Source of the DNA: Candidatus Treponema caballi
GTDB taxonomy: Bacteria > Spirochaetota > Spirochaetia > Treponematales > Treponemataceae
NCBI GenBank assembly: GCA_018066285.1
Contig: JAGHRS010000002.1
Span: 186,001-250,000, forward strand
Length of the DNA: 64,000 nt
Direction of reading: 5' to 3'
Shown here: piece by piece, positions 1-64,000 of the stretch
Numbering within the stretch: the stretch's first letter is position 1
Layout: each line of letters begins with the position of its first letter
Position numbers and translations under genes: made by a program
The notes under the pieces: generated by a model
Database searches by the model: none
What the model was told of the DNA's origin: nothing
Seen by the model: the letters and a program-made list of their open reading frames with translations, nothing else

Positions 1-1285
1 GCTGCTTCTGGTACTCGTCAATGTTGAGCGTTGAAATGTCTATGCCGTTCGCCAGAATGCGTCCTTCCGTCACCGGATACAGGCCGCAGATGAGCTTTAC
101 GATCGTCGTCTTACCCGCGCCGTTGTTGCCGACAAGCGCGAGCTTTTCGCCCTTCTTTATGGTGAAGCTCAAATCCTTCAGAATCCACGGCATGTCGTCG
201 GCGTAGCGGAACGAAACGTGATCAAACACGATTTCAAGACCGTTCTCCGTGTCTGGAATAGCGCCTGAACCAGTGTGCAGGAACTTGTCCTCAGAATCCA
301 TGAACTCGCGGTAGTTTGAGACTTCTGCGCTGCAAAGGGCAGTGTCGCCGACCTTGTACGCAATAAAGCTGAACCAGTTTGTAAAGTTAGCAATGAGTGC
401 AGTGTAGACAATCATCTCAGGAATCGTCATGGCGCCTGCGTACACGCGGGAAACCAGAATGAAGAACGCAAGCAGGTCGCGCGCAACAAGGAACAGCTGG
501 TCAGAGATGGTCGGATAATACCAACGCACCTCGCACCTGTTGTTGAAGTGCCAGATCTTGTTGATGAGCTTTATGCCCGTATCATGCAGCCAGTCCTGCA
601 TCTGGTAAATGCGGATATCCTTTCCGTATTCAGGCTGTGAGTGATTGCGGATGTAGCGCCATTTTGCGCGTGTATCAAGAATCGTTTCCCTTTCCTTCAT
701 GAAGAACTTCTGCGCGTGGTCAACGAGTATGTAGTTGCTTATACCCGCCGCAATGACGACGACGAAAATCCGCCAGTCAAGCAGACAGATTGCCGCACCG
801 TACGTGATGATGCCGACCGCGTTTCCAAGAAGATCCATCGTCAGGTCCAGAATGCCCATGGCGCCGCCCCATTCGTTGACGGCATCAAACGCCTTGTGCA
901 GAATCCTGTGTCCCTGATGTGAATCGATGTTGCTGAAATCAGTTCTGTTCGCCTTATCCATGAGTGACGGCACAAGACCGCCTTCAAAGTTGGTTGAGGC
1001 TGTAATGCTGAAGTACAGATTGTTCTTTGATACCGCCTCAATCGTCATGAGCAGCAGGTTCGCAATGAACACAAGCATGATTACCCAGATGTACCGGACC
1101 ACATCCCCCTTCAGGATGAGGCTCAGCGCAATTGACGGGATGAGCGACGCAAGAACCGGATTCCCGATGCGTGCAAGAACGTTCAGCACGACCTGAAACC
1201 ACGAGCCCGGGCAGACCTTGAACATGCGCTTATACATGTATGCAATGTTCTGGAAAACGTTATATTTCTTCTGAGATTTCTTCAT
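1..1285 (-). CDS. ABC transporter ATP-binding/permease protein, 3' end truncated by window edge
   Basis: Minus-strand reading from ATG at 1285 gives MKKSQKKYNVFQNIAYMYKRMFKV..., TM segments, then LSFTIKKGEKLALVGNNGAGKTTIVKLICGLYPVTEGRI (Walker A); open to base 1. Confidence 0.88.
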   Translation of the reverse strand, partial: MKKSQKKYNVFQNIAYMYKRMFKVCPGSWFQVVLNVLARIGNPVLASLIPSIALSLILKGDVVRYIWVIMLVFIANLLLMTIEAVSKNNLYFSITASTNFEGGLVPSLMDKANRTDFSNIDSHQGHRILHKAFDAVNEWGGAMGILDLTMDLLGNAVGIITYGAAICLLDWRIFVVVIAAGISNYILVDHAQKFFMKERETILDTRAKWRYIRNHSQPEYGKDIRIYQMQDWLHDTGIKLINKIWHFNNRCEVRWYYPTISDQLFLVARDLLAFFILVSRVYAGAMTIPEMIVYTALIANFTNWFSFIAYKVGDTALCSAEVSNYREFMDSEDKFLHTGSGAIPDTENGLEIVFDHVSFRYADDMPWILKDLSFTIKKGEKLALVGNNGAGKTTIVKLICGLYPVTEGRILANGIDISTLNIDEYQKQ

Positions 1286-1383
1286 ACTTCGACTCTACCA
1301 TGAGAAACGGGGGGAGGACAATAAACCTGGAGTTTACACAGTATGATGAATAGTAATATGGGACGCGCATGAAAACGCTTTCC

Positions 1384-1461
1384 GGCTTTCCGTGGCTCGC
1401 GGACTAGCCGCCGCTCGGTATGCGCGTTCCGCGCACACTGGCTCCGCCACCACTCCAATCC
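1384..1461. repeat. GC-rich REP-like intergenic element (copy E1)
   Basis: GGCTTTCCG...AGCCGCC...GGCTCCGCC...CTCCAATCC; same block order as 57325-57391. Confidence 0.5.
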
Positions 1462-1500
1462 GGCTGGGAGCAACTACAGACAATGCATAGTCATGCTTTC

Positions 1501-1610
1501 AGCGGGCGAGTGTAACCCCGCCTTTGTTCGCTGCCATGGCGCCTTTTCGTGAAAATTGCTGCGCACTGCTCGCATTTTTCACGCACTCACTTAGGATTGG
1601 GCTTTCCGGG
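1501..1610. repeat. Hairpin-bearing intergenic element, copy 1
   Basis: AGCGGGCGAG...CCCGCCTTTGTTCGCTGCC...; hairpin CGTGAAAA-ttgctgcgcactgctcgca-TTTTTCACG (1548-1583) with loop identical to that of copy 2. Confidence 0.65.
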
Positions 1611-1686
1611 ATTCTGTAACTCGCAGTTGTCTGTCACGCGCAGAGAATAATAAACAGAAAAAATCGCGCTGCATGTTTTTGAGGCG

Positions 1687-1900
1687 AAAAGTGGTCACTT
1701 TTAATGGATTTTCACTGAGAATTAACCACTTTTTTTGGTGCAAAACAGAGATATGTGCTTTATATACAGTTTTTGCAGTAAAAAAAGGTGATTAAAAGCA
1801 TTTTGACGAAAAAAAAAGCAAATAGTAACACTTTTATAGCACATATTTCCCGTTTTCATGGTCACTTTTTGTGCATTTTTGCTGAAAAGTAACCACTTTT
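1687..1900. promoter_or_regulatory. Cluster of five AAAAGTnnCCACTTTT-like (partly palindromic) motifs
   Basis: AAAAGTGGTCACTTTT (1687-1702), ATTAACCACTTTTTT (1721-1735), AATAGTAACACTTTT (1821-1835), CATGGTCACTTTTT (1857-1870), AAAAGTAACCACTTTT (1885-1900). Confidence 0.45.
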
Positions 1901-1939
1901 ATGCGATTTTTCGTGCAATGCGCGTTTCTGTGAAATAAA

Positions 1940-2096
1940 AGCGGGCGAGGGGAGTTGGGGGTTACACTCGCACACGTCCATGTGTGCTCGTTTCACCCCG
2001 CCTTTGTTCGCTGCCGGCGCCATCCATGACGCCTTTTCATTACAATAGCTGCGCACTGCTCGCAATTGTAATGCGCTCACTTCGGGTCCGACTCCC
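1940..2096. repeat. Hairpin-bearing intergenic element, copy 2, bounded by inverted tRNA-Gly T-arm fragments
   Basis: Left end AGCGGGCGAGGGGAGT equals the tRNA-Gly 3' end (complement); right end GGGTCCGACTCCCCT is the same T-arm in opposite orientation; perfect 9-bp hairpin CATTACAAT/ATTGTAATG at 2036-2071. Confidence 0.65.
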
Positions 2097-2164
2097 CTGA
2101 ATATCTTTTCTCAGAATTATTGTGAAATAAGAGCCTAATGGGCTTTTTTTGGGATTTGTTTTAT

Positions 2165-2236
2165 AGCGGGCGAGGGGAGTCGGACCCCCGTCTGAGGCTT
2201 GGGAAGCGCCTGTAATAGCCGTTATACGACGCCCGC
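2165..2236 (-). tRNA. tRNA-Gly(CCC)
   Basis: Reverse complement GCGGGCGTCGTATAACGGCTATTACAGGCGCTTCCCAAGCCTCAGACGGGGGTCCGACTCCCCTCGCCCGCT: 7-bp acceptor stem, T-loop TCCGACT, anticodon loop TTCCCAA (one mismatch in anticodon stem). Confidence 0.88.
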
Positions 2237-2364
2237 AGTAATAAACTAAGTGTAGGAAAGTTGATTTAATTTGTCAATGTTAAGTTGAAATCTCCAAAAT
2301 GTGTGATATACTGTATTTCAGAATGCGCGGGGTGTTTCCCCGTGTCTGATGAAAGGAGTTTAGT

Positions 2365-2781
2365 ATGGCTAAAAAAAGCGCAAAGTTTCCGATTATCTAT
2401 CTGATTGGAACTGTCCTCATCATTGCTGGTTTCATATGCCCTATATTCAAGGGAAAAGGCCTGCTGGGAATAACAAAAACCGGATTTGATTTCCTTAATT
2501 TTGACAATTTTGGAACAATCACCATTGCAGGTCTTCTGATTTTCTGCGGTGCCGTTCTCGGAGCTCTTGTTGCCCTGCTGAAAGGAAAAGGTGCGAAGTT
2601 CCTGAAGTTCATCTTCATCCTTGCAAGTATAGCAGGCGGTGTTATGCTCTTTATTTACTTCAACAACAGCTGGATTGGACAGGTATTCGGAAAAGGACTT
2701 TTCAAGAATGCCTATATTGGTTTCTGGATGATCTGCGCCGGCTGGGTTGTCGGTCTCATTGGAGCCCTGACAAACAAGTAA
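2365..2781 (+). CDS. Small multi-TM membrane protein of unknown function
   Basis: 138-aa ORF with about four hydrophobic segments, SD AAAGGAG upstream, terminator downstream. Confidence 0.75.
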   Translation: MAKKSAKFPIIYLIGTVLIIAGFICPIFKGKGLLGITKTGFDFLNFDNFGTITIAGLLIFCGAVLGALVALLKGKGAKFLKFIFILASIAGGVMLFIYFNNSWIGQVFGKGLFKNAYIGFWMICAGWVVGLIGALTNK

Positions 2782-2817
2782 GTTTCAGAAAGCAGCTTTT
2801 TTCTGATTGTTGAAAAA

Positions 2818-2858
2818 ACCGCGTGAGTATGGTACTATTCACGCGGTTATTTTTTTTG
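2818..2858 (+). terminator. Rho-independent terminator
   Basis: AACCGCGTGA...TCACGCGGTT followed by ATTTTTTTT. Confidence 0.8.
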
Positions 2859-2876
2859 CGCCAGCAAAAAAAATAT

Positions 2877-2950
2877 GGTCCATTAGCTCAGATGGATAGA
2901 GCGTCTCCCTCCTAAGGAGAAGGTCGCACGTTCGACTCGTGTATGGATCA
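2877..2950 (+). tRNA. tRNA-Arg(CCT)
   Basis: GGTCCATTAGCTCAGATGGATAGAGCGTCTCCCTCCTAAGGAGAAGGTCGCACGTTCGACTCGTGTATGGATCA; anticodon CCT. Confidence 0.93.
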
Positions 2951-2985
2951 AAAAAAAGAGGTGCTCGATGCACCTCTTTTTTTTA
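2951..2985 (+). terminator. Bidirectional terminator between tRNA-Arg and HAD gene
   Basis: AAAAAAAGAGGTGC-tcgat-GCACCTCTTTTTTTT. Confidence 0.8.
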
Positions 2986-3630
2986 TATCAAACCTGTTTG
3001 TGTAAGCTTGATCAGTTCATCCGGGCCGGAAACAAGAATGCCGCCCATGCCAAGCGTAAGAGGCGTGGCAATGTCTACGGCGTAGCGGTCGCCGATGGAA
3101 ACGCACGCTGAAGCCGGAACACCGAGCAGTTCAACTGCCTTAAGAAACGGCTCAGGCGCTGGCTTTGAGATGCCGCATGTATCAAGTCCCACGACGTCCC
3201 TGAAAAAGCCCTCAATACCGAGCGCTGCAAGATTGCGCCGCCCTGTTTTCACGGGATTATTCGTAACAGCAATAATCTGGTATCTTTCTGAAAGCTGCCG
3301 CATCACAGCAACAAGGTGCTCATCCGTTTTCAGAAAGGCTTCCGGCTGGATAAGCTCACTTCTCCACGCAATGCTCTGGGAAACGGGAATGCCGAACTTC
3401 AGCATGATGTTTGCAAGCGTAATCTGCTGTCCGTCATGCTCTGCCGCCCACGCTTTCCGCTCATCCGAAACCATGCGCCTCGCTTCATCCGCAGAAATAC
3501 CGCGGAGCCTTGCAAATTCGCGCACCTGTACATCCACCTGTTCAAAGGCATAGGCTTCGTTAGTGTAGAGCGTGTTGTCTATGTCAAAAATGAGTGCGGA
3601 AATTGTTTCAGGCAGGTTGAAGCAGTTCAT
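2983..3630 (-). CDS. HAD-family hydrolase
   Basis: ALIFDIDNTLYTNEAYAF, AVTNNPVKTGRRN, SIGDRYAVDIATPLTLGM HAD motifs. Confidence 0.88.
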   Translation of the reverse strand: MNCFNLPETISALIFDIDNTLYTNEAYAFEQVDVQVREFARLRGISADEARRMVSDERKAWAAEHDGQQITLANIMLKFGIPVSQSIAWRSELIQPEAFLKTDEHLVAVMRQLSERYQIIAVTNNPVKTGRRNLAALGIEGFFRDVVGLDTCGISKPAPEPFLKAVELLGVPASACVSIGDRYAVDIATPLTLGMGGILVSGPDELIKLTQTGLI

Positions 3631-3636
3631 GCCGGA

Positions 3637-4920
3637 TCAGAGTCCCTTGAACTTTTTATAAAGCTCAATGTAATGTTTCTGGCGGTCCTTGTCGGGGAAG
3701 TATATCGTTCTGTGTGCCATCATGGCAGTTGCAGCTGATGAGATTGACGTGTATTCCTCAAGACCGAACATGGCTACGGCTGCGTCTCCGGTAAGCTCAG
3801 AGTCAGCGCAGTCTGCCACCGCATACGGAATGCCCGTAATGTCTGCCTTCATCTGCATCCACGGTGCGCTCCATGCCTGGCCGCCCGTACACGCGATAAT
3901 CTTTGGAATGGCAACGCCATGTTCTTCTGCTGCCTTGAAAAGCCTTGCCATCTCGCGTCTGACACCGAATGCAATATCAAGGAGAAGGGTAAAGCCGTCG
4001 CTTTCCTCGTGCTTTAAAAGCCAACTGACCGTTTCATCGTACGGAATGTCTGCGTACAGGTTGTCATAGCGCCATTTGCTGAATCTGAGTCCGCTGTCCG
4101 GAATGATGACTGACGCATTCCAGAATGGCGGAACGGGACTTGGCAGTGTCCTGATGCTTTTTGCTATAAGCGGCTCTTTAGTGCAGAGGTTTATTCCTTC
4201 ACTTGTTCCCGCCCTGTCGCAGACAAGACCCGGTGTGAGCGTGTTCGTTCCGATGAGCGCAATCGTAAAATCAGGTCCGCCGCAGAATACTGGTGGAAGA
4301 TGATCATCAGGACAGTCCCGGTCAATCATGCCCATTTCAATGGCAAGCTCACGCTTTATGCGGCCTGCGCTTTTTCCAAGCGGAACGTAGCGTGCGAGCT
4401 TTTTTTCGGGAATGCCGAAATCGCGCAGGTCTTCATCAGTCCAGTACGCTTTCTTGTAGCGGATATCCGGCAGCACTGTCTGTGCCGTTCCCGTCAGCTG
4501 AAATACCAGCCACTCAGGAACAGGCAGAATGGGCTCATCCGAAAGCCACATCTCCTTTTTTTCGTGCTTTATATGAAGAAGACGCGGCAGGAAGAGCGAC
4601 ATGGATGGGGCGAGGGAAGAAACTTCAGCGGCAATCTCATCATCGCGGAGCGGTTCGTTCCAGAGAAATGAGCCTTCGCTGTTTGCAAGACTTGGTCCGT
4701 TTCCAGATATGGCGATTGCGCGGACATCAAGATAGCCCTGCTCTTTGGTTTCCTCTTTCAGCGAGGCAAAAGCTTCTTTCAAAGAAAAAAGCCACCGGTC
4801 GGACTTCTGCCTGCTGTTGATTGCAGCTTTTGTCCGCGCGATGGCTTTTCCTTCTGTTGTAATAAGAGCAGCTTTGAGTGAAGATGTTCCTATATCTGCA
4901 CAAAAAACCACTCTGTTCAT
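3637..4920 (-). CDS. FGGY-family carbohydrate kinase
   Basis: N-terminal CADIGTSSLKAALI and C-terminal IIACTGGQAWSAPWMQMKADITGIP motifs. Confidence 0.85.
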   Translation of the reverse strand: MNRVVFCADIGTSSLKAALITTEGKAIARTKAAINSRQKSDRWLFSLKEAFASLKEETKEQGYLDVRAIAISGNGPSLANSEGSFLWNEPLRDDEIAAEVSSLAPSMSLFLPRLLHIKHEKKEMWLSDEPILPVPEWLVFQLTGTAQTVLPDIRYKKAYWTDEDLRDFGIPEKKLARYVPLGKSAGRIKRELAIEMGMIDRDCPDDHLPPVFCGGPDFTIALIGTNTLTPGLVCDRAGTSEGINLCTKEPLIAKSIRTLPSPVPPFWNASVIIPDSGLRFSKWRYDNLYADIPYDETVSWLLKHEESDGFTLLLDIAFGVRREMARLFKAAEEHGVAIPKIIACTGGQAWSAPWMQMKADITGIPYAVADCADSELTGDAAVAMFGLEEYTSISSAATAMMAHRTIYFPDKDRQKHYIELYKKFKGL

Positions 4921-4921
4921 A

Positions 4922-6160
4922 TTAATCGTGTTTTACCAGTTTTTCGATGATAGTACGGTTATCCAGCAGGTCACTGAGTGACTGGTTGTGATGGAGACGT
5001 GCTATGACATTTGCGAAAAGTCCTGAAACGTTGGTGCTGATGTACCATTCGCATTTCAGAAGCTCTTCGTGATAAACGGCGTTCGTACCGATGATGCGGT
5101 AGAACAGGCCTTTCTTGTATGCCTCGTTGAACTGGTTGATTGCGTCTCCCGTAAAGAACGGAAGGCTGATTGCAGCGATAACCTTTGTAGCGCCCTGTTC
5201 CTTAAGGAATTCCATAGCCTTGAGGAGTGTACCACCGGTACCGAGCATATCATCTGCCAGGAAGGCGACCTTTCCGTGAACATCGCCGAGCAGTTTTACT
5301 GCCTTGATGTTTGTGTCGCGTGCGTTCTGGGTGACGATTGAGTAATCGCGCTCTTTATAAATGAGGGCAAGAGGCTTTTTCAGGCCTGTTGCGTAGAACT
5401 TGTTGCGGTCAACGGCGCCTGTATCAGGTGAAACAACAACGAAGTTGTCGTTTTTCTCAGAAAGATCAACAAGTTTTGAAAGCTCGCGGATAATCTGGTA
5501 ACTTGCGTGCAGGTTTTCGCAGTGTGTTGTGCTGAAGGCGTTCTCAATTTCGCGTGAGTGAATATCAAGCGTGATGATGCGTGAAACGCCCATGTTTTCG
5601 TAAATGTGTCCAAGAAGACTTGCTGTAAGGCCTTCCCGTCCCTTCTTCTTGTGCTGGCGGCTGTACGGATAGACCGGAACAACCAGTGTGATGCGGTCGG
5701 CACCAGCCTGGCGGACGGCGTCAATCGTAACCAGCAGAGAAATGACGTGGTCGTTTACTGAAAGAGAAAGGTGGTTTTTACCGCCATTCAGTGAAAGGAC
5801 CTGGTGGTTCTCAACATCCTGGAAGATGTACACATCCTTTCCTCGGATGCAGTCCTTGATTTCAGCCTTGAACTCACCGTTCATAAAGTAGGTGAATTCG
5901 CAGTTGCACTTGAACTCAGGCGGGCGGTAGCTTGTTACGTTGCCGCGGACACAGAGCTCTGAAGTCTGTAAATCATTATAGTAGTTTACATCCTTGATAA
6001 GTGCTTCTTTGTCAATTTCGTATCTTTGTGAAATAACATCACGTTTCAGGTTGAAACGGTGTTTATACATGTGGCGCAGATGTGCAATAACTTCGTTTGC
6101 AAACGCTTCTCCACCCGGACAGGCAATAATCGCGAGATTGGTCGGCTCGGAATATGGCAT
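4922..6160 (-). CDS. prs: Ribose-phosphate pyrophosphokinase (long form)
   Basis: LVVPVYPYSRQHKKKGREGLTASLLGHIYENMGVSRIITLDIHSREIENAF and FLADDMLGTGGTLLKAMEFLKEQGA; 412 aa. Confidence 0.88.
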   Translation of the reverse strand: MPYSEPTNLAIIACPGGEAFANEVIAHLRHMYKHRFNLKRDVISQRYEIDKEALIKDVNYYNDLQTSELCVRGNVTSYRPPEFKCNCEFTYFMNGEFKAEIKDCIRGKDVYIFQDVENHQVLSLNGGKNHLSLSVNDHVISLLVTIDAVRQAGADRITLVVPVYPYSRQHKKKGREGLTASLLGHIYENMGVSRIITLDIHSREIENAFSTTHCENLHASYQIIRELSKLVDLSEKNDNFVVVSPDTGAVDRNKFYATGLKKPLALIYKERDYSIVTQNARDTNIKAVKLLGDVHGKVAFLADDMLGTGGTLLKAMEFLKEQGATKVIAAISLPFFTGDAINQFNEAYKKGLFYRIIGTNAVYHEELLKCEWYISTNVSGLFANVIARLHHNQSLSDLLDNRTIIEKLVKHD

Positions 6161-6248
6161 TTTGTGAAGACCCCTTGAGTTTTACTTCACTTTTGTTTTA
6201 CCATTTTTAAGGTAAAAAAGCAAGGATGAAAAACGTCCGGTCAATCGC

Positions 6249-6277
6249 TTGACGCACTTGTGTCATTTTGATATTAT
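6249..6277 (+). promoter_or_regulatory. Sigma-70 type promoter for rpmB
   Basis: TTGACG-17 nt-TATTAT. Confidence 0.6.
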
Positions 6278-6308
6278 TCATTCCAAGCAAATTACAGGAA
6301 GGTTAGTT

Positions 6309-6500
6309 ATGTCCAGAAGATGCGATATTTGCGGAAAAGGCTCACTCAGTGGTAACAAAGTTTCAAAGTCAAAAATACACGTACGCCGTACATGGAAGCC
6401 AAATATTGTTTCTGTAAAAACAGAAATTGACGGCAGAACATTGACACTCAATATGTGCACACGTTGTCTTCGCAGCGGTTTTGTTACAAAGAAAGTATGA
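6309..6500 (+). CDS. rpmB: 50S ribosomal protein L28
   Basis: MSRRCDICGKGSLSGNKVSKSKIHVRRTWKPNIVSVKTEIDGRTLTLNMCTRCLRSGFVTKKV. Confidence 0.95.
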   Translation: MSRRCDICGKGSLSGNKVSKSKIHVRRTWKPNIVSVKTEIDGRTLTLNMCTRCLRSGFVTKKV

Positions 6501-6526
6501 TGTAGCCGGTTCCCGGTATTTAATAA

Positions 6527-6568
6527 GAACGCTCCGTTCGGTCATCCGAATCGTGAGCGTTTTTTTTT
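6527..6568 (+). terminator. Rho-independent terminator
   Basis: AACGCTCcgttcggtcatccgaatcgtGAGCGTTTTTTTTT. Confidence 0.75.
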
Positions 6569-6659
6569 GCTCTGTCACGGATATTTCAATCAGACTGTAA
6601 AAACTTTAAGAATATTTAAACTATTGAAATAATACTTAAAAAATGGTAGCATTACTGAT

Positions 6660-7211
6660 ATGAACGGTGCAATAAAAGCTGTTGCAGACCGGCTCAAGGG
6701 TCTGCGTGAAATCATGGATGTTTCAGTTGAGGAAGCTGCAAAGGTTTGCGGCATTTCCGCTGAACAGTATGAGGCTTACGAGACCGGAGATATCGACATT
6801 CCGGTAGGCGTGCTTCACAGCATGGCCAAAGAATACGGCTTCGAGCTTACAACACTCATTTCCGGCAACGAGCCGCACATGAAGTCCTATTTCCTCACCA
6901 AGAAAGACAAGGGCCTTTCAGTAGACCGCAGAAGCGACTACAAGTACCAGTCACTGGCGTTTGGCTTTGCAAACCGCCGCGCTGATCCGTTCATCGTCAC
7001 CGTTACTCCCGAAGAAACAAGGGAAATCCACTTTAACAGCCATCCAGGCCATGAGTTCAACTTCATGCTTGAAGGCTCCATGAAAATCGTCGTTGACGGC
7101 AAGGAGATGCAGCTGGATGAAGGCGATTCTCTGTATTTTGATGCAACCAAGCCGCACGGCATGCAGGCGTTGAACAATAAAAAAGCCAAGTTCCTTGCAA
7201 TAATTATTTAG
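6660..7211 (+). CDS. XRE-family HTH + cupin domain protein (module 1 regulator)
   Basis: N-terminal HTH (MDVSVEEAAKVCGISAEQYEAYETGDIDIP), C-terminal cupin (HPGHEFNFMLEGSMKIVVDGKEMQLDEGDSLYFDATKPHGMQAL). Confidence 0.88.
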   Translation: MNGAIKAVADRLKGLREIMDVSVEEAAKVCGISAEQYEAYETGDIDIPVGVLHSMAKEYGFELTTLISGNEPHMKSYFLTKKDKGLSVDRRSDYKYQSLAFGFANRRADPFIVTVTPEETREIHFNSHPGHEFNFMLEGSMKIVVDGKEMQLDEGDSLYFDATKPHGMQALNNKKAKFLAIII

Positions 7212-7338
7212 CCGGATGTCTGCCTCACGGTACGGTGTCCGGCGCATTTGCCCCCGCTGCTGGTAATGCAGTCTGGCTTTTTTAGCCGGCAGATGACTGC
7301 GGTTGTTCCGCAAAAACAAGCAAGGATTTGTATTTATT

Positions 7339-9075
7339 ATGGAAGAAGTATTTTTACCACGCATTGAGTTTTCTGATTACGAAGACTTTTACAAGAATTA
7401 TAAGATAAACGTTCCTGACAATTTCAACTTTTCATATGATGTCATGGATGTGCTCGCTGAAAAATGCGGCAACAAGCGCGCCCTCGTCTGGACAAATGAT
7501 GAAGGCCTTTCCCACGGGTTCTCGTTTGCAGAGCTGAAAGAGCGTATTGATGCAACGGCTTCCTTCTTCAGAGAGGCAGGAATCGGCAAGGGCGACATGG
7601 TCATGCTGATCCTGCAGCGCCGCTACGAGTTCTGGTTTTCAATCCTTGCGCTGCACAAGCTTGGCGCGACTGCAATCCCTGCAACGCACATGCTTACAAA
7701 GGAAGACATCGTGTACCGCAACAATGCGGCTTCAATAAAGGCCGTCGTCGCCGTCAACGATGGAGACATCCTCTCTCACATTGACGCGTCGCTTTCTGAA
7801 AGCCCGTCGCTCAAAATCCGCATTGCCGTAAACCCGCATGGACTTGATGTGCTTTCAAAAGACGATTACACCAGCCCGGACGGTACGCTGCATGAAGGTA
7901 AGGTGCTTCCAGAAGGCTGGCTCGACTTTGTTGCAGGAACTTCTGCCGCTCCTGCCTTCAAGGCACCAACTGCTGAGGAACGCAAGGCGCTCAACAGGAA
8001 TGACGACATCATGCTCGCATACTTTACAAGCGGCACGACAAGCCATCCAAAGCTTGTTGCTCACGACTTCACCTATCCGCTCGGACACATTGTCACAGCC
8101 AAGTACTGGCAGCAGGTCAAGAAAGACGGCCTTCACCTTACCGTTGCTGACACGGGCTGGGGAAAGGCTGTCTGGGGAAAGCTCTACGGTCAGTTCATCT
8201 GCGAGTGCGCAGTTTTCGTATATGACTATCATGCAAAATTCAAGCCGATTGACCTTTTGAAACAGGTTGAGACGCACAAGATAACGTCTTTCTGCGCACC
8301 GCCGACAATTTACCGATTCCTCATTCAGGAAGACCTTTCCCAGTTTGACCTTTCTACGCTCGAACACTGCTCAACTGCAGGCGAGCCGCTTTCTGAGGAA
8401 GTATTCAACAAATGGAAAGCCATGACGGGTCTTGAGCTCCGCGAAGGTTTCGGCCAGACGGAGACAACCTGCTCAATCCTCAACTTTGGTCAGGAGCGCG
8501 TAAAACCGGGCTCAATCGGAAAGCCGGCACCGTACTACAACGTTGTCCTTCTGAACGATGACCTTGAAGAATGCGAAGACGGTGAAGTAGGGCAGATTGC
8601 TTTCCCGATTAATGACGGCCGTTTCCCAGGTCTTTTCCTTGAATACTACCGCGACCCGCAGAAGACTGCTGAAGTCAATCATGACGGCTATTATTTCACC
8701 GGCGACACTGCTTGGCGTGACGAAGACGGTTTCTTCTGGTTTACAGGAAGAAGCGATGATGTTATAAAATGTTCAGGATACCGCATCGGAACGTTTGAGG
8801 TTGAAAGCGTCCTCATGCAGCATCCGGCTGTTGTTGAATGCGCCGTTACGGCAGCTCCGGACCCGGTACGCGGACAGGTCGTCAAGGCGACGATCGTACT
8901 TGCAAAGAACTACAAACCGGGCAGTGCAGAGCTTGTAAAGGAGATTCAGAAGTTCGTCAAGGAGACGACCGCTCCGTACAAGTATCCGCGCATAGTTGAG
9001 TTTGTTGACGAGCTGCCGAAGACAATCAGCGGCAAAATCAAGAGAAGAGACTTACGCGAAAAGACAGATAAGTGA
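7339..9075 (+). CDS. AMP-binding acyl-CoA synthetase/ligase (module 1)
   Basis: TSGTTSHPKLV, EGFGQTETT, GYYFTGDTAWRDEDGFFWFTGRSDDVIKCSGYRIGTFEVES, PKTISGKIKRRDLRE. Confidence 0.92.
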   Translation: MEEVFLPRIEFSDYEDFYKNYKINVPDNFNFSYDVMDVLAEKCGNKRALVWTNDEGLSHGFSFAELKERIDATASFFREAGIGKGDMVMLILQRRYEFWFSILALHKLGATAIPATHMLTKEDIVYRNNAASIKAVVAVNDGDILSHIDASLSESPSLKIRIAVNPHGLDVLSKDDYTSPDGTLHEGKVLPEGWLDFVAGTSAAPAFKAPTAEERKALNRNDDIMLAYFTSGTTSHPKLVAHDFTYPLGHIVTAKYWQQVKKDGLHLTVADTGWGKAVWGKLYGQFICECAVFVYDYHAKFKPIDLLKQVETHKITSFCAPPTIYRFLIQEDLSQFDLSTLEHCSTAGEPLSEEVFNKWKAMTGLELREGFGQTETTCSILNFGQERVKPGSIGKPAPYYNVVLLNDDLEECEDGEVGQIAFPINDGRFPGLFLEYYRDPQKTAEVNHDGYYFTGDTAWRDEDGFFWFTGRSDDVIKCSGYRIGTFEVESVLMQHPAVVECAVTAAPDPVRGQVVKATIVLAKNYKPGSAELVKEIQKFVKETTAPYKYPRIVEFVDELPKTISGKIKRRDLREKTDK

Positions 9076-9089
9076 CAGGAGGAATAGAT

Positions 9090-9644
9090 ATGGATGAGCA
9101 GATTAAGGCAGTAGCAGAAAGACTTCGCGGACTCAGGGACTGTTTCGATACAACTGAGGAAGAAGCGGCAGAAATCTGTGGTGTCAGCGTTGAAGAATAC
9201 AAGCGCTATGAATCCGGTGAAGTGGATATTCCTCTGGGTGCCATGTTCAGCATGGGTAAAAAGTTCAATGTAGACATCAACTCGTTTCTGACGGGACTTG
9301 AACCGCATAAAGTGTCATATTTCCATACACCAAAAGGAAAAGGCGTGTCAGTAAACCGCTATGCAGACTATCATTTCGAGTCACTCGCATTTGGCTTTGC
9401 GGACCGTAAATCTGACCCGTTCCTTGTTACCATTAATCCTGGCGATATCGATGAAATCCATCCGGTAACACATCCGGGACAGGAGTTCAATTACTGCATT
9501 GAAGGAACGGTACGCGTCATGGTTGGTGAAAACGAAATCATCCTTAAAGAAGGCGATTCCCTCTACTTTGATTCATCAAAGCCGCACGGACAGCAGAATG
9601 TCGGCGACAAGAGATGCCAGTTCATTACAATCATCCTGAATTAA
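9090..9644 (+). CDS. XRE-family HTH + cupin domain protein (module 2 regulator)
   Basis: Paralogue of 6660-7211; SD AGGAGG at 9077; HPGQEFNYCIEGTVRVMVGENEIILKEGDSLYFDSSKPHGQQNV. Confidence 0.88.
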   Translation: MDEQIKAVAERLRGLRDCFDTTEEEAAEICGVSVEEYKRYESGEVDIPLGAMFSMGKKFNVDINSFLTGLEPHKVSYFHTPKGKGVSVNRYADYHFESLAFGFADRKSDPFLVTINPGDIDEIHPVTHPGQEFNYCIEGTVRVMVGENEIILKEGDSLYFDSSKPHGQQNVGDKRCQFITIILN

Positions 9645-9662
9645 TAACGGTCGGTAATACAT

Positions 9663-11372
9663 ATGGAAGAACAGTTCTTAGAGCGTACAGAGTTTGAAAA
9701 CTACAAGGATTTCTATAACAACTACAAACTGAAGGTTCCTGAAAACTTCAACTTCGGCTATGACGTCATCGATGTTATTGCAGAGCGCACGCCTGATAAG
9801 AAAGCTCTCGTCTGGACAAACGATGAAGGCGACTATCTTGAAATCACGTTCGGCAGACTCAAGGAACTTTCCGATGCCGCTGCGTCTTTCTACATGAGTC
9901 AGGGGATCGGACACGGAGACTTCGTCATGCTCATCCTGCAGCGCCGCTACGAGTTCTGGATAAGCATGGTTGCCCTTCATAAGCTCGGTGCTGTCGCCAT
10001 TCCGGCCACCCATATGCTTACAAAAGAAGACCTCGTGTACCGTAACAATGCGGTCAACATGAAGATGATTGTCGCCGTCAATGTGCCAGACGTCATTCAG
10101 CACGTTAACGAGTCACGCGCCGAATCTCCAAGTCTGAAATCCTGCGTTTTCGTGAACGCGTTCGGCGTTGACCGCCCTGTAGAAAATCCGCCAGAAGGCT
10201 GGATTGACTTCACTGCCGGCTGCAAGAACGCAGCTCCGTTCCCGAAGCTTGACCGCGACAAGGTCTCTCACAACAGCGATTACATGCTCGGCTATTTCAC
10301 TTCCGGAACTACAAGCCATCCGAAACTTGCAATACACAACTTCCTGTACCCGCTTGGCCACATTACTACTGCAAAGTACTGGCAGCATGTCCAGAACGGC
10401 GGCCTGCATCTGACCGTCGCTGATTCCGGCTGGGCAAAGACGGCTTGGGGCCGCCTGTACGGCCAGTGGATCTGCGAGACAGCGCTGTTCGTCTACGACT
10501 ACCATTCCCGCTTCCAGCCAATTGACCTGCTGCATCAGGTACAGAAGCATAAAGTAACGACATTCTGCGCTCCGCCGACAATCTACCGTTTCCTGATCAA
10601 GGAAGACCTTTCAGGCATAGACCTTTCTTCTCTCACTCACTGCTCAACCGCAGGCGAGCCGCTTTCAGAAGAAGTTTTCAACCAGTGGAAGCGCATTACC
10701 GGCCTTGAGATTACCGAAGGTTTCGGCCAGTCAGAGACGACCGTTTCGCTGTTCAACTTCAGCGGTGAGAAAATAAAGCCAGGTTCAATCGGAAAGCCGT
10801 GTCCGTACTACAATGCCTGCCTGCTTGACGACAACAATGAGGAAGTCGGCGTCGCAGTCATCGGACAGCTCTGCTTCAAGCTCGACAAAGAGAAGTTCCC
10901 TGAAACTGACGGCCGTTTCCCAGGCCTTGTATGCGAATATTACGGCGAGCCTGAAAAGACAGCCGCAGTGTTCCATGACGGTTATTATTACACAGGCGAC
11001 CAGGCATGGCGCGACGACGACGGTTACTATTGGTTCACCGGCCGCTGCGATGACGTCATCAAGTGCTCGGGCTACCGCATCGGTACGTTCGAGGTTGAAA
11101 GCGTCCTTATGAAGCATCCTGCAGTTGTGGAATGCGCTGTCACCGGCGCCCCAGACCCCGTCCGCGGCCAGGTCGTAAAGGCGACAATCGTCCTTGCAAA
11201 AGACTACAAGCCTGGTGATGAGACGCTTGTCAAAGAGATTCAACGTTTCGTAAAGGAAACGACCGCGCCGTACAAGTACCCGCGCATCGTTGAGTTTGTC
11301 GATGCTCTGCCAAAGACGACAAGCGGCAAGATCATGCGTAAGGAAATACGTTCAAAGGACGAAGCCCGTTGA
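9663..11372 (+). CDS. AMP-binding acyl-CoA synthetase/ligase (module 2)
   Basis: Close paralogue of 7339-9075; TSGTTSHPKLAIH, EGFGQSETT, PKTTSGKIMRKEIRS. Confidence 0.92.
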   Translation: MEEQFLERTEFENYKDFYNNYKLKVPENFNFGYDVIDVIAERTPDKKALVWTNDEGDYLEITFGRLKELSDAAASFYMSQGIGHGDFVMLILQRRYEFWISMVALHKLGAVAIPATHMLTKEDLVYRNNAVNMKMIVAVNVPDVIQHVNESRAESPSLKSCVFVNAFGVDRPVENPPEGWIDFTAGCKNAAPFPKLDRDKVSHNSDYMLGYFTSGTTSHPKLAIHNFLYPLGHITTAKYWQHVQNGGLHLTVADSGWAKTAWGRLYGQWICETALFVYDYHSRFQPIDLLHQVQKHKVTTFCAPPTIYRFLIKEDLSGIDLSSLTHCSTAGEPLSEEVFNQWKRITGLEITEGFGQSETTVSLFNFSGEKIKPGSIGKPCPYYNACLLDDNNEEVGVAVIGQLCFKLDKEKFPETDGRFPGLVCEYYGEPEKTAAVFHDGYYYTGDQAWRDDDGYYWFTGRCDDVIKCSGYRIGTFEVESVLMKHPAVVECAVTGAPDPVRGQVVKATIVLAKDYKPGDETLVKEIQRFVKETTAPYKYPRIVEFVDALPKTTSGKIMRKEIRSKDEAR

Positions 11373-12101
11373 AAGCCCGATAGAGAAGGGAATGGGTGAA
11401 TTAAGCTGCCGTTCGGGATTCCATGCATCCACCATAGTTTTCAGTTTGATGCTCATAAAAGGAAGATAGACATGTATTCCAAGACCGGCGTCGACTGCAA
11501 CTCCTGAAATGTTGGTGACCGTATTGTTTACGTACAGCACGTCTGTCAGTATTTTAATTTCTGCAGGTGTGTCCTCTTTATAAGCCGTGAAGACAAGCCC
11601 TCCACCGATTTTTGAATTGCTTCCCGCTGAAGAATTATTCAGTTTATACAGAAAAGACAGGTCAATGATGGACTCGCCTGTGTCAAAGATGATGTCGGCA
11701 GAACAGAAATATGTGTCCGGTTTGAAAACATTATCGTGACTCAGATTCAATCCTCCGGATGCGAGAAGAGAAAAATCATTCAGGATTATTCCCGCTCCTC
11801 CTGTAATAAACGGAACGATTCCGGTTTTGTTGATGTTGTTGTTTATGCCGCCTGAAAGTACGAAAATACTCAGGTATTTGTTATAGAGAAGTGATGCAGA
11901 ATAAACGCCGTTGTTTTCATAGGAGAGTTCTGCTGAAAGATTTGAGTTGTTCTCGAAAGTTTCTTCAAGGGAGAATTCCGTTCCAATAAGAAATGAGTCT
12001 CCCTGAGAATCATACGTGAGTCCGGCAGAAACCTCTGTGGCAAAAGCTGAGGTTGCAGCGAGAAATACCAGTATGCAGGCGGTTATGATTGTCTTCTTCA
12101 A
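11352..12101 (-). CDS. Predicted outer-membrane beta-barrel-like protein with signal peptide
   Basis: MKKTIITACILVFLAATSAFATEVSAG signal peptide, alternating beta-rich sequence; 3' end overlaps 9663-11372. Confidence 0.65.
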   Translation of the reverse strand: MKKTIITACILVFLAATSAFATEVSAGLTYDSQGDSFLIGTEFSLEETFENNSNLSAELSYENNGVYSASLLYNKYLSIFVLSGGINNNINKTGIVPFITGGAGIILNDFSLLASGGLNLSHDNVFKPDTYFCSADIIFDTGESIIDLSFLYKLNNSSAGSNSKIGGGLVFTAYKEDTPAEIKILTDVLYVNNTVTNISGVAVDAGLGIHVYLPFMSIKLKTMVDAWNPERQLNSPIPFSIGLSTGFVL

Positions 12102-13270
12102 AATTGTGCCTTAAAACTGAGTGACAACTTGAAAAACTTTGCCATGTCCATATATTCAAGCGGATGAATCAGAACTGACGTTTTTAAGTTGCCTGAAAAC
12201 ATTGAGTAATCAAGATGCGGTGTTATGACGACATCAATGGTTTCAGGGTTGGAAATGTCAACAGTGCGTTGAGAACTTGCGGTGACATCAAGCCCTGCCG
12301 TTGCTGTATGACTGAGCATAAGGAAAGGCAGTGTCTCTATGTTCAGATTGCAGCCCAGCGGATGTGATACAGTCTGCAGGTTGCGCAATGCTGCATCTGA
12401 TATATTGAAGAAAGAAACATTAAGGTTGAAGCTTGACAGAGCAATTCGTGGTTCGATAAACAGATGAAGATTGTCAAGACCCGGAGCCTCAATATTCTGT
12501 ATGTTTATGTCTGATACTCCTGCCTGAAGGAACAGGTTCATCCTGTCCGTAATGTTGATTACGGTAGAAAGACCTCCGTGCAGGATTATACTTTTAATAA
12601 GGATGAAAACTTCTTCTCCTGATTCTGTTTTGTTCTCAACAGGGAGTGTGAGTCCGAAATCTGTATCAAAGATTGAGTCGCCTGCCAGAAATGCATATCT
12701 GAAAGCACCGTTGAGCTGAGGTGTTTTTTCTCCATCATCTGATGTGTCATAGAAAGCATTTATTGAAAGCGCGTTTGGACCGAAATCATCAACATAAGAA
12801 AAACCGACTCCGGAGAAAAGGTGCATGTTTGCAGAAACAGGGGCAATGGCTGGTGTCAGGAGAGAAGATTCAAAGGTATGAACTCCGAGTGTCTGTTTTA
12901 CAAAAGTATCTGAGCCAAATGAGTTCTGGTCTCCGAGCAGTGCGGAAATCCGCCTGATTCTTCCTTCTGTGTAAAATGAATATGTTCCTGAAAGTTCATT
13001 TATGGAGAATGTTGATGGGGTTTCCCGGAACAGACCGTTGCTGACGATGTCTCCGGTTCCAAACTGGAAGTTGCCTCTGAAGGAAAGTGTATCGTTAAGT
13101 GCGTACTGACCGGCAACAACACCTTTTGCATATACTTCCAGGGTATTGTCAGCGGGCTGCAGATCAAGTGATACTCCTGCAAAACCGGCGAAGGATGATT
13201 CTGCGGCAACAGCTGAGAGAATAATTGTAGAAAACAGTATGGTGAGCGTTTTCTTGAAATTCAGTTCCAT
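12098..13270 (-). CDS. Predicted secreted/outer-membrane beta-barrel-like protein
   Basis: MELNFKKTLTILFSTIILSAVAAESSFAGF signal peptide, beta-rich sequence ending in SFKAQF; overlaps next gene by 4 nt. Confidence 0.65.
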   Translation of the reverse strand: MELNFKKTLTILFSTIILSAVAAESSFAGFAGVSLDLQPADNTLEVYAKGVVAGQYALNDTLSFRGNFQFGTGDIVSNGLFRETPSTFSINELSGTYSFYTEGRIRRISALLGDQNSFGSDTFVKQTLGVHTFESSLLTPAIAPVSANMHLFSGVGFSYVDDFGPNALSINAFYDTSDDGEKTPQLNGAFRYAFLAGDSIFDTDFGLTLPVENKTESGEEVFILIKSIILHGGLSTVINITDRMNLFLQAGVSDINIQNIEAPGLDNLHLFIEPRIALSSFNLNVSFFNISDAALRNLQTVSHPLGCNLNIETLPFLMLSHTATAGLDVTASSQRTVDISNPETIDVVITPHLDYSMFSGNLKTSVLIHPLEYMDMAKFFKLSLSFKAQF

Positions 13271-13366
13271 GACAGTTACTCCAGGGGATAAATCCCCCTT
13301 ACAGTATCGGCAAAACTATCAAAATATTATACAAAACTTCAAAAATCTATTTTCCTTTTATTTTGC

Positions 13367-13394
13367 TTGACTTATCAATTCTTGCTGATAAAAT
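13367..13394 (+). promoter_or_regulatory. Candidate promoter immediately upstream of cheA
   Basis: TTGACT-16 nt-TAAAAT; -10 ends 6 nt before the ATG. Confidence 0.45.
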
Positions 13395-13400
13395 GAAAGT

Positions 13401-15797
13401 ATGAGTGACTATCTTGATATTAACAACGAAGAATTGCTAAAAGACTTCTTCAGTGAAGCAGACCAGCAGGTCGAAAATCTTGAAAGCAATATTCTTGTTA
13501 TTGAAAACGACCCAGGTAATCATGAAGCAATTGACGAAATTTTCAGAGCTGCGCATACGCTGAAAGGTGGATCCGCAACTGTTGAAATGCATGAGCTCTC
13601 TGAGTTTACACATGCCGTAGAAGATTTGCTTGATGAGTTGCGTTCACAAACCATTACGGTTACAGAACCTGTTGTTGATGTTCTGTTGAATGCTATTGAT
13701 ATTATTAAGGCAATGCTTGAGGCCCGCTCAAACGGAGATGTTTATTCCGATGATGTTGAGCCTATAAAAAAACAGCTGCGTTCTTTCATCCCGGATAAAA
13801 AAGACGGCAAAAAGAAGAAATCGGATGGTTCAAAGCCTTCTCTTGCTGATCTTCAGAAACCGGCTGCTGCTCCTGCAGAAAAGGCTCCTGCTGCCCCTGC
13901 TGGTGGCAATGCTGCACCTGTCCTTTCTGAGTATGAGATGCTTGAACTTAAGGAGAATTGCGGTAAAGACGAGAAACTCTGGTCCGTCACTGTTGAATTT
14001 GATGAATCAAATCCAATGAACAGTGTCGGCGGTATTCAGGTCTTTGCCTCCCTCAAGGAAAAGGGAACAATCCTTAAGACGCAGCCAGACTTTGATGAGC
14101 TTTATGAGGATGAATTCCATCCTGTCGTTGTATATTTCCTTGCTTCCAAGGCAACTGCTGATGAACTGGAGGATGCTTCTTTCCTTTCAGATGTAACCAA
14201 CAGTACAAACGCTGTCTGTCTTGAAGGACAGACTGGAGCTGCTGAGCCTGCACCTGCTGCAGAAGCTCCTGCCCCAGCTGCGGCGCCTGCTGAACCGGAA
14301 GAAAAGGAAGAAGCTCCGGCATCTGCTGCAGAAGCTCCTGCTCCGGAGGCCGCAAAAGCCGCTCCTGCCCCTGCCAAGGCAAAGCCACAGGGCGGACAGC
14401 AGCACTCACAGGGAAGTATCCTCCGTGTAGATTCAAAGCGTATTGACTATCTGCTGAACCTTGTTTCTGAAACAGTCATCACAAAGGCTGCCTTCAACCA
14501 GACGGCACTGCAGGTTGGTGATCTTCAGGTACAGCTGCAGACGCTTGAAACTTCTTACAAAGAAAAGGTCAGAAAGCTGCTCGATCAGATTCCACGATAT
14601 CTTGAATCACTTCAGGATGGTGCATCCCTCAAGCAGATAAAATCTTCTATTAATGAAGATTATGGTGACCTCAACAACGTATTCGATCCTTTCGACAATT
14701 CATTCAAGAATCTTGCCGGAAAGTTCCGTTCATCAACACAGAATCTTGGACGCATTGCAGGTGAACTGCAGGAAGGCGTCATGAAAATCCGAATGGTTCC
14801 TATCAGCCAGATTTTCTCACGTTTCCCACGTGTTGTCCGCGATTTGAGCCGTGACCTCAACAAGAAAGTCAATCTTGTCGTAGAAGGTGAGGACACGGAA
14901 CTTGACAAGTCAGTCATTGAGGACCTTCTGGATCCTATCATGCACTGCGTACGTAACTCTCTCGACCATGGTATCGAGTCACCGGACGTCCGCAAGAAGG
15001 CTGGTAAGAACGAGGAAGGAACGCTCATCCTGAAGGCAAGTAACGAAGGAAACCTCATCATCATCGATATTATTGATGACGGTGGTGGAATTGATGTTCA
15101 GAAAATCCGCGATAAGGCAATCCAGCGCGGACTTATTCATCCGAACAAGATCATTACTGATCAGGAAGCTTTCTCGCTCATGTTTGAGCCGGGCTTCTCG
15201 ACAGCAGATAAGATTACGAACGTTTCTGGCCGCGGTGTCGGTCTTGACGTTGTAAAGAAGCAGATTGAAAAGCTGAATGGTACGGTCATCGTAACGTCAG
15301 AGAAGGGTATGGGCTCTAAGTTCAGTATCCGCCTGCCGCTTACACTTGCCATTATCCAGGGTCTGCTTGTACGTGTCGGTTCTGAAGTGTACTCAATCCC
15401 GATTGCATCTGTCATTGAGTCTGTACGCGTTCATTCTGATGAAATCAACCGCATTGATAACTACGAGGTTCTCAATGTACGTAACGAGGTCATCAGTATC
15501 CTGCGTCTGAGCAGACTGTTCGGCATACGTAATACGGAAGAATCTGAGTACAGTTTCATTGTTATTGTTGGTAGTGCTGACAAGAAGATTGGTGTCATGG
15601 TCGATGCCCTCATCGGTGAGGAAGACGTCGTTATCAAGCCGTTACGCGACCAGTTCACCAATTCTCCGGGAATTGCCGGTGCATCCATTCTTGGTGATGG
15701 TTCCGTATCACTGATTATTGATGTAAGCCAGCTGCTTGAACTTGGTGTCAAGCAGGAACTTAATGCGCGCAATGAGCAGGAATTAGAGGTGATGTAA
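13401..15797 (+). CDS. cheA: Chemotaxis histidine kinase CheA
   Basis: P1 HTLKGGSATVEM, H-ATPase HCVRNSLDHGIESPDVR...GRGVGLDVVKKQIEKLNG, C-terminal CheW-like domain; long Ala/Pro linker. Confidence 0.96.
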   Translation: MSDYLDINNEELLKDFFSEADQQVENLESNILVIENDPGNHEAIDEIFRAAHTLKGGSATVEMHELSEFTHAVEDLLDELRSQTITVTEPVVDVLLNAIDIIKAMLEARSNGDVYSDDVEPIKKQLRSFIPDKKDGKKKKSDGSKPSLADLQKPAAAPAEKAPAAPAGGNAAPVLSEYEMLELKENCGKDEKLWSVTVEFDESNPMNSVGGIQVFASLKEKGTILKTQPDFDELYEDEFHPVVVYFLASKATADELEDASFLSDVTNSTNAVCLEGQTGAAEPAPAAEAPAPAAAPAEPEEKEEAPASAAEAPAPEAAKAAPAPAKAKPQGGQQHSQGSILRVDSKRIDYLLNLVSETVITKAAFNQTALQVGDLQVQLQTLETSYKEKVRKLLDQIPRYLESLQDGASLKQIKSSINEDYGDLNNVFDPFDNSFKNLAGKFRSSTQNLGRIAGELQEGVMKIRMVPISQIFSRFPRVVRDLSRDLNKKVNLVVEGEDTELDKSVIEDLLDPIMHCVRNSLDHGIESPDVRKKAGKNEEGTLILKASNEGNLIIIDIIDDGGGIDVQKIRDKAIQRGLIHPNKIITDQEAFSLMFEPGFSTADKITNVSGRGVGLDVVKKQIEKLNGTVIVTSEKGMGSKFSIRLPLTLAIIQGLLVRVGSEVYSIPIASVIESVRVHSDEINRIDNYEVLNVRNEVISILRLSRLFGIRNTEESEYSFIVIVGSADKKIGVMVDALIGEEDVVIKPLRDQFTNSPGIAGASILGDGSVSLIIDVSQLLELGVKQELNARNEQELEVM

Positions 15798-17206
15798 TGG
15801 AAGCTGTCGCTGAGAATATTTTAGCTGCCCAGCTCGCAGAAGAAGCTGATGAAGAGCGCAAGGAGCAGATGACTGTCATTGATTTCAAGATGGTAACCTT
15901 CTCCCTTGCTGGAAAAGATTACGCAATTGATATCATGAAGGTCAAGGAAATAGCTAAGGCTGGCCGCTTTACCTATGTTCCGAATACATCTCCGTTTGTG
16001 CTTGGTGTATACAACCTGCGTGGTGACATTATTCCGATTATTGACCTGCGTCTGTTCTTCAATATTGATATTCCGGAACGCAAAGGCAATGAAATTGAGA
16101 ACATGATCATCGTAGGTGTGGGTGACCAGAGCTACGGTGTCGTCATTGATCAGATTGATAAGGTTGTCGGAATCCAGAAAAGTTCCATTCAGCCGCCACA
16201 TCCGCTGTTTGGTGATATCAGCATCAAGTTTATCTCAGGTGTTGTTGAAAGCAATAACCGCCTGTACATTCTTCTTGATATTGACCGTATCTTCGGTTCA
16301 AGAAAAGAAGAACTTGATGAATCTCATAATGCCGGTGAAGCAAGTGCAATGGAGGCAATGCAGCAGGGAGCTGAAGGTCCAAAACCTGTAAAGAAGGCTC
16401 CTGTAAAGCAGGCTGCTCCTGCAGCAGCTCCTGCCGCTAAACCTGCAGAACCGGAAAAGCCGTCAAAGAATGATGCTGAATACGGATTCCTCATTGAATC
16501 ACTGCGTAATATGCGCAAGTTTAATACATCATTCCTCAATGAGAAGTGGGTTAAGACCCGGTTTGATGAATGGTGCAGTTCACGTGGTGCTGCGAACATA
16601 CAGCTCACAAGTGAAAAAGATGCTGACGAGTTCCTGAAACCGTTCAGTTCCCGGAATACGGGAGCGTTCTGGTCAGAACAGTATGCCCGTGAACTGTTTG
16701 CCCTGCTGCCTGAAAATGCAGCAAAACAGATGTATGTATGGAATCCTGGTTGCGGCAATGGTGCTGAATCATATTCTCTGGCCTGTCTGCTGCGTAAACG
16801 CTATCCGGATGCACGGATCAGAATTTATGCACACGATGTTGATTTGCTGAGTGTCTCAAACGCACCTCTTATCAATGTTCCAGCAGAGGCAGCTGCATCA
16901 TGGTTGAAGCCGTTTGTGACAAAAACTGTCAGTGGCGGTTATACCTTCAATCAGGATATAAAAGACGCTGTCATGTTTGAATATCATGACTGTCTTAATA
17001 CAAATGCCATGCCAAATGTAGATTTGATTTTCACGAGAGATCTTCTGTCTTTCCTGCCAGAACATTCTCAGAAAACTCTGATCGCAGACTTCGAAGAGAA
17101 GCTGAAAGGAAATGGTGTATTAATCATCGGAGAGAATGAATCTCTTTCTCTCTATCCACAGTGGCATGCAAAATCGGCCGGATTGCTGACGGTATACAGC
17201 AAATAA
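15797..17206 (+). CDS. CheW domain fused to a CheR-like methyltransferase domain
   Basis: N-terminal CheW fold (VTFSLAGKDYAIDIMKVKEI...GVYNLRGDIIPIIDLRLFF), Ala/Pro linker, then CheR-like VWNPGCGNGAESYSLACLLRKRYPDARIRIYAHDVD. Confidence 0.9.
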   Translation: MEAVAENILAAQLAEEADEERKEQMTVIDFKMVTFSLAGKDYAIDIMKVKEIAKAGRFTYVPNTSPFVLGVYNLRGDIIPIIDLRLFFNIDIPERKGNEIENMIIVGVGDQSYGVVIDQIDKVVGIQKSSIQPPHPLFGDISIKFISGVVESNNRLYILLDIDRIFGSRKEELDESHNAGEASAMEAMQQGAEGPKPVKKAPVKQAAPAAAPAAKPAEPEKPSKNDAEYGFLIESLRNMRKFNTSFLNEKWVKTRFDEWCSSRGAANIQLTSEKDADEFLKPFSSRNTGAFWSEQYARELFALLPENAAKQMYVWNPGCGNGAESYSLACLLRKRYPDARIRIYAHDVDLLSVSNAPLINVPAEAAASWLKPFVTKTVSGGYTFNQDIKDAVMFEYHDCLNTNAMPNVDLIFTRDLLSFLPEHSQKTLIADFEEKLKGNGVLIIGENESLSLYPQWHAKSAGLLTVYSK

Positions 17207-17224
17207 CGAGTAAAGGAGTGAGCT

Positions 17225-17689
17225 ATGCGTGTTGAATACATAAACCCATTTGTAGAAACAGCGTTTAATATTTTGCAGGAAGTTCTCGGTGGAGAAGTAA
17301 AGCGCGGAGATTTGTATCTTAAATCTTCTTCACAGCCTGTTATGGGCGTTGCTGCCCTTGTAGGTCTGGCAGGAGATGTTGAAGGTCGTGTCCTTTTTGA
17401 CATGAGCATGGAAACAGCAATGAACATTGCTTCAACCATGAATATGGAAAAACTGACAGAGTTCGACGATCTGACAAAGGCTACAATCACCGAACTTGCA
17501 AACCTGATTACTGCTCAGGCAGTAACAAAGCTTCATGAACTTGGTTTCAAATTCGACCTTACACCACCGGCTCTGTTTACCGGTGATAAGATGGAAATTT
17601 CAGACCATGAAGTCGAGGCTCTTATTGTCCCGATGATTACTGAGCAGGGCAAAGTAGAAGTTAACGTCGCTATTCGCGAACATATGTAA
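17225..17689 (+). CDS. cheX: Chemotaxis phosphatase CheX
   Basis: VEYINPFVETAFNILQEVLGGEVKRGDLYL...LTKATITELANLITAQAVTKL. Confidence 0.9.
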   Translation: MRVEYINPFVETAFNILQEVLGGEVKRGDLYLKSSSQPVMGVAALVGLAGDVEGRVLFDMSMETAMNIASTMNMEKLTEFDDLTKATITELANLITAQAVTKLHELGFKFDLTPPALFTGDKMEISDHEVEALIVPMITEQGKVEVNVAIREHM

Positions 17690-17710
17690 TCGAGCAGGAG
17701 GAAGAAGATT

Positions 17711-18145
17711 ATGAAGACAAAGCAGGATTTCCCATCAATTAACGAGCGGCCTCCTGAAGGCATCAAGGATGACGGAACAAAAGTCCGCGTTCTTGTTGTT
17801 GATGATTCCATCTTCGTTGCAAAGCAGCTGAGTCAGATCCTTTCAAGTGAAGGCTATGAAATCGTTGCAACAGCAGAAAATGGAGCTGAAGGCGTCGAGA
17901 AATACAAGGAACTGAGTCCTAATATTGATATCGTTACAATGGATATCACTATGCCGGTCATGGACGGTATTACCGCTCTTGAACACATCATGGCTTTCGA
18001 CAAGAATGCACGCGTCATTATGGTCAGTGCTCTTGGTAAGGAAGACCTGGTCAAGAAGTCACTGCTTACCGGTGCAAAGAACTACATCGTTAAGCCACTT
18101 GACCGCAAGAAGGTTCTTGAAAGAATCAGTGCGTGCATGAAATAA
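17711..18145 (+). CDS. cheY: Chemotaxis response regulator CheY
   Basis: VLVVDDSIFVAKQLSQIL...DIVTMDITMPVMDG...MVSALGKEDLVKKSLLTGAKNYIVKPLDRKKV. Confidence 0.93.
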   Translation: MKTKQDFPSINERPPEGIKDDGTKVRVLVVDDSIFVAKQLSQILSSEGYEIVATAENGAEGVEKYKELSPNIDIVTMDITMPVMDGITALEHIMAFDKNARVIMVSALGKEDLVKKSLLTGAKNYIVKPLDRKKVLERISACMK

Positions 18146-18169
18146 GCACACTGATTTCAGGATAATCAT

Positions 18170-18832
18170 TCAGAAAGCTGTCTCCTCACAGGGGACAGCT
18201 TTTTTTATGCTCAGACGATATGAACCTTTTGCCCGTTTTTGAATGATAACGGGGCAATTCCTTTTCAGCAGCAGTGTCCTCAGCCGGTTCATGTACGCGT
18301 AGAGCGTCTGCTGGTGATTTGCTGTAGTGTCTTTCCAAAGAAAATTCTGCAGTGTTGTAATGGGAATGTCTGTGTCCCTGTTCCTGAGCATGCAGCTCAG
18401 CAGTGTTGCCAGAGAAGGGGGCAGCTTGTTCTGTTTGAGGAAATGGCGTTCTTCTGATGATGAATCGGAAAATGACCGGCTGACAAGGATGTCGTGAATC
18501 TGAATGTCTCTGAGTGCTTCACCTATCAGACGGAGACAGGATTGTGCTTCATCAGACAGGGAAGACTGAGTATCAGGAAGAAAAGACTTGAGTTCATTGT
18601 CATAAAACAAATGGAACTTCCTTTTACAGCGTGTAATCATAGTCCGGTAATCTGTATCTGGTTCTGGAAATGTTTCTGAATCGACAATGACGAAATCAGG
18701 ATCTGAGTAACGGAGTGACTGATGTACAGATGCAAGTGTTTCTACGATGGCAGTGCTGTGACCGGATGCTTCCATCTTTAACGAGAAATATTCTGCTTTT
18801 CTGCTGTTTGCGGAAAAAAGAAGAATATACAA
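18170..18832 (-). CDS. Receiver-like N-terminus with C-terminal OmpR-type winged helix (atypical response regulator)
   Basis: N-terminal DPDFVIVDSETFPEPD receiver-like segment; C-terminal LWKDTTANHQQTLYAYMNRLRTLLLKRNCPVIIQKRAKGSYRL resembles Trans_reg_C. Confidence 0.6.
   Translation of the reverse strand: MYILLFSANSRKAEYFSLKMEASGHSTAIVETLASVHQSLRYSDPDFVIVDSETFPEPDTDYRTMITRCKRKFHLFYDNELKSFLPDTQSSLSDEAQSCLRLIGEALRDIQIHDILVSRSFSDSSSEERHFLKQNKLPPSLATLLSCMLRNRDTDIPITTLQNFLWKDTTANHQQTLYAYMNRLRTLLLKRNCPVIIQKRAKGSYRLSIKKAVPCEETAF
18173..18208 (+). terminator. Terminator of the che operon, overlapping 3' coding end of the opposite-strand gene
   Basis: AAGCTGTCtcctcacaggGGACAGCTTTTTTTA. Confidence 0.75.
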
Positions 18833-18844
18833 GGTCTTTGCTCC

Positions 18845-18874
18845 TTGACTAAATTGCGGTATTCGTGATAGTAT
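18845..18874 (+). promoter_or_regulatory. Promoter of tRNA-Val
   Basis: TTGACT-18 nt-TAGTAT. Confidence 0.5.
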
Positions 18875-18885
18875 GGGGACACTTC

Positions 18886-18959
18886 GGGCGGTTAGCTCAG
18901 TTGGTTAGAGCATCACGTTGACATCGTGGGGGTCGTTAGTTCGAATCTAATATCGCCCA
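18886..18959 (+). tRNA. tRNA-Val(GAC)
   Basis: GGGCGGTTAGCTCAGTTGGTTAGAGCATCACGTTGACATCGTGGGGGTCGTTAGTTCGAATCTAATATCGCCCA; anticodon GAC. Confidence 0.93.
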
Positions 18960-18960
18960 G

Positions 18961-18995
18961 AACCGGTTTGTTTCATTACAAACCGGTTTTTTTTA
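18961..18995 (+). terminator. Rho-independent terminator after tRNA-Val
   Basis: AACCGGTTTGtttcattaCAAACCGGTTTTTTTT. Confidence 0.85.
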
Positions 18996-19139
18996 CTTTT
19001 TCAGTTCGTTTTCTTACATACCATTTTTGAATAGCGCACTTTTTAAGATTCTCTCCCCACCCACTGTATATTATGCACTGTATTTAGAAAGAATACGGGT
19101 AAAATTGGAAAAACTCAAAAAATAATCTGTTATATAGTA

Positions 19140-20135
19140 TCAATAATACCCAGTTTTTAATCGGAATGGGAAAGGTTGAACAGATTCAATAGATTTTTTG
19201 CCATCCAGGAACATAATAAGCTTGTCAACTTCCAGAGTAATACTGGCACAGTCCGGATAATTCTGAAACGTTTTCCAGAAATCGATGTCGGCATTCTGTT
19301 TTATCCGCGACGTGGCATTTTGCATTTTGTTTTCTCTTTCAAGGAATGACTTGATTCTGTGTGTATCTGTTTCTTCGCTGCGGGAACGAGCTGTCACTGT
19401 TCCGTTGATATACAATGTCCACATTTCTTTCCAGCTGTTTTCTTTTGCAAGTTCTGGCATGAATACAGGCCAACCGGTAATCAGTACACATTTGTCTTTG
19501 GGGAGGGCAGGTTCAATGCATTGGCACATGATAAGTTCAAAAAGTTCATTAATTGCCCAGTCATCAAAGGGATTGTCAGGAAACTCTGCAATACCAAGCT
19601 GCCTGACTTTTTCAGCAAGCTTTTCCTGTTCCATGTTTTCCGAAAGAGAAAAACCTGCATATGTAGCGAACGTTTCATCCAGAGAAAGGGAAAGAAACGG
19701 TGGCTTGAACCAGGCTGCATTTCCTTTTTCCCGGCAAAGAGGCAGCAGTGCTGTAAACAGTTCTTCCATAAGAGACAGCGTGTCATTGTATGAAGCTCCG
19801 GGTGTATACGATTCAAGAAGTGTGAACTCGGGACTATGGAGCCTTCCTGCAGTTTCATTGTTGACGAAGCATTTTGAAAGCTGAAAGACAGCTGCTTTTG
19901 TTGCGGCCACTGCTTTTTTCAGGAAATAGTCATGTGATGGTACGAGATACAGGGGTTTATCTTCATCAGTCCAGGGATCAATATATGCTGTCTTGAATAC
20001 TTCATGGCCTGAATCAGGAATGAGGGCTGGTGTAAGTGATGGAGTGTCCAGTTCTGTATAGCCGTGTTCAGAAAAAAAAGACCTCAATTTCTGCAGTACT
20101 GCTGCGCGGAAACGCAGCGTATCAATATCTGTCAT
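19140..20135 (-). CDS. EpmA/GenX-type lysyl-tRNA synthetase-like protein
   Basis: Class II aaRS core without anticodon-binding domain: YTELDTPSLTPALIPDSGHEVFKT, LHSPEFTLLESYTPGASYND; start set at MTDIDTLRF. Confidence 0.8.
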   Translation of the reverse strand: MTDIDTLRFRAAVLQKLRSFFSEHGYTELDTPSLTPALIPDSGHEVFKTAYIDPWTDEDKPLYLVPSHDYFLKKAVAATKAAVFQLSKCFVNNETAGRLHSPEFTLLESYTPGASYNDTLSLMEELFTALLPLCREKGNAAWFKPPFLSLSLDETFATYAGFSLSENMEQEKLAEKVRQLGIAEFPDNPFDDWAINELFELIMCQCIEPALPKDKCVLITGWPVFMPELAKENSWKEMWTLYINGTVTARSRSEETDTHRIKSFLERENKMQNATSRIKQNADIDFWKTFQNYPDCASITLEVDKLIMFLDGKKSIESVQPFPFRLKTGYY

Positions 20136-20191
20136 AAAATAAGTATAAAATCTCAGTAGACAAATTGCAACGTACAACGTACAATTTCACT

Positions 20192-21208
20192 ATGATACGT
20201 GTGCTTATTGTTGATGATTCTGTTATAATCAGGAAACTTCTTGCGGGCATTCTTGAGAAAGATTCCCGCTTTGAAATCGCCGGTTTTGCTGCTAATGGTC
20301 TGGAAGCGCAGCGTCAGAATAAGGCGTTGGATCCGGACATTATTGTCATGGATATTTATATGCCTCTGCTTGATGGTATAGAGGCAACCCGGTGCATCAT
20401 GCGTGAAAAACCAGTGCCCATTGTTATTTTTTCAACAGAAGATACCGCCCGCATGGGATATACGGCACTTGAAGCCGGAGCCCTTGATATGGCCAGGAAA
20501 CCGGATAGTACAATGCAATCAGAGAATTATTTCAAAATATTTAAAGACAGACTTGCTGTCCTGGCTCAGAAAAACAGAAAAGCTGAGAATGCATCTCAGG
20601 TAACTCCGGTAACTGTAAAAACCGGGGGAAACTGGCAGGCACTGCTTATCGGTGCTTCTACAGGAGGCCCGGTTGCTGTTCAGAAGGTGCTGGTTGGTCT
20701 GAAAAAGGATTTCCCTTTACCAATCCTTGTTACTCAGCACATTGATGGTAATTTCGATGCACAGTATGCCTCCTGGCTTGCCGAAACTACCGGATTGCCA
20801 GTGTCGCTTGCTGAAAATGGTATTCCTCTACAACCCGGACATGTATATGTTGCTCCTGCAAACAAGCACCTGCGCATCTCTCCTCAGACTGACAGCAAGA
20901 CAGTATATGCTGCTCTTACCGATGACCCGCCGGTGCATTTCCTGAGACCCGCAGTAGATCCGCTTTTTGAATCTGGCGCAGAAATCCTGAAAGACAGATG
21001 TCTTGCCGTCCTGCTTACCGGAATGGGAAATGATGGCGCTGCAGGTTGTAAAAAGATTGTTGACGCTGGTGGATATACCATTTGCCAGGATGAACGCTCC
21101 TGTGTCGTTTATGGCATGCCGGGCGCCGCTGTCAGTATGGGTGGCGCAAGTTCAGTCCTTTCGTTAGGCGACATTGGCTTTACATTGCGGAAGATGGCGG
21201 GCATCTGA
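20192..21208 (+). CDS. cheB: Chemotaxis protein-glutamate methylesterase CheB
   Basis: Receiver RVLIVDDSVIIRKLL...; methylesterase LLIGASTGGPVAVQKVL, LTQHIDGNF, VLLTGMGNDGAAGCKKI. Confidence 0.95.
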   Translation: MIRVLIVDDSVIIRKLLAGILEKDSRFEIAGFAANGLEAQRQNKALDPDIIVMDIYMPLLDGIEATRCIMREKPVPIVIFSTEDTARMGYTALEAGALDMARKPDSTMQSENYFKIFKDRLAVLAQKNRKAENASQVTPVTVKTGGNWQALLIGASTGGPVAVQKVLVGLKKDFPLPILVTQHIDGNFDAQYASWLAETTGLPVSLAENGIPLQPGHVYVAPANKHLRISPQTDSKTVYAALTDDPPVHFLRPAVDPLFESGAEILKDRCLAVLLTGMGNDGAAGCKKIVDAGGYTICQDERSCVVYGMPGAAVSMGGASSVLSLGDIGFTLRKMAGI

Positions 21209-21915
21209 TGTCGCAGCCAAAGCTGTTCCGCATCATTGACAAAGCAGTTTTTGATTATCATCTCATAGAAGAGGGCGACAGAATTCTTGTCGGTGCAAGC
21301 GGTGGAAAGGATTCTACTGCACTAGTTGAATATCTTGCGGCCCGCCAGAAGCAGCATCGGGAAAACTTCGAGTTTACCGCGCTGCATGTTGAAAGTGGCC
21401 TTGGCGAGTCTTTGAGCAGTGGGCTGCTTGCTCAGTTTACAGCGTGGGGCGTGGTGCCAGAAGTTGTGAATGCAGATGTCCTCGCCCGCCTTAAACCCGG
21501 TCACAGGATGAACTGCTGGTGGTGCTCTACGCAGCGCCGGACAGAGCTTAATAATTACGCTATTGAACACGGGTATAACAAGATTGCTCTCGGGCACCAC
21601 CTTGACGACATTCTTGAGACACTGCTCATGAATGCGCTGGTAAAAGGGGAACTTTCCACAATGCCACCGCGCCTCAAATACCTGAAATATCCGGTTACGG
21701 TGATTCGGCCATTGTGCTATGCGGATGTAGACAGCATCATTACGCACGCTAAGGCGGCAGGTTATATAAGCTCAACGTGCACGTGCACCTATCAGGACAA
21801 CTCTGGCAGAAAAGAAGCCCGGAAGAGGCTTGAGGACCTGACTCACGGCAGTGCTCAGGAAAAGCAGAAACTATTCCAGGCTTTAAAAAACGTCCGCACT
21901 GACTATCTTCCGTAA
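21208..21915 (+). CDS. TtcA-like PP-loop ATPase (tRNA thiolation family)
   Basis: ILVGASGGKDSTALVEYL PP-loop, CWWCSTQRR, GHHLDDILETLLMN; ATG overlaps cheB stop. Confidence 0.85.
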   Translation: MSQPKLFRIIDKAVFDYHLIEEGDRILVGASGGKDSTALVEYLAARQKQHRENFEFTALHVESGLGESLSSGLLAQFTAWGVVPEVVNADVLARLKPGHRMNCWWCSTQRRTELNNYAIEHGYNKIALGHHLDDILETLLMNALVKGELSTMPPRLKYLKYPVTVIRPLCYADVDSIITHAKAAGYISSTCTCTYQDNSGRKEARKRLEDLTHGSAQEKQKLFQALKNVRTDYLP

Positions 21916-21966
21916 AAGACGGGCCATCTTTCACAAAAAAGCAAAAAACGCTATAGTTTTCTCACT

Positions 21967-22980
21967 ATGATTTATTCAACTATTCTTGATGCAATGGGAC
22001 ATACTCCCCTCGTTCAGCTTCAGCGCATGGTCGGCAAAGACTGTGCCCGTGTTCTTGTTAAATTTGAAGGCCTGAACGTCGGCGGTTCCATTAAGACCCG
22101 CACTGCCTTTAATATGATTCTTCAGGCTGAGAAAGACGGGCTTATCAATAACAATACAATCATTGTGGAGCCAACAAGCGGTAACCAGGGCATTGGTCTT
22201 GCTTTAATCGGAGCCGTACGTGGTTATAAAACGATAATCATCATGCCTGACTCGGTAAGTGAGGAGCGCCGCAAGCTTGTAAAGCACTATGGCGCTGAAG
22301 TCCGCCTGATTCACGATAATGGCGATATCGGACAGTGTATTCAGGAATGCATAGATACCGCTGCCCGCATGCAGAAAGAAAACCCGAATGTCTTTATTCC
22401 GCAGCAGTTTGAAAATCCTGCAAATCCGCAGGCTCACCGCGATGCAACAGCGCTTGAGATTCTTGATGATGTTGATGGCCCGATTGACGGTTTCTGCTCG
22501 GGAATTGGAACAGGCGGCACCATCACCGGAATTGGCGAAGTTCTGAAAAAGGCAAATCCGGACATGAAAATCTGGGCAGTTGAACCTGAGCATGCCGCCA
22601 TTCTCGCCGGAGGAACGGTCGGTACGCATTTACAGATGGGAATAGGCGACGGCCTTATTCCGCTCAACCTGAACCAGAAGATATACGACGACATTTACAT
22701 TGTCTCTGATGAAGCTGCAATCCGCACATCACGGGCACTTGCTAAGTTTGAAGGTCTTATGTGCGGCATTTCAAGCGGAACGAACGTCGCCGCAGCTGTG
22801 GAAATGGCACGTATCCTGGGGCCTGGAAAGACCGTTGTCACGGTTCTGCCGGATACAGCTGAGCGCTATTTTTCAACGCCGCTTTTTGATGAGGATATGT
22901 TCGCAGAAGAATGGTGTGCTCACGCCTGCGCCGGTCTCTGTTCAAAATGTCCTGCGCGGAATCTTGAAAAACGCAGCTGA
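21967..22980 (+). CDS. cysK: Cysteine synthase A with Cys-rich C-terminal tail
   Basis: LDAMGHTPLVQLQRM, VKFEGLNVGGSIKTRTAFNMI, EPTSGNQGIGLALIGAVRG, GIGTGGTITGIGEVLKK. Confidence 0.92.
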   Translation: MIYSTILDAMGHTPLVQLQRMVGKDCARVLVKFEGLNVGGSIKTRTAFNMILQAEKDGLINNNTIIVEPTSGNQGIGLALIGAVRGYKTIIIMPDSVSEERRKLVKHYGAEVRLIHDNGDIGQCIQECIDTAARMQKENPNVFIPQQFENPANPQAHRDATALEILDDVDGPIDGFCSGIGTGGTITGIGEVLKKANPDMKIWAVEPEHAAILAGGTVGTHLQMGIGDGLIPLNLNQKIYDDIYIVSDEAAIRTSRALAKFEGLMCGISSGTNVAAAVEMARILGPGKTVVTVLPDTAERYFSTPLFDEDMFAEEWCAHACAGLCSKCPARNLEKRS

Positions 22981-23000
22981 TTTCTGTCTGGAGACTGGAG

Positions 23001-26000
23001 TTAGAGCAGGGAAGCGAGTGCGCGCGTAAGTTCCTTGATGTTGATCGGCTTTGCAACGTGAATGTTCATGCCAGCTTCCTGACTGCGTTTTTTATCTTCG
23101 TCAAAGGCATTTGCTGAGAATGCTGCAATGGGGAGTTTTTCAGCACCAGGAAGCTTACGTATTTCACTTGTTGCTGTATAGCCGTCCATAACAGGCATCT
23201 GTATATCCATGAGGATGAAATCATAATAATTTACGCCTTTTTCTTTTACGGTATCCAGCGCAATTAATCCGTTTACTGCGGTTTCAATAATAAGGCCACG
23301 TTCCTGAAGAATCTGCTCTGAAATTTCCCTGTTGAGTTCATTGTCCTCAACGAGTAGAAGACGTTTCCCGATGAGTTTTTCCTCATCAATCCCCAGATCA
23401 GCTTCTTCATGCAGCTTTTTTGCAGCCTTGAATTCTTCAATCTGTTCCGGTGTAGCAATCTTATGGGTGAATGAGACTGAAACGGTTGTACCACGCCCCT
23501 GTTTCGAGTCAATCGCGATTTCTCCGCCCAGCAGATCAGTCAGACGCTTGACAATTGACATACCCAGCCCTGTTCCCTGAATGCCAGACTGGGTTGTCGT
23601 CTGCTCTCTTTCAAAAGGCTCATAAATGTGCTCGATGAATTTCGGATCCATTCCGATGCCGTTATCCTGCACAATTGAGTGTGTAATGACTTCATCCGGT
23701 TTTTCAGCTTTCTCCTGATGAACAGTGTACCAGATAGTTCCGCCTGTCGGTGTGTACTTTATTGCGTTATTGAGCAGGTTTACGACAATCTGCTTGATGT
23801 GGACGGTATCTGACAGAACATATGGATGCGGACAATCAGCTATTGATGCAACAAACTGTATGTTCTTTTCTTTAGCCGCTATGGAGTTCATCTGGGCAAC
23901 TTTTTCAGCTTCTTCCGTAACGCAGGTAATCTTTTCATCAATCTGAGTCTTTCCCGCTTCAATACGGGACATGTCAAGAATGTCGTTTATAATGGTCAGC
24001 AGATAATCACTTGAGGTTTTTACTTTTGTCAGATAATCATCAACCTTGTTTGTTTCAGATTTATGGGATAGAGCCATGTCAGTGAATCCGATGATGGCAT
24101 TGAGCGGCGTCCGGATGTCATGTGACATGTTGAACAGGAATGCTGTTTTTGCGGCACTGGCAGCTTCTGCATTATTACGGGCAATGACAAGCTGATGCTG
24201 CAGTTCTTCGCGGCGCTTTTCTGCATCAATATTTATATGAGTTCCGAAGAATTCTCCATATCCATTCTGATAGCGAATGACGCGACCGGCTGAACGGAAC
24301 CAGTGATATTCTCCTTCCTGGTTACGCATGCGGAATTCTGAGTTATAGCCAGTTTTTCCGGTCTTGTCGTGAAGGGCAGCATCAAAGGCTTTTGATGCCT
24401 TTTCAACATCATCCGGATGAATGACATTCTGAAAATCTTTTGAAGTCAGTATTCTGTGCTTATCTTCCCATCCGATGATGGCGTACAGCTCGTCAGAATA
24501 CTCAGTACGGTAAATGTCATCGTTTTTATTGAAATGATATGACCACATACCGGAATGAACGATATCATGAACGAGGCGGAACCTTTCGAAATCAAGCTGC
24601 TGGTTTTCGCGTAACTTTATGCGCTCAAGTCCGATATTCAGAAGGTTTGCGATTTCTTCCATGGCGTTTCGTTCTGCCTCGTTGAAAATCTTCTGGCGGT
24701 GCATGAAGTGAATGGCAATATATCCTTTTGGAATGGCATCATTGTAAATGATGCGGCCAAGCAGCGATTTTACCGGACAGACTTTTGGCAATGTCAGTTC
24801 TGGAGGGCAGTAGTTTCTGTCTGTTATGCAGAATTCACTCTGAACATGGCTTTTGGCAGATATGTACGAATAGAGTGGACAACTGTCGCACACTCTTACC
24901 GATGGCAGCTTTATACCGCGTCTTTCCGTATGCAGGACGTATCCGTCAGCTCTTCTGTAAACGACCTGATCACAATCTGCAGCATCGAGCAGTTTCTTTT
25001 CAAAAAAGGAAAGAAACTTTTCTGTATCAGCGTCCTGTGTTGCTATATAATTGAAAATATCTGAACGGAATTGCATGAACTGATATTCTTTTTCGTGGAC
25101 TTTCTGTAGTTCATTCTTTTCACGGATAGTATCAATATTGACATTTGTTCCGAGCAGTTCTCCGCTGCCATCTTCATTAAGAAGGATACGGCCGGAAGAA
25201 TGATACCAGTGGTATATGCCATCACTGTTTTTCATTCTGTGATCAAGTTCAACAATGGTTTTTCCTGTCGGATCTTGTATGGCATCAAAAATAGCCTTCC
25301 TTGTTTCCTCAAGATCATCGGGATGTGTTATGTCTTCGTAGGAAACGTCCGGTCGGAGCGGAGGCTTATAACCAAACATCTGTACGATTTCGTTGGAGTA
25401 GACTTTATCGTACACTACTTTTGAGCTGTCGAAAAAGAAAGACCAGCTGCCTGAGCCGATTATGTTATGGATGAGGGTATAGCGTGCAAGCTGTTTTTCA
25501 AGCTCAAGTTCGTGATATTTTTCCCGTCTGTATTCTTCGTCGTTATTGAAGAGGCCTATAATGACCTTATGCCGTGAAGGCCAGCTTGATTCTGGTCTGA
25601 TGCGCAGTTTGTACCAGACTTCCCGTCTGCCTTCCAGAAGACGGTAACTTACCGTATATTCAGGAACTTTTAGGAACGTATCTTTAAGAAAAGCTATGGA
25701 AAGAATGTTCAACAGTTTTTCTCTGTCATCGGGATGGACACGTTTCATGATGAAATCTCTGTTTTTCTCTATGAAGTGTCCGTTTCCTGTCATGTCCTGC
25801 CCTGTCATGTTCCGGTCATCTGAATAGGTGCGGGCGACTTTATACGTTCCGTTATCAAGGTTGACAAGGAAAATGACTTCGAAGTTGTCAGAAAGCGAAA
25901 TGACTGATTGAACGCGTTTTCTGAACCGGATTTCTTCGTCAGTCTTGATGTCCAGAATTTCCCTTTCTTTTACGAGCAGGTAGTTCAGCAGAATGGCAGC

Positions 26001-26627
26001 GAGACCGAACATGACGGAGAAGTTATAGCCCGGCATGAGGCCGTCGAGCAGATATCCTGCTGCAGTAAAAATGGCAACAGTCAGGATGGTGATTGCGCCT
26101 TTTACTGATATGTATTGAGAATGGGAAATGACGTAACTGATTATGAAAATACTGGCAGTTGCGTCAAGACTAAACGGAATGATATACAGGTTTCCCTTGA
26201 TCTGATGTCCGTTATCAAGGATGAATACCTGTTGTGTTACTACAAGAATAAGTGTCAGGATGAAGCAGCAGGCTTCAACAATGCAGGTAATGAAAGAGAA
26301 TTTGTAGGTAAAGGGGATGCCTGATTTCTTATGCTCATTGATGTAGCAGTTTATATAGACACCCACACCTGCTTCTATGAAATTGATGAGAAGCAGTGAC
26401 AGACAGAGGACTACCATGTGGGGAGTGTCATACACTGCTTTCCCCTCAAAATAGTAATTGAGTGCATCGCATAATATGGCAATTATAGTTAGAGCCATAC
26501 ATGATATCAATGCCTTGGTCGAATTCCGCCGGTACTGCTTTGAGGAAATAATCGACAGAAACAGTATCAGCAGAATGAGTGAAGAGAAAATATCAGCGAA
26601 AATATAGAGATGGTTGGCTAATATCAC
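23001..26627 (-). CDS. Hybrid sensor histidine kinase (TM region, PAS domains, GAF-like domain, HisKA-HATPase, receiver)
   Basis: 1208 aa; FLFNMSHDIRTPLNAIIGFTDMA, HATPase motifs, receiver LLVEDNELNREI...DFILMDIQMPVMDGYTATSEIR. Confidence 0.93.
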   Translation of the reverse strand: MILANHLYIFADIFSSLILLILFLSIISSKQYRRNSTKALISCMALTIIAILCDALNYYFEGKAVYDTPHMVVLCLSLLLINFIEAGVGVYINCYINEHKKSGIPFTYKFSFITCIVEACCFILTLILVVTQQVFILDNGHQIKGNLYIIPFSLDATASIFIISYVISHSQYISVKGAITILTVAIFTAAGYLLDGLMPGYNFSVMFGLAAILLNYLLVKEREILDIKTDEEIRFRKRVQSVISLSDNFEVIFLVNLDNGTYKVARTYSDDRNMTGQDMTGNGHFIEKNRDFIMKRVHPDDREKLLNILSIAFLKDTFLKVPEYTVSYRLLEGRREVWYKLRIRPESSWPSRHKVIIGLFNNDEEYRREKYHELELEKQLARYTLIHNIIGSGSWSFFFDSSKVVYDKVYSNEIVQMFGYKPPLRPDVSYEDITHPDDLEETRKAIFDAIQDPTGKTIVELDHRMKNSDGIYHWYHSSGRILLNEDGSGELLGTNVNIDTIREKNELQKVHEKEYQFMQFRSDIFNYIATQDADTEKFLSFFEKKLLDAADCDQVVYRRADGYVLHTERRGIKLPSVRVCDSCPLYSYISAKSHVQSEFCITDRNYCPPELTLPKVCPVKSLLGRIIYNDAIPKGYIAIHFMHRQKIFNEAERNAMEEIANLLNIGLERIKLRENQQLDFERFRLVHDIVHSGMWSYHFNKNDDIYRTEYSDELYAIIGWEDKHRILTSKDFQNVIHPDDVEKASKAFDAALHDKTGKTGYNSEFRMRNQEGEYHWFRSAGRVIRYQNGYGEFFGTHINIDAEKRREELQHQLVIARNNAEAASAAKTAFLFNMSHDIRTPLNAIIGFTDMALSHKSETNKVDDYLTKVKTSSDYLLTIINDILDMSRIEAGKTQIDEKITCVTEEAEKVAQMNSIAAKEKNIQFVASIADCPHPYVLSDTVHIKQIVVNLLNNAIKYTPTGGTIWYTVHQEKAEKPDEVITHSIVQDNGIGMDPKFIEHIYEPFEREQTTTQSGIQGTGLGMSIVKRLTDLLGGEIAIDSKQGRGTTVSVSFTHKIATPEQIEEFKAAKKLHEEADLGIDEEKLIGKRLLLVEDNELNREISEQILQERGLIIETAVNGLIALDTVKEKGVNYYDFILMDIQMPVMDGYTATSEIRKLPGAEKLPIAAFSANAFDEDKKRSQEAGMNIHVAKPINIKELTRALASLL

Positions 26628-26651
26628 TTTTTAATCTCTTTTCTGTGTGAA

Positions 26652-28301
26652 TCAGTACTTAAATTCACTGCCTCCAATAAACTCACGGATGATGGACTGT
26701 CCCGGAACGTAGGTTGCGGGAATGGTGTAAAAGTTGCTCAGGAACTGGAGCAGACGCATTGCTTCTGAATACTCAGCCTGATCTGGTGTGACACAGCGTA
26801 AGAGCGGGGCTGCGTATACGCGCAGTACTGCAAGCTCATAGTCGAGCGCCGTATTCAGCATGACGTCTGCATTGCCCTGGAACGGGAAGATGTGGAGTCG
26901 CTCGCCCCTCTGGACGCTTGGCCACATCTTGATGGTGTCAGCAGCGCTTTTTCCGCGGAACTGGCTGTCGCGGACAATGCGGCGGATAAGGCGGTTGTCG
27001 CTTGTAGGAATGCGGTTGTGATCATCCAGATTGAGCTGCGTAAGGGCTGAAAGATAGACCTTGAACTTGTTTTCCGGTTTGATGAGCGGCGTCAGTCTGT
27101 CATTCAGACCGTGAATGCCTTCAATGACGAGAATGTCGTTCGGCCCCATGGTGAGCGTCTTTCCCGTATAATACTGCTTTCCTTCACGGAAGTCGTAGGA
27201 AGGCATCTGTATAGTCTTTCCCTTACTCAGATCGAGCAGGTTCTGGTTCAGCTGATCGACATCGAGCGCTTCAAGACATTCGTAGTCGTAGTCGCCGTTT
27301 TCATCCTTCGGCGTCTGCTCCCTTCCAAGGTAATAGTTATCAAGGCTGATGACATGCGGTGTGTATCCCATGACCTGCAGCTGGATGGCGAGCTTTTTCG
27401 ATGTCGTCGTCTTTCCGGAGCTTGAAGGACCTGCAAGCAGAACGACGCGTGCTGTTTGGCGCTCATAGATTTTTGTCGCGATGTCAGAAATGTTCTTGTT
27501 CTGGAACGTTTCCGCGATATTGATGAAGTCTTTCGTCTTCCTCTGGTAGACAAGCTCGTTAAGGTCTGCAACAGAAGTGACCTTCTGCAGCTTTCCCCAT
27601 TCCTTGTAGCGGCTGTAAACATCGAAGAGACTCGGAATGTCCTTGAACTCAGGAAGCTTTGACGGATCAGATGTTGCCGGGAAGCGGAGGAGGAAGCCCT
27701 CGTGATACGGCATGATGTCAAAGACTGAAAGAAGACCGGTCGTTGAAAGCAGCGGCTCAAAGAACAGGTCTGCAAACGTGTCGAGTCTGTTTATCTTGAT
27801 GACAGGTTTTGCCTGGAACTTGAGCTGGCGGCTTGTTGCCTCAAGATGCTGTTTTTCAAGCAGGGTAACAGCGTCCTTGTATGAAATGACTTCTGTCGTA
27901 ATGGCTTTATCTGCAACGACAAGCTGCCTGACAGCGTCGTTGAGCCGCGTGATGTCATCTTTTGAGACTGTACCGTTATCGAATGTGTAATAATAGCCAT
28001 AACCCATACTGTGACCGACGAGCAGGCGTCTGTCAGGAAAGAGTTTCTGTGCAGCTGCTGCAACGACAAAGCAGAGCGTACGGCGGTACATGGCAGTACC
28101 GTCTTTTGTGTCCGGCATAACGGGAGTAAGTTCTGCATTTACCTCAATTCTTGATGTGAGGGGAGTAACGACGTTGTTCACTTTAACGGCATACAGCTTA
28201 TCCGCTGTTTCTTTGCCAAAGTGAGAAATGATATCCTGCACGGGGCAGCCTGAATGTGTCTGAATTGTTTTTCCATCTGGGAATGAAAGTATTATATCCA
28301 T
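26652..28301 (-). CDS. Uridine kinase-like nucleoside kinase with N-terminal TGS/ThrRS-like region
   Basis: TGS-like N-terminus (MDIILSFPDGKTIQTHSGCPVQDIISHF), GHSMGYGYYYTFD, kinase VVLLAGPSSSGKTTTSKKLAIQL. Confidence 0.9.
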   Translation of the reverse strand: MDIILSFPDGKTIQTHSGCPVQDIISHFGKETADKLYAVKVNNVVTPLTSRIEVNAELTPVMPDTKDGTAMYRRTLCFVVAAAAQKLFPDRRLLVGHSMGYGYYYTFDNGTVSKDDITRLNDAVRQLVVADKAITTEVISYKDAVTLLEKQHLEATSRQLKFQAKPVIKINRLDTFADLFFEPLLSTTGLLSVFDIMPYHEGFLLRFPATSDPSKLPEFKDIPSLFDVYSRYKEWGKLQKVTSVADLNELVYQRKTKDFINIAETFQNKNISDIATKIYERQTARVVLLAGPSSSGKTTTSKKLAIQLQVMGYTPHVISLDNYYLGREQTPKDENGDYDYECLEALDVDQLNQNLLDLSKGKTIQMPSYDFREGKQYYTGKTLTMGPNDILVIEGIHGLNDRLTPLIKPENKFKVYLSALTQLNLDDHNRIPTSDNRLIRRIVRDSQFRGKSAADTIKMWPSVQRGERLHIFPFQGNADVMLNTALDYELAVLRVYAAPLLRCVTPDQAEYSEAMRLLQFLSNFYTIPATYVPGQSIIREFIGGSEFKY

Positions 28302-28413
28302 AATAAAAGTATAAATCGCATTGTTTCTACACGCAAGTTTTTCACTGTAAGATATGTCTCAGCGTAACTATTTACTAGACAGAGTAATGTTTTTAAGCTA
28401 ATGTATTGTTAAC

Positions 28414-28485
28414 GGGCAGTTAACTCAGTGGTAGAGTGCTTCCTTCACACGGAAGAAGTCGTTGGTTCAAGTCCAATACCGCCCA
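28414..28485 (+). tRNA. tRNA-Val(CAC)
   Basis: GGGCAGTTAACTCAGTGGTAGAGTGCTTCCTTCACACGGAAGAAGTCGTTGGTTCAAGTCCAATACCGCCCA; anticodon CAC; one acceptor-stem mismatch (A5-C68). Confidence 0.88.
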
Positions 28486-28494
28486 TATCACACT

Positions 28495-30114
28495 ATGTAC
28501 AGCGATAATTCGATTACAGTTCTTGACTCAACCCTGAGAGACGGGGCACAGGGCGAGGGCATAAGCTTTTCGCTTCAGGATAAACTGTCCATAGTACAGA
28601 CGCTTGATGAACTGGGCGTTCATTACATCGAAGCGGGAAATCCCGCAAGCAATCCCAAAGACGCAGATTTTTTCGCAGCCGTACGCGGTGTCCAGATAAA
28701 GGGCCACAGTACAAAGCAGACCAAGCTTTTATTGAAACACGCCGAACTTGTCGCTTTCGGTTCGACGCGCCGCAAGGACCTGACCTGCGACAAAGATCCG
28801 CAGCTTCAGGCGCTGCTGGCTGCTGACACGCCGGTCGTCTCCATTTTCGGAAAGTCATGGCTCAAGCAGGTGAAGGGCATTCTTAAGGCAGACAAGCAGC
28901 AGAATCTGGACATGATTTATGAGAGCGTGAAGTTCCTTGCGTCGAACGGCAGAAAGGTCATTTTTGACGCGGAGCACTTTTTCGACGGCTGGAAGGAAAA
29001 CGGCGAGTACGCGCTCAAGACGCTTGAAGCAGCCATTGACGGCGGCGCTTCCATAATCACGTTGTGCGATACAAAAGGCGGTTCAATGCCGCTCGACATA
29101 TATCAGTCAGTGGTCACTGTCGTAAGAAAGATGGTGCGCCGCGCTGAAATCGGCATTCACACGCACGATGACGCGGGCCTTGCTGTGGCAAACTCGCTCA
29201 TGGCAGTGCAGGCTGGCGCATCCCATGTTCAGGGAACGCTGCTGGGCTTCGGCGAACGGGCGGGAAATGCGAACCTGTCGGCTATCATGGCTAACCTTGA
29301 ACTGAAGCTCGGCTATACCTGTCTGCCGGAAGGCAAGATTGAAATGCTTACGCCGCTTTGCCGCCGCATTGCTGAAATAACGAACATCAGCCTTAATCAG
29401 GGCTTGCCGTACATCGGGGCAAATGCATTCGCACACAAAGCGGGCATGCACTCTGATGCCGTTGCAAAGGACCCCGCCGCGTATGAGCATGTAAAGCCTG
29501 AAACGGTCGGCAACGAGCGTGTCATCCTTATAAGCGAGGTTTCGGGGCGTTCTGCAATCATAGAGAAGATACGCGCCATTGAGCCGAGCCTGACCAAGGA
29601 CAGCCCTGAAGTCGCAGGCATCGTAAAGCGTGTGAAAGAGCTTGAAAAGACGGGCTACCAGTTTGAGGGCGCAGAAGGCAGCTTCAACCTGCTCGTCAGA
29701 AAGAGCCTCGGCTCATACAAGCCGTTCTTCCACCTTGAGTACTACAAAGTCATCGGGGAGCAGCCGGAGCCGGGAAACCCCGTCACGAGCTTTGCACAGG
29801 TAAAGCTTTCTGTAAATGGTGAGATGATCATCACAGCAGGTGAGGGTGACGGTCCCGTTCATGCACTCGACGTCGCGCTCCGTTCAGCACTTGAAAAGTT
29901 CTATCCTGTCGTACGCACCATGCATCTGACAGACTATAAAGTCCGTGTCATAGACTCGCGCGACGCAACAGCAGCCCACGTCCGCGTTCTCGTAGAAACT
30001 ACCGACGGCCACAACGTCTGGACCACAGTCGGCGTCTCCACCGACATCATAGAAGCCTCCTGGCTCGCCCTCGTAGACTCCTTCGAATACAAACTCATTT
30101 CTTCTGGCCTCTGA
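28495..30114 (+). CDS. cimA: (R)-citramalate synthase
   Basis: LDSTLRDGAQGEGISFSLQDKLSIV, GIHTHDDAGLAVANSLMAVQAGASHVQGTLLGFGERAGNANL; start moved to ATG 28495 because the longer ORF runs into the tRNA. Confidence 0.88.
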   Translation: MYSDNSITVLDSTLRDGAQGEGISFSLQDKLSIVQTLDELGVHYIEAGNPASNPKDADFFAAVRGVQIKGHSTKQTKLLLKHAELVAFGSTRRKDLTCDKDPQLQALLAADTPVVSIFGKSWLKQVKGILKADKQQNLDMIYESVKFLASNGRKVIFDAEHFFDGWKENGEYALKTLEAAIDGGASIITLCDTKGGSMPLDIYQSVVTVVRKMVRRAEIGIHTHDDAGLAVANSLMAVQAGASHVQGTLLGFGERAGNANLSAIMANLELKLGYTCLPEGKIEMLTPLCRRIAEITNISLNQGLPYIGANAFAHKAGMHSDAVAKDPAAYEHVKPETVGNERVILISEVSGRSAIIEKIRAIEPSLTKDSPEVAGIVKRVKELEKTGYQFEGAEGSFNLLVRKSLGSYKPFFHLEYYKVIGEQPEPGNPVTSFAQVKLSVNGEMIITAGEGDGPVHALDVALRSALEKFYPVVRTMHLTDYKVRVIDSRDATAAHVRVLVETTDGHNVWTTVGVSTDIIEASWLALVDSFEYKLISSGL

Positions 30115-30152
30115 TTAACAGACGCCTTCCAAAAGCAAACTCTCCGCGTTGA

Positions 30153-30405
30153 TTCATTTTACTGAATATACGCTTAATCTAAGAAACTGAAAAAACGACG
30201 ACTCTACAGACGAGTGGGGATGGGCGGAGGTGGGGATGACAGACGTGAAGCCTCGGCCCCGAGCACACAAAGTGTGCGAGTGAGATACCATAGCGCCGCA
30301 GCGAGCGGCTGGCGTCCCCACCGGGAGCCCATACCCAATCGTCTGCAAAAGCATATATTTTTCTCAGTTTCTTAAAAAATACTAAAGAATATTCAGTAAA
30401 ATTGA
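30153..30405. repeat. Palindromic intergenic element (MITE/REP-like), long imperfect terminal inverted repeats around a GC-rich core
   Basis: Left TTCATTTTACTGAATAT...AAGAAACTGAaAAAA...CAGACGA mirrored at right by TCGTCTG...TTTTcTCAGTTTCTT...ATATTCAGTAAAATTGAA; core has GGTGGGGA...TCCCCACC and GCACACaaaGTGTGC. Confidence 0.7.
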
Positions 30406-30414
30406 AAAAAATCC

Positions 30415-30443
30415 TTGAGTAATTCATTTCATTTCTGTATACT
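30415..30443 (+). promoter_or_regulatory. Promoter of 2-oxoacid:ferredoxin oxidoreductase operon
   Basis: TTGAGT-17 nt-TATACT. Confidence 0.65.
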
Positions 30444-30471
30444 CTAATCATTATAATTAGCGGAGGTATGT

Positions 30472-30684
30472 ATGGCTTCAGGAAAACCTGTTATAGCTGT
30501 TGAACGGTGCAAGGGCTGCGGCCTGTGTATCCGTGCATGTCCAAAGAACCTTTTGGAAATGTCAAAAGAAACAAATGGTCAGGGCGTTCATTACCCTGTC
30601 TGTTCAGATGAATCCAAGTGTATAGCATGTACATTCTGTGCAACTATGTGCCCTGATGTAGCTATCGAAATAGAGAAGGACTAA
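30472..30684 (+). CDS. 4Fe-4S ferredoxin subunit of 2-oxoacid:ferredoxin oxidoreductase (delta)
   Basis: CKGCGLCIRACPKN and CIACTFCATMCPDVAI clusters. Confidence 0.9.
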   Translation: MASGKPVIAVERCKGCGLCIRACPKNLLEMSKETNGQGVHYPVCSDESKCIACTFCATMCPDVAIEIEKD

Positions 30685-30685
30685 T

Positions 30686-31744
30686 ATGAGCAATAAAGTA
30701 CTGATGAAAGGTAACGAAGCCATCGGTGAATCCGCTATTCTTGCAGGATGCCGCTACTACTTCGCATATCCTATTACTCCGCAGAATGAAATTCCTGCCT
30801 ACATGTCAAAGCGCCTGCCACAGGTTGGCGGTACATTCCTTCAGGCAGAAAGTGAAATTGCTGCAATCAACATGGTAATGGGTGCATCTGCAGCAGGTGC
30901 ACGTGTCATGACATCTTCTTCCTCTCCGGGAATCTCCCTGAAGCAGGAAGGTATTTCTTATATTTCAGGTGCCCAGCTGCCAGCAGTCATCATCAACATG
31001 ATGCGCGGTGGTCCGGGACTCGGAAACATCGCCGGCGCACAGGGAGACTACTTCCAGGCAACACGCGGCGGTGGAAACGGTGACTATCACGTTGTAGTCC
31101 TCGCTCCTGGCACAGTTCAGGAACTTGCTGACTACACAATCAAGGCTTTCGATATTGCAGACAAGTACCGCGTAGCAGTCCTGCTGCTCGGTGACGGTTA
31201 CCTTGGCCAGATGGCTGAGCCATGCGTTCTGCCTGAGCCTGTAAAGGACATTCCTGCAAAGCCATGGGCTCTGACAGGAAAGACAGCTGACCGCGATGCA
31301 CACATCATTGCATCACTCAAGCTCGGAAAGGATGACACTTACCTGAACCGCCACGTAAAGTCACTTGCAGAGAACTATGCAGAAATTGCAAAGAACGAAG
31401 TTAAGTACGAGAACTTCATGTGTGACGATGCAGACTTTGTGCTCTGCGCATACGGAACAAGCGCCCGCGTCTGCAAGAAGGCTGTAAAGGTACTCCGCGA
31501 GCAGGGCATCAAGGCCGGTCTCTTCCGCCCGATCACCCTGTGGCCGTTCCCTGAAGACGCCATTGAGGCAGCCTGCGCAAAGGCAAAGAAGGTTCTCACT
31601 GTAGAGATGAGCCTTGGCCAGATGGTTCAGGATGTCCGCCTGTACGCAAACAAGAAGAAGGATGAATACGACTTCTACGGCGAACCGGGTGGTCTTATTC
31701 CTAAGCTCGATGTAATTGTAGAGAAGGTAAAGAGTTATGTCTAA
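30686..31744 (+). CDS. 2-oxoacid:ferredoxin oxidoreductase alpha subunit (VorB/KorA type)
   Basis: MKGNEAIGESAILAGCRYYFAYPITPQNEIPAYMSKRLP; MTSSSSPGISLKQEG. Confidence 0.92.
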   Translation: MSNKVLMKGNEAIGESAILAGCRYYFAYPITPQNEIPAYMSKRLPQVGGTFLQAESEIAAINMVMGASAAGARVMTSSSSPGISLKQEGISYISGAQLPAVIINMMRGGPGLGNIAGAQGDYFQATRGGGNGDYHVVVLAPGTVQELADYTIKAFDIADKYRVAVLLLGDGYLGQMAEPCVLPEPVKDIPAKPWALTGKTADRDAHIIASLKLGKDDTYLNRHVKSLAENYAEIAKNEVKYENFMCDDADFVLCAYGTSARVCKKAVKVLREQGIKAGLFRPITLWPFPEDAIEAACAKAKKVLTVEMSLGQMVQDVRLYANKKKDEYDFYGEPGGLIPKLDVIVEKVKSYV

Positions 31745-32537
31745 GATTTATACATTTCCAAAATCAATGAAGGACGTAAAGACCCACTACTGCGGTGGCT
31801 GCGGTCACGGAATTGTCCATAAGCTTGTTGCCCAGATCATTGATGAGCTCGGCATTCAGAAAGACGTGCTTCTTACAGCTCCTGTAGGATGCGCTGTTTT
31901 CGCTTACAACTACCTTGACGTAGACTCTGTAGAGGCTGCTCACGGACGTGCTCCTGCCGTTTCAACAGGTATGAAGCGCGTACATCCTGACAAGACAGTC
32001 ATCTGCTATCAGGGTGACGGTGACCTTCTTGCAATCGGTACTGCAGAGACAATTCATGCTGCAAACCGCGGTGAGAACATCACGGTAATCTTCATCAACA
32101 ATGCTATTTACGGTATGACCGGTGGTCAGATGGCTCCAACCTCTCTCGTAGGTCAGGTCACCAAGACAACCCCATACGGAAGAAAGGCAGAGGAAGTAGG
32201 ATATCCTATCCGTGCTGCCGAGCTTCTTAACACACTCGTTGAGCCAAAGTACATTGAGCGCTGCGCCGTTTACGACGTAAAGCACATCAACCAGACAAAG
32301 GCTGCCATCAAGAAGGCAATCCAGTACCAGAGGGAAGGAAAGGGCTACAGCTTCGTAGAAATTCTTTCAATGTGCCCGACAAACTGGGGTGTTGATCCAA
32401 CTGTTGCAGCTGACTGGGTACGCGATCAGATGGAACCATACTATCCGCTCGGTGTATTCCGCGACGTTCCTGCAGGAATCATTCCTGAAGCAGCAGCTCC
32501 AAAGGCTGGTGTCGTCGTAAACAAGGAGGCCAAATAA
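31737..32537 (+). CDS. 2-oxoacid:ferredoxin oxidoreductase beta subunit (TPP-binding)
   Basis: HYCGGCGHGIVHKLV, ICYQGDGDLLAIGTAETIHAANRGENITVIFINNAIYGMTGGQMAPTS. Confidence 0.92.
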   Translation: MSKIYTFPKSMKDVKTHYCGGCGHGIVHKLVAQIIDELGIQKDVLLTAPVGCAVFAYNYLDVDSVEAAHGRAPAVSTGMKRVHPDKTVICYQGDGDLLAIGTAETIHAANRGENITVIFINNAIYGMTGGQMAPTSLVGQVTKTTPYGRKAEEVGYPIRAAELLNTLVEPKYIERCAVYDVKHINQTKAAIKKAIQYQREGKGYSFVEILSMCPTNWGVDPTVAADWVRDQMEPYYPLGVFRDVPAGIIPEAAAPKAGVVVNKEAK

Positions 32538-33091
32538 TGACTACTGAAATCATTTTCGCAGGCTTCGGCGGCCAGGGTGTCATCCTTGCCGGAAAGATTC
32601 TTACCCTCGCTGGAATGAGCGAAGACAAGTACGTTTCACACATTCCGTCATACGGTGCTGAAATGCGCGGAGGAACAGCAAACTGCTCAGTCATCGTTTC
32701 TGATGATGAAGTTGCATCTCCTGTCATTGAGCATCCTGATGTTGTCGTTGCACTGAACCTGCCTTCAATGGTCAAGTTCGAGCCGATGCTGAAAGAGGGT
32801 GGTCTTCTTATCTACAACTCTTCACTCATCAACGAACTGCCAAAGCGCAAGGACATCAAGTACATTGCACTTCCGGCAAATGAAATGGCTGAAAAGACAA
32901 ACAATGCCCGCGGTGCCAACATGGTCGTCCTCGGCTGTCTCGCAAAGGTCATTCCAGGCCTGGTAAGCGGCGTAAAGCCATTCGAGTTCGCTCTCGATGA
33001 GGCAATTTCTGCACGCAACAAGAAGTTCAACCCGATCAACATTGCAACTATTGAAGCTGCATTTAACACAGACTACGAGATTGAGGGCTGA
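32537..33091 (+). CDS. 2-oxoacid:ferredoxin oxidoreductase gamma subunit
   Basis: TEIIFAGFGGQGVILAGKILTLAGM...VSHIPSYGAEMRGGTANCSVIVSD. Confidence 0.92.
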   Translation: MTTEIIFAGFGGQGVILAGKILTLAGMSEDKYVSHIPSYGAEMRGGTANCSVIVSDDEVASPVIEHPDVVVALNLPSMVKFEPMLKEGGLLIYNSSLINELPKRKDIKYIALPANEMAEKTNNARGANMVVLGCLAKVIPGLVSGVKPFEFALDEAISARNKKFNPINIATIEAAFNTDYEIEG

Positions 33092-33121
33092 TTTCATCCT
33101 TTGATTTCGTAAAAGAAAAGT

Positions 33122-33157
33122 GGGCTGTTTTCCAATTGGAAAACAGCTTTTTTTGTC
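33122..33157 (+). terminator. Rho-independent terminator
   Basis: GGCTGTTTTCCaattGGAAAACAGCTTTTTTTG. Confidence 0.85.
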
Positions 33158-33308
33158 TTTTGAACTGTGAAAACATTTTTTTTGCTTTTGTTAGCATAAA
33201 AATAAGGAAATTGAACGAAATTTCAGTACAAAACACTTTCGCTTTTTCTTTTTTTTTCCCTGGTGCTATACTTAAATTCACCGTTTGTATTTTAAGGAGA
33301 TTGATTCC

Positions 33309-35195
33309 GTGTCACAAGAAAATGTTACCATCCAGCCAAAAGGGATTCCTGTAAGGGCTAAAATCTACCTTTTTTTAACATATCTTTCCCCGTATGTGCT
33401 CTTTCGTCTGATGGCTGTAGGTTGTGGAGGTATGACAAATCAGGATGTAAGTCAGTTCTGTGCTAATCCGCTTCTGTATGTGTTCATTGTTATATCTGTG
33501 GCTCTGGGGTTCCTTTGTGAAATGCAGCTTGATGCCATGCTGAAAAAAACGGAGGGAACTGAAGAGAGCATTAAGAAGACAAACCGGGTTGTTAAAAAAA
33601 TAGAACTTTTCTCACTTATCATCCCTGCTGTTGTCAGTATCATCGGAACGGTGATTGTAGCCCTTATCAATCAGAATGCCGGGTTGCAGCTTTCAGCTTT
33701 TGAAGGACAACCTTACTACTATTATGCAATGGTTGTTGCCATAGGTTGTTTCGGATCTTTCTCAATGCTGTTCTATGTCCTTTTTACAACATCATTTGAA
33801 CAGTCTTTGACCTGGCTTCCTTTCAAGAAAGAGGATACGACAATGTCCTTTACCAGAAAAATCATGGTTGTCGTGTTTTTTGCCATGCTCAGTATCGTCA
33901 TGTTTATGGAAGCCATTTTCTATTCTCCGGCCAGTCGTGAACTTGCAGTACAGGTTCTGCTCATCAATGCGGTAATGCCAATTGCCTTAGTCGTAGCAGC
34001 TATCGGACTTATAAATATTTATCAGGTTATCAAGAACGTTAACAGATACATCAAAATGTCCATTGATCTGTCTGGTGAGCTGTCAGAAAAGAAATATAAC
34101 ACACCGGATATTCCAATCCTCATAAGAAATGAACTTGCGCTTTTTGCTAATTCTTTGAATGGTCTGAAACACAGTACCAGTGAGCTGCTTGGCAATTTCA
34201 AGGAATCTGTTGACAGTTCAACGAATTCAGCTGCACGACTGCAGAGGGAAATGGCAACTGCGTATGAAAATATCAACGCAATTAATGGCAATATTCAGAG
34301 TGTCAGTGACGAGATGAGCAACCAGTCTGCCGGTGTTGAAGAGGCGAGTGCGGCTATCAATCAGATTATTGGAAGGACTGAAGAACTCAACCAGAACATT
34401 GAAAAGCAGACAGAGGCTCTTAACCAGTCGTCTTCTGCTGTTGAGGAGATGGTTGCAAACATCCGCTCGGTGACTCAGATTCTTGAGCACAACGCCGAAG
34501 CTGTAGAAGAACTGGGAACTGCTTCTGATGAGGGACGAAACAGCGTCAACCTTGCAGTAAATACATCTCAGGAAATCCTTAAGCAGTCTGAGGCTGTTCT
34601 TGAAGCAAGCTCCATTATCCAGACAATTGCACGCCAGACAAACCTGCTTGCAATGAATGCAGCTATTGAGTCTGCCCATGCTGGAGAAGCCGGCCGCGGA
34701 TTTGCCGTTGTTGCTGATGAAATCAGAAAGCTTGCTGAACAGTCAAGTAATCAGGGAAAGAACATATCCACCAACCTTAAGGGGCTGTCAGGTGCTATCC
34801 AGCTTGTTGCAAATAATACCCGCGAGGTTCAGCAGAAGTTTGACAAGATTTATGAGCTTACCAAAACGGTTAAAGATCAGGAAGCGGTCGTCATGAACTC
34901 TATGTCTGAACAGGCTCAGGGAAATCAGCAGGTTCTTGATGCAATGCGGAACATCAACGATATTACAGCTTCTGTTTCTGATGGATCTGTTGAGATGCTT
35001 TCTGGTGGTAAACAGATTGTTGATGAAATGAATGCTCTTACTGATGTTACCCGCAAGATAACTGACCGCATGAATGAAATGGCAGGCAGCATCCAGAGTG
35101 TCTCGTCTGCAATGCGGAATGTTGCATCTGCTTCTGAGGACAATCAGGATCAGATTGATAACCTTGGCGTGCAGATTAATCAGTTTGAACTTTAA
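33309..35195 (+). CDS. Methyl-accepting chemotaxis protein with polytopic membrane N-terminus
   Basis: GTG start with SD AAGGAG; signalling tip [46 protein letters not shown]. Confidence 0.92.
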
Positions 35196-35320
35196 AAATA
35201 CTTCAGTATTGCATAAATACTGAAGATGTTGTATAAATAAAGGGCAGTATCGTGTGTCTATGCGGTATTGCCCTTTATTTTTTTTTACTGCTTTTTTACA
35301 GCATCGGTACGAGGGAATGT

Positions 35321-35902
35321 ATGTCAGAGAAAAACCGCATTGGAAAGAAAGTTAAGCTTATCCGTGAGAGCCGGAAGCTTTCAATCGAAGACGTTTCAGA
35401 GCGCACCAACCTTAGAGCCGAAGGAATTGCCAGCATTGAAAAAGGCGAACTTATTCCCGGTCTGACACCTCTTATCAAAATTGCGCGTGTTCTGGGCGTA
35501 CGACTGGGAACTTTCATGGATGACCAGGAAAATCTGGGACCCGTTTTCGTGAAGGGTTCAAACGAAAAGGACAAGAAGAGCGTAACACGCTTCTCAGACC
35601 GCAGCAATGCAGTTTCATCAGACCTTGATTTCTATTCGCTTGCCCAGAATAAAGCGGATCGCCACATGGATCCGTTTGTCATTGATATTTTCCCGCCTTC
35701 AGGAGAGGACGTAAAGCTTTCTTCCCATGAAGGAGAGGAGTTCATCTACGTTCTTTCCGGCAACGTCGAGATTCTTTACGGAAAGGACATATACACGATG
35801 CAGGCTGGTGACAGCATTTACTACGATTCAATCGTTGCTCACCACGTCCATTCTGCAGGCGGGCCTGCAAAAATCCTCGCTGTTGTCTACACACCGGTTT
35901 GA
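35321..35902 (+). CDS. XRE-family HTH + cupin domain protein (module 3 regulator)
   Basis: MSEKNRIGKKVKLIRESRKLSIEDVSERTNLRAEGIASIEKGELIPGLTPLIKIARVLGV; cupin SHEGEEFIYVLSGNVEILYG. Confidence 0.9.
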   Translation: MSEKNRIGKKVKLIRESRKLSIEDVSERTNLRAEGIASIEKGELIPGLTPLIKIARVLGVRLGTFMDDQENLGPVFVKGSNEKDKKSVTRFSDRSNAVSSDLDFYSLAQNKADRHMDPFVIDIFPPSGEDVKLSSHEGEEFIYVLSGNVEILYGKDIYTMQAGDSIYYDSIVAHHVHSAGGPAKILAVVYTPV

Positions 35903-35917
35903 TGAGGCTTTTTGAAT

Positions 35918-37570
35918 ATGGCACTGAAGTTTGATATTTCGCTCAACCAGCTTTTAAGACAGAAGACGCAGGAAAACCCTGAACATGAGTTTATGGTCTA
36001 TTCAGACCGTGACCTCCGCTTTACGTACGCCCAGTTTGACAAGCGTGTCGATGACCTTGCGTGCGGTCTGTATTCCATCGGCGTCCGTAAGGGAGACCAT
36101 CTGGGTATCTGGGCTACAAACGTACCTGACTGGCTTACGTACATGTTTGCCTGTGCACGTCTTGGCGCGGTCGCCGTAACGGTCAACACAAGCTACAAAC
36201 TTCACGAACTTGAATATCTGATGAAGCAGTCTGATCTTTCAGTCCTCTGTCTTACAGATGGCGTGAAGGATTCAAACTATGTTTCCATGATAAAGGAACT
36301 TGTTCCAGAACTCGACACGTACGAGCGCGGCTGCCTTAAGTCAGAGAAGTTCCCGTGCCTTAAAAACGTCGTGTTCATGGGCCCTGAAAAGTTCCGGGGG
36401 CTTTATTCAACGCCGGAACTGCTCCTTTTGGGACAGCACGTCGACATCAGCATCATTCATGAGATTGAAAGCAAGGTTACGGCGGATGACGTCGTTAACA
36501 TGCAGTATACTTCAGGCACCACAGGATTCCCTAAAGGCGTCATGCTCACCAGCCGCAACATCATGAACAACGGCTGGTCTATCGGCGAGTGCATGCGCTA
36601 CACGAAGGACGAGCGCGTCTGTCTTCCTGTCCCGCTGTTCCACTGCTTCGGCATTGTACTCGGCGTCATGGCTGTCCTGTCACACGGCGCAACGCACGTC
36701 CTGCTTGAAAGCTTTGATCCGCTCATCGCACTCGCATCAATCCAGAAGGAAAAGTGTACCGCCATTTACGGTGTTCCGACCATGTACATTGCAGAGTTGA
36801 ACCATCCTATGTTCAGCATGTTTGATTTAAGCTCACTGCGCACCGGAATCATGGCTGGCGCGGGTGTTCCTGTCGAACTGATGAAGACGGTCATGGACAA
36901 AATGTACATGAAGGAAATTACCTCAGTTTACGGCCTTACAGAGACTAGCCCGGGCATGACGCAGAGCCGCTGGAACGACGATGTGCGTGTCCGTGCGGAA
37001 ACTGTCGGACATGAGCTTCCTGACATTGAAGTAAAGGTCCTGAACCCTGAGACTAACGAAGAATGCGCTGTCGGCGAGCAGGGCGAAATGTGCTGCCGCG
37101 GATACAACATAATGAAGGGCTACTACAAGATGCCCGAAGCAACTGCAGAAATCATCGACTCAAACGGCTTCCTGCATTCAGGCGACCTGGGCGTCAAGGA
37201 CCCTGACGGTAACTACCGCATTACAGGCCGCATAAAGGATATGATCATCCGCGGCGGTGAGAACATCTATCCGCGTGAAATTGAGGAGTTCCTTGCCCAG
37301 ATGCCACAGATCCGCGACGTTCAGGTTGCTGCCGTAAAGGACAAAAAGTACGGCGAGATTACCGGCGCGTTCATCATCCTGCACGAGGGGCAGACACTGA
37401 CTGACCAGGATGTCATTGAGTTCTGCCGTGGAAAGATTTCAAAGTACAAGTGGCCTCAGCTCATCATGTTCATGGATGAGTTCCCGATGACCGGAAGCGG
37501 CAAGATCCAGAAGTTCAAGCTCACTGAAATCGGCACCAAGTACCGCAAAGAAGTTTTAGGAATTGAGTAA
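35918..37570 (+). CDS. AMP-binding acyl-CoA synthetase (module 3)
   Basis: [62 protein letters not shown]. Confidence 0.92.
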
Positions 37571-37641
37571 CGACGAAGTACTGCGTCCTTCGTCTGACAG
37601 AGTGGAAACAACGCTTCTCATTGTTCCCGTTCTGTCGGGAT

Positions 37642-39048
37642 TTAGTTGCTTTCTTTAGGTAATCTTTTAAAGAACCAGATCACATAAGGGATGGCTGTAG
37701 TGGCGCTGAAGACGTCTGCCATGGCCTGCGTACTCACTATGCCCATGTGGCCGAATAATGCCGGCAGTACAAGAATGAGCGGAATAAAGTAGACTCCCTG
37801 CCTGTTGCATGCAAGGAACGTTGCCTGAACAGATTTTCCCGTAGACTGCATGAGCATGTTCGTTCCCACAATGAACGCGTGAAGGGGCAGGGCGATTGCC
37901 TGAAAGCGGAGTGCGAGCGTTCCGATTTTTATGACTTCTGGGTCGTTGCGGAAGAACGTGATGATCCAGGGGGCAAACGGGACGAGAACGAGTGCCGAAA
38001 TACCCATGATTGTCGCACCAATCTTCACGGTGAACCAGTATGCCTGCCGTACGCGCGTGTATTTCTTAGCTCCGTAGTTGTAGCCAGAAACAGGCGTGAA
38101 TCCCTGACCAATACCAATCATGACAGAAGCTACAAGCATGACGATTCTGTTCGTTATGGACATGCCTGCAATCGCTGCATCGCCGAACGCGCCGGCGGCT
38201 CTGTTTAAAAGTACGCTTGCGACCGTTGAAAGGCCCTGTCTGCAAAGTGAAGGAAGTCCGAGTGCGAGAATGCCGCCGAGACCGCCGACGGGACCCGTAC
38301 CCGCGGGATGGCGGTCCTTAAGCTGCCATGGCAGGTGCAGACGCACTATGTTTTTTTTCATGAGGAAGAAGCTTATGAAAATGCTGAAGCTGACCGCCTG
38401 GCTTATGAGCGTGGCAATGGCAGCACCGGCGGTACCAAGCTTGAAGGCGAATATGAAAACCGGGTCCAGAATCATGTTCAGGACACCGCCTGTGGTGAGT
38501 GCGACCATGCTGAACGCGGCGTGGCCTTCTGAGCGCAGTGTGTTGTTCATGACGAAACTTGCACACATGAGCGGGGCGCCTAAGAAGATGTAGTTGCCAT
38601 AATCTACAGCGTACGGCATGATTGTCTCAGAAGCGCCCAAAAGACGCATGAGCGGCTCCGTGCAGGTAAGACCGACGACGGCGATAAGACTGCCGCATAT
38701 AAAGGCTGAGATGAACGCTGTTGAAAGCAGCCGCTCAGCAGCCGCGTTGTTCTTTTCGCCAAGTCTGCGTGAAATAAGGCTGCCGGCGCCCATTCCCAGG
38801 GTAAAGCCGCACGCCTGGATAATCGCCATGATGCTGAAAACGATGCCGACTGCGGCACTTGCGCTGGTACCGAGCTGAGACACGAAAAAGGTATCTGCCA
38901 TGTTGTAGATGGACGAAATCAGCATGCTGATGACGGTGGGAACTGCAAGGGATGGAATAAGCTTTGATACAGGTTGTGTTGTCATCCGGGTAAACTGTTC
39001 TTCAGGTGTCATTGCCGCGGACTGCTTTACTAAATTCTTTAAAAACAT
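37642..39048 (-). CDS. MATE-family efflux transporter
   Basis: KLIPSLAVPTVISMLISSIYNMADTFFVSQLGTSASAAVGI; 12-TM pattern. Confidence 0.9.
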   Translation of the reverse strand: MFLKNLVKQSAAMTPEEQFTRMTTQPVSKLIPSLAVPTVISMLISSIYNMADTFFVSQLGTSASAAVGIVFSIMAIIQACGFTLGMGAGSLISRRLGEKNNAAAERLLSTAFISAFICGSLIAVVGLTCTEPLMRLLGASETIMPYAVDYGNYIFLGAPLMCASFVMNNTLRSEGHAAFSMVALTTGGVLNMILDPVFIFAFKLGTAGAAIATLISQAVSFSIFISFFLMKKNIVRLHLPWQLKDRHPAGTGPVGGLGGILALGLPSLCRQGLSTVASVLLNRAAGAFGDAAIAGMSITNRIVMLVASVMIGIGQGFTPVSGYNYGAKKYTRVRQAYWFTVKIGATIMGISALVLVPFAPWIITFFRNDPEVIKIGTLALRFQAIALPLHAFIVGTNMLMQSTGKSVQATFLACNRQGVYFIPLILVLPALFGHMGIVSTQAMADVFSATTAIPYVIWFFKRLPKESN

Positions 39049-39099
39049 AATAAAATCACTGTGGACAGTATATAACTTTCTCCTTTTTTATGATACCTT

Positions 39100-40752
39100 T
39101 TGATTATGACTGTAATAGTATTTCTTTTGAAGTTTGTAGGCAGCCTTGGCTTTTTGATGTATGGCATGAAGCTCATGTCAGATGGTGTTCAGAAAAGTGC
39201 AGGCGAACGACTTCAAAGAACGCTGAGTGCCCTTACCGGTAACCGCCTCATGGGTCTTTTTACCGGTCTATTGATTACTATGATCATTCAGTCATCCGGT
39301 GCTACGACCGTCATGGTTGTTACTTTCGTCAATGCGGGCCTTATGACACTGCGTCAGTCAGCAGGCGTCATCTTCGGTGCAAACATCGGTACTACAATTA
39401 CAGCCTGGATTGTCTCCCTTTTCGGATTCAACTTCAACATTTCAGACTTTGCCATGCCTGTTTTCGGCATCGGTTTTTTTCTGACACTCCTTAAAAAGAA
39501 CGGCTACCGGAACTGGGGCGAGGCCCTTATGGGTTTCGGTCTGCTGTTCATTGGCCTTTCAAACCTGTCAGATGCACTTTCAGTTGAGCCTGAACGCCTT
39601 GGCTGGCTGCTTCCCGTTCAGAACTACGGTTTCATTTCCATCCTCACAGGCTTTTTCATCGGTATTGTGATTACTGCACTGCTTCATTCTTCCAGTGCGT
39701 TCAGTGCCATCGTCATCACCATGGCGTACAACGGCCTCTTGAGCTGGGAATTCTCTGCAGCGCTCACTCTTGGAAGCAACATAGGCTCTACGATAGACGC
39801 CGTTCTTGCCGCTGTGGGAACAAGTGCTGATGCAAAGCGGTCTGCGCTCATCCACGTGCTGTTCAATGTTGTCGGTACGGCACTGGCTCTTGTCTTCTTC
39901 AGACCATTCCTGGCACTTGTTGACTTCGTGACACCTGCAAGCGCAAACATCGCCATCCGCATTTCAATGCTGCATACCGTGTTTAAGACGCTGTCGACCA
40001 TTCTCTTCCTGCCGTTCGCGAATCAGCTCGCATCCTTTACAGAAAGAATCATTCCCGAGAAGAAAGACGAGTCCGGCGTATTCGTTCTTGAATTCCCTGA
40101 AAATGCAGATAAAGTCAAGGAAAACGCGACTGCATTCATTATCCGTGCGGAAAAGGCTGTTGCCGATATGGCAGACAACGTCGTGCTTCTGTACGGCACG
40201 GTCATTCAAGGATTTGACGGGGAACAGCAGAAGTTCATGGAACGTAATGTTCCTGCCGCTGAACAGATGGAAGCTTATATTGACCAGATGCATGAGGAAA
40301 TCACCCATTATCTGGTAAAGTGTGAAACGCTGCCTGTTACCCAGAAGCAGATGACGCACATCTCTCATCTCATCCAGACGGTTGATGAATACGAAAGCCT
40401 TGCTGACAACTGTTTCAGCGTTGCCAAGCTCATTGAGCGGCGCATCACTAAGGGAATGGTGTTCGATTCAGATGATGTAGAGCGCTTTGAGCCTTATGTT
40501 GAACTTGCAAGTCAGTTTGTTGATTTCATCCACCTTAATACGAACAAGGCTTTTGATAATGAAATGTTCGGTATGGCAAACTCTTACGAGGAACAGATTG
40601 ATGCCATGAAGAAGAACCTGAAGAAAGTCGGCCGTAAGCGCATTGAAAAAGGCGGAGACGTCAAGACAGAACTTCTGTACATCGACCTGGTCCGTCAGAT
40701 TGAAAAGATTGGTGACAACTGTTTCGCCATTGCTGAATCAGCACATAACTGA
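39100..40752 (+). CDS. Na/Pi cotransporter family protein with C-terminal PhoU-like domain
   Basis: FLKFVGSLGFLMYGMKLMSDGVQKSAGERLQRTLSALTGN, LITMIIQSSGATTVMVVTFVNAGLM, LLHSSSAFSAIVI. Confidence 0.9.
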   Translation: MIMTVIVFLLKFVGSLGFLMYGMKLMSDGVQKSAGERLQRTLSALTGNRLMGLFTGLLITMIIQSSGATTVMVVTFVNAGLMTLRQSAGVIFGANIGTTITAWIVSLFGFNFNISDFAMPVFGIGFFLTLLKKNGYRNWGEALMGFGLLFIGLSNLSDALSVEPERLGWLLPVQNYGFISILTGFFIGIVITALLHSSSAFSAIVITMAYNGLLSWEFSAALTLGSNIGSTIDAVLAAVGTSADAKRSALIHVLFNVVGTALALVFFRPFLALVDFVTPASANIAIRISMLHTVFKTLSTILFLPFANQLASFTERIIPEKKDESGVFVLEFPENADKVKENATAFIIRAEKAVADMADNVVLLYGTVIQGFDGEQQKFMERNVPAAEQMEAYIDQMHEEITHYLVKCETLPVTQKQMTHISHLIQTVDEYESLADNCFSVAKLIERRITKGMVFDSDDVERFEPYVELASQFVDFIHLNTNKAFDNEMFGMANSYEEQIDAMKKNLKKVGRKRIEKGGDVKTELLYIDLVRQIEKIGDNCFAIAESAHN

Positions 40753-40812
40753 TTTCTTTATCCGTATAAACTTATTCTTTTCATTTCTCATTTACATTTT
40801 TACAAACTGTAT

Positions 40813-40840
40813 TTGACATCTTGAACTGACGGTTTATACT
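40813..40840 (+). promoter_or_regulatory. Promoter of MCP gene
   Basis: TTGACA-16 nt-TATACT. Confidence 0.6.
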
Positions 40841-40899
40841 TAATTAAGAGAGTTTCTGTTTTATACAGTTTTCCCTGTTAAGGAGATTAGAAGAACACC

Positions 40900-42723
40900 A
40901 TGAAGATTACATCTTCTTACCGTTTAAAATTCATGATTATGACCGCAGTCATCATTTCTGCAGTATGTGCGGTCCTTACCTTTTTTTCTGCCCAATCAAT
41001 TGAAGAAACTGCAGTGGCAACTTTTTCAGAGCGGGGTGAAGCCATCCTTGAGGAAGCTTCTGTCTATGTAGATGGTGACAGATTTCAAGTACTTGCAGAA
41101 TCTCTTGATGAAAACGATCCGTATTACAGGGATACAAATCAGAAACTGCTGTATCTGTTCCAGTCTGTTAACTGCGAATACCTGTACTGTATGGCTCCGT
41201 ATGATGAAGATAACTTCGTGTATGTACTTGACGGTTCTGCACCGGAATGGGATGAAGAAGAGTTTTCACCCATTGGAACGCTTGAAGATATCTCAAAAGA
41301 TGGCCCTGGTATCTGGAACTGTATTGAAAAACAGGAAATGACGAATTCCGGTATCATCAATCAGGAAGATTGGGGGTGGATAACGACAATCTATCAGCCA
41401 ATCATCAATAGCAAAGGCGAATCAGTCGGTGTCCTTTGCGTAGACTTCGACGTTGATGATATCCGTGCCATTATAGTAAAGGGAACAGTCAGGTCAATCA
41501 TTGTTGCTGTTGTTGCTCTTGCTCTGGGCCTTCTTATCCTGCTCAACGGTTACCGTCTTTTCTTCAAACGCCTTCAGAGTGTTACTGACCGCATGACAAG
41601 CATTGGAACCGGAACAAGCAACCTTAGCGAGCGTCTTCAGATTACTTCCGATAGCGAAATTGACAAGCTTGCTGTTTCCTGTAACAGCGTTATGGATGCA
41701 ATGCAGACAGTCATCAACAAGGTTGCTGATACAATCGGTGTGCTTTCAAACAACAGCAAGCTGCTGTCTGACCAGAATAACGAGACATTGAATCTTATTG
41801 ATAATGCAGACAATGTACTCAAGGATATTTCCGGAAAAGCGGATAATCAGTGCCAGCTTACTGAGAATGTAAAGTCTGCCATTGATGACATGGGCGAATC
41901 CATTGAGGCAATGAACGAAAAGCTTGGAAAGCAGCGTGATGCTGTTGAACGCTCTTCTGCTGCAATTGAGGAAATCTCTGCAAGTATCATGCAGGCTGAC
42001 TCAAATATCCAGCGCATTGCTGATGAGTACAGCAATATTGTTAAGGAAGCAGCTGATGGTCAGCAGAAGCAGAAACAGGTAAGTGATAATGTCGATGCAA
42101 TTGTAAAGCAGGTTGAACAGCTGCTTTCTGCAAACGCCGTTATTACCCGCATTGCATCTCAGACTAACCTGCTCGCCATGAATGCTGCTATTGAGGCTGC
42201 TCATGCAGGGGATGCAGGTGCCGGTTTCGCTGTTGTTGCTGATGAAATCCGCTCTCTAGCTGAAACGTCGTCCAAGCAGACGTCCTCTATCAAGAAACTT
42301 ATTGCTGAAATCCGTACGGCAATGGCTGATGTTGTTGCTAGTTCTACAGCGTCTGCAATGTCATTTGAAAAGCTCGGCTCAAGCATCAGTTCTCTTGATG
42401 CCTCTGTTCAGGAAATCAAGCTTGGAATGCAGGAACAGACAAGCGGCGCCCAGGATGTTCTTGAAATGATGCGCATGCTTTCAAATATCACCAGTCTGAT
42501 TGGTGATTCTTCAGACGGCATGAAACACAAGAGCATGGAAACTAGCGAAAATGTCAACAATCTGTATATCTCTGCTGACACGATTCTTGATAATTGCGTG
42601 GGCGCCCAGAATGAGCTTGCCAAGATGAAGGAGTTTGCGCAATCAGCTGCTGGTCAATCTGAGGAGAACCTGAAGATGACCGCTGAAATAGATGATATTA
42701 CTTCTGCATATCAGACTAAATAG
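40900..42723 (+). CDS. Methyl-accepting chemotaxis protein, periplasmic sensor type
   Basis: N-terminal TM, extracytoplasmic domain, signalling tip [46 protein letters not shown]. Confidence 0.94.
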
Positions 42724-42788
42724 GAGACTTTAGTTAAAGTAGAGAGACCGGCTTTTGCCGGTCTTTTTTTTGCCCTTACATTCCTTCC

Positions 42789-42817
42789 TTGAACAGAAAC
42801 AGGGCAGATGCTATAAT
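42789..42817 (+). promoter_or_regulatory. Strong promoter upstream of glyS leader
   Basis: TTGAAC-17 nt-TATAAT. Confidence 0.7.
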
Positions 42818-42823
42818 GGCAGA

Positions 42824-42979
42824 ACTGCCCCCCGCATAGACAGGTTTTATGCGGGTCGTAGGGAAAGCTGCAGTTTACAGTGGACCCGGCGCACGCATCC
42901 AATGCTGAAACAGCTGTGTGCGACAGAATAAGGTGCCTTTCCTCCAGAAAGGCCGCAAGACGCAAGGAAGGTAAAAATC
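42824..42979 (+). ncRNA. Candidate structured 5' leader RNA of glyS (unknown class)
   Basis: Hairpins CCCGCATA/TATGCGGG (42831-42855), CGGGTC/GACCCG (42852-42888, mutually exclusive with first), CGCAC/GTGCG (42890-42922), GCCTTTC-ctcca-GAAAGGC (42935-42953). Confidence 0.5.
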
Positions 42980-44446
42980 ATGGATAATCATGAAGTTACC
43001 ATGGATAAAATCGTAAGCCTCTGCAAGAGACGCGGTTTTGTGTATCAGTCATCAGAAATTTATGGTGGCCAGGCCGGTGCCTGGGACTATGGTCCTTTAG
43101 GTGTAGATTTCAAGCGCAACATCCAGAATGCATGGTGGAAGGAAATGACCCAGCTCCACGACGATGTTGTCGGACTTGATGGTGCTATTTTCATGCATCA
43201 CACAACATGGGAAGCATCAGGTCACGTCGGTCACTTCTCAGACCCGATGATTGACTGTACTGAATGTAAAGCACGCTTCAGAGCTGACCAGCTCATTGAA
43301 GATTACTGCGATAAAAACAAGGTTGATCCCGGAAAGCCGGTTGATACCATGACTCACGAAGAGATGAAGGCTTTCATCGACGAGCACATCAACTGCCCGA
43401 CATGCGGCAGCAAGAACAGAAAATACACAGACGTACGCGAGTTCAACCTGATGTTCAAGACACACCTTGGCCCGATCGCCAACGAGTCTTCACTTATTTA
43501 CCTCCGCCCTGAGACATGCCAGTCAATTTTCGTTGACTTCAAGAACATCGTCCAGTCAAACCGCATGAAGGTTCCGTTCGGTGTTGCACAGGTAGGTAAG
43601 TCATTCCGCAACGAAATCATCTTCAAGAACTTCATTTTCCGCACATGCGAATTCGAGCAGATGGAAATGGAGTACTTCTGCAAGCCAGGAACAGAAGATG
43701 AGACATTCGAGCGCTGGAGACAGGACCGCTGGAACTTCTACAAGAAGTACGGCATCCAGGAAGACCACCTGAAGTGGCACCACCACGACAAGCTGGCTCA
43801 CTATGCAAAGGACGCATACGACGTCACCTACAAGTTCCCGATCGGATTCGAGGAAATTGAAGGTATCCACAGCCGCACAGACTTCGACCTTTCACAGCAC
43901 ATGGAATATTCCAAGAAGGATATGAACTACATCGACCAGGATGATGGCAACAAGAAGTACGTTCCATACGTAATCGAGACATCAGCCGGTCTTAACAGAA
44001 ACTTCCTGATGTTCCTGTGTGAAGCATACGAAGAAGAGAACGTCGGTACAGACGGCAAGGAAGACTACAGAACAGTCCTGCACCTTGACCCACGCCTTGC
44101 ACCAATCACTGTTGCTGTCCTTCCTCTCATGAAGAAAGACGGACTTCCTGAGAAGGCAAAGGAAATCCAGCACATGCTGAAAGAAGATTTTGTAACTGAC
44201 TTCGACGTAAGCGGTACAGTCGGTAAGCGCTACCGCCGCCAGGATGAAGTCGGAACACCGTTCTGCGTAACGATTGACTACGACACCATCCAGGAGAAGA
44301 AGGAAGACGGAACACCAAATCCTGATTTCAACACAGTAACACTGCGTTTCCGCGATTCAATGGAGCAGGTCCGCGTTCCGCTCGATGACCTTGTTACAAG
44401 AATCCACAAGGAAATCAAGAACTACAAGCCGGTTGTACGTAAATAA
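42980..44446 (+). CDS. glyS: Glycyl-tRNA synthetase (single-chain)
   Basis: MDKIVSLCKRRGFVYQSSEIYGGQAGAWDYGPLGVDFKRNIQNAWWKEM; LRPETCQSIFVDFKN; FRNEIIFKNFIFRTCEFEQMEMEYF. Confidence 0.96.
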   Translation: MDNHEVTMDKIVSLCKRRGFVYQSSEIYGGQAGAWDYGPLGVDFKRNIQNAWWKEMTQLHDDVVGLDGAIFMHHTTWEASGHVGHFSDPMIDCTECKARFRADQLIEDYCDKNKVDPGKPVDTMTHEEMKAFIDEHINCPTCGSKNRKYTDVREFNLMFKTHLGPIANESSLIYLRPETCQSIFVDFKNIVQSNRMKVPFGVAQVGKSFRNEIIFKNFIFRTCEFEQMEMEYFCKPGTEDETFERWRQDRWNFYKKYGIQEDHLKWHHHDKLAHYAKDAYDVTYKFPIGFEEIEGIHSRTDFDLSQHMEYSKKDMNYIDQDDGNKKYVPYVIETSAGLNRNFLMFLCEAYEEENVGTDGKEDYRTVLHLDPRLAPITVAVLPLMKKDGLPEKAKEIQHMLKEDFVTDFDVSGTVGKRYRRQDEVGTPFCVTIDYDTIQEKKEDGTPNPDFNTVTLRFRDSMEQVRVPLDDLVTRIHKEIKNYKPVVRK

Positions 44447-44471
44447 GCGCGCTGGCTTAAAGGAATAAACA

Positions 44472-45494
44472 ATGGAATATGTCGCCCTTGGAAAAACAAA
44501 CTTAATGGTCAGCCGGTCATCTTTCGGCGCTCTCCCCATTCAGCGGGTGAGTGACGAGCAGGCCGTCTCCATTCTGCGCGCTGCTTACGAGGGCGGCATA
44601 AACTTCTTTGACACCGCGCGTGCCTACTCCGACAGTGAGAAGAAAGTCGGCTACGCTTTCTACGGCATGCGTAAAGAAGTTTTCATAGCCACAAAGACAG
44701 CGGCAACAACCGGTGAAGAACTTCAGAGGGACCTTGCCGCCAGTCTTGAAGCCCTGCAGACAGACTACATTGACATCTACCAGCTGCATAACCCGCCGTT
44801 TGTTCCTGTTCCGGGCGGCAAGGACGGCCTGTATGACGCCCTTCGCGCGGCTAAAGCAGACGGCAATATACGGCACATCGGCATTACGAGCCACTCTCTG
44901 GAACTTGCCCGAGAGGCCGCCCGTTCAGGCCTCTACGAGACCGTACAGTATCCGTTCAGCCTGCTTTCAACGGAAGAGGAAATTGCTTTTGTAAATGAAT
45001 GCGCTGAACTTGACGTCGGCTTTATCGCTATGAAAGCGCTGTGTGGCGGCCTGCTGACTAATCTGCCGCTTGCACTCGGCTATCTCCGTCAGTTTGAGAA
45101 CGCCGTTCCAGTGTGGGGCATGCAGAAGCTTGAAGAAGTTGAGCAGCTTCTCTATTTTGAGCAGCATCTGCCTGTTGTAGACGATGCTTTCAAAGCGGAT
45201 GTCGAAGCAGAGCGCGTCTCTCTTTCAGGCGACTTCTGCCGCGGCTGCGGTTACTGCCTGCCATGTCCGGCCGGCATTCCCATCAATGACGCAAACAGAA
45301 TGAAGCAGCTGCTCCGCCGCGCGCCGACAGCCGGGTTCCTCACTGAGGAATGGAAAGAGAAGATGCTTCGTATCAATGACTGCACAAAATGCGGACAGTG
45401 TGCATCTAAATGCCCGTACGGACTGAAGCCGTTGGAAACACTTCCGTCACATCTTGAAGACTACCTGACATTCTACGAAAACAGACGTAAATAG
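44472..45494 (+). CDS. Aldo/keto reductase with C-terminal 4Fe-4S domain
   Basis: GALPIQRVSDEQAVSILRAAYEGGINFFDTARAYSDSEKKVG; CRGCGYCLPCP and CTKCGQCASKCPYGLKP. Confidence 0.9.
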   Translation: MEYVALGKTNLMVSRSSFGALPIQRVSDEQAVSILRAAYEGGINFFDTARAYSDSEKKVGYAFYGMRKEVFIATKTAATTGEELQRDLAASLEALQTDYIDIYQLHNPPFVPVPGGKDGLYDALRAAKADGNIRHIGITSHSLELAREAARSGLYETVQYPFSLLSTEEEIAFVNECAELDVGFIAMKALCGGLLTNLPLALGYLRQFENAVPVWGMQKLEEVEQLLYFEQHLPVVDDAFKADVEAERVSLSGDFCRGCGYCLPCPAGIPINDANRMKQLLRRAPTAGFLTEEWKEKMLRINDCTKCGQCASKCPYGLKPLETLPSHLEDYLTFYENRRK

Positions 45495-45544
45495 CAGATA
45501 ATAGAGAAAATCAATAAAATAGAGAAATTGTAGAAATAAGAGAA

Positions 45545-46792
45545 TTATTTCGCAGAATTAAGCTTGATGACGTCGTCAGTTTCAGCTTTGCTCAACGCGC
45601 GTACAATCTTAATGCCTGTATCTGAAGTCTGGATAACCTGAGGTTCTCCGTTCTGTCCACCGGTTGCGACAACCTGAACAATAGGATTTTTCGGATTATC
45701 CGGATTAACATCAATAACTTCAGCAACTTTTCCGTCACTCAGGAAGACATAGCAGCCAATCGGGAACAGAGACAGACAGTAGAGCAGCGCTTTGATAACC
45801 GTTTCATCATAGAACTGGCGGTTTTTGTTAAGCATTTCAACCATAGCTTCATACGGGCTCTGCGCCTCTTTGTAGTGGCGTGGAGCGGTGATTGCCTCAA
45901 ATGCGCAGGCTACAGAAATAATCTTTGCATAGAGAGAAATCTTTTCAGAAACAAGGTGACGCGGATATCCCGTTCCGTTTTCCTTTTCATGATGCTCAAG
46001 TGCGCCCAGACAGATGCTGAGCGGGAAATTCAGACCTTTGAGGATATCATAGGAAAGCAGCGGATGGGTGAAGATTGCCTTTTTTTCGTTGGGAGTCAGC
46101 GGACGGTCAGTCATGTACAGCTGTGGTGGCAGACGGATCATGCCAATTTCATGCAGGATACAAGAAACACCAAGTTCTACAAGTTTTGTAAGCGGAAGGC
46201 GAAGCTGCATTCCAATGACAATGGAAGTTGTTGTTGACCGGAGTGCATGACTAACCAGGAAGTTTCTGTCCCGTGCTTCCATATCAGGTTTTACACGGAG
46301 CACGAAACGTCTGTTTTCCTTGATGAATACGCAGAATTCCTTGACGATTTCGGATATTTCCTCATAGTTGATTTCTTTATGTGTAGCGTAATGAGTGTAG
46401 ACAGCGGCTATGTATTTCATGTATTCGTCGAAAACTTTTTCGACCATTGAAATACGGGCGGCATCGGCATCTCCTTCTGTGTCAGTGTTTTCGGAATTCT
46501 CAATGACGTTGCGGATGTTTTCAGCAAGAACGGAACCTGTTACTGGTGCATGGTTTTCCGGTGTCTCTTCTTTTACTTCTGCTGTAGATGCGGTTAAAGC
46601 CGGATTAATACCAAGAGCACCTTCAGAAAGGACTTCCTTGAAACTCCAGTCTTCCAGAGCCTTGATAAGCTGTTCTGATACGGGTACTGACTGGGGAACA
46701 AGAAGAAACTGCTTGTCGAGGATGACATCATCTGAGAAAAAGGTGTTTTCTTTCAGTTCTGTAACTGAGTAAGTGTTCATATCCCTGATCAA
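45545..46792 (-). CDS. HD-GYP domain protein (probable c-di-GMP phosphodiesterase)
   Basis: CILHEIGMIRLPPQLYMTDRPLTPNEKKAIFTHPLLSYDILKGLNFPLSICLGALEHHEKENGTGYPRHL. Confidence 0.88.
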   Translation of the reverse strand: MIRDMNTYSVTELKENTFFSDDVILDKQFLLVPQSVPVSEQLIKALEDWSFKEVLSEGALGINPALTASTAEVKEETPENHAPVTGSVLAENIRNVIENSENTDTEGDADAARISMVEKVFDEYMKYIAAVYTHYATHKEINYEEISEIVKEFCVFIKENRRFVLRVKPDMEARDRNFLVSHALRSTTTSIVIGMQLRLPLTKLVELGVSCILHEIGMIRLPPQLYMTDRPLTPNEKKAIFTHPLLSYDILKGLNFPLSICLGALEHHEKENGTGYPRHLVSEKISLYAKIISVACAFEAITAPRHYKEAQSPYEAMVEMLNKNRQFYDETVIKALLYCLSLFPIGCYVFLSDGKVAEVIDVNPDNPKNPIVQVVATGGQNGEPQVIQTSDTGIKIVRALSKAETDDVIKLNSAK

Positions 46793-46974
46793 TCCCTGAA
46801 ACGTATTTCCTTTATACAGAAAGGATCTGAGCCGGAGTACATTCTCACCTGTACTCCGCCTTCAGATATGATAACACGCTCAGACGTCTGGATGTCAACC
46901 GTCCGAACGACATGCTTCATAAAATAAGTATCGGCAGAGTCAGGAAAAAAGTTTAGGGAAGTTTGGAAAGCCAT
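46789..46974 (-). CDS. Small conserved-looking protein (61 aa) between maf-like gene and HD-GYP gene
   Basis: MAFQTSLNFFPDSADTYFMKHVVRTVDIQTSERVIISEGGVQVRMYSGSDPFCIKEIRFRD; start overlaps upstream gene end, stop TGA overlaps TTG start of next gene. Confidence 0.5.
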   Translation of the reverse strand: MAFQTSLNFFPDSADTYFMKHVVRTVDIQTSERVIISEGGVQVRMYSGSDPFCIKEIRFRD

Positions 46975-48821
46975 GCAGATATGCTTTTTTTAAGGTCTGA
47001 ATAAATCAATCTTGAGGCTGCAATATTGTCTCTGTAAGGCTTGAATGGCGTGGTTTCCGGCAGAACGGGAAGAGCCGCCAGTTCTTTTTCAAGATCGTCT
47101 TTTGTAGGAAACAGAAGGGCTGTGAGTTCAGCTGCTTCGTTTCTCCGGATGAGCGAATCGAAGTTTCCGAGAATGCGTATTGTTGCCTGAAACTCTGCTT
47201 CTGAATAGCATGGAGTATCGCATGCGGAAAGGGCAGCCTCTGCTGTTGAAAGCAGCGACGTAAGCGTTTCCTTAAGCGTGGCAACGGCTTCAGAAAGGCT
47301 TTTCCTGCGGCTTTCTGCGTTTTCCTGTGAATTGTTGCGTATTGCGCTTTCAAGACGTTCTGTAACCTGTTTTTCGCGCTCTGGAGACGAAATGAGGCGC
47401 TCCGGGTTTTCTGCCGTTATGCCTGGAATGGCAAGACTGGCTTCTGTAAGCGAGATTGTCCTGACATCAGAAAATTCCGCGCATTTGCTTTCAAACCACC
47501 ATGCGTACATGGACATGCGCTTGTCAGTTCTGAGACTTTTTCCGCGGTAGTCCTGCCTTGTTTCAGGATATGCTCCGAAAAGGGCTGACGTAATCGACGT
47601 TTCCGCATTTTTAATGCGTGTTGACTGGGTGAAAGCCTTTTCTTCAAACGTACTTCCGGAAACGTGCGTTTTTCCGCCTGGAAAGCCAAGGTCAAGGCCG
47701 GCAATGTATATGGTCTTGCAGCCGCAGTACCGGGCGAAGTCCCAGGCTGTGGAAGCGACCGAGCCACCGGTGCCGAGCGAGCCTTTTTCTCCGATACGCT
47801 TTTCAATGTACTGGCCGAGCGGAAACATGGAAGAACAGAGCACGATTTCCCGGCAGTTGAAGCGGAATACTGACGGATAAGCGGCAGATTCCGTTATGAG
47901 GATGGAATGCGGGGAAGAAAGCCTGTCGAGGTGGCGTGCATTCCAGTACTGCGGGTCACCGAGGATGATGAAATGCGGCTCGATGCCGTGAGCGAGCACT
48001 GTCCTGAGCGCTGTATCAACACAGATGAGTATGCAGCGTTTCTTTATTTCTTCAAGATGCGGCAGTATGCTTTCAAGACTCGGGCCTGCGGCAAGAACAC
48101 ATGCCGGCAGGTCTCCGGCACAATCCTTAAATCCGGTGATGCCGTTGCGTTCTGCAAGTTCAGGAAGGTTTGTACACATGTTCCTGAACCAGAGTGATGA
48201 GAATGATTTGAGCGTCCGCGTATTTATGCTTTCTTTCTGCTTGTTCCTCTGGATGAGCGTATCAACGTTTTCAAAATACTGTTTTGCGTGGTTTTCCCAT
48301 GAAGGTGTCCTGATGATGTGAAGGGAATCAAGTCCATACTGTTCAAGCAGCGGGATAAGCTGATGTTCCTGTGCTCCTATGCAGAGGATGAGCTGTTTGT
48401 GTCTGAAAATAACTTCCCAGTCCATGACTGAAAAAGAGAGGAAGAGACGGAACGGATCTGGTTCAATAGCGATGATTGGCAGCGTCGCCTTCTGTTCTGC
48501 AGCCGGAGAGAGCGCATATCCAAGGCCGTAAGAAAAGAAAACCAGGGCGGATGCGTTTTCCGGAACGGCCGTCGCGACCCGCTCTGCTTCCTTGAGCGGC
48601 GCGTAAGAGGAATGCAGCATAACGCCGTTTTCTTTTGCTGTCCAGGCTCCGTCCCGGGCAGGCAGCAATTCAATGCCGCTTTCCAGAAGCATTGTGTCCG
48701 CCCGTTCTGTAAACTCAGCTGCGGCGTCTTTCAGAAGGGAAGAAAGCGCGGGAAAGCGCTCGGTAAAAAGCGAATAGTTCCTGGAAAAAAGATCGGCACC
48801 GTCATTCAAGGAAAAGCTCAA
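46953..48821 (-). CDS. Maf-like / DUF115 motility-associated glycosyltransferase family protein
   Basis: CVLAAGPSLESILPHLEEIKKRCILICVDTALRTVLAHGIEPHFIILGDPQYWN; GGSVASTAWDFARYCGCKTIYIAGLDLGFPGGKTHVSGS. Confidence 0.82.
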   Translation of the reverse strand: MSFSLNDGADLFSRNYSLFTERFPALSSLLKDAAAEFTERADTMLLESGIELLPARDGAWTAKENGVMLHSSYAPLKEAERVATAVPENASALVFFSYGLGYALSPAAEQKATLPIIAIEPDPFRLFLSFSVMDWEVIFRHKQLILCIGAQEHQLIPLLEQYGLDSLHIIRTPSWENHAKQYFENVDTLIQRNKQKESINTRTLKSFSSLWFRNMCTNLPELAERNGITGFKDCAGDLPACVLAAGPSLESILPHLEEIKKRCILICVDTALRTVLAHGIEPHFIILGDPQYWNARHLDRLSSPHSILITESAAYPSVFRFNCREIVLCSSMFPLGQYIEKRIGEKGSLGTGGSVASTAWDFARYCGCKTIYIAGLDLGFPGGKTHVSGSTFEEKAFTQSTRIKNAETSITSALFGAYPETRQDYRGKSLRTDKRMSMYAWWFESKCAEFSDVRTISLTEASLAIPGITAENPERLISSPEREKQVTERLESAIRNNSQENAESRRKSLSEAVATLKETLTSLLSTAEAALSACDTPCYSEAEFQATIRILGNFDSLIRRNEAAELTALLFPTKDDLEKELAALPVLPETTPFKPYRDNIAASRLIYSDLKKSISAWLSKLP

Positions 48822-50703
48822 TGGTCATATTCTCCGTGACAGGGGTTCCGGGCTCAGGGGTCTGTGAAACAACATATCCGTCGCCTGTAATAAGTACTTT
48901 CAGATCATTCCGCCCGAGAAGGGAAGTGAGCATGCGTTTCGGCGTTCCTGAAAAATCAGGGACGGTGTCATTTATCTCAGAAGCTTCACCCGTGTAGAAA
49001 GAAACAGAAGCCGGATGAATCAGGGAAGCTGCATTTGACCGTGCCATACCCAGATGGTCAATGATGACGTCAGCAGCCTGACTTATGACAGGAGCTACAA
49101 TGCGTCCTGCATATGTTTCACCCTGAGCTTTTGTAATGACTATGTAAAGGATTATCTCAGGTTTTTCAACCGGGAAAACAGCCATACAGTTCGAAACGAA
49201 ATCAGTTTCACTGTAGGCTTTTGTCTCCGGATCAAGCATCTGGGCTGTTCCTGTTTTTACACCGATTGAAACACCACCAACGTTTGCACGTGTTCCCGTA
49301 CCATACTGTGCGGTTGTCTCCATGCAGCTCAAAAGGTAATCAGCAGTTTTCTTTGAGACAACACGGTCAAGGTATTCAGTTTCATGCTCATATTCCACGC
49401 TTCCATCAAAACCGACAATCTTTGAGACAAGAGACAGTTTTACGGGAACGCCTCCGTTTGCTATTGCGGTCATAGCCTGAACCATCTGAAGGGCAGTGAC
49501 GCTCATCTCCTGACCAATGGAAATGGTCGGCTTTGAGCGGATTGACCAGTAAGGATTATCAGGCTCCCGGATTGATCCGCGTGCTTCTGAAGGCACTTCA
49601 AGGCCTGTCTTTGAGCCGAAACCAAACTTCTTGAGCTGTTCAAGGAATGCAGTCTCATTGCATTTCATGCTCATCTCGGCGAGGGCGCAGTTGCAGGAAT
49701 ACTGCAGAGCCTCCCGGGCGGTAATCCAGCCGTGGTGGTCAAGGCAGCTTATGTATGCTTTTTCGCCGTGCGGACCGGTAATTTCCGTTTTTCCGCCGCA
49801 GTAGAACAGCTCGTCTTCCTTGATGCAGCCTTTTTCAATGAAAGATGCTACGGAGAAGACCTTGAAAACAGAACCCGGCTCATACTGATACATTGCCGGG
49901 CGGTCAATGCGCTCTGCTTCTGTTGATGTGGTATACGTGTTCAGATCTGCTGCGGGCAGGCTGATGTACGAAAGAATGTTTCCTGTTCGGGCGTCGGCGG
50001 CGAGCAGCATCATGCTTTCAGCGCCGGTTGACTCCATGGCTTCTGCAGAAATCTTCTCCAGCTTGTACTGCAGGTTTGCATCAATGGTCAGGTACACGTT
50101 CTGGCCGCGTGTGTCTATCTGGCTGGAGGCTGTATCAAGCAGTGCCGTTTTGGGAGTAAGGTTGTCCTGATATGTGTATTCAATACCAGAAAGGCCGTTC
50201 CCGTCATCACCCATAAAACCGATAAGCTGGGATGCAAGAGCATTTTCAGGGTAAACGCGGCCGGCGACAGTATCAAAACGAAGGCCTTTAAGTCCGTTTT
50301 TTGCAATGGCGGCAGTGATGTTGTCGTGAGTGGTTTCATCAAGCTTCTTCTTGATGTAGACGAAATCTGTCCTTGCATTTGCAATGGTGCTGTAAATGGT
50401 GAGTTCGTCCATATCGAGAAGGGGAGCAAGAACTTCTGCCGTCTTTTCAATTGCTCCTGCACCGGACTGCCTTATTGTGGATGGAGTCGCAGACAGATGA
50501 TAGAAATTTGACTGAACGGCGAGCAGTTTTCCGTTTTTGTCGAAAATGGAACCCCGCTGTGATTTGGTGACTTGTGTTGTAGTAGACGAAATCGGTTCAA
50601 GGGCGAGTTCAAGGTAATTATACAGAACCCACACTGCAGCGAGTCCAAGAAGGACGCACAGAACGATGAATCTACCCCGTGAGAATAAACGATTTACTGC
50701 CAC
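48802..50703 (-). CDS. Penicillin-binding transpeptidase with C-terminal PASTA-like domain
   Basis: RGSIFDKNGKLLAVQ, active site YEPGSVFKVFSVASF, YSCNCALAEMS, GVKTGTAQ; C-terminal VPDFSGTPKRMLTSLL...VVSQTPEPGTPV. Confidence 0.93.
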   Translation of the reverse strand: MAVNRLFSRGRFIVLCVLLGLAAVWVLYNYLELALEPISSTTTQVTKSQRGSIFDKNGKLLAVQSNFYHLSATPSTIRQSGAGAIEKTAEVLAPLLDMDELTIYSTIANARTDFVYIKKKLDETTHDNITAAIAKNGLKGLRFDTVAGRVYPENALASQLIGFMGDDGNGLSGIEYTYQDNLTPKTALLDTASSQIDTRGQNVYLTIDANLQYKLEKISAEAMESTGAESMMLLAADARTGNILSYISLPAADLNTYTTSTEAERIDRPAMYQYEPGSVFKVFSVASFIEKGCIKEDELFYCGGKTEITGPHGEKAYISCLDHHGWITAREALQYSCNCALAEMSMKCNETAFLEQLKKFGFGSKTGLEVPSEARGSIREPDNPYWSIRSKPTISIGQEMSVTALQMVQAMTAIANGGVPVKLSLVSKIVGFDGSVEYEHETEYLDRVVSKKTADYLLSCMETTAQYGTGTRANVGGVSIGVKTGTAQMLDPETKAYSETDFVSNCMAVFPVEKPEIILYIVITKAQGETYAGRIVAPVISQAADVIIDHLGMARSNAASLIHPASVSFYTGEASEINDTVPDFSGTPKRMLTSLLGRNDLKVLITGDGYVVSQTPEPGTPVTENMTIELFLE

Positions 50704-51218
50704 AGAACTTTCCCCATGATGGAAGCAACACTGATGAAGCCATAATCGCGCGAATCTATTGATGATGCATAGTTGTCACCAATGGCAAGAATGGTACCTT
50801 CCGGAACTTCACTGTTGAATTTCAGGCGCTGGTACTGGCCTTCTGTTAAAGGAATTGTGTTTCCACCCACACTCATACTATAGCCCGAATCCGTTGAAAA
50901 TGCCAGCGTTTCATGCTCCGTGGCAACACATCTTTTTATGACCGGCCTGTCATTGTACCAGTAGTAGACGACATCCCCCCTTTCAGGAGTTTTCCACTGC
51001 TTTCTGAGCGTATCTCCAGAAGGATTGTAAAAACCGTAGTGAATCTTGCTCAGGACAATAAGGCTTCCGTCTGGAATTGCAGGTTCCATGGATGTGCCTG
51101 AAACGCGCTGGATGTCGATTATGTATGTTTTCAGGAGAGCTGCAACGAGAATAGTCGCTATTACAAGGCCTGCTATTCCCGGAGATTTCTTTTCCTGCGC
51201 TTTTTTTTCTTCTTTCAT
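50694..51218 (-). CDS. lepB: Signal peptidase I
   Basis: VSGTSMEPAIPDGSLIVLSKIHYG, PVIKRCVA, IGDNYASSIDSRDYGFI. Confidence 0.92.
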   Translation of the reverse strand: MKEEKKAQEKKSPGIAGLVIATILVAALLKTYIIDIQRVSGTSMEPAIPDGSLIVLSKIHYGFYNPSGDTLRKQWKTPERGDVVYYWYNDRPVIKRCVATEHETLAFSTDSGYSMSVGGNTIPLTEGQYQRLKFNSEVPEGTILAIGDNYASSIDSRDYGFISVASIMGKVLWQ

Positions 51219-51258
51219 GCTGGTTTATTCTAATATGAGCAACATTTTATGTCGATAG

Positions 51259-52413
51259 ATGAGTATGGAAATAATCAGTTACTTCGATTCAAGTGCTTTT
51301 CAGGAGAGTAATTACACTCCGCTCCCTCTTGAATCACTGCTTGAAAAACAGAGAAAGCAGCAGAAAAAGCATACCGCAGTGCAGGCCTTCCTTCACGAGC
51401 GTCTCAGTGAAACAGCGGCTCTCGTGCCTGAAGTGTTATACAACATACGATGGGGTATAGCCGGCCTTCTTGCAGCCGCAGCTCTTATTGCAGGAAGTTT
51501 CGCCATCTGGCACGCCTGCCTTTCACTGCCTGAACCTGCTGACCTTGACTATGACATAACGGAAGAGGCCCGCATCATGAATGAAGTGATGAGCAGTCTT
51601 GTCTTTGGAAACGCACAGGATGAATTCCTTGCAGACGGTACTCTGTTTGATGCTGCGGAAATCACCGCATTTGCTCAGCCGGTCAGTTATGAAGACTACA
51701 CTGTCCGTTCCGGAGACACCATTTCCTCAATCAGCCTTAAGTTTGGTCTGTCAAATATCTGTACGCTTATTTCCGTGAACAACATAAAGAACGTCCGTGT
51801 TCTTGCACCCGGCCAGAAACTTAAAGTCCCGAATTACGACGGTATTGTGTATACCGTACGGTCAGGAGATACGCTGGAAGGTCTTTCCGCCAGATATGGT
51901 GTGACTGTGGAATCGCTTCTTGATGTAAACGACCTGCCGACTGTCACCGTAATGCCGGGTAATGTGCTCTTCATCCCGGGCGGAAAACTTGACAATGAGA
52001 CACTGCAGAATGCGTTGGGTAACAGTTTCATCTGCCCTCTGTCTGCTTCTTACAGAATATCTTCCTATTATGGAAAGCGTGCTGATCCGTTTACCGGTGT
52101 TGCAAGCAATCATACAGGTATTGATCTTGCAGTTGCCAAAGGAACGCCTATCCGCGCTGCAAAATATGGAACTGTCGTTACCGCGGGCTGGTCAAACACT
52201 TACGGTAATTACGTCATCATCAGCCATAGTGACGGCTATCAGACGCTGTACGGCCACATGACAAAGTACACGGTCAAGAAAGGTCAGGTGGTAAATCAGG
52301 GTGAGCTTATCGGATACGTTGGAAGCACCGGCTATTCGACAGGTCCGCATCTTCATTTTTCAGTCTACAAGAACGGAAACCTCATAAATCCGCTTTCTGT
52401 AGTCAAATTGTAA
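51259..52413 (+). CDS. LysM + M23 peptidase (membrane-anchored murein hydrolase)
   Basis: Two LysM motifs (YTVRSGDTISSISLKFGL, YTVRSGDTLEGLSARYGV), M23 NHTGIDLAVAKGTPIRAAKYGTV...YGHM...GYSTGPHLHF. Confidence 0.94.
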   Translation: MSMEIISYFDSSAFQESNYTPLPLESLLEKQRKQQKKHTAVQAFLHERLSETAALVPEVLYNIRWGIAGLLAAAALIAGSFAIWHACLSLPEPADLDYDITEEARIMNEVMSSLVFGNAQDEFLADGTLFDAAEITAFAQPVSYEDYTVRSGDTISSISLKFGLSNICTLISVNNIKNVRVLAPGQKLKVPNYDGIVYTVRSGDTLEGLSARYGVTVESLLDVNDLPTVTVMPGNVLFIPGGKLDNETLQNALGNSFICPLSASYRISSYYGKRADPFTGVASNHTGIDLAVAKGTPIRAAKYGTVVTAGWSNTYGNYVIISHSDGYQTLYGHMTKYTVKKGQVVNQGELIGYVGSTGYSTGPHLHFSVYKNGNLINPLSVVKL

Positions 52414-52437
52414 ATTAACCTTTTGAGAGGTAAAAAT

Positions 52438-52689
52438 ATGCAGTTACCAGGCGTCTGCTGCAAGTGCGGCAGAACAATTCAGAATGATTTTGTATACTGT
52501 CCTTGGTGCGGTGTTTCCCAGATCGCTGAACTTGTTCCGGCAGGAGTTCCTGAAGGACATGCTTCTCATGCGGCCTGTGCTGAAAACACCTGTGTAAAAG
52601 AGAGCAGACTGTCACGCATTTCCCGCACTCTTGATGAGCTTGAACGGGATTTCACACTGTTTGCCTACAAACAGCACAAGGACGACTGA
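52438..52689 (+). CDS. Small zinc-ribbon protein
   Basis: CCKCGRTIQNDFVYCPWCG. Confidence 0.75.
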   Translation: MQLPGVCCKCGRTIQNDFVYCPWCGVSQIAELVPAGVPEGHASHAACAENTCVKESRLSRISRTLDELERDFTLFAYKQHKDD

Positions 52690-52727
52690 AAGCATGCCCG
52701 GAAGTTTCCGGTGCAGAAGGATGAGCA

Positions 52728-54989
52728 ATGAGTAAAAGAAACTTCACAAGGCTGTTTGTGACGGTTATGGCATGCCTTTTTGCCGTGAACGCTACAGCAG
52801 AGACGACATTTTCCTCAATGGATCTGAGCTCTGGATCTGAGCTCCTTTTTACTGCTGTCACGGATGATTCTTCCCTTTGCAGCTATCAGAGCCTGTATCT
52901 TTCTACGCTCACCACGGGAGGCGACCAGGCCGCTTCCAGCTCACCTGAAATACTTACCTGCTTCCCGCAGAGACTGAATGTGTACGGAAACGGTTCATTG
53001 CTTGAAATCCGTAACAGTGCAGGTACGGCTTTGTACGATGCCGGTACGGGAAAACTTACCTGGACAGAAGGCTCTGACCTCGCTTTCCAGACACGCAGAA
53101 CTGCTTCTTCCTATCTTGAACCTGTTTCAGTTAGCCCGGACGGCAACTGGAAATGTGTTTTTGAAAAAAAATCAGCTGTTACTGCTGATATCTATATTGA
53201 ATCAGTTGCAAGCGGGAAACGGCTTCTCCTTTCAGAAGACGAAGAATACCGCTATGACTGTATTCCTGTAAAATGGTCTCCGGATTCATCCATTGTCATT
53301 TATGAGAAAAAAGGCATGCTGTACTTCCTCAAGACAGCAGATGTCTTCAATTCCGCTTCCCTGACAGAAGAGTTCCGTACAATAGGAAAGGGAAATATAT
53401 CAAATGCAGGATGGGCAAACAGCCGGACGATTGTCTATGTGGATTATGATGTGGTATACGCCATTTCCGTAAATGAGCTTCAGACCCGTGCCCTGTATTC
53501 AGATTTTCTCGGACTTGATACCATCGCAGGCCGGCTTCCTGCTCCGTTCAACAGTGAAAAGGATCAGTTCTGGGTAAATGATGATATTTCTGCCCTCGTA
53601 GTAGTGCAGAACAACCGGACACTCTGGTATCTTGAGCTGTCAGGAACCGATTTCAATTATGTTTCAAACATAATGTCTTTCCCGCTCATGCATGTGCCCG
53701 GAGCCGCAGTCTCCTTTGATGTGTTCTGGACTCCTGCTGAAAATCACGTACAGTATCCTGTCGTCTGGATAGAGATATTCCGTTCCGGAGAACGCGAAAG
53801 CTATACCTATAAACTGTACCGTCATGTTGAAGATGGCAGCTGCTCTTTCGTATCGCTCACCATGCCTTCTGGCGTTTCTGATCCGTCCCTTTCTCCTGAT
53901 GGAACAAAGCTTGCATTCAAGAGTGATGTAACTCTGCATGTATATGACCTGAATGACTGGCAGCAGACAGATGTATATTATGGCGAAAAAATCATTTCCT
54001 TTGCCTGGCTTTCAAATGACTGTCTGTATGCAGGTGGTGATGAGACTGTGCGGGAATGGAACATAACAAGCGACACAAGCAGGGTTCTGTTCCTTTCATC
54101 AGTGAACCGCTTCGGCTGGAACATGACGAGCGATGTCATCCTTGGAAAAAACAAGGCCGGCACTTTTGCCTATGACCGCGACAGACACGTATGGACAGAA
54201 TATACAGGTGAAATTGTACGTGGTACATCCGTTCAGAACGATACATGGCGCGTTTTCTTAAGTGAAAGCAAATCAGACAGATTTACCAACGGCATATATG
54301 TCAGGACGCTTTCTGGCATGACGGAAACACGGCCGCTTGTTGCTGATTACACCATTCCTGCGGTTAACATACCACGCATTGCACTTGTGTTTGATGCACT
54401 TGATAATGCAGACGGCCTGACAAGAATTCTTGATACGCTGGAGAAAGGCGGCATAAAGGCGACATTCTTCATTAACGGCGAGTTCATCAGACGCTTCCCG
54501 AGTGCTGTAAAAGAAATTGTAAAGGCGGGACACCAGTGTGCTTCCATGTTCTTTACGACAGGAAACCTGACTTCGCTTACTTTTGTTTCAGACGAAAGCT
54601 ACATCCGCCGCGGTCTTGCCAGAAACGAGGATGAGTTCTATGCACTTACAGATAATGAACTGACGCTGTACTGGCATGCACCTTATTACGCAGTAACTGA
54701 AGATATCCTCAATTCCGGAAAGAAAGCAGGATATGCGTACATAAACGCAAGCTGTGACGTTAAGGATATGAGCACCATTGAAGGCTATGTACATGAAGGA
54801 AAGACGTACTATTCTTCCCAGCAGGTCATTGAGTATCTGTCACAGTCTCTGTTTGACGGTGCTGTCATTCCCGTTTCTGTTGGTGTAAGTGAAGGAACGC
54901 GCACCGATTATCTGTACGACCGTCTTGATGTGCTTATTGCTGCCATCCAGGAAGCTGGTTACCAGTTCGTGACTGTGTCCGGCCTCTGA
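52728..54989 (+). CDS. Secreted beta-propeller-like protein with C-terminal degenerate NodB/polysaccharide deacetylase domain
   Basis: Signal peptide; propeller repeats (SPDGNWKCVFEKKS, SPDSSIVIYEKKG, SPDGTKLAFKSD); C-terminal IALVFDALDNADGLTRILDTLEKGGIKATFFINGEFIRRFP. Confidence 0.8.
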   Translation: MSKRNFTRLFVTVMACLFAVNATAETTFSSMDLSSGSELLFTAVTDDSSLCSYQSLYLSTLTTGGDQAASSSPEILTCFPQRLNVYGNGSLLEIRNSAGTALYDAGTGKLTWTEGSDLAFQTRRTASSYLEPVSVSPDGNWKCVFEKKSAVTADIYIESVASGKRLLLSEDEEYRYDCIPVKWSPDSSIVIYEKKGMLYFLKTADVFNSASLTEEFRTIGKGNISNAGWANSRTIVYVDYDVVYAISVNELQTRALYSDFLGLDTIAGRLPAPFNSEKDQFWVNDDISALVVVQNNRTLWYLELSGTDFNYVSNIMSFPLMHVPGAAVSFDVFWTPAENHVQYPVVWIEIFRSGERESYTYKLYRHVEDGSCSFVSLTMPSGVSDPSLSPDGTKLAFKSDVTLHVYDLNDWQQTDVYYGEKIISFAWLSNDCLYAGGDETVREWNITSDTSRVLFLSSVNRFGWNMTSDVILGKNKAGTFAYDRDRHVWTEYTGEIVRGTSVQNDTWRVFLSESKSDRFTNGIYVRTLSGMTETRPLVADYTIPAVNIPRIALVFDALDNADGLTRILDTLEKGGIKATFFINGEFIRRFPSAVKEIVKAGHQCASMFFTTGNLTSLTFVSDESYIRRGLARNEDEFYALTDNELTLYWHAPYYAVTEDILNSGKKAGYAYINASCDVKDMSTIEGYVHEGKTYYSSQQVIEYLSQSLFDGAVIPVSVGVSEGTRTDYLYDRLDVLIAAIQEAGYQFVTVSGL

Positions 54990-55014
54990 CAGATTTTACA
55001 ACTCTGAAAAAAAC

Positions 55015-56517
55015 TTACTGTTCAATTTTCCTCAGCACGATGCGGTCAAGCAGGGATTTGACCGCGCCTGCTTCTGTAATGCTTCTGTCCGCAATCAGTG
55101 GCACCGTCTCAAGCGCTTTTCCCTCAAACGAATACGTCACTGTTCCAAGACAGTCGCCGGCGTTTACCGGAGCGCGTACATATGCCGGCACATCAACCGT
55201 CATGGTAAGCTCCACTGCCTTGCCAGAAGCTCCTGCGGAAGGCGTTCCCGTGAGAGGCACTGTAACCGCAGGATTCCTTGCCTGAACCAGGAACAGTTCG
55301 TCAGCCTCAAGACCGCAGGAAACAATGACAGGAACGTTGTTCACTTTTTCCGGCTGCACCGTTGCGAAGTTGGCGAACGCATATTCCATGAGAAGGGTGC
55401 CGTCCTGTACGCGGAATGCGTTTCCTTCCTTTGAGTTGTTACCGGGACCGCCCATTGTTACTGAGACAAAGCGTGTTCCGTTACGTTTTGCGGTAAGCGC
55501 AAGATTGTAGCCAGACTCATCAATGTAGCCCGTTTTCAGGCCGTCGGCACCTTCCAGCGTTTCAAGAAGCGGGTTCGTGTTCTTCTTTGTGCGGCTTTCG
55601 TACGGAATGTACCAGTTTCCGCTTCCACGGGCAATCTCCGCGGCAGTAAGATCCGCCGGCAGATTCTCCGGTTTTGGATACGTAAAGCTTTTGAGTGAAT
55701 GATATTTCTCAAGGCTTTCCGGATAGCGCTCTATGTACACACGTGAAAACTGGACGAAATCGCGTGCAGTCGTCATATTAAGCTCGCTGTAGCCCGAAGG
55801 CTCCACGAAGAATGTATTTTCCAGTCCAAGAGATGCAACCTCTCTGTTCATGCGCTTCAGGAACTCATCCATTGAGCCTGTCGTGTAATCAGCAAGCGCA
55901 TATGCCGCATCATTTCCTGACATGACAGAAAGTCCCTGAAGCAGCTCATGGAGCGTAACGCGCTGACCTTCAGCCAGGAACATGAGCGAAGAGTCCCACG
56001 GCTGGTTTACCGCCCAGCAATCAGGTGGCAGCGGCACCGTGTCATCATACGAGATGCGGCCTGTCGCAATTTCCTGCTCAACAACGAACATCGCGACAAG
56101 CTTCGTCATGCTTGCAGGCGGAATAAGCTCATCCGCGTTCTTCTCATACAGAATGCAGCCGTTTGAGCTGTCAATGAGGATGGCAGATTCAGCTGCAACA
56201 GGCAGATCCGGCATGTCATACTCGTACGGAAGCGGCGAAATAATGTCTTTCTGTGCCATTCCGTCAAGAACAGCCTCAAACGCGACTTCTGCCTCTGCAG
56301 AAAGCGGAGCAGGGGAAGCAAGCAGCAAATCAGCGCGGTACAGGCAGAAGAACGCAGTCGAAAGGGTTCCCACAATAATGAGCGCTGCAATCTGGCAGAT
56401 GAGGACTAATCTGTTTTTCCATGCGCTCTTAAAAAAGGACGCACATTTCTCAAGTATTTTCATAAGTGCATAAAAAAGCCCTGCAGCGGCGTGTGACACA
56501 CTGCAGAGCGTGTTCAT
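55015..56517 (-). CDS. D-alanyl-D-alanine carboxypeptidase (S11)
   Basis: LIPPASMTKLVAMFV (SxxK), SGNDAAYALAD (SxN), DGLKTGYIDESGYN (KTG). Confidence 0.92.
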   Translation of the reverse strand: MNTLCSVSHAAAGLFYALMKILEKCASFFKSAWKNRLVLICQIAALIIVGTLSTAFFCLYRADLLLASPAPLSAEAEVAFEAVLDGMAQKDIISPLPYEYDMPDLPVAAESAILIDSSNGCILYEKNADELIPPASMTKLVAMFVVEQEIATGRISYDDTVPLPPDCWAVNQPWDSSLMFLAEGQRVTLHELLQGLSVMSGNDAAYALADYTTGSMDEFLKRMNREVASLGLENTFFVEPSGYSELNMTTARDFVQFSRVYIERYPESLEKYHSLKSFTYPKPENLPADLTAAEIARGSGNWYIPYESRTKKNTNPLLETLEGADGLKTGYIDESGYNLALTAKRNGTRFVSVTMGGPGNNSKEGNAFRVQDGTLLMEYAFANFATVQPEKVNNVPVIVSCGLEADELFLVQARNPAVTVPLTGTPSAGASGKAVELTMTVDVPAYVRAPVNAGDCLGTVTYSFEGKALETVPLIADRSITEAGAVKSLLDRIVLRKIEQ

Positions 56518-56561
56518 TCAAAAGATGCAGAAAGTATAGGGATATGTCCCGTTTTTTTCAA

Positions 56562-57212
56562 TCAGTTCTTTGAAAGGTCAATGTTCTTTCCAATCAGACC
56601 GACAAAAGCACCCTGCTTTGCCTCTGATGAATCCGGATGAGCAATGAGCCACTTGTTGCGTGCCCACAGGAGCTTATCCTCTGCGTCGATTTCCTTCAGT
56701 TCCGGCTTTGCTGTGTTTGTGTCCTTTGGCAGAACGATGATGACGCGGAAGCCTTCTTTAGAAACTTCACCGTCGCGTACTGCGTTACATGGAGCATAGT
56801 GCAGAGTTGTCTCATACACCTGAACAACAGTGCCTGCTGGAACATAGAAAGCCTCAACCAGGTCGGTGTCAAACTTTCCGTTCTTTACATCCTGCAGAGA
56901 ACCCAGCATAAGGATGCAGTCCTTTGAAGGAATGTTCAGCTCAGAGCCGATATGCCACTCAAGGCAGTTCAGCTTTGTGTTGTTTCCGTTGCAGAAACCA
57001 ACCTGAATCGGCATGCCGCCATAAGCGTTCGTGCTGAATTCCTTAGCAACAGGCAGAGCTTCAAGAGCTGCAAGACCTGGCTCGTAAATAACTGCATCTG
57101 CTGGAAGGTCTGTAACCTCATCAAGCTTAGCAAGAAGATCCTTTACATCATAGCCCTTAAGGACTTTTCCGTATTTTTCGAATTTGTGGCTGAAAACAGA
57201 TTTAATAACCAT
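56562..57212 (-). CDS. DUF4867-like protein
   Basis: 216 aa; YGGMPIQVGFCNGNNTKLNCLEWHIGSELN...AFYVPAGTVVQVYETTLHYAPCNAV; family name from memory. Confidence 0.7.
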   Translation of the reverse strand: MVIKSVFSHKFEKYGKVLKGYDVKDLLAKLDEVTDLPADAVIYEPGLAALEALPVAKEFSTNAYGGMPIQVGFCNGNNTKLNCLEWHIGSELNIPSKDCILMLGSLQDVKNGKFDTDLVEAFYVPAGTVVQVYETTLHYAPCNAVRDGEVSKEGFRVIIVLPKDTNTAKPELKEIDAEDKLLWARNKWLIAHPDSSEAKQGAFVGLIGKNIDLSKN

Positions 57213-57324
57213 ATATTACCTCTTTCTCTTAGTATACCATGATTTCTAAATAGCGGTACACAAAATTGTTAGGGAAAACTTCTGAAAATGCGGGCGTTGC
57301 GTCACAACCTGCGGTTGCGCCGCC

Positions 57325-57391
57325 GGGCTTTCCGCTGTTCCGGGCAGCCGCCCTCCATTCCTCCGGAACGGCTCCGCCGCAGCTCCAATCC
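57325..57391. repeat. GC-rich REP-like intergenic element (copy E3)
   Basis: GGGCTTTCCG...GCAGCCGCCCTC...GGCTCCGCCGCAGCTCCAATCC; same block order as 1384-1461. Confidence 0.5.
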
Positions 57392-57405
57392 CTAACGCGG
57401 GATGA

Positions 57406-57727
57406 CACTGCCTTTTTGCAGATAGATTTAATTGCCGACCGTCCAATGCCACCTGAAAGCGGCTGCGGGACGGTCTTTTTGCAGCTGACATTGATTGGCG
57501 ACCGTCCAACGATATGTGAAAGCGGTTGCGGGACGGTCTTTTTGCAGCTGACATTGATTGGCGACCGTCCAACGCCATATGAAAGCCACTGCTGGACGGT
57601 CTTTTTGCAGCTGACATTGATTGGCGACCGTCCAACGCCATATGAAAGCCACTGCAGGACGGTCTTTTTTCAGACAGATTTGATAGGCGACCGTCCAGTG
57701 TCATCTGAAAGCGACTGCAGGACGGTT
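57406..57727. repeat. 63-bp tandem repeat array, about 5 units, each a terminator-like hairpin
   Basis: GACGGTC phase positions 57469, 57532, 57595, 57658, 57721 (exactly 63 bp apart) plus degenerate unit at 57406; each unit has GGACGGTC + T-tract and GCGACCGTCC. Confidence 0.95.
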
Positions 57728-57748
57728 ATCCCTGATTCGGCGCTTCTG

Positions 57749-58879
57749 TTAAAGAAATTGAACAGCCAGCTGCCTCAGCAGCATGTCACAGAGCGTAATG
57801 GCGGCCATAGCCTCCACTACAGGGACGATGCGTGGACAGAGGCACACGTCGTGCCTTCCGGTAATCTTCATGTCGGCCGCTTTGCCGTTTCTGGTGACTG
57901 TCTGCTGCTCTTTCGCTATACTCGGGACCGGCTTTACCGCCACACGGAAGATTATGTCGTTTCCGTTTGATATGCCGCCAAGAATGCCGCCCGCGTTGTT
58001 CGTCACAAACGCCGGACTTGCAGATAAGGCCTCATCCGCTTTCAAGGCAGCCGGCCGCATGGCGTCGTTACACTCGCTGCCTTTCATACGGGCAACAGCG
58101 AACCCTGAGCCGAACTCAATGCCCTTTATGGCACCAATAGAAAGCATGGCTTTTGCAAGCTCAGCGTCCAGTTTGTCAAAAACAGGCTCACCAAGACCGG
58201 CCGGCACCCCGCGGATAAGGCATTCAACAACGCCACCCGCGCTGTCACCTTCCGCCCGGAGAGAAGCGATTTTCTCTTCCATGAGGGTTGCTGCCTTGTT
58301 GTCACATGCGCGCATGCTGTTTTCCTCAATGCAGTCAAGGTTGAATTCGTTGCACTCAATGCCTGCCGCTTCTGTCGTAAATGCCGTGATAGAAAAGGGC
58401 ACCAGCGCTTCCAGCACCTGACGGGCGACAGCGCCTGCTGCGACGCGCGCTGCAGTTTCACGGCCTGATGAGCGGCCGCCTCCCCGGTAATCGCGCCTTC
58501 CGTACTTTGCGTCGTACGTGTAGTCAGCGTGACCGGGACGGTACATGTCCTTTATGTTGCTGTAATCAGCGGAGTGCTGTGATGTATTCCTTATAATGAT
58601 GGCAATAGGCGTTCCTGTCGTTACGCCTTCAAAAAGCCCCGAGACGATTTCTGCGCGGTCTGCTTCACTCCGGCTGGTGACAGCGGCATTGGCGGCCGCG
58701 GCCTTGTCAGCAGATGGCGCTTTCTGTCCCGGGCGACGCCTGTCCAGCTCTTTCTGAATGCGGTCAAGGTCAAGCTTAATGCCGGCAGGACATCCGTCAA
58801 TGACGCAGCCAAGCGCATCCCCGTGGCTTTCGCCGAAAGTCGTGACTTTGAAAAGAGTTCCGAATGTGTTTCCTGACAT
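57749..58879 (-). CDS. aroC: Chorismate synthase
   Basis: MSGNTFGTLFKVTTFGESHGDALGCVIDGCPAGI, RPGHADYTYDAKYGRRDYRGGGRSSGRETAARVAAGAVARQ; start set at 58879. Confidence 0.95.
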   Translation of the reverse strand: MSGNTFGTLFKVTTFGESHGDALGCVIDGCPAGIKLDLDRIQKELDRRRPGQKAPSADKAAAANAAVTSRSEADRAEIVSGLFEGVTTGTPIAIIIRNTSQHSADYSNIKDMYRPGHADYTYDAKYGRRDYRGGGRSSGRETAARVAAGAVARQVLEALVPFSITAFTTEAAGIECNEFNLDCIEENSMRACDNKAATLMEEKIASLRAEGDSAGGVVECLIRGVPAGLGEPVFDKLDAELAKAMLSIGAIKGIEFGSGFAVARMKGSECNDAMRPAALKADEALSASPAFVTNNAGGILGGISNGNDIIFRVAVKPVPSIAKEQQTVTRNGKAADMKITGRHDVCLCPRIVPVVEAMAAITLCDMLLRQLAVQFL

Positions 58880-59071
58880 AATCTGCTCCGTAAATCGCAT
58901 GTAAGCCGATACCGACATGCGACAGTAATCATCGTACCCAATTTGTGCCAATCGTGCAAGTTTTCATGTATACCTGTAGTGTAAATCAGGGAACTTTTCT
59001 CAGAAACATATTGAAACTTGTGCATAAAAATGCAATAATCTGCATAAACTTACGAAAATATGCGTGGAGAT

Positions 59072-59170
59072 GTGACAAAAAGTACATCCGTGTACTTTTT
59101 TGTCACGGCAGTTGCGAATGCGTTGCATCCACAACTGCAATACGATGCCATCCATGGCACGCCGCTGCCG
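59072..59170 (+). promoter_or_regulatory. Stacked-hairpin leader upstream of dapA-asd
   Basis: GTGACAAAAAGTACA-tccg-TGTACTTTTTTGTCAC (59072-59106), GCAGTTG...CAACTGC (59108-59138), GCCATccATGGC. Confidence 0.5.
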
Positions 59171-59195
59171 CGGAGGCAAAAGGAGAACATAAAAA

Positions 59196-60119
59196 ATGGC
59201 AAAGTTGCGCGGTGCATTTACCGCACTTATTACACCAATGTTTGAAGATGGTTCAGTTGATTATGAAGGATGGAGAACACTCATCCGTCAGCAGCTCGAA
59301 GGTGGTATTAATGGTCTCGTTCCGCTTGGAACAACAGGTGAGACACCATGCCTTAATGAAAACGAAGAAGAACCAAAACTCATCGATATTGTTATTTCTG
59401 AAGTCCACGCATATAAACAGAAACTTAAACAGATGGGAAAGGACCGCGACATCCCGATTATCATGGGTGCCGGTTCAAACAATACAAAGGATGCCGTATG
59501 GTACGTAAGCCGCGCTAAGGAAATGGGTGCTGATTACGCACTGGTCGTGACTCCGTACTACAACAAACCGAGTGATGAAGGAATCTACCGCCATTTCGAG
59601 GCTGTTTCAAAAGTCGGCATCCCTATTATCGTGTACAACATTCAGGGACGTACCGGTAAGAACATTTCAACAGACCTGCTGTGCCGCATAGCAGAGTTGC
59701 CGAATATTGCCGGAGTTAAGGAAGCTTCAGGCAGTATCAGCCAGATGATGGAGGTAATTGCCCGCATCAGCCGCAAAAAAACGGATTTCTCCGTGTTGTG
59801 CGGTGATGACGGTCTGACACTCCCGATGGTAGCAGCCGGCGGTGACGGTGTCGTATCAGTCGTTTCAAACCTGTGCCCATCCCTCGTCGTAGAGATGACT
59901 CAGAAGGCTCTTGACGGCGATATTGCCGCTGCCCGTGAGATTCACTACAGACTGCTGCCATTCTTCAAGGCTGCATTCGTTGACGGCAACCCGACATCAA
60001 TCAAGTACGCGATGAAGGTTAAGGGACTGCCATCAGGTGGCCTTCGCCTGCCGCTTGTTGAAGTCAACGATAACGCAAAGAAAGTAATTGAAGCTGCACT
60101 TAAGGAGTGCAACCTGTAA
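59196..60119 (+). CDS. dapA: 4-hydroxy-tetrahydrodipicolinate synthase
   Basis: RGAFTALITPMFEDGSVDYEGW, GLVPLGTTGETPCLNENEE, YNIQGRTGKNISTDLLCRIAELPNIAGVKEASG. Confidence 0.94.
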   Translation: MAKLRGAFTALITPMFEDGSVDYEGWRTLIRQQLEGGINGLVPLGTTGETPCLNENEEEPKLIDIVISEVHAYKQKLKQMGKDRDIPIIMGAGSNNTKDAVWYVSRAKEMGADYALVVTPYYNKPSDEGIYRHFEAVSKVGIPIIVYNIQGRTGKNISTDLLCRIAELPNIAGVKEASGSISQMMEVIARISRKKTDFSVLCGDDGLTLPMVAAGGDGVVSVVSNLCPSLVVEMTQKALDGDIAAAREIHYRLLPFFKAAFVDGNPTSIKYAMKVKGLPSGGLRLPLVEVNDNAKKVIEAALKECNL

Positions 60120-60183
60120 AACAGAAGCGGCAGATAAAGCTGCCATATATGCCGCAGGCAAGCGGCTCTCAAGGAGATTAACT

Positions 60184-61287
60184 ATGAGTAACAAGATAAA
60201 GGTTGGAGTTTTAGGTGCTACCGGTATGGTAGGTCAGAGATACATCAAGCTGCTGGAAAATCATCCGTGGTTTGAGGTTACCTACGTTGCAGCAAGTCCG
60301 CGTTCAGCTGGAAAGGCTTATAAGGACGCCGTCGCAAACCGCTGGCTCATTGGAAGCGATATCCCGGCAGCAGTTGCAGACCTTATCGTTCAGGACGCAA
60401 ACGACGAGAAGCTTGCTCTCGGTAAGTGTCAGTTCGTATTCAGCGCCCTTGAAATGGGTAAGGATGAGATCAAGGCTCTTGAAGCAGCATATGCTGCAGA
60501 AGGCATTCCGGTCGTTTCAAACGCATCAGCAAACCGCTGGACAGAAGACATACCGATGCTTGTTCCTGAAATCAACTTCAAGCACCTTGACGTTATCGCA
60601 GAGCAGAAGAAGCACCACGGATGGGACAAGGGATTCATCGCTGTAAAGCCAAACTGCTCACTCCAGACATACATGATGCCAATCTACGCTCTCCAGCAGG
60701 CTGGCTACCCGATCAAGAGAATGATCGTAACAACATTGCAGGCAACAAGCGGCGCAGGCTATCCTGGTGTTGCTTCTTTTGACATGATTGACAACATCGT
60801 CCCGTACATCGGCGGCGAGGAAGAGAAGACAGAAAAGGAATGCCTCAAGATTCTCGGCTCTGTAAAGGACGGAAAGATTGAGAATGCAGCAGGTCCGCTT
60901 GTTTCTTCTACATGTACTCGTGTTCCTGTTGTGGATGGCCACACAGCCTGCGTTTCACTCGAGTTTGACCTTCCAGACGAAAAGAAGCCTTCAATCGAAG
61001 AAATCATCAAGATCTGGACAAGTTTCAAGTCACTGCCTCAGGAACTTGACCTGCCTTCAGCTCCTGCAAACCCGATTGTCTACCGCTACGAAGAAAACCG
61101 CCCGCAGCCACGCCGTGACCGCGAGACAGAAAAAGGCATGGCATGCGTTGTCGGCCGCCTCAGAAAGTGCCCTGTATTCGATGTCAAGTTCGTTGCACTC
61201 AGCCACAACACAAAGCGCGGTGCTGCTCTTGGCGGCATCCTGAACGCTGAGCTCCTTAAGGCAAAGGGTTTCTTCGATAAGCTGTAA
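60184..61287 (+). CDS. asd: Aspartate-semialdehyde dehydrogenase
   Basis: KVGVLGATGMVGQRYIKLLENHPWFEV; AVKPNCSLQTYMMPIYAL; LQATSGAGYPGV. Confidence 0.94.
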   Translation: MSNKIKVGVLGATGMVGQRYIKLLENHPWFEVTYVAASPRSAGKAYKDAVANRWLIGSDIPAAVADLIVQDANDEKLALGKCQFVFSALEMGKDEIKALEAAYAAEGIPVVSNASANRWTEDIPMLVPEINFKHLDVIAEQKKHHGWDKGFIAVKPNCSLQTYMMPIYALQQAGYPIKRMIVTTLQATSGAGYPGVASFDMIDNIVPYIGGEEEKTEKECLKILGSVKDGKIENAAGPLVSSTCTRVPVVDGHTACVSLEFDLPDEKKPSIEEIIKIWTSFKSLPQELDLPSAPANPIVYRYEENRPQPRRDRETEKGMACVVGRLRKCPVFDVKFVALSHNTKRGAALGGILNAELLKAKGFFDKL

Positions 61288-61306
61288 TAAAAAAAAGAAC
61301 TGATCA

Positions 61307-61340
61307 AATCCCCGGGTATGTTGCCGGGGATTTTTTTTGA
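61307..61340 (+). terminator. Rho-independent terminator after asd
   Basis: AATCCCCGGgtatgttgCCGGGGATTTTTTTT. Confidence 0.85.
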
Positions 61341-61419
61341 CAACATGACGCATTATGTCAGTATGACAAAAATGCGTGTTCTGTCTTGCAAATTCTGCGA
61401 ATAGTAATACAATAGAAGT

Positions 61420-62223
61420 ATGTTTAGTTGGATGTTCATATTGAAACTTCTTGGAATTGCACTTCTATCCGTAGCTGGACTTTGGCTGGTTTTTTATCTG
61501 ATATGCTGGCTTATTCTTATTGCGCTCTGTCTTCCTGTCAGCATGAAAAAAGACTATCCCGTTCCATCCCGCTTTTACAAGAAGGTCATGAACTTCGGAT
61601 ACTGGGTTTTATGCGGAAACGCCCGCATAAAAATGCATGGAACCGGTATTGAGAAAGTACCGTTCGGACAGCGCTTCCTTCTTGTATCAAACCACCGCTC
61701 TTCATTTGACAACATGGTGCAGACGTTTCTCCTGAGTAAAGAACAGTTTGCCTACGTTTCAAAAAAGGAAAACTTCAAGATTCCAATCGGACGCCATTTC
61801 ATGAAGAAACTCAGTTATCTTTCTCTTGATCGTGGCGATATCCGCAGTGCCGTAAAAGTGATTAACGACGCGGCAAACCTCATCAAGAATGACTACTGTT
61901 CCATTGGTCTGTTTCCGGAAGGAACCCGCACGCACGACGGAAAAGTAGGACCTATGAAACCAGGCTGCTTTAAGGTTGCTGTAAAAGCACGCTGCCCGAT
62001 TGTTGTATGTATGATGACGGGAAGCGAAATGGTTCACAAAAACTGGCCGTTGAAACGAACTCATGTTACAATGGATGTGCTGGAAGTCATTCCTTTTGAG
62101 AAAATTGAAGGAAAGACTACTGTGGAAATTTCCGAAATGGTACGCACTATCATTCTGGATGGATTACATAAAAAAGGAGCCGGTGCAGGCCCCGATTATA
62201 ATGAGGAGTACTATCACTTATGA
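61420..62223 (+). CDS. 1-acyl-glycerol-3-phosphate acyltransferase (PlsC family)
   Basis: LLVSNHRSSFDNM (HxxxxD-type), SIGLFPEGTRTHDGKVGPMKPGCFKVA. Confidence 0.9.
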   Translation: MFSWMFILKLLGIALLSVAGLWLVFYLICWLILIALCLPVSMKKDYPVPSRFYKKVMNFGYWVLCGNARIKMHGTGIEKVPFGQRFLLVSNHRSSFDNMVQTFLLSKEQFAYVSKKENFKIPIGRHFMKKLSYLSLDRGDIRSAVKVINDAANLIKNDYCSIGLFPEGTRTHDGKVGPMKPGCFKVAVKARCPIVVCMMTGSEMVHKNWPLKRTHVTMDVLEVIPFEKIEGKTTVEISEMVRTIILDGLHKKGAGAGPDYNEEYYHL

Positions 62224-63077
62224 TTTACATTCTGTACAATCCACTTTCAAACAACAAAAACGGAGAGAACGCCGTAAAAGATGTTGAGACGCTTTTCGCC
62301 GGAAAAGAAAACAAAAAGCAGAGCGTTATGTCGCTTAAGGATGCCAAGGCTTTTTTTGAACCTCTTTCACAGGAGGACGAGATTGTTCTCTGTGGTGGAG
62401 ACGGTACAATGTTCCATTTCCTGAACGACGTATATGATCTGCACCCGACACAGAAGATGTTCTATTACGCTGCCGGAAGCGGAAATGATTTCGCGCACGA
62501 CTGCGAAGAAGCTGAAAAATACATGGATAAACTTATTCCGCTGAACAAGTATCTTGAGAAGCTCCCTGTCGTTACCGTTAACGGAAAGAAATCTTATTTC
62601 ATCAACGGAATTGGCTTTGGTATTGACGGCTACTGCTGTGAAGTAGGAGATAAGATCCGTGCTGAATCAGATGATCCTGTAAACTACGCAGGAATCGCTA
62701 TTAAGGGACTTCTTGGTAAGTTCAAGCCGTCAAACGCGAAAATCACTGTTGATGGCGTTACAAAGAGCTATAAGAAAGTCTGGCTCGCACCAACCATGGT
62801 TGGACGCTATTATGGCGGCGGCATGAAGGTAGCTCCTGCTCAGGACCGTTTCAATGCAGAACGCACTGTTTCAAGCGTTGTCTGGTTTGGCAGCGGAAAA
62901 CTCAGCACACTTATGAAGTTCCCGAAGATTTTCACCGGCGAACACGTTAAGTTTACAAAGTGCATTGAAGTTCGCACCGGTCACGAAGTTACCGTTGAAT
63001 TTGATAAGCCTCAGGCTCTTCAGATTGATGGAGAAACAGTCTCTAACGTAACATCCTACAGTGTAAGCTTTAACTGA
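62220..63077 (+). CDS. Diacylglycerol/lipid kinase family protein
   Basis: YILYNPLSNNKNGEN, VLCGGDGTMFHFLNDV, AAGSGNDFAHDC; 4-nt overlap with plsC-like gene. Confidence 0.9.
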   Translation: MIYILYNPLSNNKNGENAVKDVETLFAGKENKKQSVMSLKDAKAFFEPLSQEDEIVLCGGDGTMFHFLNDVYDLHPTQKMFYYAAGSGNDFAHDCEEAEKYMDKLIPLNKYLEKLPVVTVNGKKSYFINGIGFGIDGYCCEVGDKIRAESDDPVNYAGIAIKGLLGKFKPSNAKITVDGVTKSYKKVWLAPTMVGRYYGGGMKVAPAQDRFNAERTVSSVVWFGSGKLSTLMKFPKIFTGEHVKFTKCIEVRTGHEVTVEFDKPQALQIDGETVSNVTSYSVSFN

Positions 63078-63124
63078 TAAAAGTGAGTCATGAAAACTGA
63101 CTCCTGCTGAGAATAGCAAAAAAA

Positions 63125-63167
63125 AGACTCCTGCATGGTACATTGGTTCGCGCAGGGGTCTTTTTTG
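63125..63167 (+). terminator. Terminator after lipid kinase
   Basis: AGACtCCTGC...GCAGGgGTCTTTTTTG. Confidence 0.7.
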
Positions 63168-63178
63168 TAAATGAACAA

Positions 63179-64000
63179 TCAGTTCTTATCCAGATGCTCT
63201 TTTGTAAGCTTGACGACAGTTCCGCTCAGGAGGAGAAGGGCGATAAGGTTAGGAATTGCCATGAGACCATTGAATGTATCTGCAATATCCCACATGAGTC
63301 CAAGATCCATTGTAGCGCTCAGAAAGCAAAGCAGCAGATTGCACCTGCTGCTGTACCATAGTTGACGGTAATGCCACTTGAAAGGATTACAAGAGCTGTC
63401 AGTGTACAGACAACGATTGTGTCAGCGAATACTTCGAAAATGCCGAACATTCCCTGTTTTACTGGATTATCTGTGTCTGAGCAGGCATGTGCGATTGAGC
63501 CCGTACCAAGACCAGCTTCATTTGAGAAGATACCGCGAGAGACGCCTCTCTTCATGCTGAGGAACATGCTTCCGATAATACCGCCAGTAAATGACTTCGG
63601 TGTGAATGCGCCGCCTATAATGGCTGCAAAAACAGATGGAATTGCTTTTATTTTGATGATGACAACTCCAAGGGAAAGAATCAGATAGAACAGTGCCATG
63701 AAAGGAACAAGACGTTCTGTTACTGTTCCAATGCGATTAATTCCACCAAGGAGAACAAGAGCTACAATACCGGCAATACTAATGCCTATGATAAGATTGA
63801 CAATTCCAGATCCAATGCCAAGAGCCAGGAAATGCCAGTTTTTAGAAAGTCCGTTCTTGATGTAATACATAGGTCCACCAAGGTATTCTCCTGTCGGGCT
63901 CTTTTCACGGTAATGAACGGCAAGCGTTACTTCTGCATATTTTGTGCACATTCCAAGAAAGGCAGAACACCAATTGTACCTTTGATGGAGGCACCAAACT
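63179..64000 (-). pseudogene. AGCS-family sodium:amino acid symporter, frame-disrupted with apparent internal deletion; 5' end beyond window
   Basis: ORF 63319-63951 (AFLGMCTKYAEVTLAVHYREK...GIFSNEAGLGTGSIAHA...SSGITVNYGTAAGAICCFAF*) ends early; remaining C-terminus TMDLGLMWDIADTFNGLMAIPNLIALLLLSGTVVKLTKEHLDKN* is in another frame. Confidence 0.65.

Follow-up and report, generated by a model that had tools for sequence, protein, structure and literature searches.

The 63-bp array beside aroC in this Treponema genome looks like a scaffold for a putative DNA-binding protein, not a terminator row or a peptide gene. Judged from its sequence, it is, with its counterparts elsewhere, probably a row of phased double-stranded binding sites for a putative dimeric (or oligomeric) sequence-specific protein, a reading that we hold with modest confidence. 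The dyads that compose the arrays have a fixed length, invariant arms, helical spacing and an AT/GC pattern, and in an orthologous clostridial pair their arms change more slowly than the rest; we infer protein binding, a dimeric state and cooperativity. Among several roles first proposed for this array, that of a repeated protein-binding element is the one that gains support.

The array in the window and its family in the genome

Within the window (the whole analysed stretch of 64,000 nucleotides), Tandem Repeats Finder calls the array with a period of 63, 5.0 copies, 87% matches and a score of 416. It sits between two minus-strand genes, aroC and a DUF4867 gene, and its unit comprises a 39-bp dyad, GACCGTCC-N23-GGACGGTC, and a 24-nt linker, with five dyads in all:

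56562..57212, minus strand: DUF4867 protein (PF16161), start codon 224 nt from the array
57412..57726, no strand: whole array, period 63 (Tandem Repeats Finder)
57437..57475, no strand: dyad 1, GACCGTCC-N23-GGACGGTC, 39 bp (exact pattern)
57500..57538, no strand: dyad 2, 39 bp (exact pattern)
57563..57601, no strand: dyad 3, 39 bp (exact pattern)
57626..57664, no strand: dyad 4, 39 bp (exact pattern)
57689..57727, no strand: dyad 5, 39 bp, right arm GGACGGTT with one mismatch (pattern with mismatch)
57476..57688, no strand: span with the four 24-nt inter-dyad linkers; half-site spacing 31 within a dyad and 32 between dyads
57749..58951, minus strand: aroC, chorismate synthase (PF01264), 3′ end 21 nt from the array

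The first-pass annotation had read GACGGTC at 63-bp intervals, and the motif does recur at 57469, 57532, 57595 and 57658, but GACGGTT stands at 57721; the preceding unit, which it took to be degenerate, is a complete exact dyad at 57437-57475 and brings the count to five. The T-tract ascribed to every unit, five or six T long, follows right arms 1-4 and is missing after the fifth, and the minus-strand stop of aroC is indeed close by, at 21 nt rather than 22 bp. Between the DUF4867 gene and the array, a GC-rich segment at 57268-57396, edged by GTTAGGG and CCCTAAC, may be a separate small element. No DUF4867 gene was found beside aroC in the orthologous aroC neighbourhoods of the same genus.

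The dyad belongs to a family spread over the genome. A genome-wide search for exact GACCGTCC-N{10,40}-GGACGGTC, which permitted total lengths of 26 to 56 nt, returned 15 dyads, each exactly 39 nt long, and the reversed-pattern control returned none. When up to three mismatches were allowed, the whole genome yielded 20 dyads with zero or one mismatch, none with two and three chance-like ones with three. These 20 are confined to exactly four intergenic clusters, namely C5 (the window array, five dyads), C4 (six), C24 (five) and C66 (four). The core arm ACCGTCC is invariant in 40 of 40 half-sites, the outer G being replaced by A in five, and the interiors show no conservation from cluster to cluster though arms and lengths are identical. 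Because interiors and linkers differ, C4 and C66 are not tandem repeats by Tandem Repeats Finder. The 63-bp period, which had been taken as the defining feature, is thus an amplified local form of the more general 39-bp dyad family.

The family is strictly clustered. Half-sites of the form GACCGTCC are in no excess outside the arrays (61 in 1.2 Mb, 35 of them inside arrays), the Treponema genome holds no singletons or decaying copies of the dyad, and a de novo search of its 1.2 Mb for further arrays of same-length dyads recovered the known four only (control 0). Six genomes of the same genus gave 0 matches to the array, and in the family of 275 genomes two others have isolated, chance-like matches. 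Phage records gave 0 matches to the window array and chance-level matches only to the C4 array, which, as the sole query against plasmid records, was likewise at chance level. Six viral-contig loci recovered with single-dyad patterns resemble terminators or chance palindromes on inspection, and Actinobacterial matches in the collection scan (GC mostly 0.68-0.75) were taken as chance. No link was seen between the arrays and replication-strand switch points as judged by GC skew.

All four Treponema arrays adjoin a gene 3′ end, and the adjoining genes have no common function. Several local features accompany individual clusters. The gene downstream of the C4 array (L019:9740-10540, minus strand) encodes a protein that has no Pfam match and is similar, in its C-terminal half, to PD-(D/E)XK proteins from candidate defence systems (PDC-S68, 1e-23). 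The C24 array is flanked by a 14-bp direct repeat, GCATTGTTGACGGG (L020 6728-6741 and 7095-7108), which has no further copy in the 1.2 Mb of genome, looks like a target-site duplication and is not seen at the remaining three arrays. Three of the four arrays also have another palindromic repeat, CCGCTAGAGGGGGCAG ... GGGGCAGGCGCCCC, no more than about 200 bp away (L019 11088-11152, L020 7245-7414, L021 155-175); its C24 copy includes a stretch with a sub-threshold match to TD-2 in Rfam (36.2 bits, cut-off 48.7). The dyad arrays themselves gave no Rfam hit at E up to 1, apart from a RAGATH-8 alignment in one part of C24 that scored 20.5 bits, far below its cut-off of 86.7.

Spacing, interior pattern and change between genomes

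Lengths within and between dyads are held to narrow values. Half-site centres lie 31 bp apart in 20 of 20 dyads, and linkers are 23, 24 or 25 nt long, apart from a single one of exactly 56 nt in each of C4, C24 and C66. The resulting dyad spacings are 62-63-95-63-62 in C4, 62-64-95-63 in C24, 63-95-63 in C66 and 63 four times in C5, where 62-64 bp and 95 bp correspond to 6 and 9 helical turns. At 10.5 bp, 31 distinct spacings from 16 arrays, Treponema and clostridial together, give a vector length of 0.88, which exceeds all 20,000 uniform draws, with the proviso that spacings within one array may be inherited by duplication and are then not fully independent.

The interiors, divergent as they are, follow a common base pattern. 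In the 15 non-duplicate Treponema dyads the centre is A or T in 15 of 15, flanked by GC at positions ±3-7 and AT at ±10-11, and the AT contrast is 0.318 against 0±0.055 when each interior is shuffled, although the corresponding P value is not independent because the pattern was seen in the logo before testing. Three clostridial dyad spellings, which played no part in defining the contrast and are therefore independent sets, have a similar AT/GC/AT profile. When the halves of one interior were compared with chimeras made with halves taken from other dyads, the true halves paired less well in each of the four families, with 97-99% of the chimeras above the observed value, and their folding energy was no better; thus, no extended hairpin is being kept. 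Sequence alone is compatible with recognition of a single-strand hairpin, since all arms are palindromic. Nevertheless, the low interior pairing, an arm spelling that stays invariant with no compensatory change, and the whole-turn spacing favour recognition of the duplex.

Analogous dyad arrays were found in clostridial MAGs by a scan of one genome per species. The pattern imposed both the ACCGTCC core and a spacing near 63, and these two features of the clostridial loci are thus selected; spacings of 53, 74 and 85, fixed lengths and other arm spellings were not imposed. Two draft MAGs, G276 and G277, carry fixed-length dyads in three spellings, ACCGTCCCAA/TTGGGACGGT at 35 bp, ACCGACTAAA/TTTAGTCGGT at 36 bp and ACCTACTAAA/TTTAGTAGGT at 34 bp, whose interiors vary around a central A- or T-tract. 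Clostridial array spacings are 53, 62-64, 73-74 and 85 bp, with one outlier at 59, and a related genome, G355, has four dyads spaced 64, 74 and 73. The ACCGTCCCA form is carried by 7 of 117 genomes of the clostridial family, and a search of viral contigs found no ACCGTCCCAA dyads. At three G276 loci (L062, L063, L066) a 36-bp ACCGACTAAA and a 35-bp ACCGTCCCAA dyad abut with the same 4-bp gap, suggesting a composite unit. Beyond clostridia, a Bacteroidaceae MAG has a 63-bp array of 4.3 copies (L029 1962-3290) with a half-site spacing of 31/32 bp, 168 bp from a RAYT-like ORF (NF047646, 1.8e-5).

Related genomes reveal how such arrays change. In two orthologous ACCGTCCCAA dyads in one gap of G276 and G277, the arms differ at 1 of 40 positions against 17 of 58 in interiors and linker (Fisher P=0.0005), with lengths kept. 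The adjoining array in the same gap is spelled ACCGACTAAA throughout in one genome and ACCTACTAAA throughout in its sister. A further orthologous gap holds four dyads in G355 but a single one in G276 and G277; the difference amounts to exactly 211 bp (three dyads) and ends at a dyad, which indicates that arrays grow and shrink by whole units.

Weighing other origins

A series of intrinsic (or bidirectional) terminators shielding aroC from antisense transcription, as was first suggested, is in line with the T5-6 that follows four of five window dyads on the plus strand, with GC-rich stems of at least 8 bp, with the good folding of the whole window array as RNA (z -5.2) and with the gene 3′ end next to every array. 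Termination, however, needs neither exact arm spelling, exact 31-bp internal spacing nor whole-turn spacing; moreover, the loops are 23 nt long, the interiors avoid pairing, T-tracts in the other clusters are patchy and follow some dyads only, and the region has 2 terminator-like sites against 1.4 in shuffles, which is no excess. The GC stem, short loop and T-tract of an intrinsic terminator are not found together here, and we consider this function improbable. Equally hard to credit is a neutral minisatellite, in which slippage would have copied a palindrome that arose by chance. In its favour, the units in the window match at 87%, and one clostridial array differs by whole units between related genomes (211 bp, three dyads), yet the three other clusters combine non-matching interiors with identical arms and lengths, and orthologous clostridial arms are conserved. 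The first-pass annotation had named mutations scattered randomly over arms and loops as the sign of a chance minisatellite. In the window array, 1 of 16 arm columns is variable against 10 of 23 interior columns (Fisher P=0.014), and 8 of 24 linker columns vary as well, which runs counter to chance and refines its remark that the arms are conserved while the loops vary. The open frames that it saw on both strands are present: the period of 63 is a multiple of 3, and two ORFs run across the window array, one of 152 aa on the minus strand and one of 234 aa on the plus strand, as a gene for a 21-residue repeat peptide would have it. The other three clusters, by contrast, have spacings of 62, 64 and 95 that break any frame, and each has stops in all six frames, which excludes coding for the dyad family; we give the peptide gene next to no credence.

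The main rival to the binding-site reading is an origin of the REP/BIME or REPIN type, in which alternating inverted palindromes, now partly decayed, would have been spread by a RAYT transposase reading a single-stranded hairpin; we think this unlikely, though deserving of close comparison. BIMEs are defined by alternating orientation in intergenic clusters (PMC2817692), just as half-sites alternate within the four clusters here, and REPIN spacers keep their length more than their sequence (PMC3116915), which likewise suits these dyads. The Treponema genome encodes a single RAYT-type Y1 transposase (247 aa, C26:13850-14176 in L051 and L052; Y1_Tnp 1.5e-16; NF047646 77.6 bits, cut-off 80). The REPs that flank it, GGGGACGGTTCTC, have GGACGGT in common with the array. 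The RAYT-like ORF near the Bacteroidaceae array and the 14-bp direct repeat that brackets C24 and is unique in the 1.2 Mb point the same way. However, the REP of the RAYT, GGGGACGGTTCTC, is a different sequence from the array half-site, CGACCGTCCA, so the array repeat is not the one that flanks the rayt gene. The 12-mer GGGACGGTTCTC of the RAYT's REP occurs in 54 exact copies, or 72 with one mismatch allowed, mostly in C26, C7, C42 and C1. Most of these copies stand singly or form pairs of like orientation, spaced irregularly at 21-49 bp, while the array dyad lacks singletons and decaying copies. A palindromic dyad of 39 bp, a length within the 20-40 bp of a hairpin-read palindrome, is present, yet its interiors pair less than chimeras, and descriptions of REPs name no helical phasing. 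Y1 transposases are present in the Treponema genome and in that of the Bacteroidaceae array, and none was detected in G276 and G277, draft MAGs with phased arrays, by a Y1_Tnp match. With a RAYT-like ORF near one array, a different REP and no Y1 match in these two MAGs, a RAYT origin is therefore possible, not required.

A putative scaffold among known repeat systems

In the binding-site reading, a single protein unit would recognise an inverted pair of ACCGTCC half-sites, with centres a fixed 31 bp apart, and would bend the AT/GC/AT-patterned DNA between them. Adjacent units would lie on the same helix face, 6 or 9 turns apart, and therefore could bind cooperatively, forming a compact nucleoprotein block between genes. 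A point against such binding is that the half-sites are short, 7-8 bp. Arrays occupy co-directional gaps (C5, C4, C24, L060, L061, L063, L065), convergent gaps (L064, L066) and a divergent gap (L062), which is evidence against control of a single promoter. An output that insulates or organises local DNA topology, instead of operating one promoter, is suggested only because of this variety of gaps and is the least certain step of the proposed mechanism. More broadly, and tentatively enough that we would not lean on it, gut bacteria from two or more phyla may have in common a kind of intergenic element that has so far gone undescribed, in which bend-patterned dyads of fixed length follow one another at whole helical turns. 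A putative protein of species-drifting specificity would bind them, and they would serve as nucleoid scaffolds or topological insulators, not as single-promoter regulators. If the binding-site reading is right, a repeat otherwise filed as a minisatellite or terminator row would be the footprint, in both spirochaetes and clostridia, of a putative protein that organises DNA or belongs to a mobile element. With their fixed arms and helical spacing, the arrays offer ready bait for finding the binder and a signature searchable in other genomes, and they provide a test case for separating REP-type hairpin elements from arrays of double-stranded sites.

A literature search on the motifs and on phased palindrome arrays found no description of these elements, and the nearest published systems each match them in part. 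BIME/REP clusters with RAYT (TnpA_REP) share short alternating inverted repeats, intergenic clusters and dissimilar inter-repeat segments. In contrast, the array half-site has 8 bp and is no 20-40 bp palindrome in its own right, spacings inside and between dyads are fixed to whole helical turns, singletons are absent, the repeat differs from the REP flanking the genome's only RAYT, and no RAYT was detected in the clostridial carriers. REPINs (Bertels and Rainey 2011, PMC3116915) also have two inverted conserved ends around a less conserved spacer of constant length, and tandem clusters of them exist, but the array spacer avoids pairing beyond the arms, its ends are 8 bp against 16 in REPINs, and in the Treponema genome it is solely clustered. 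CGTC-tagged REPs (Di Nocera 2013, PMC3733652), reported in Spirochaetes and Bacteroidetes without a dedicated transposase, share CGTC with the half-site; they combine a stem of 8-9 bp that begins with AT with a loop of 4-5 nt and a CCA tail, and they seldom cluster, whereas the loop here is 23 nt in 20 of 20 dyads, that combination of stem, loop and tail is not found, and clusters are the sole form. Published REP, BIME, REPIN and CGTC-REP elements (PMC2817692, PMC3116915, PMC3733652) thus share the alternating intergenic layout, but none of them is described with helical spacing, an unpaired interior of 23 nt or a lack of single copies.

CRISPR had rightly been set aside at the outset: the 8-bp half-sites are inverted, and the linkers in the window array repeat one another. 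The parS centromere bound by ParB, TGTTTCACGTGAAACA, is not found inside the arrays; two perfect canonical parS sites lie elsewhere in the genome (G000 C25:6100 and 6228), 128 bp apart. Phased operator arrays include the 43-bp sopC centromere repeats of F, ComK boxes and Lrp-type sites about three turns apart. The Treponema array differs from these in its sequence, its four dispersed chromosomal clusters and its putative binder, and would share with them inverted half-sites at helical intervals and cooperative binding.
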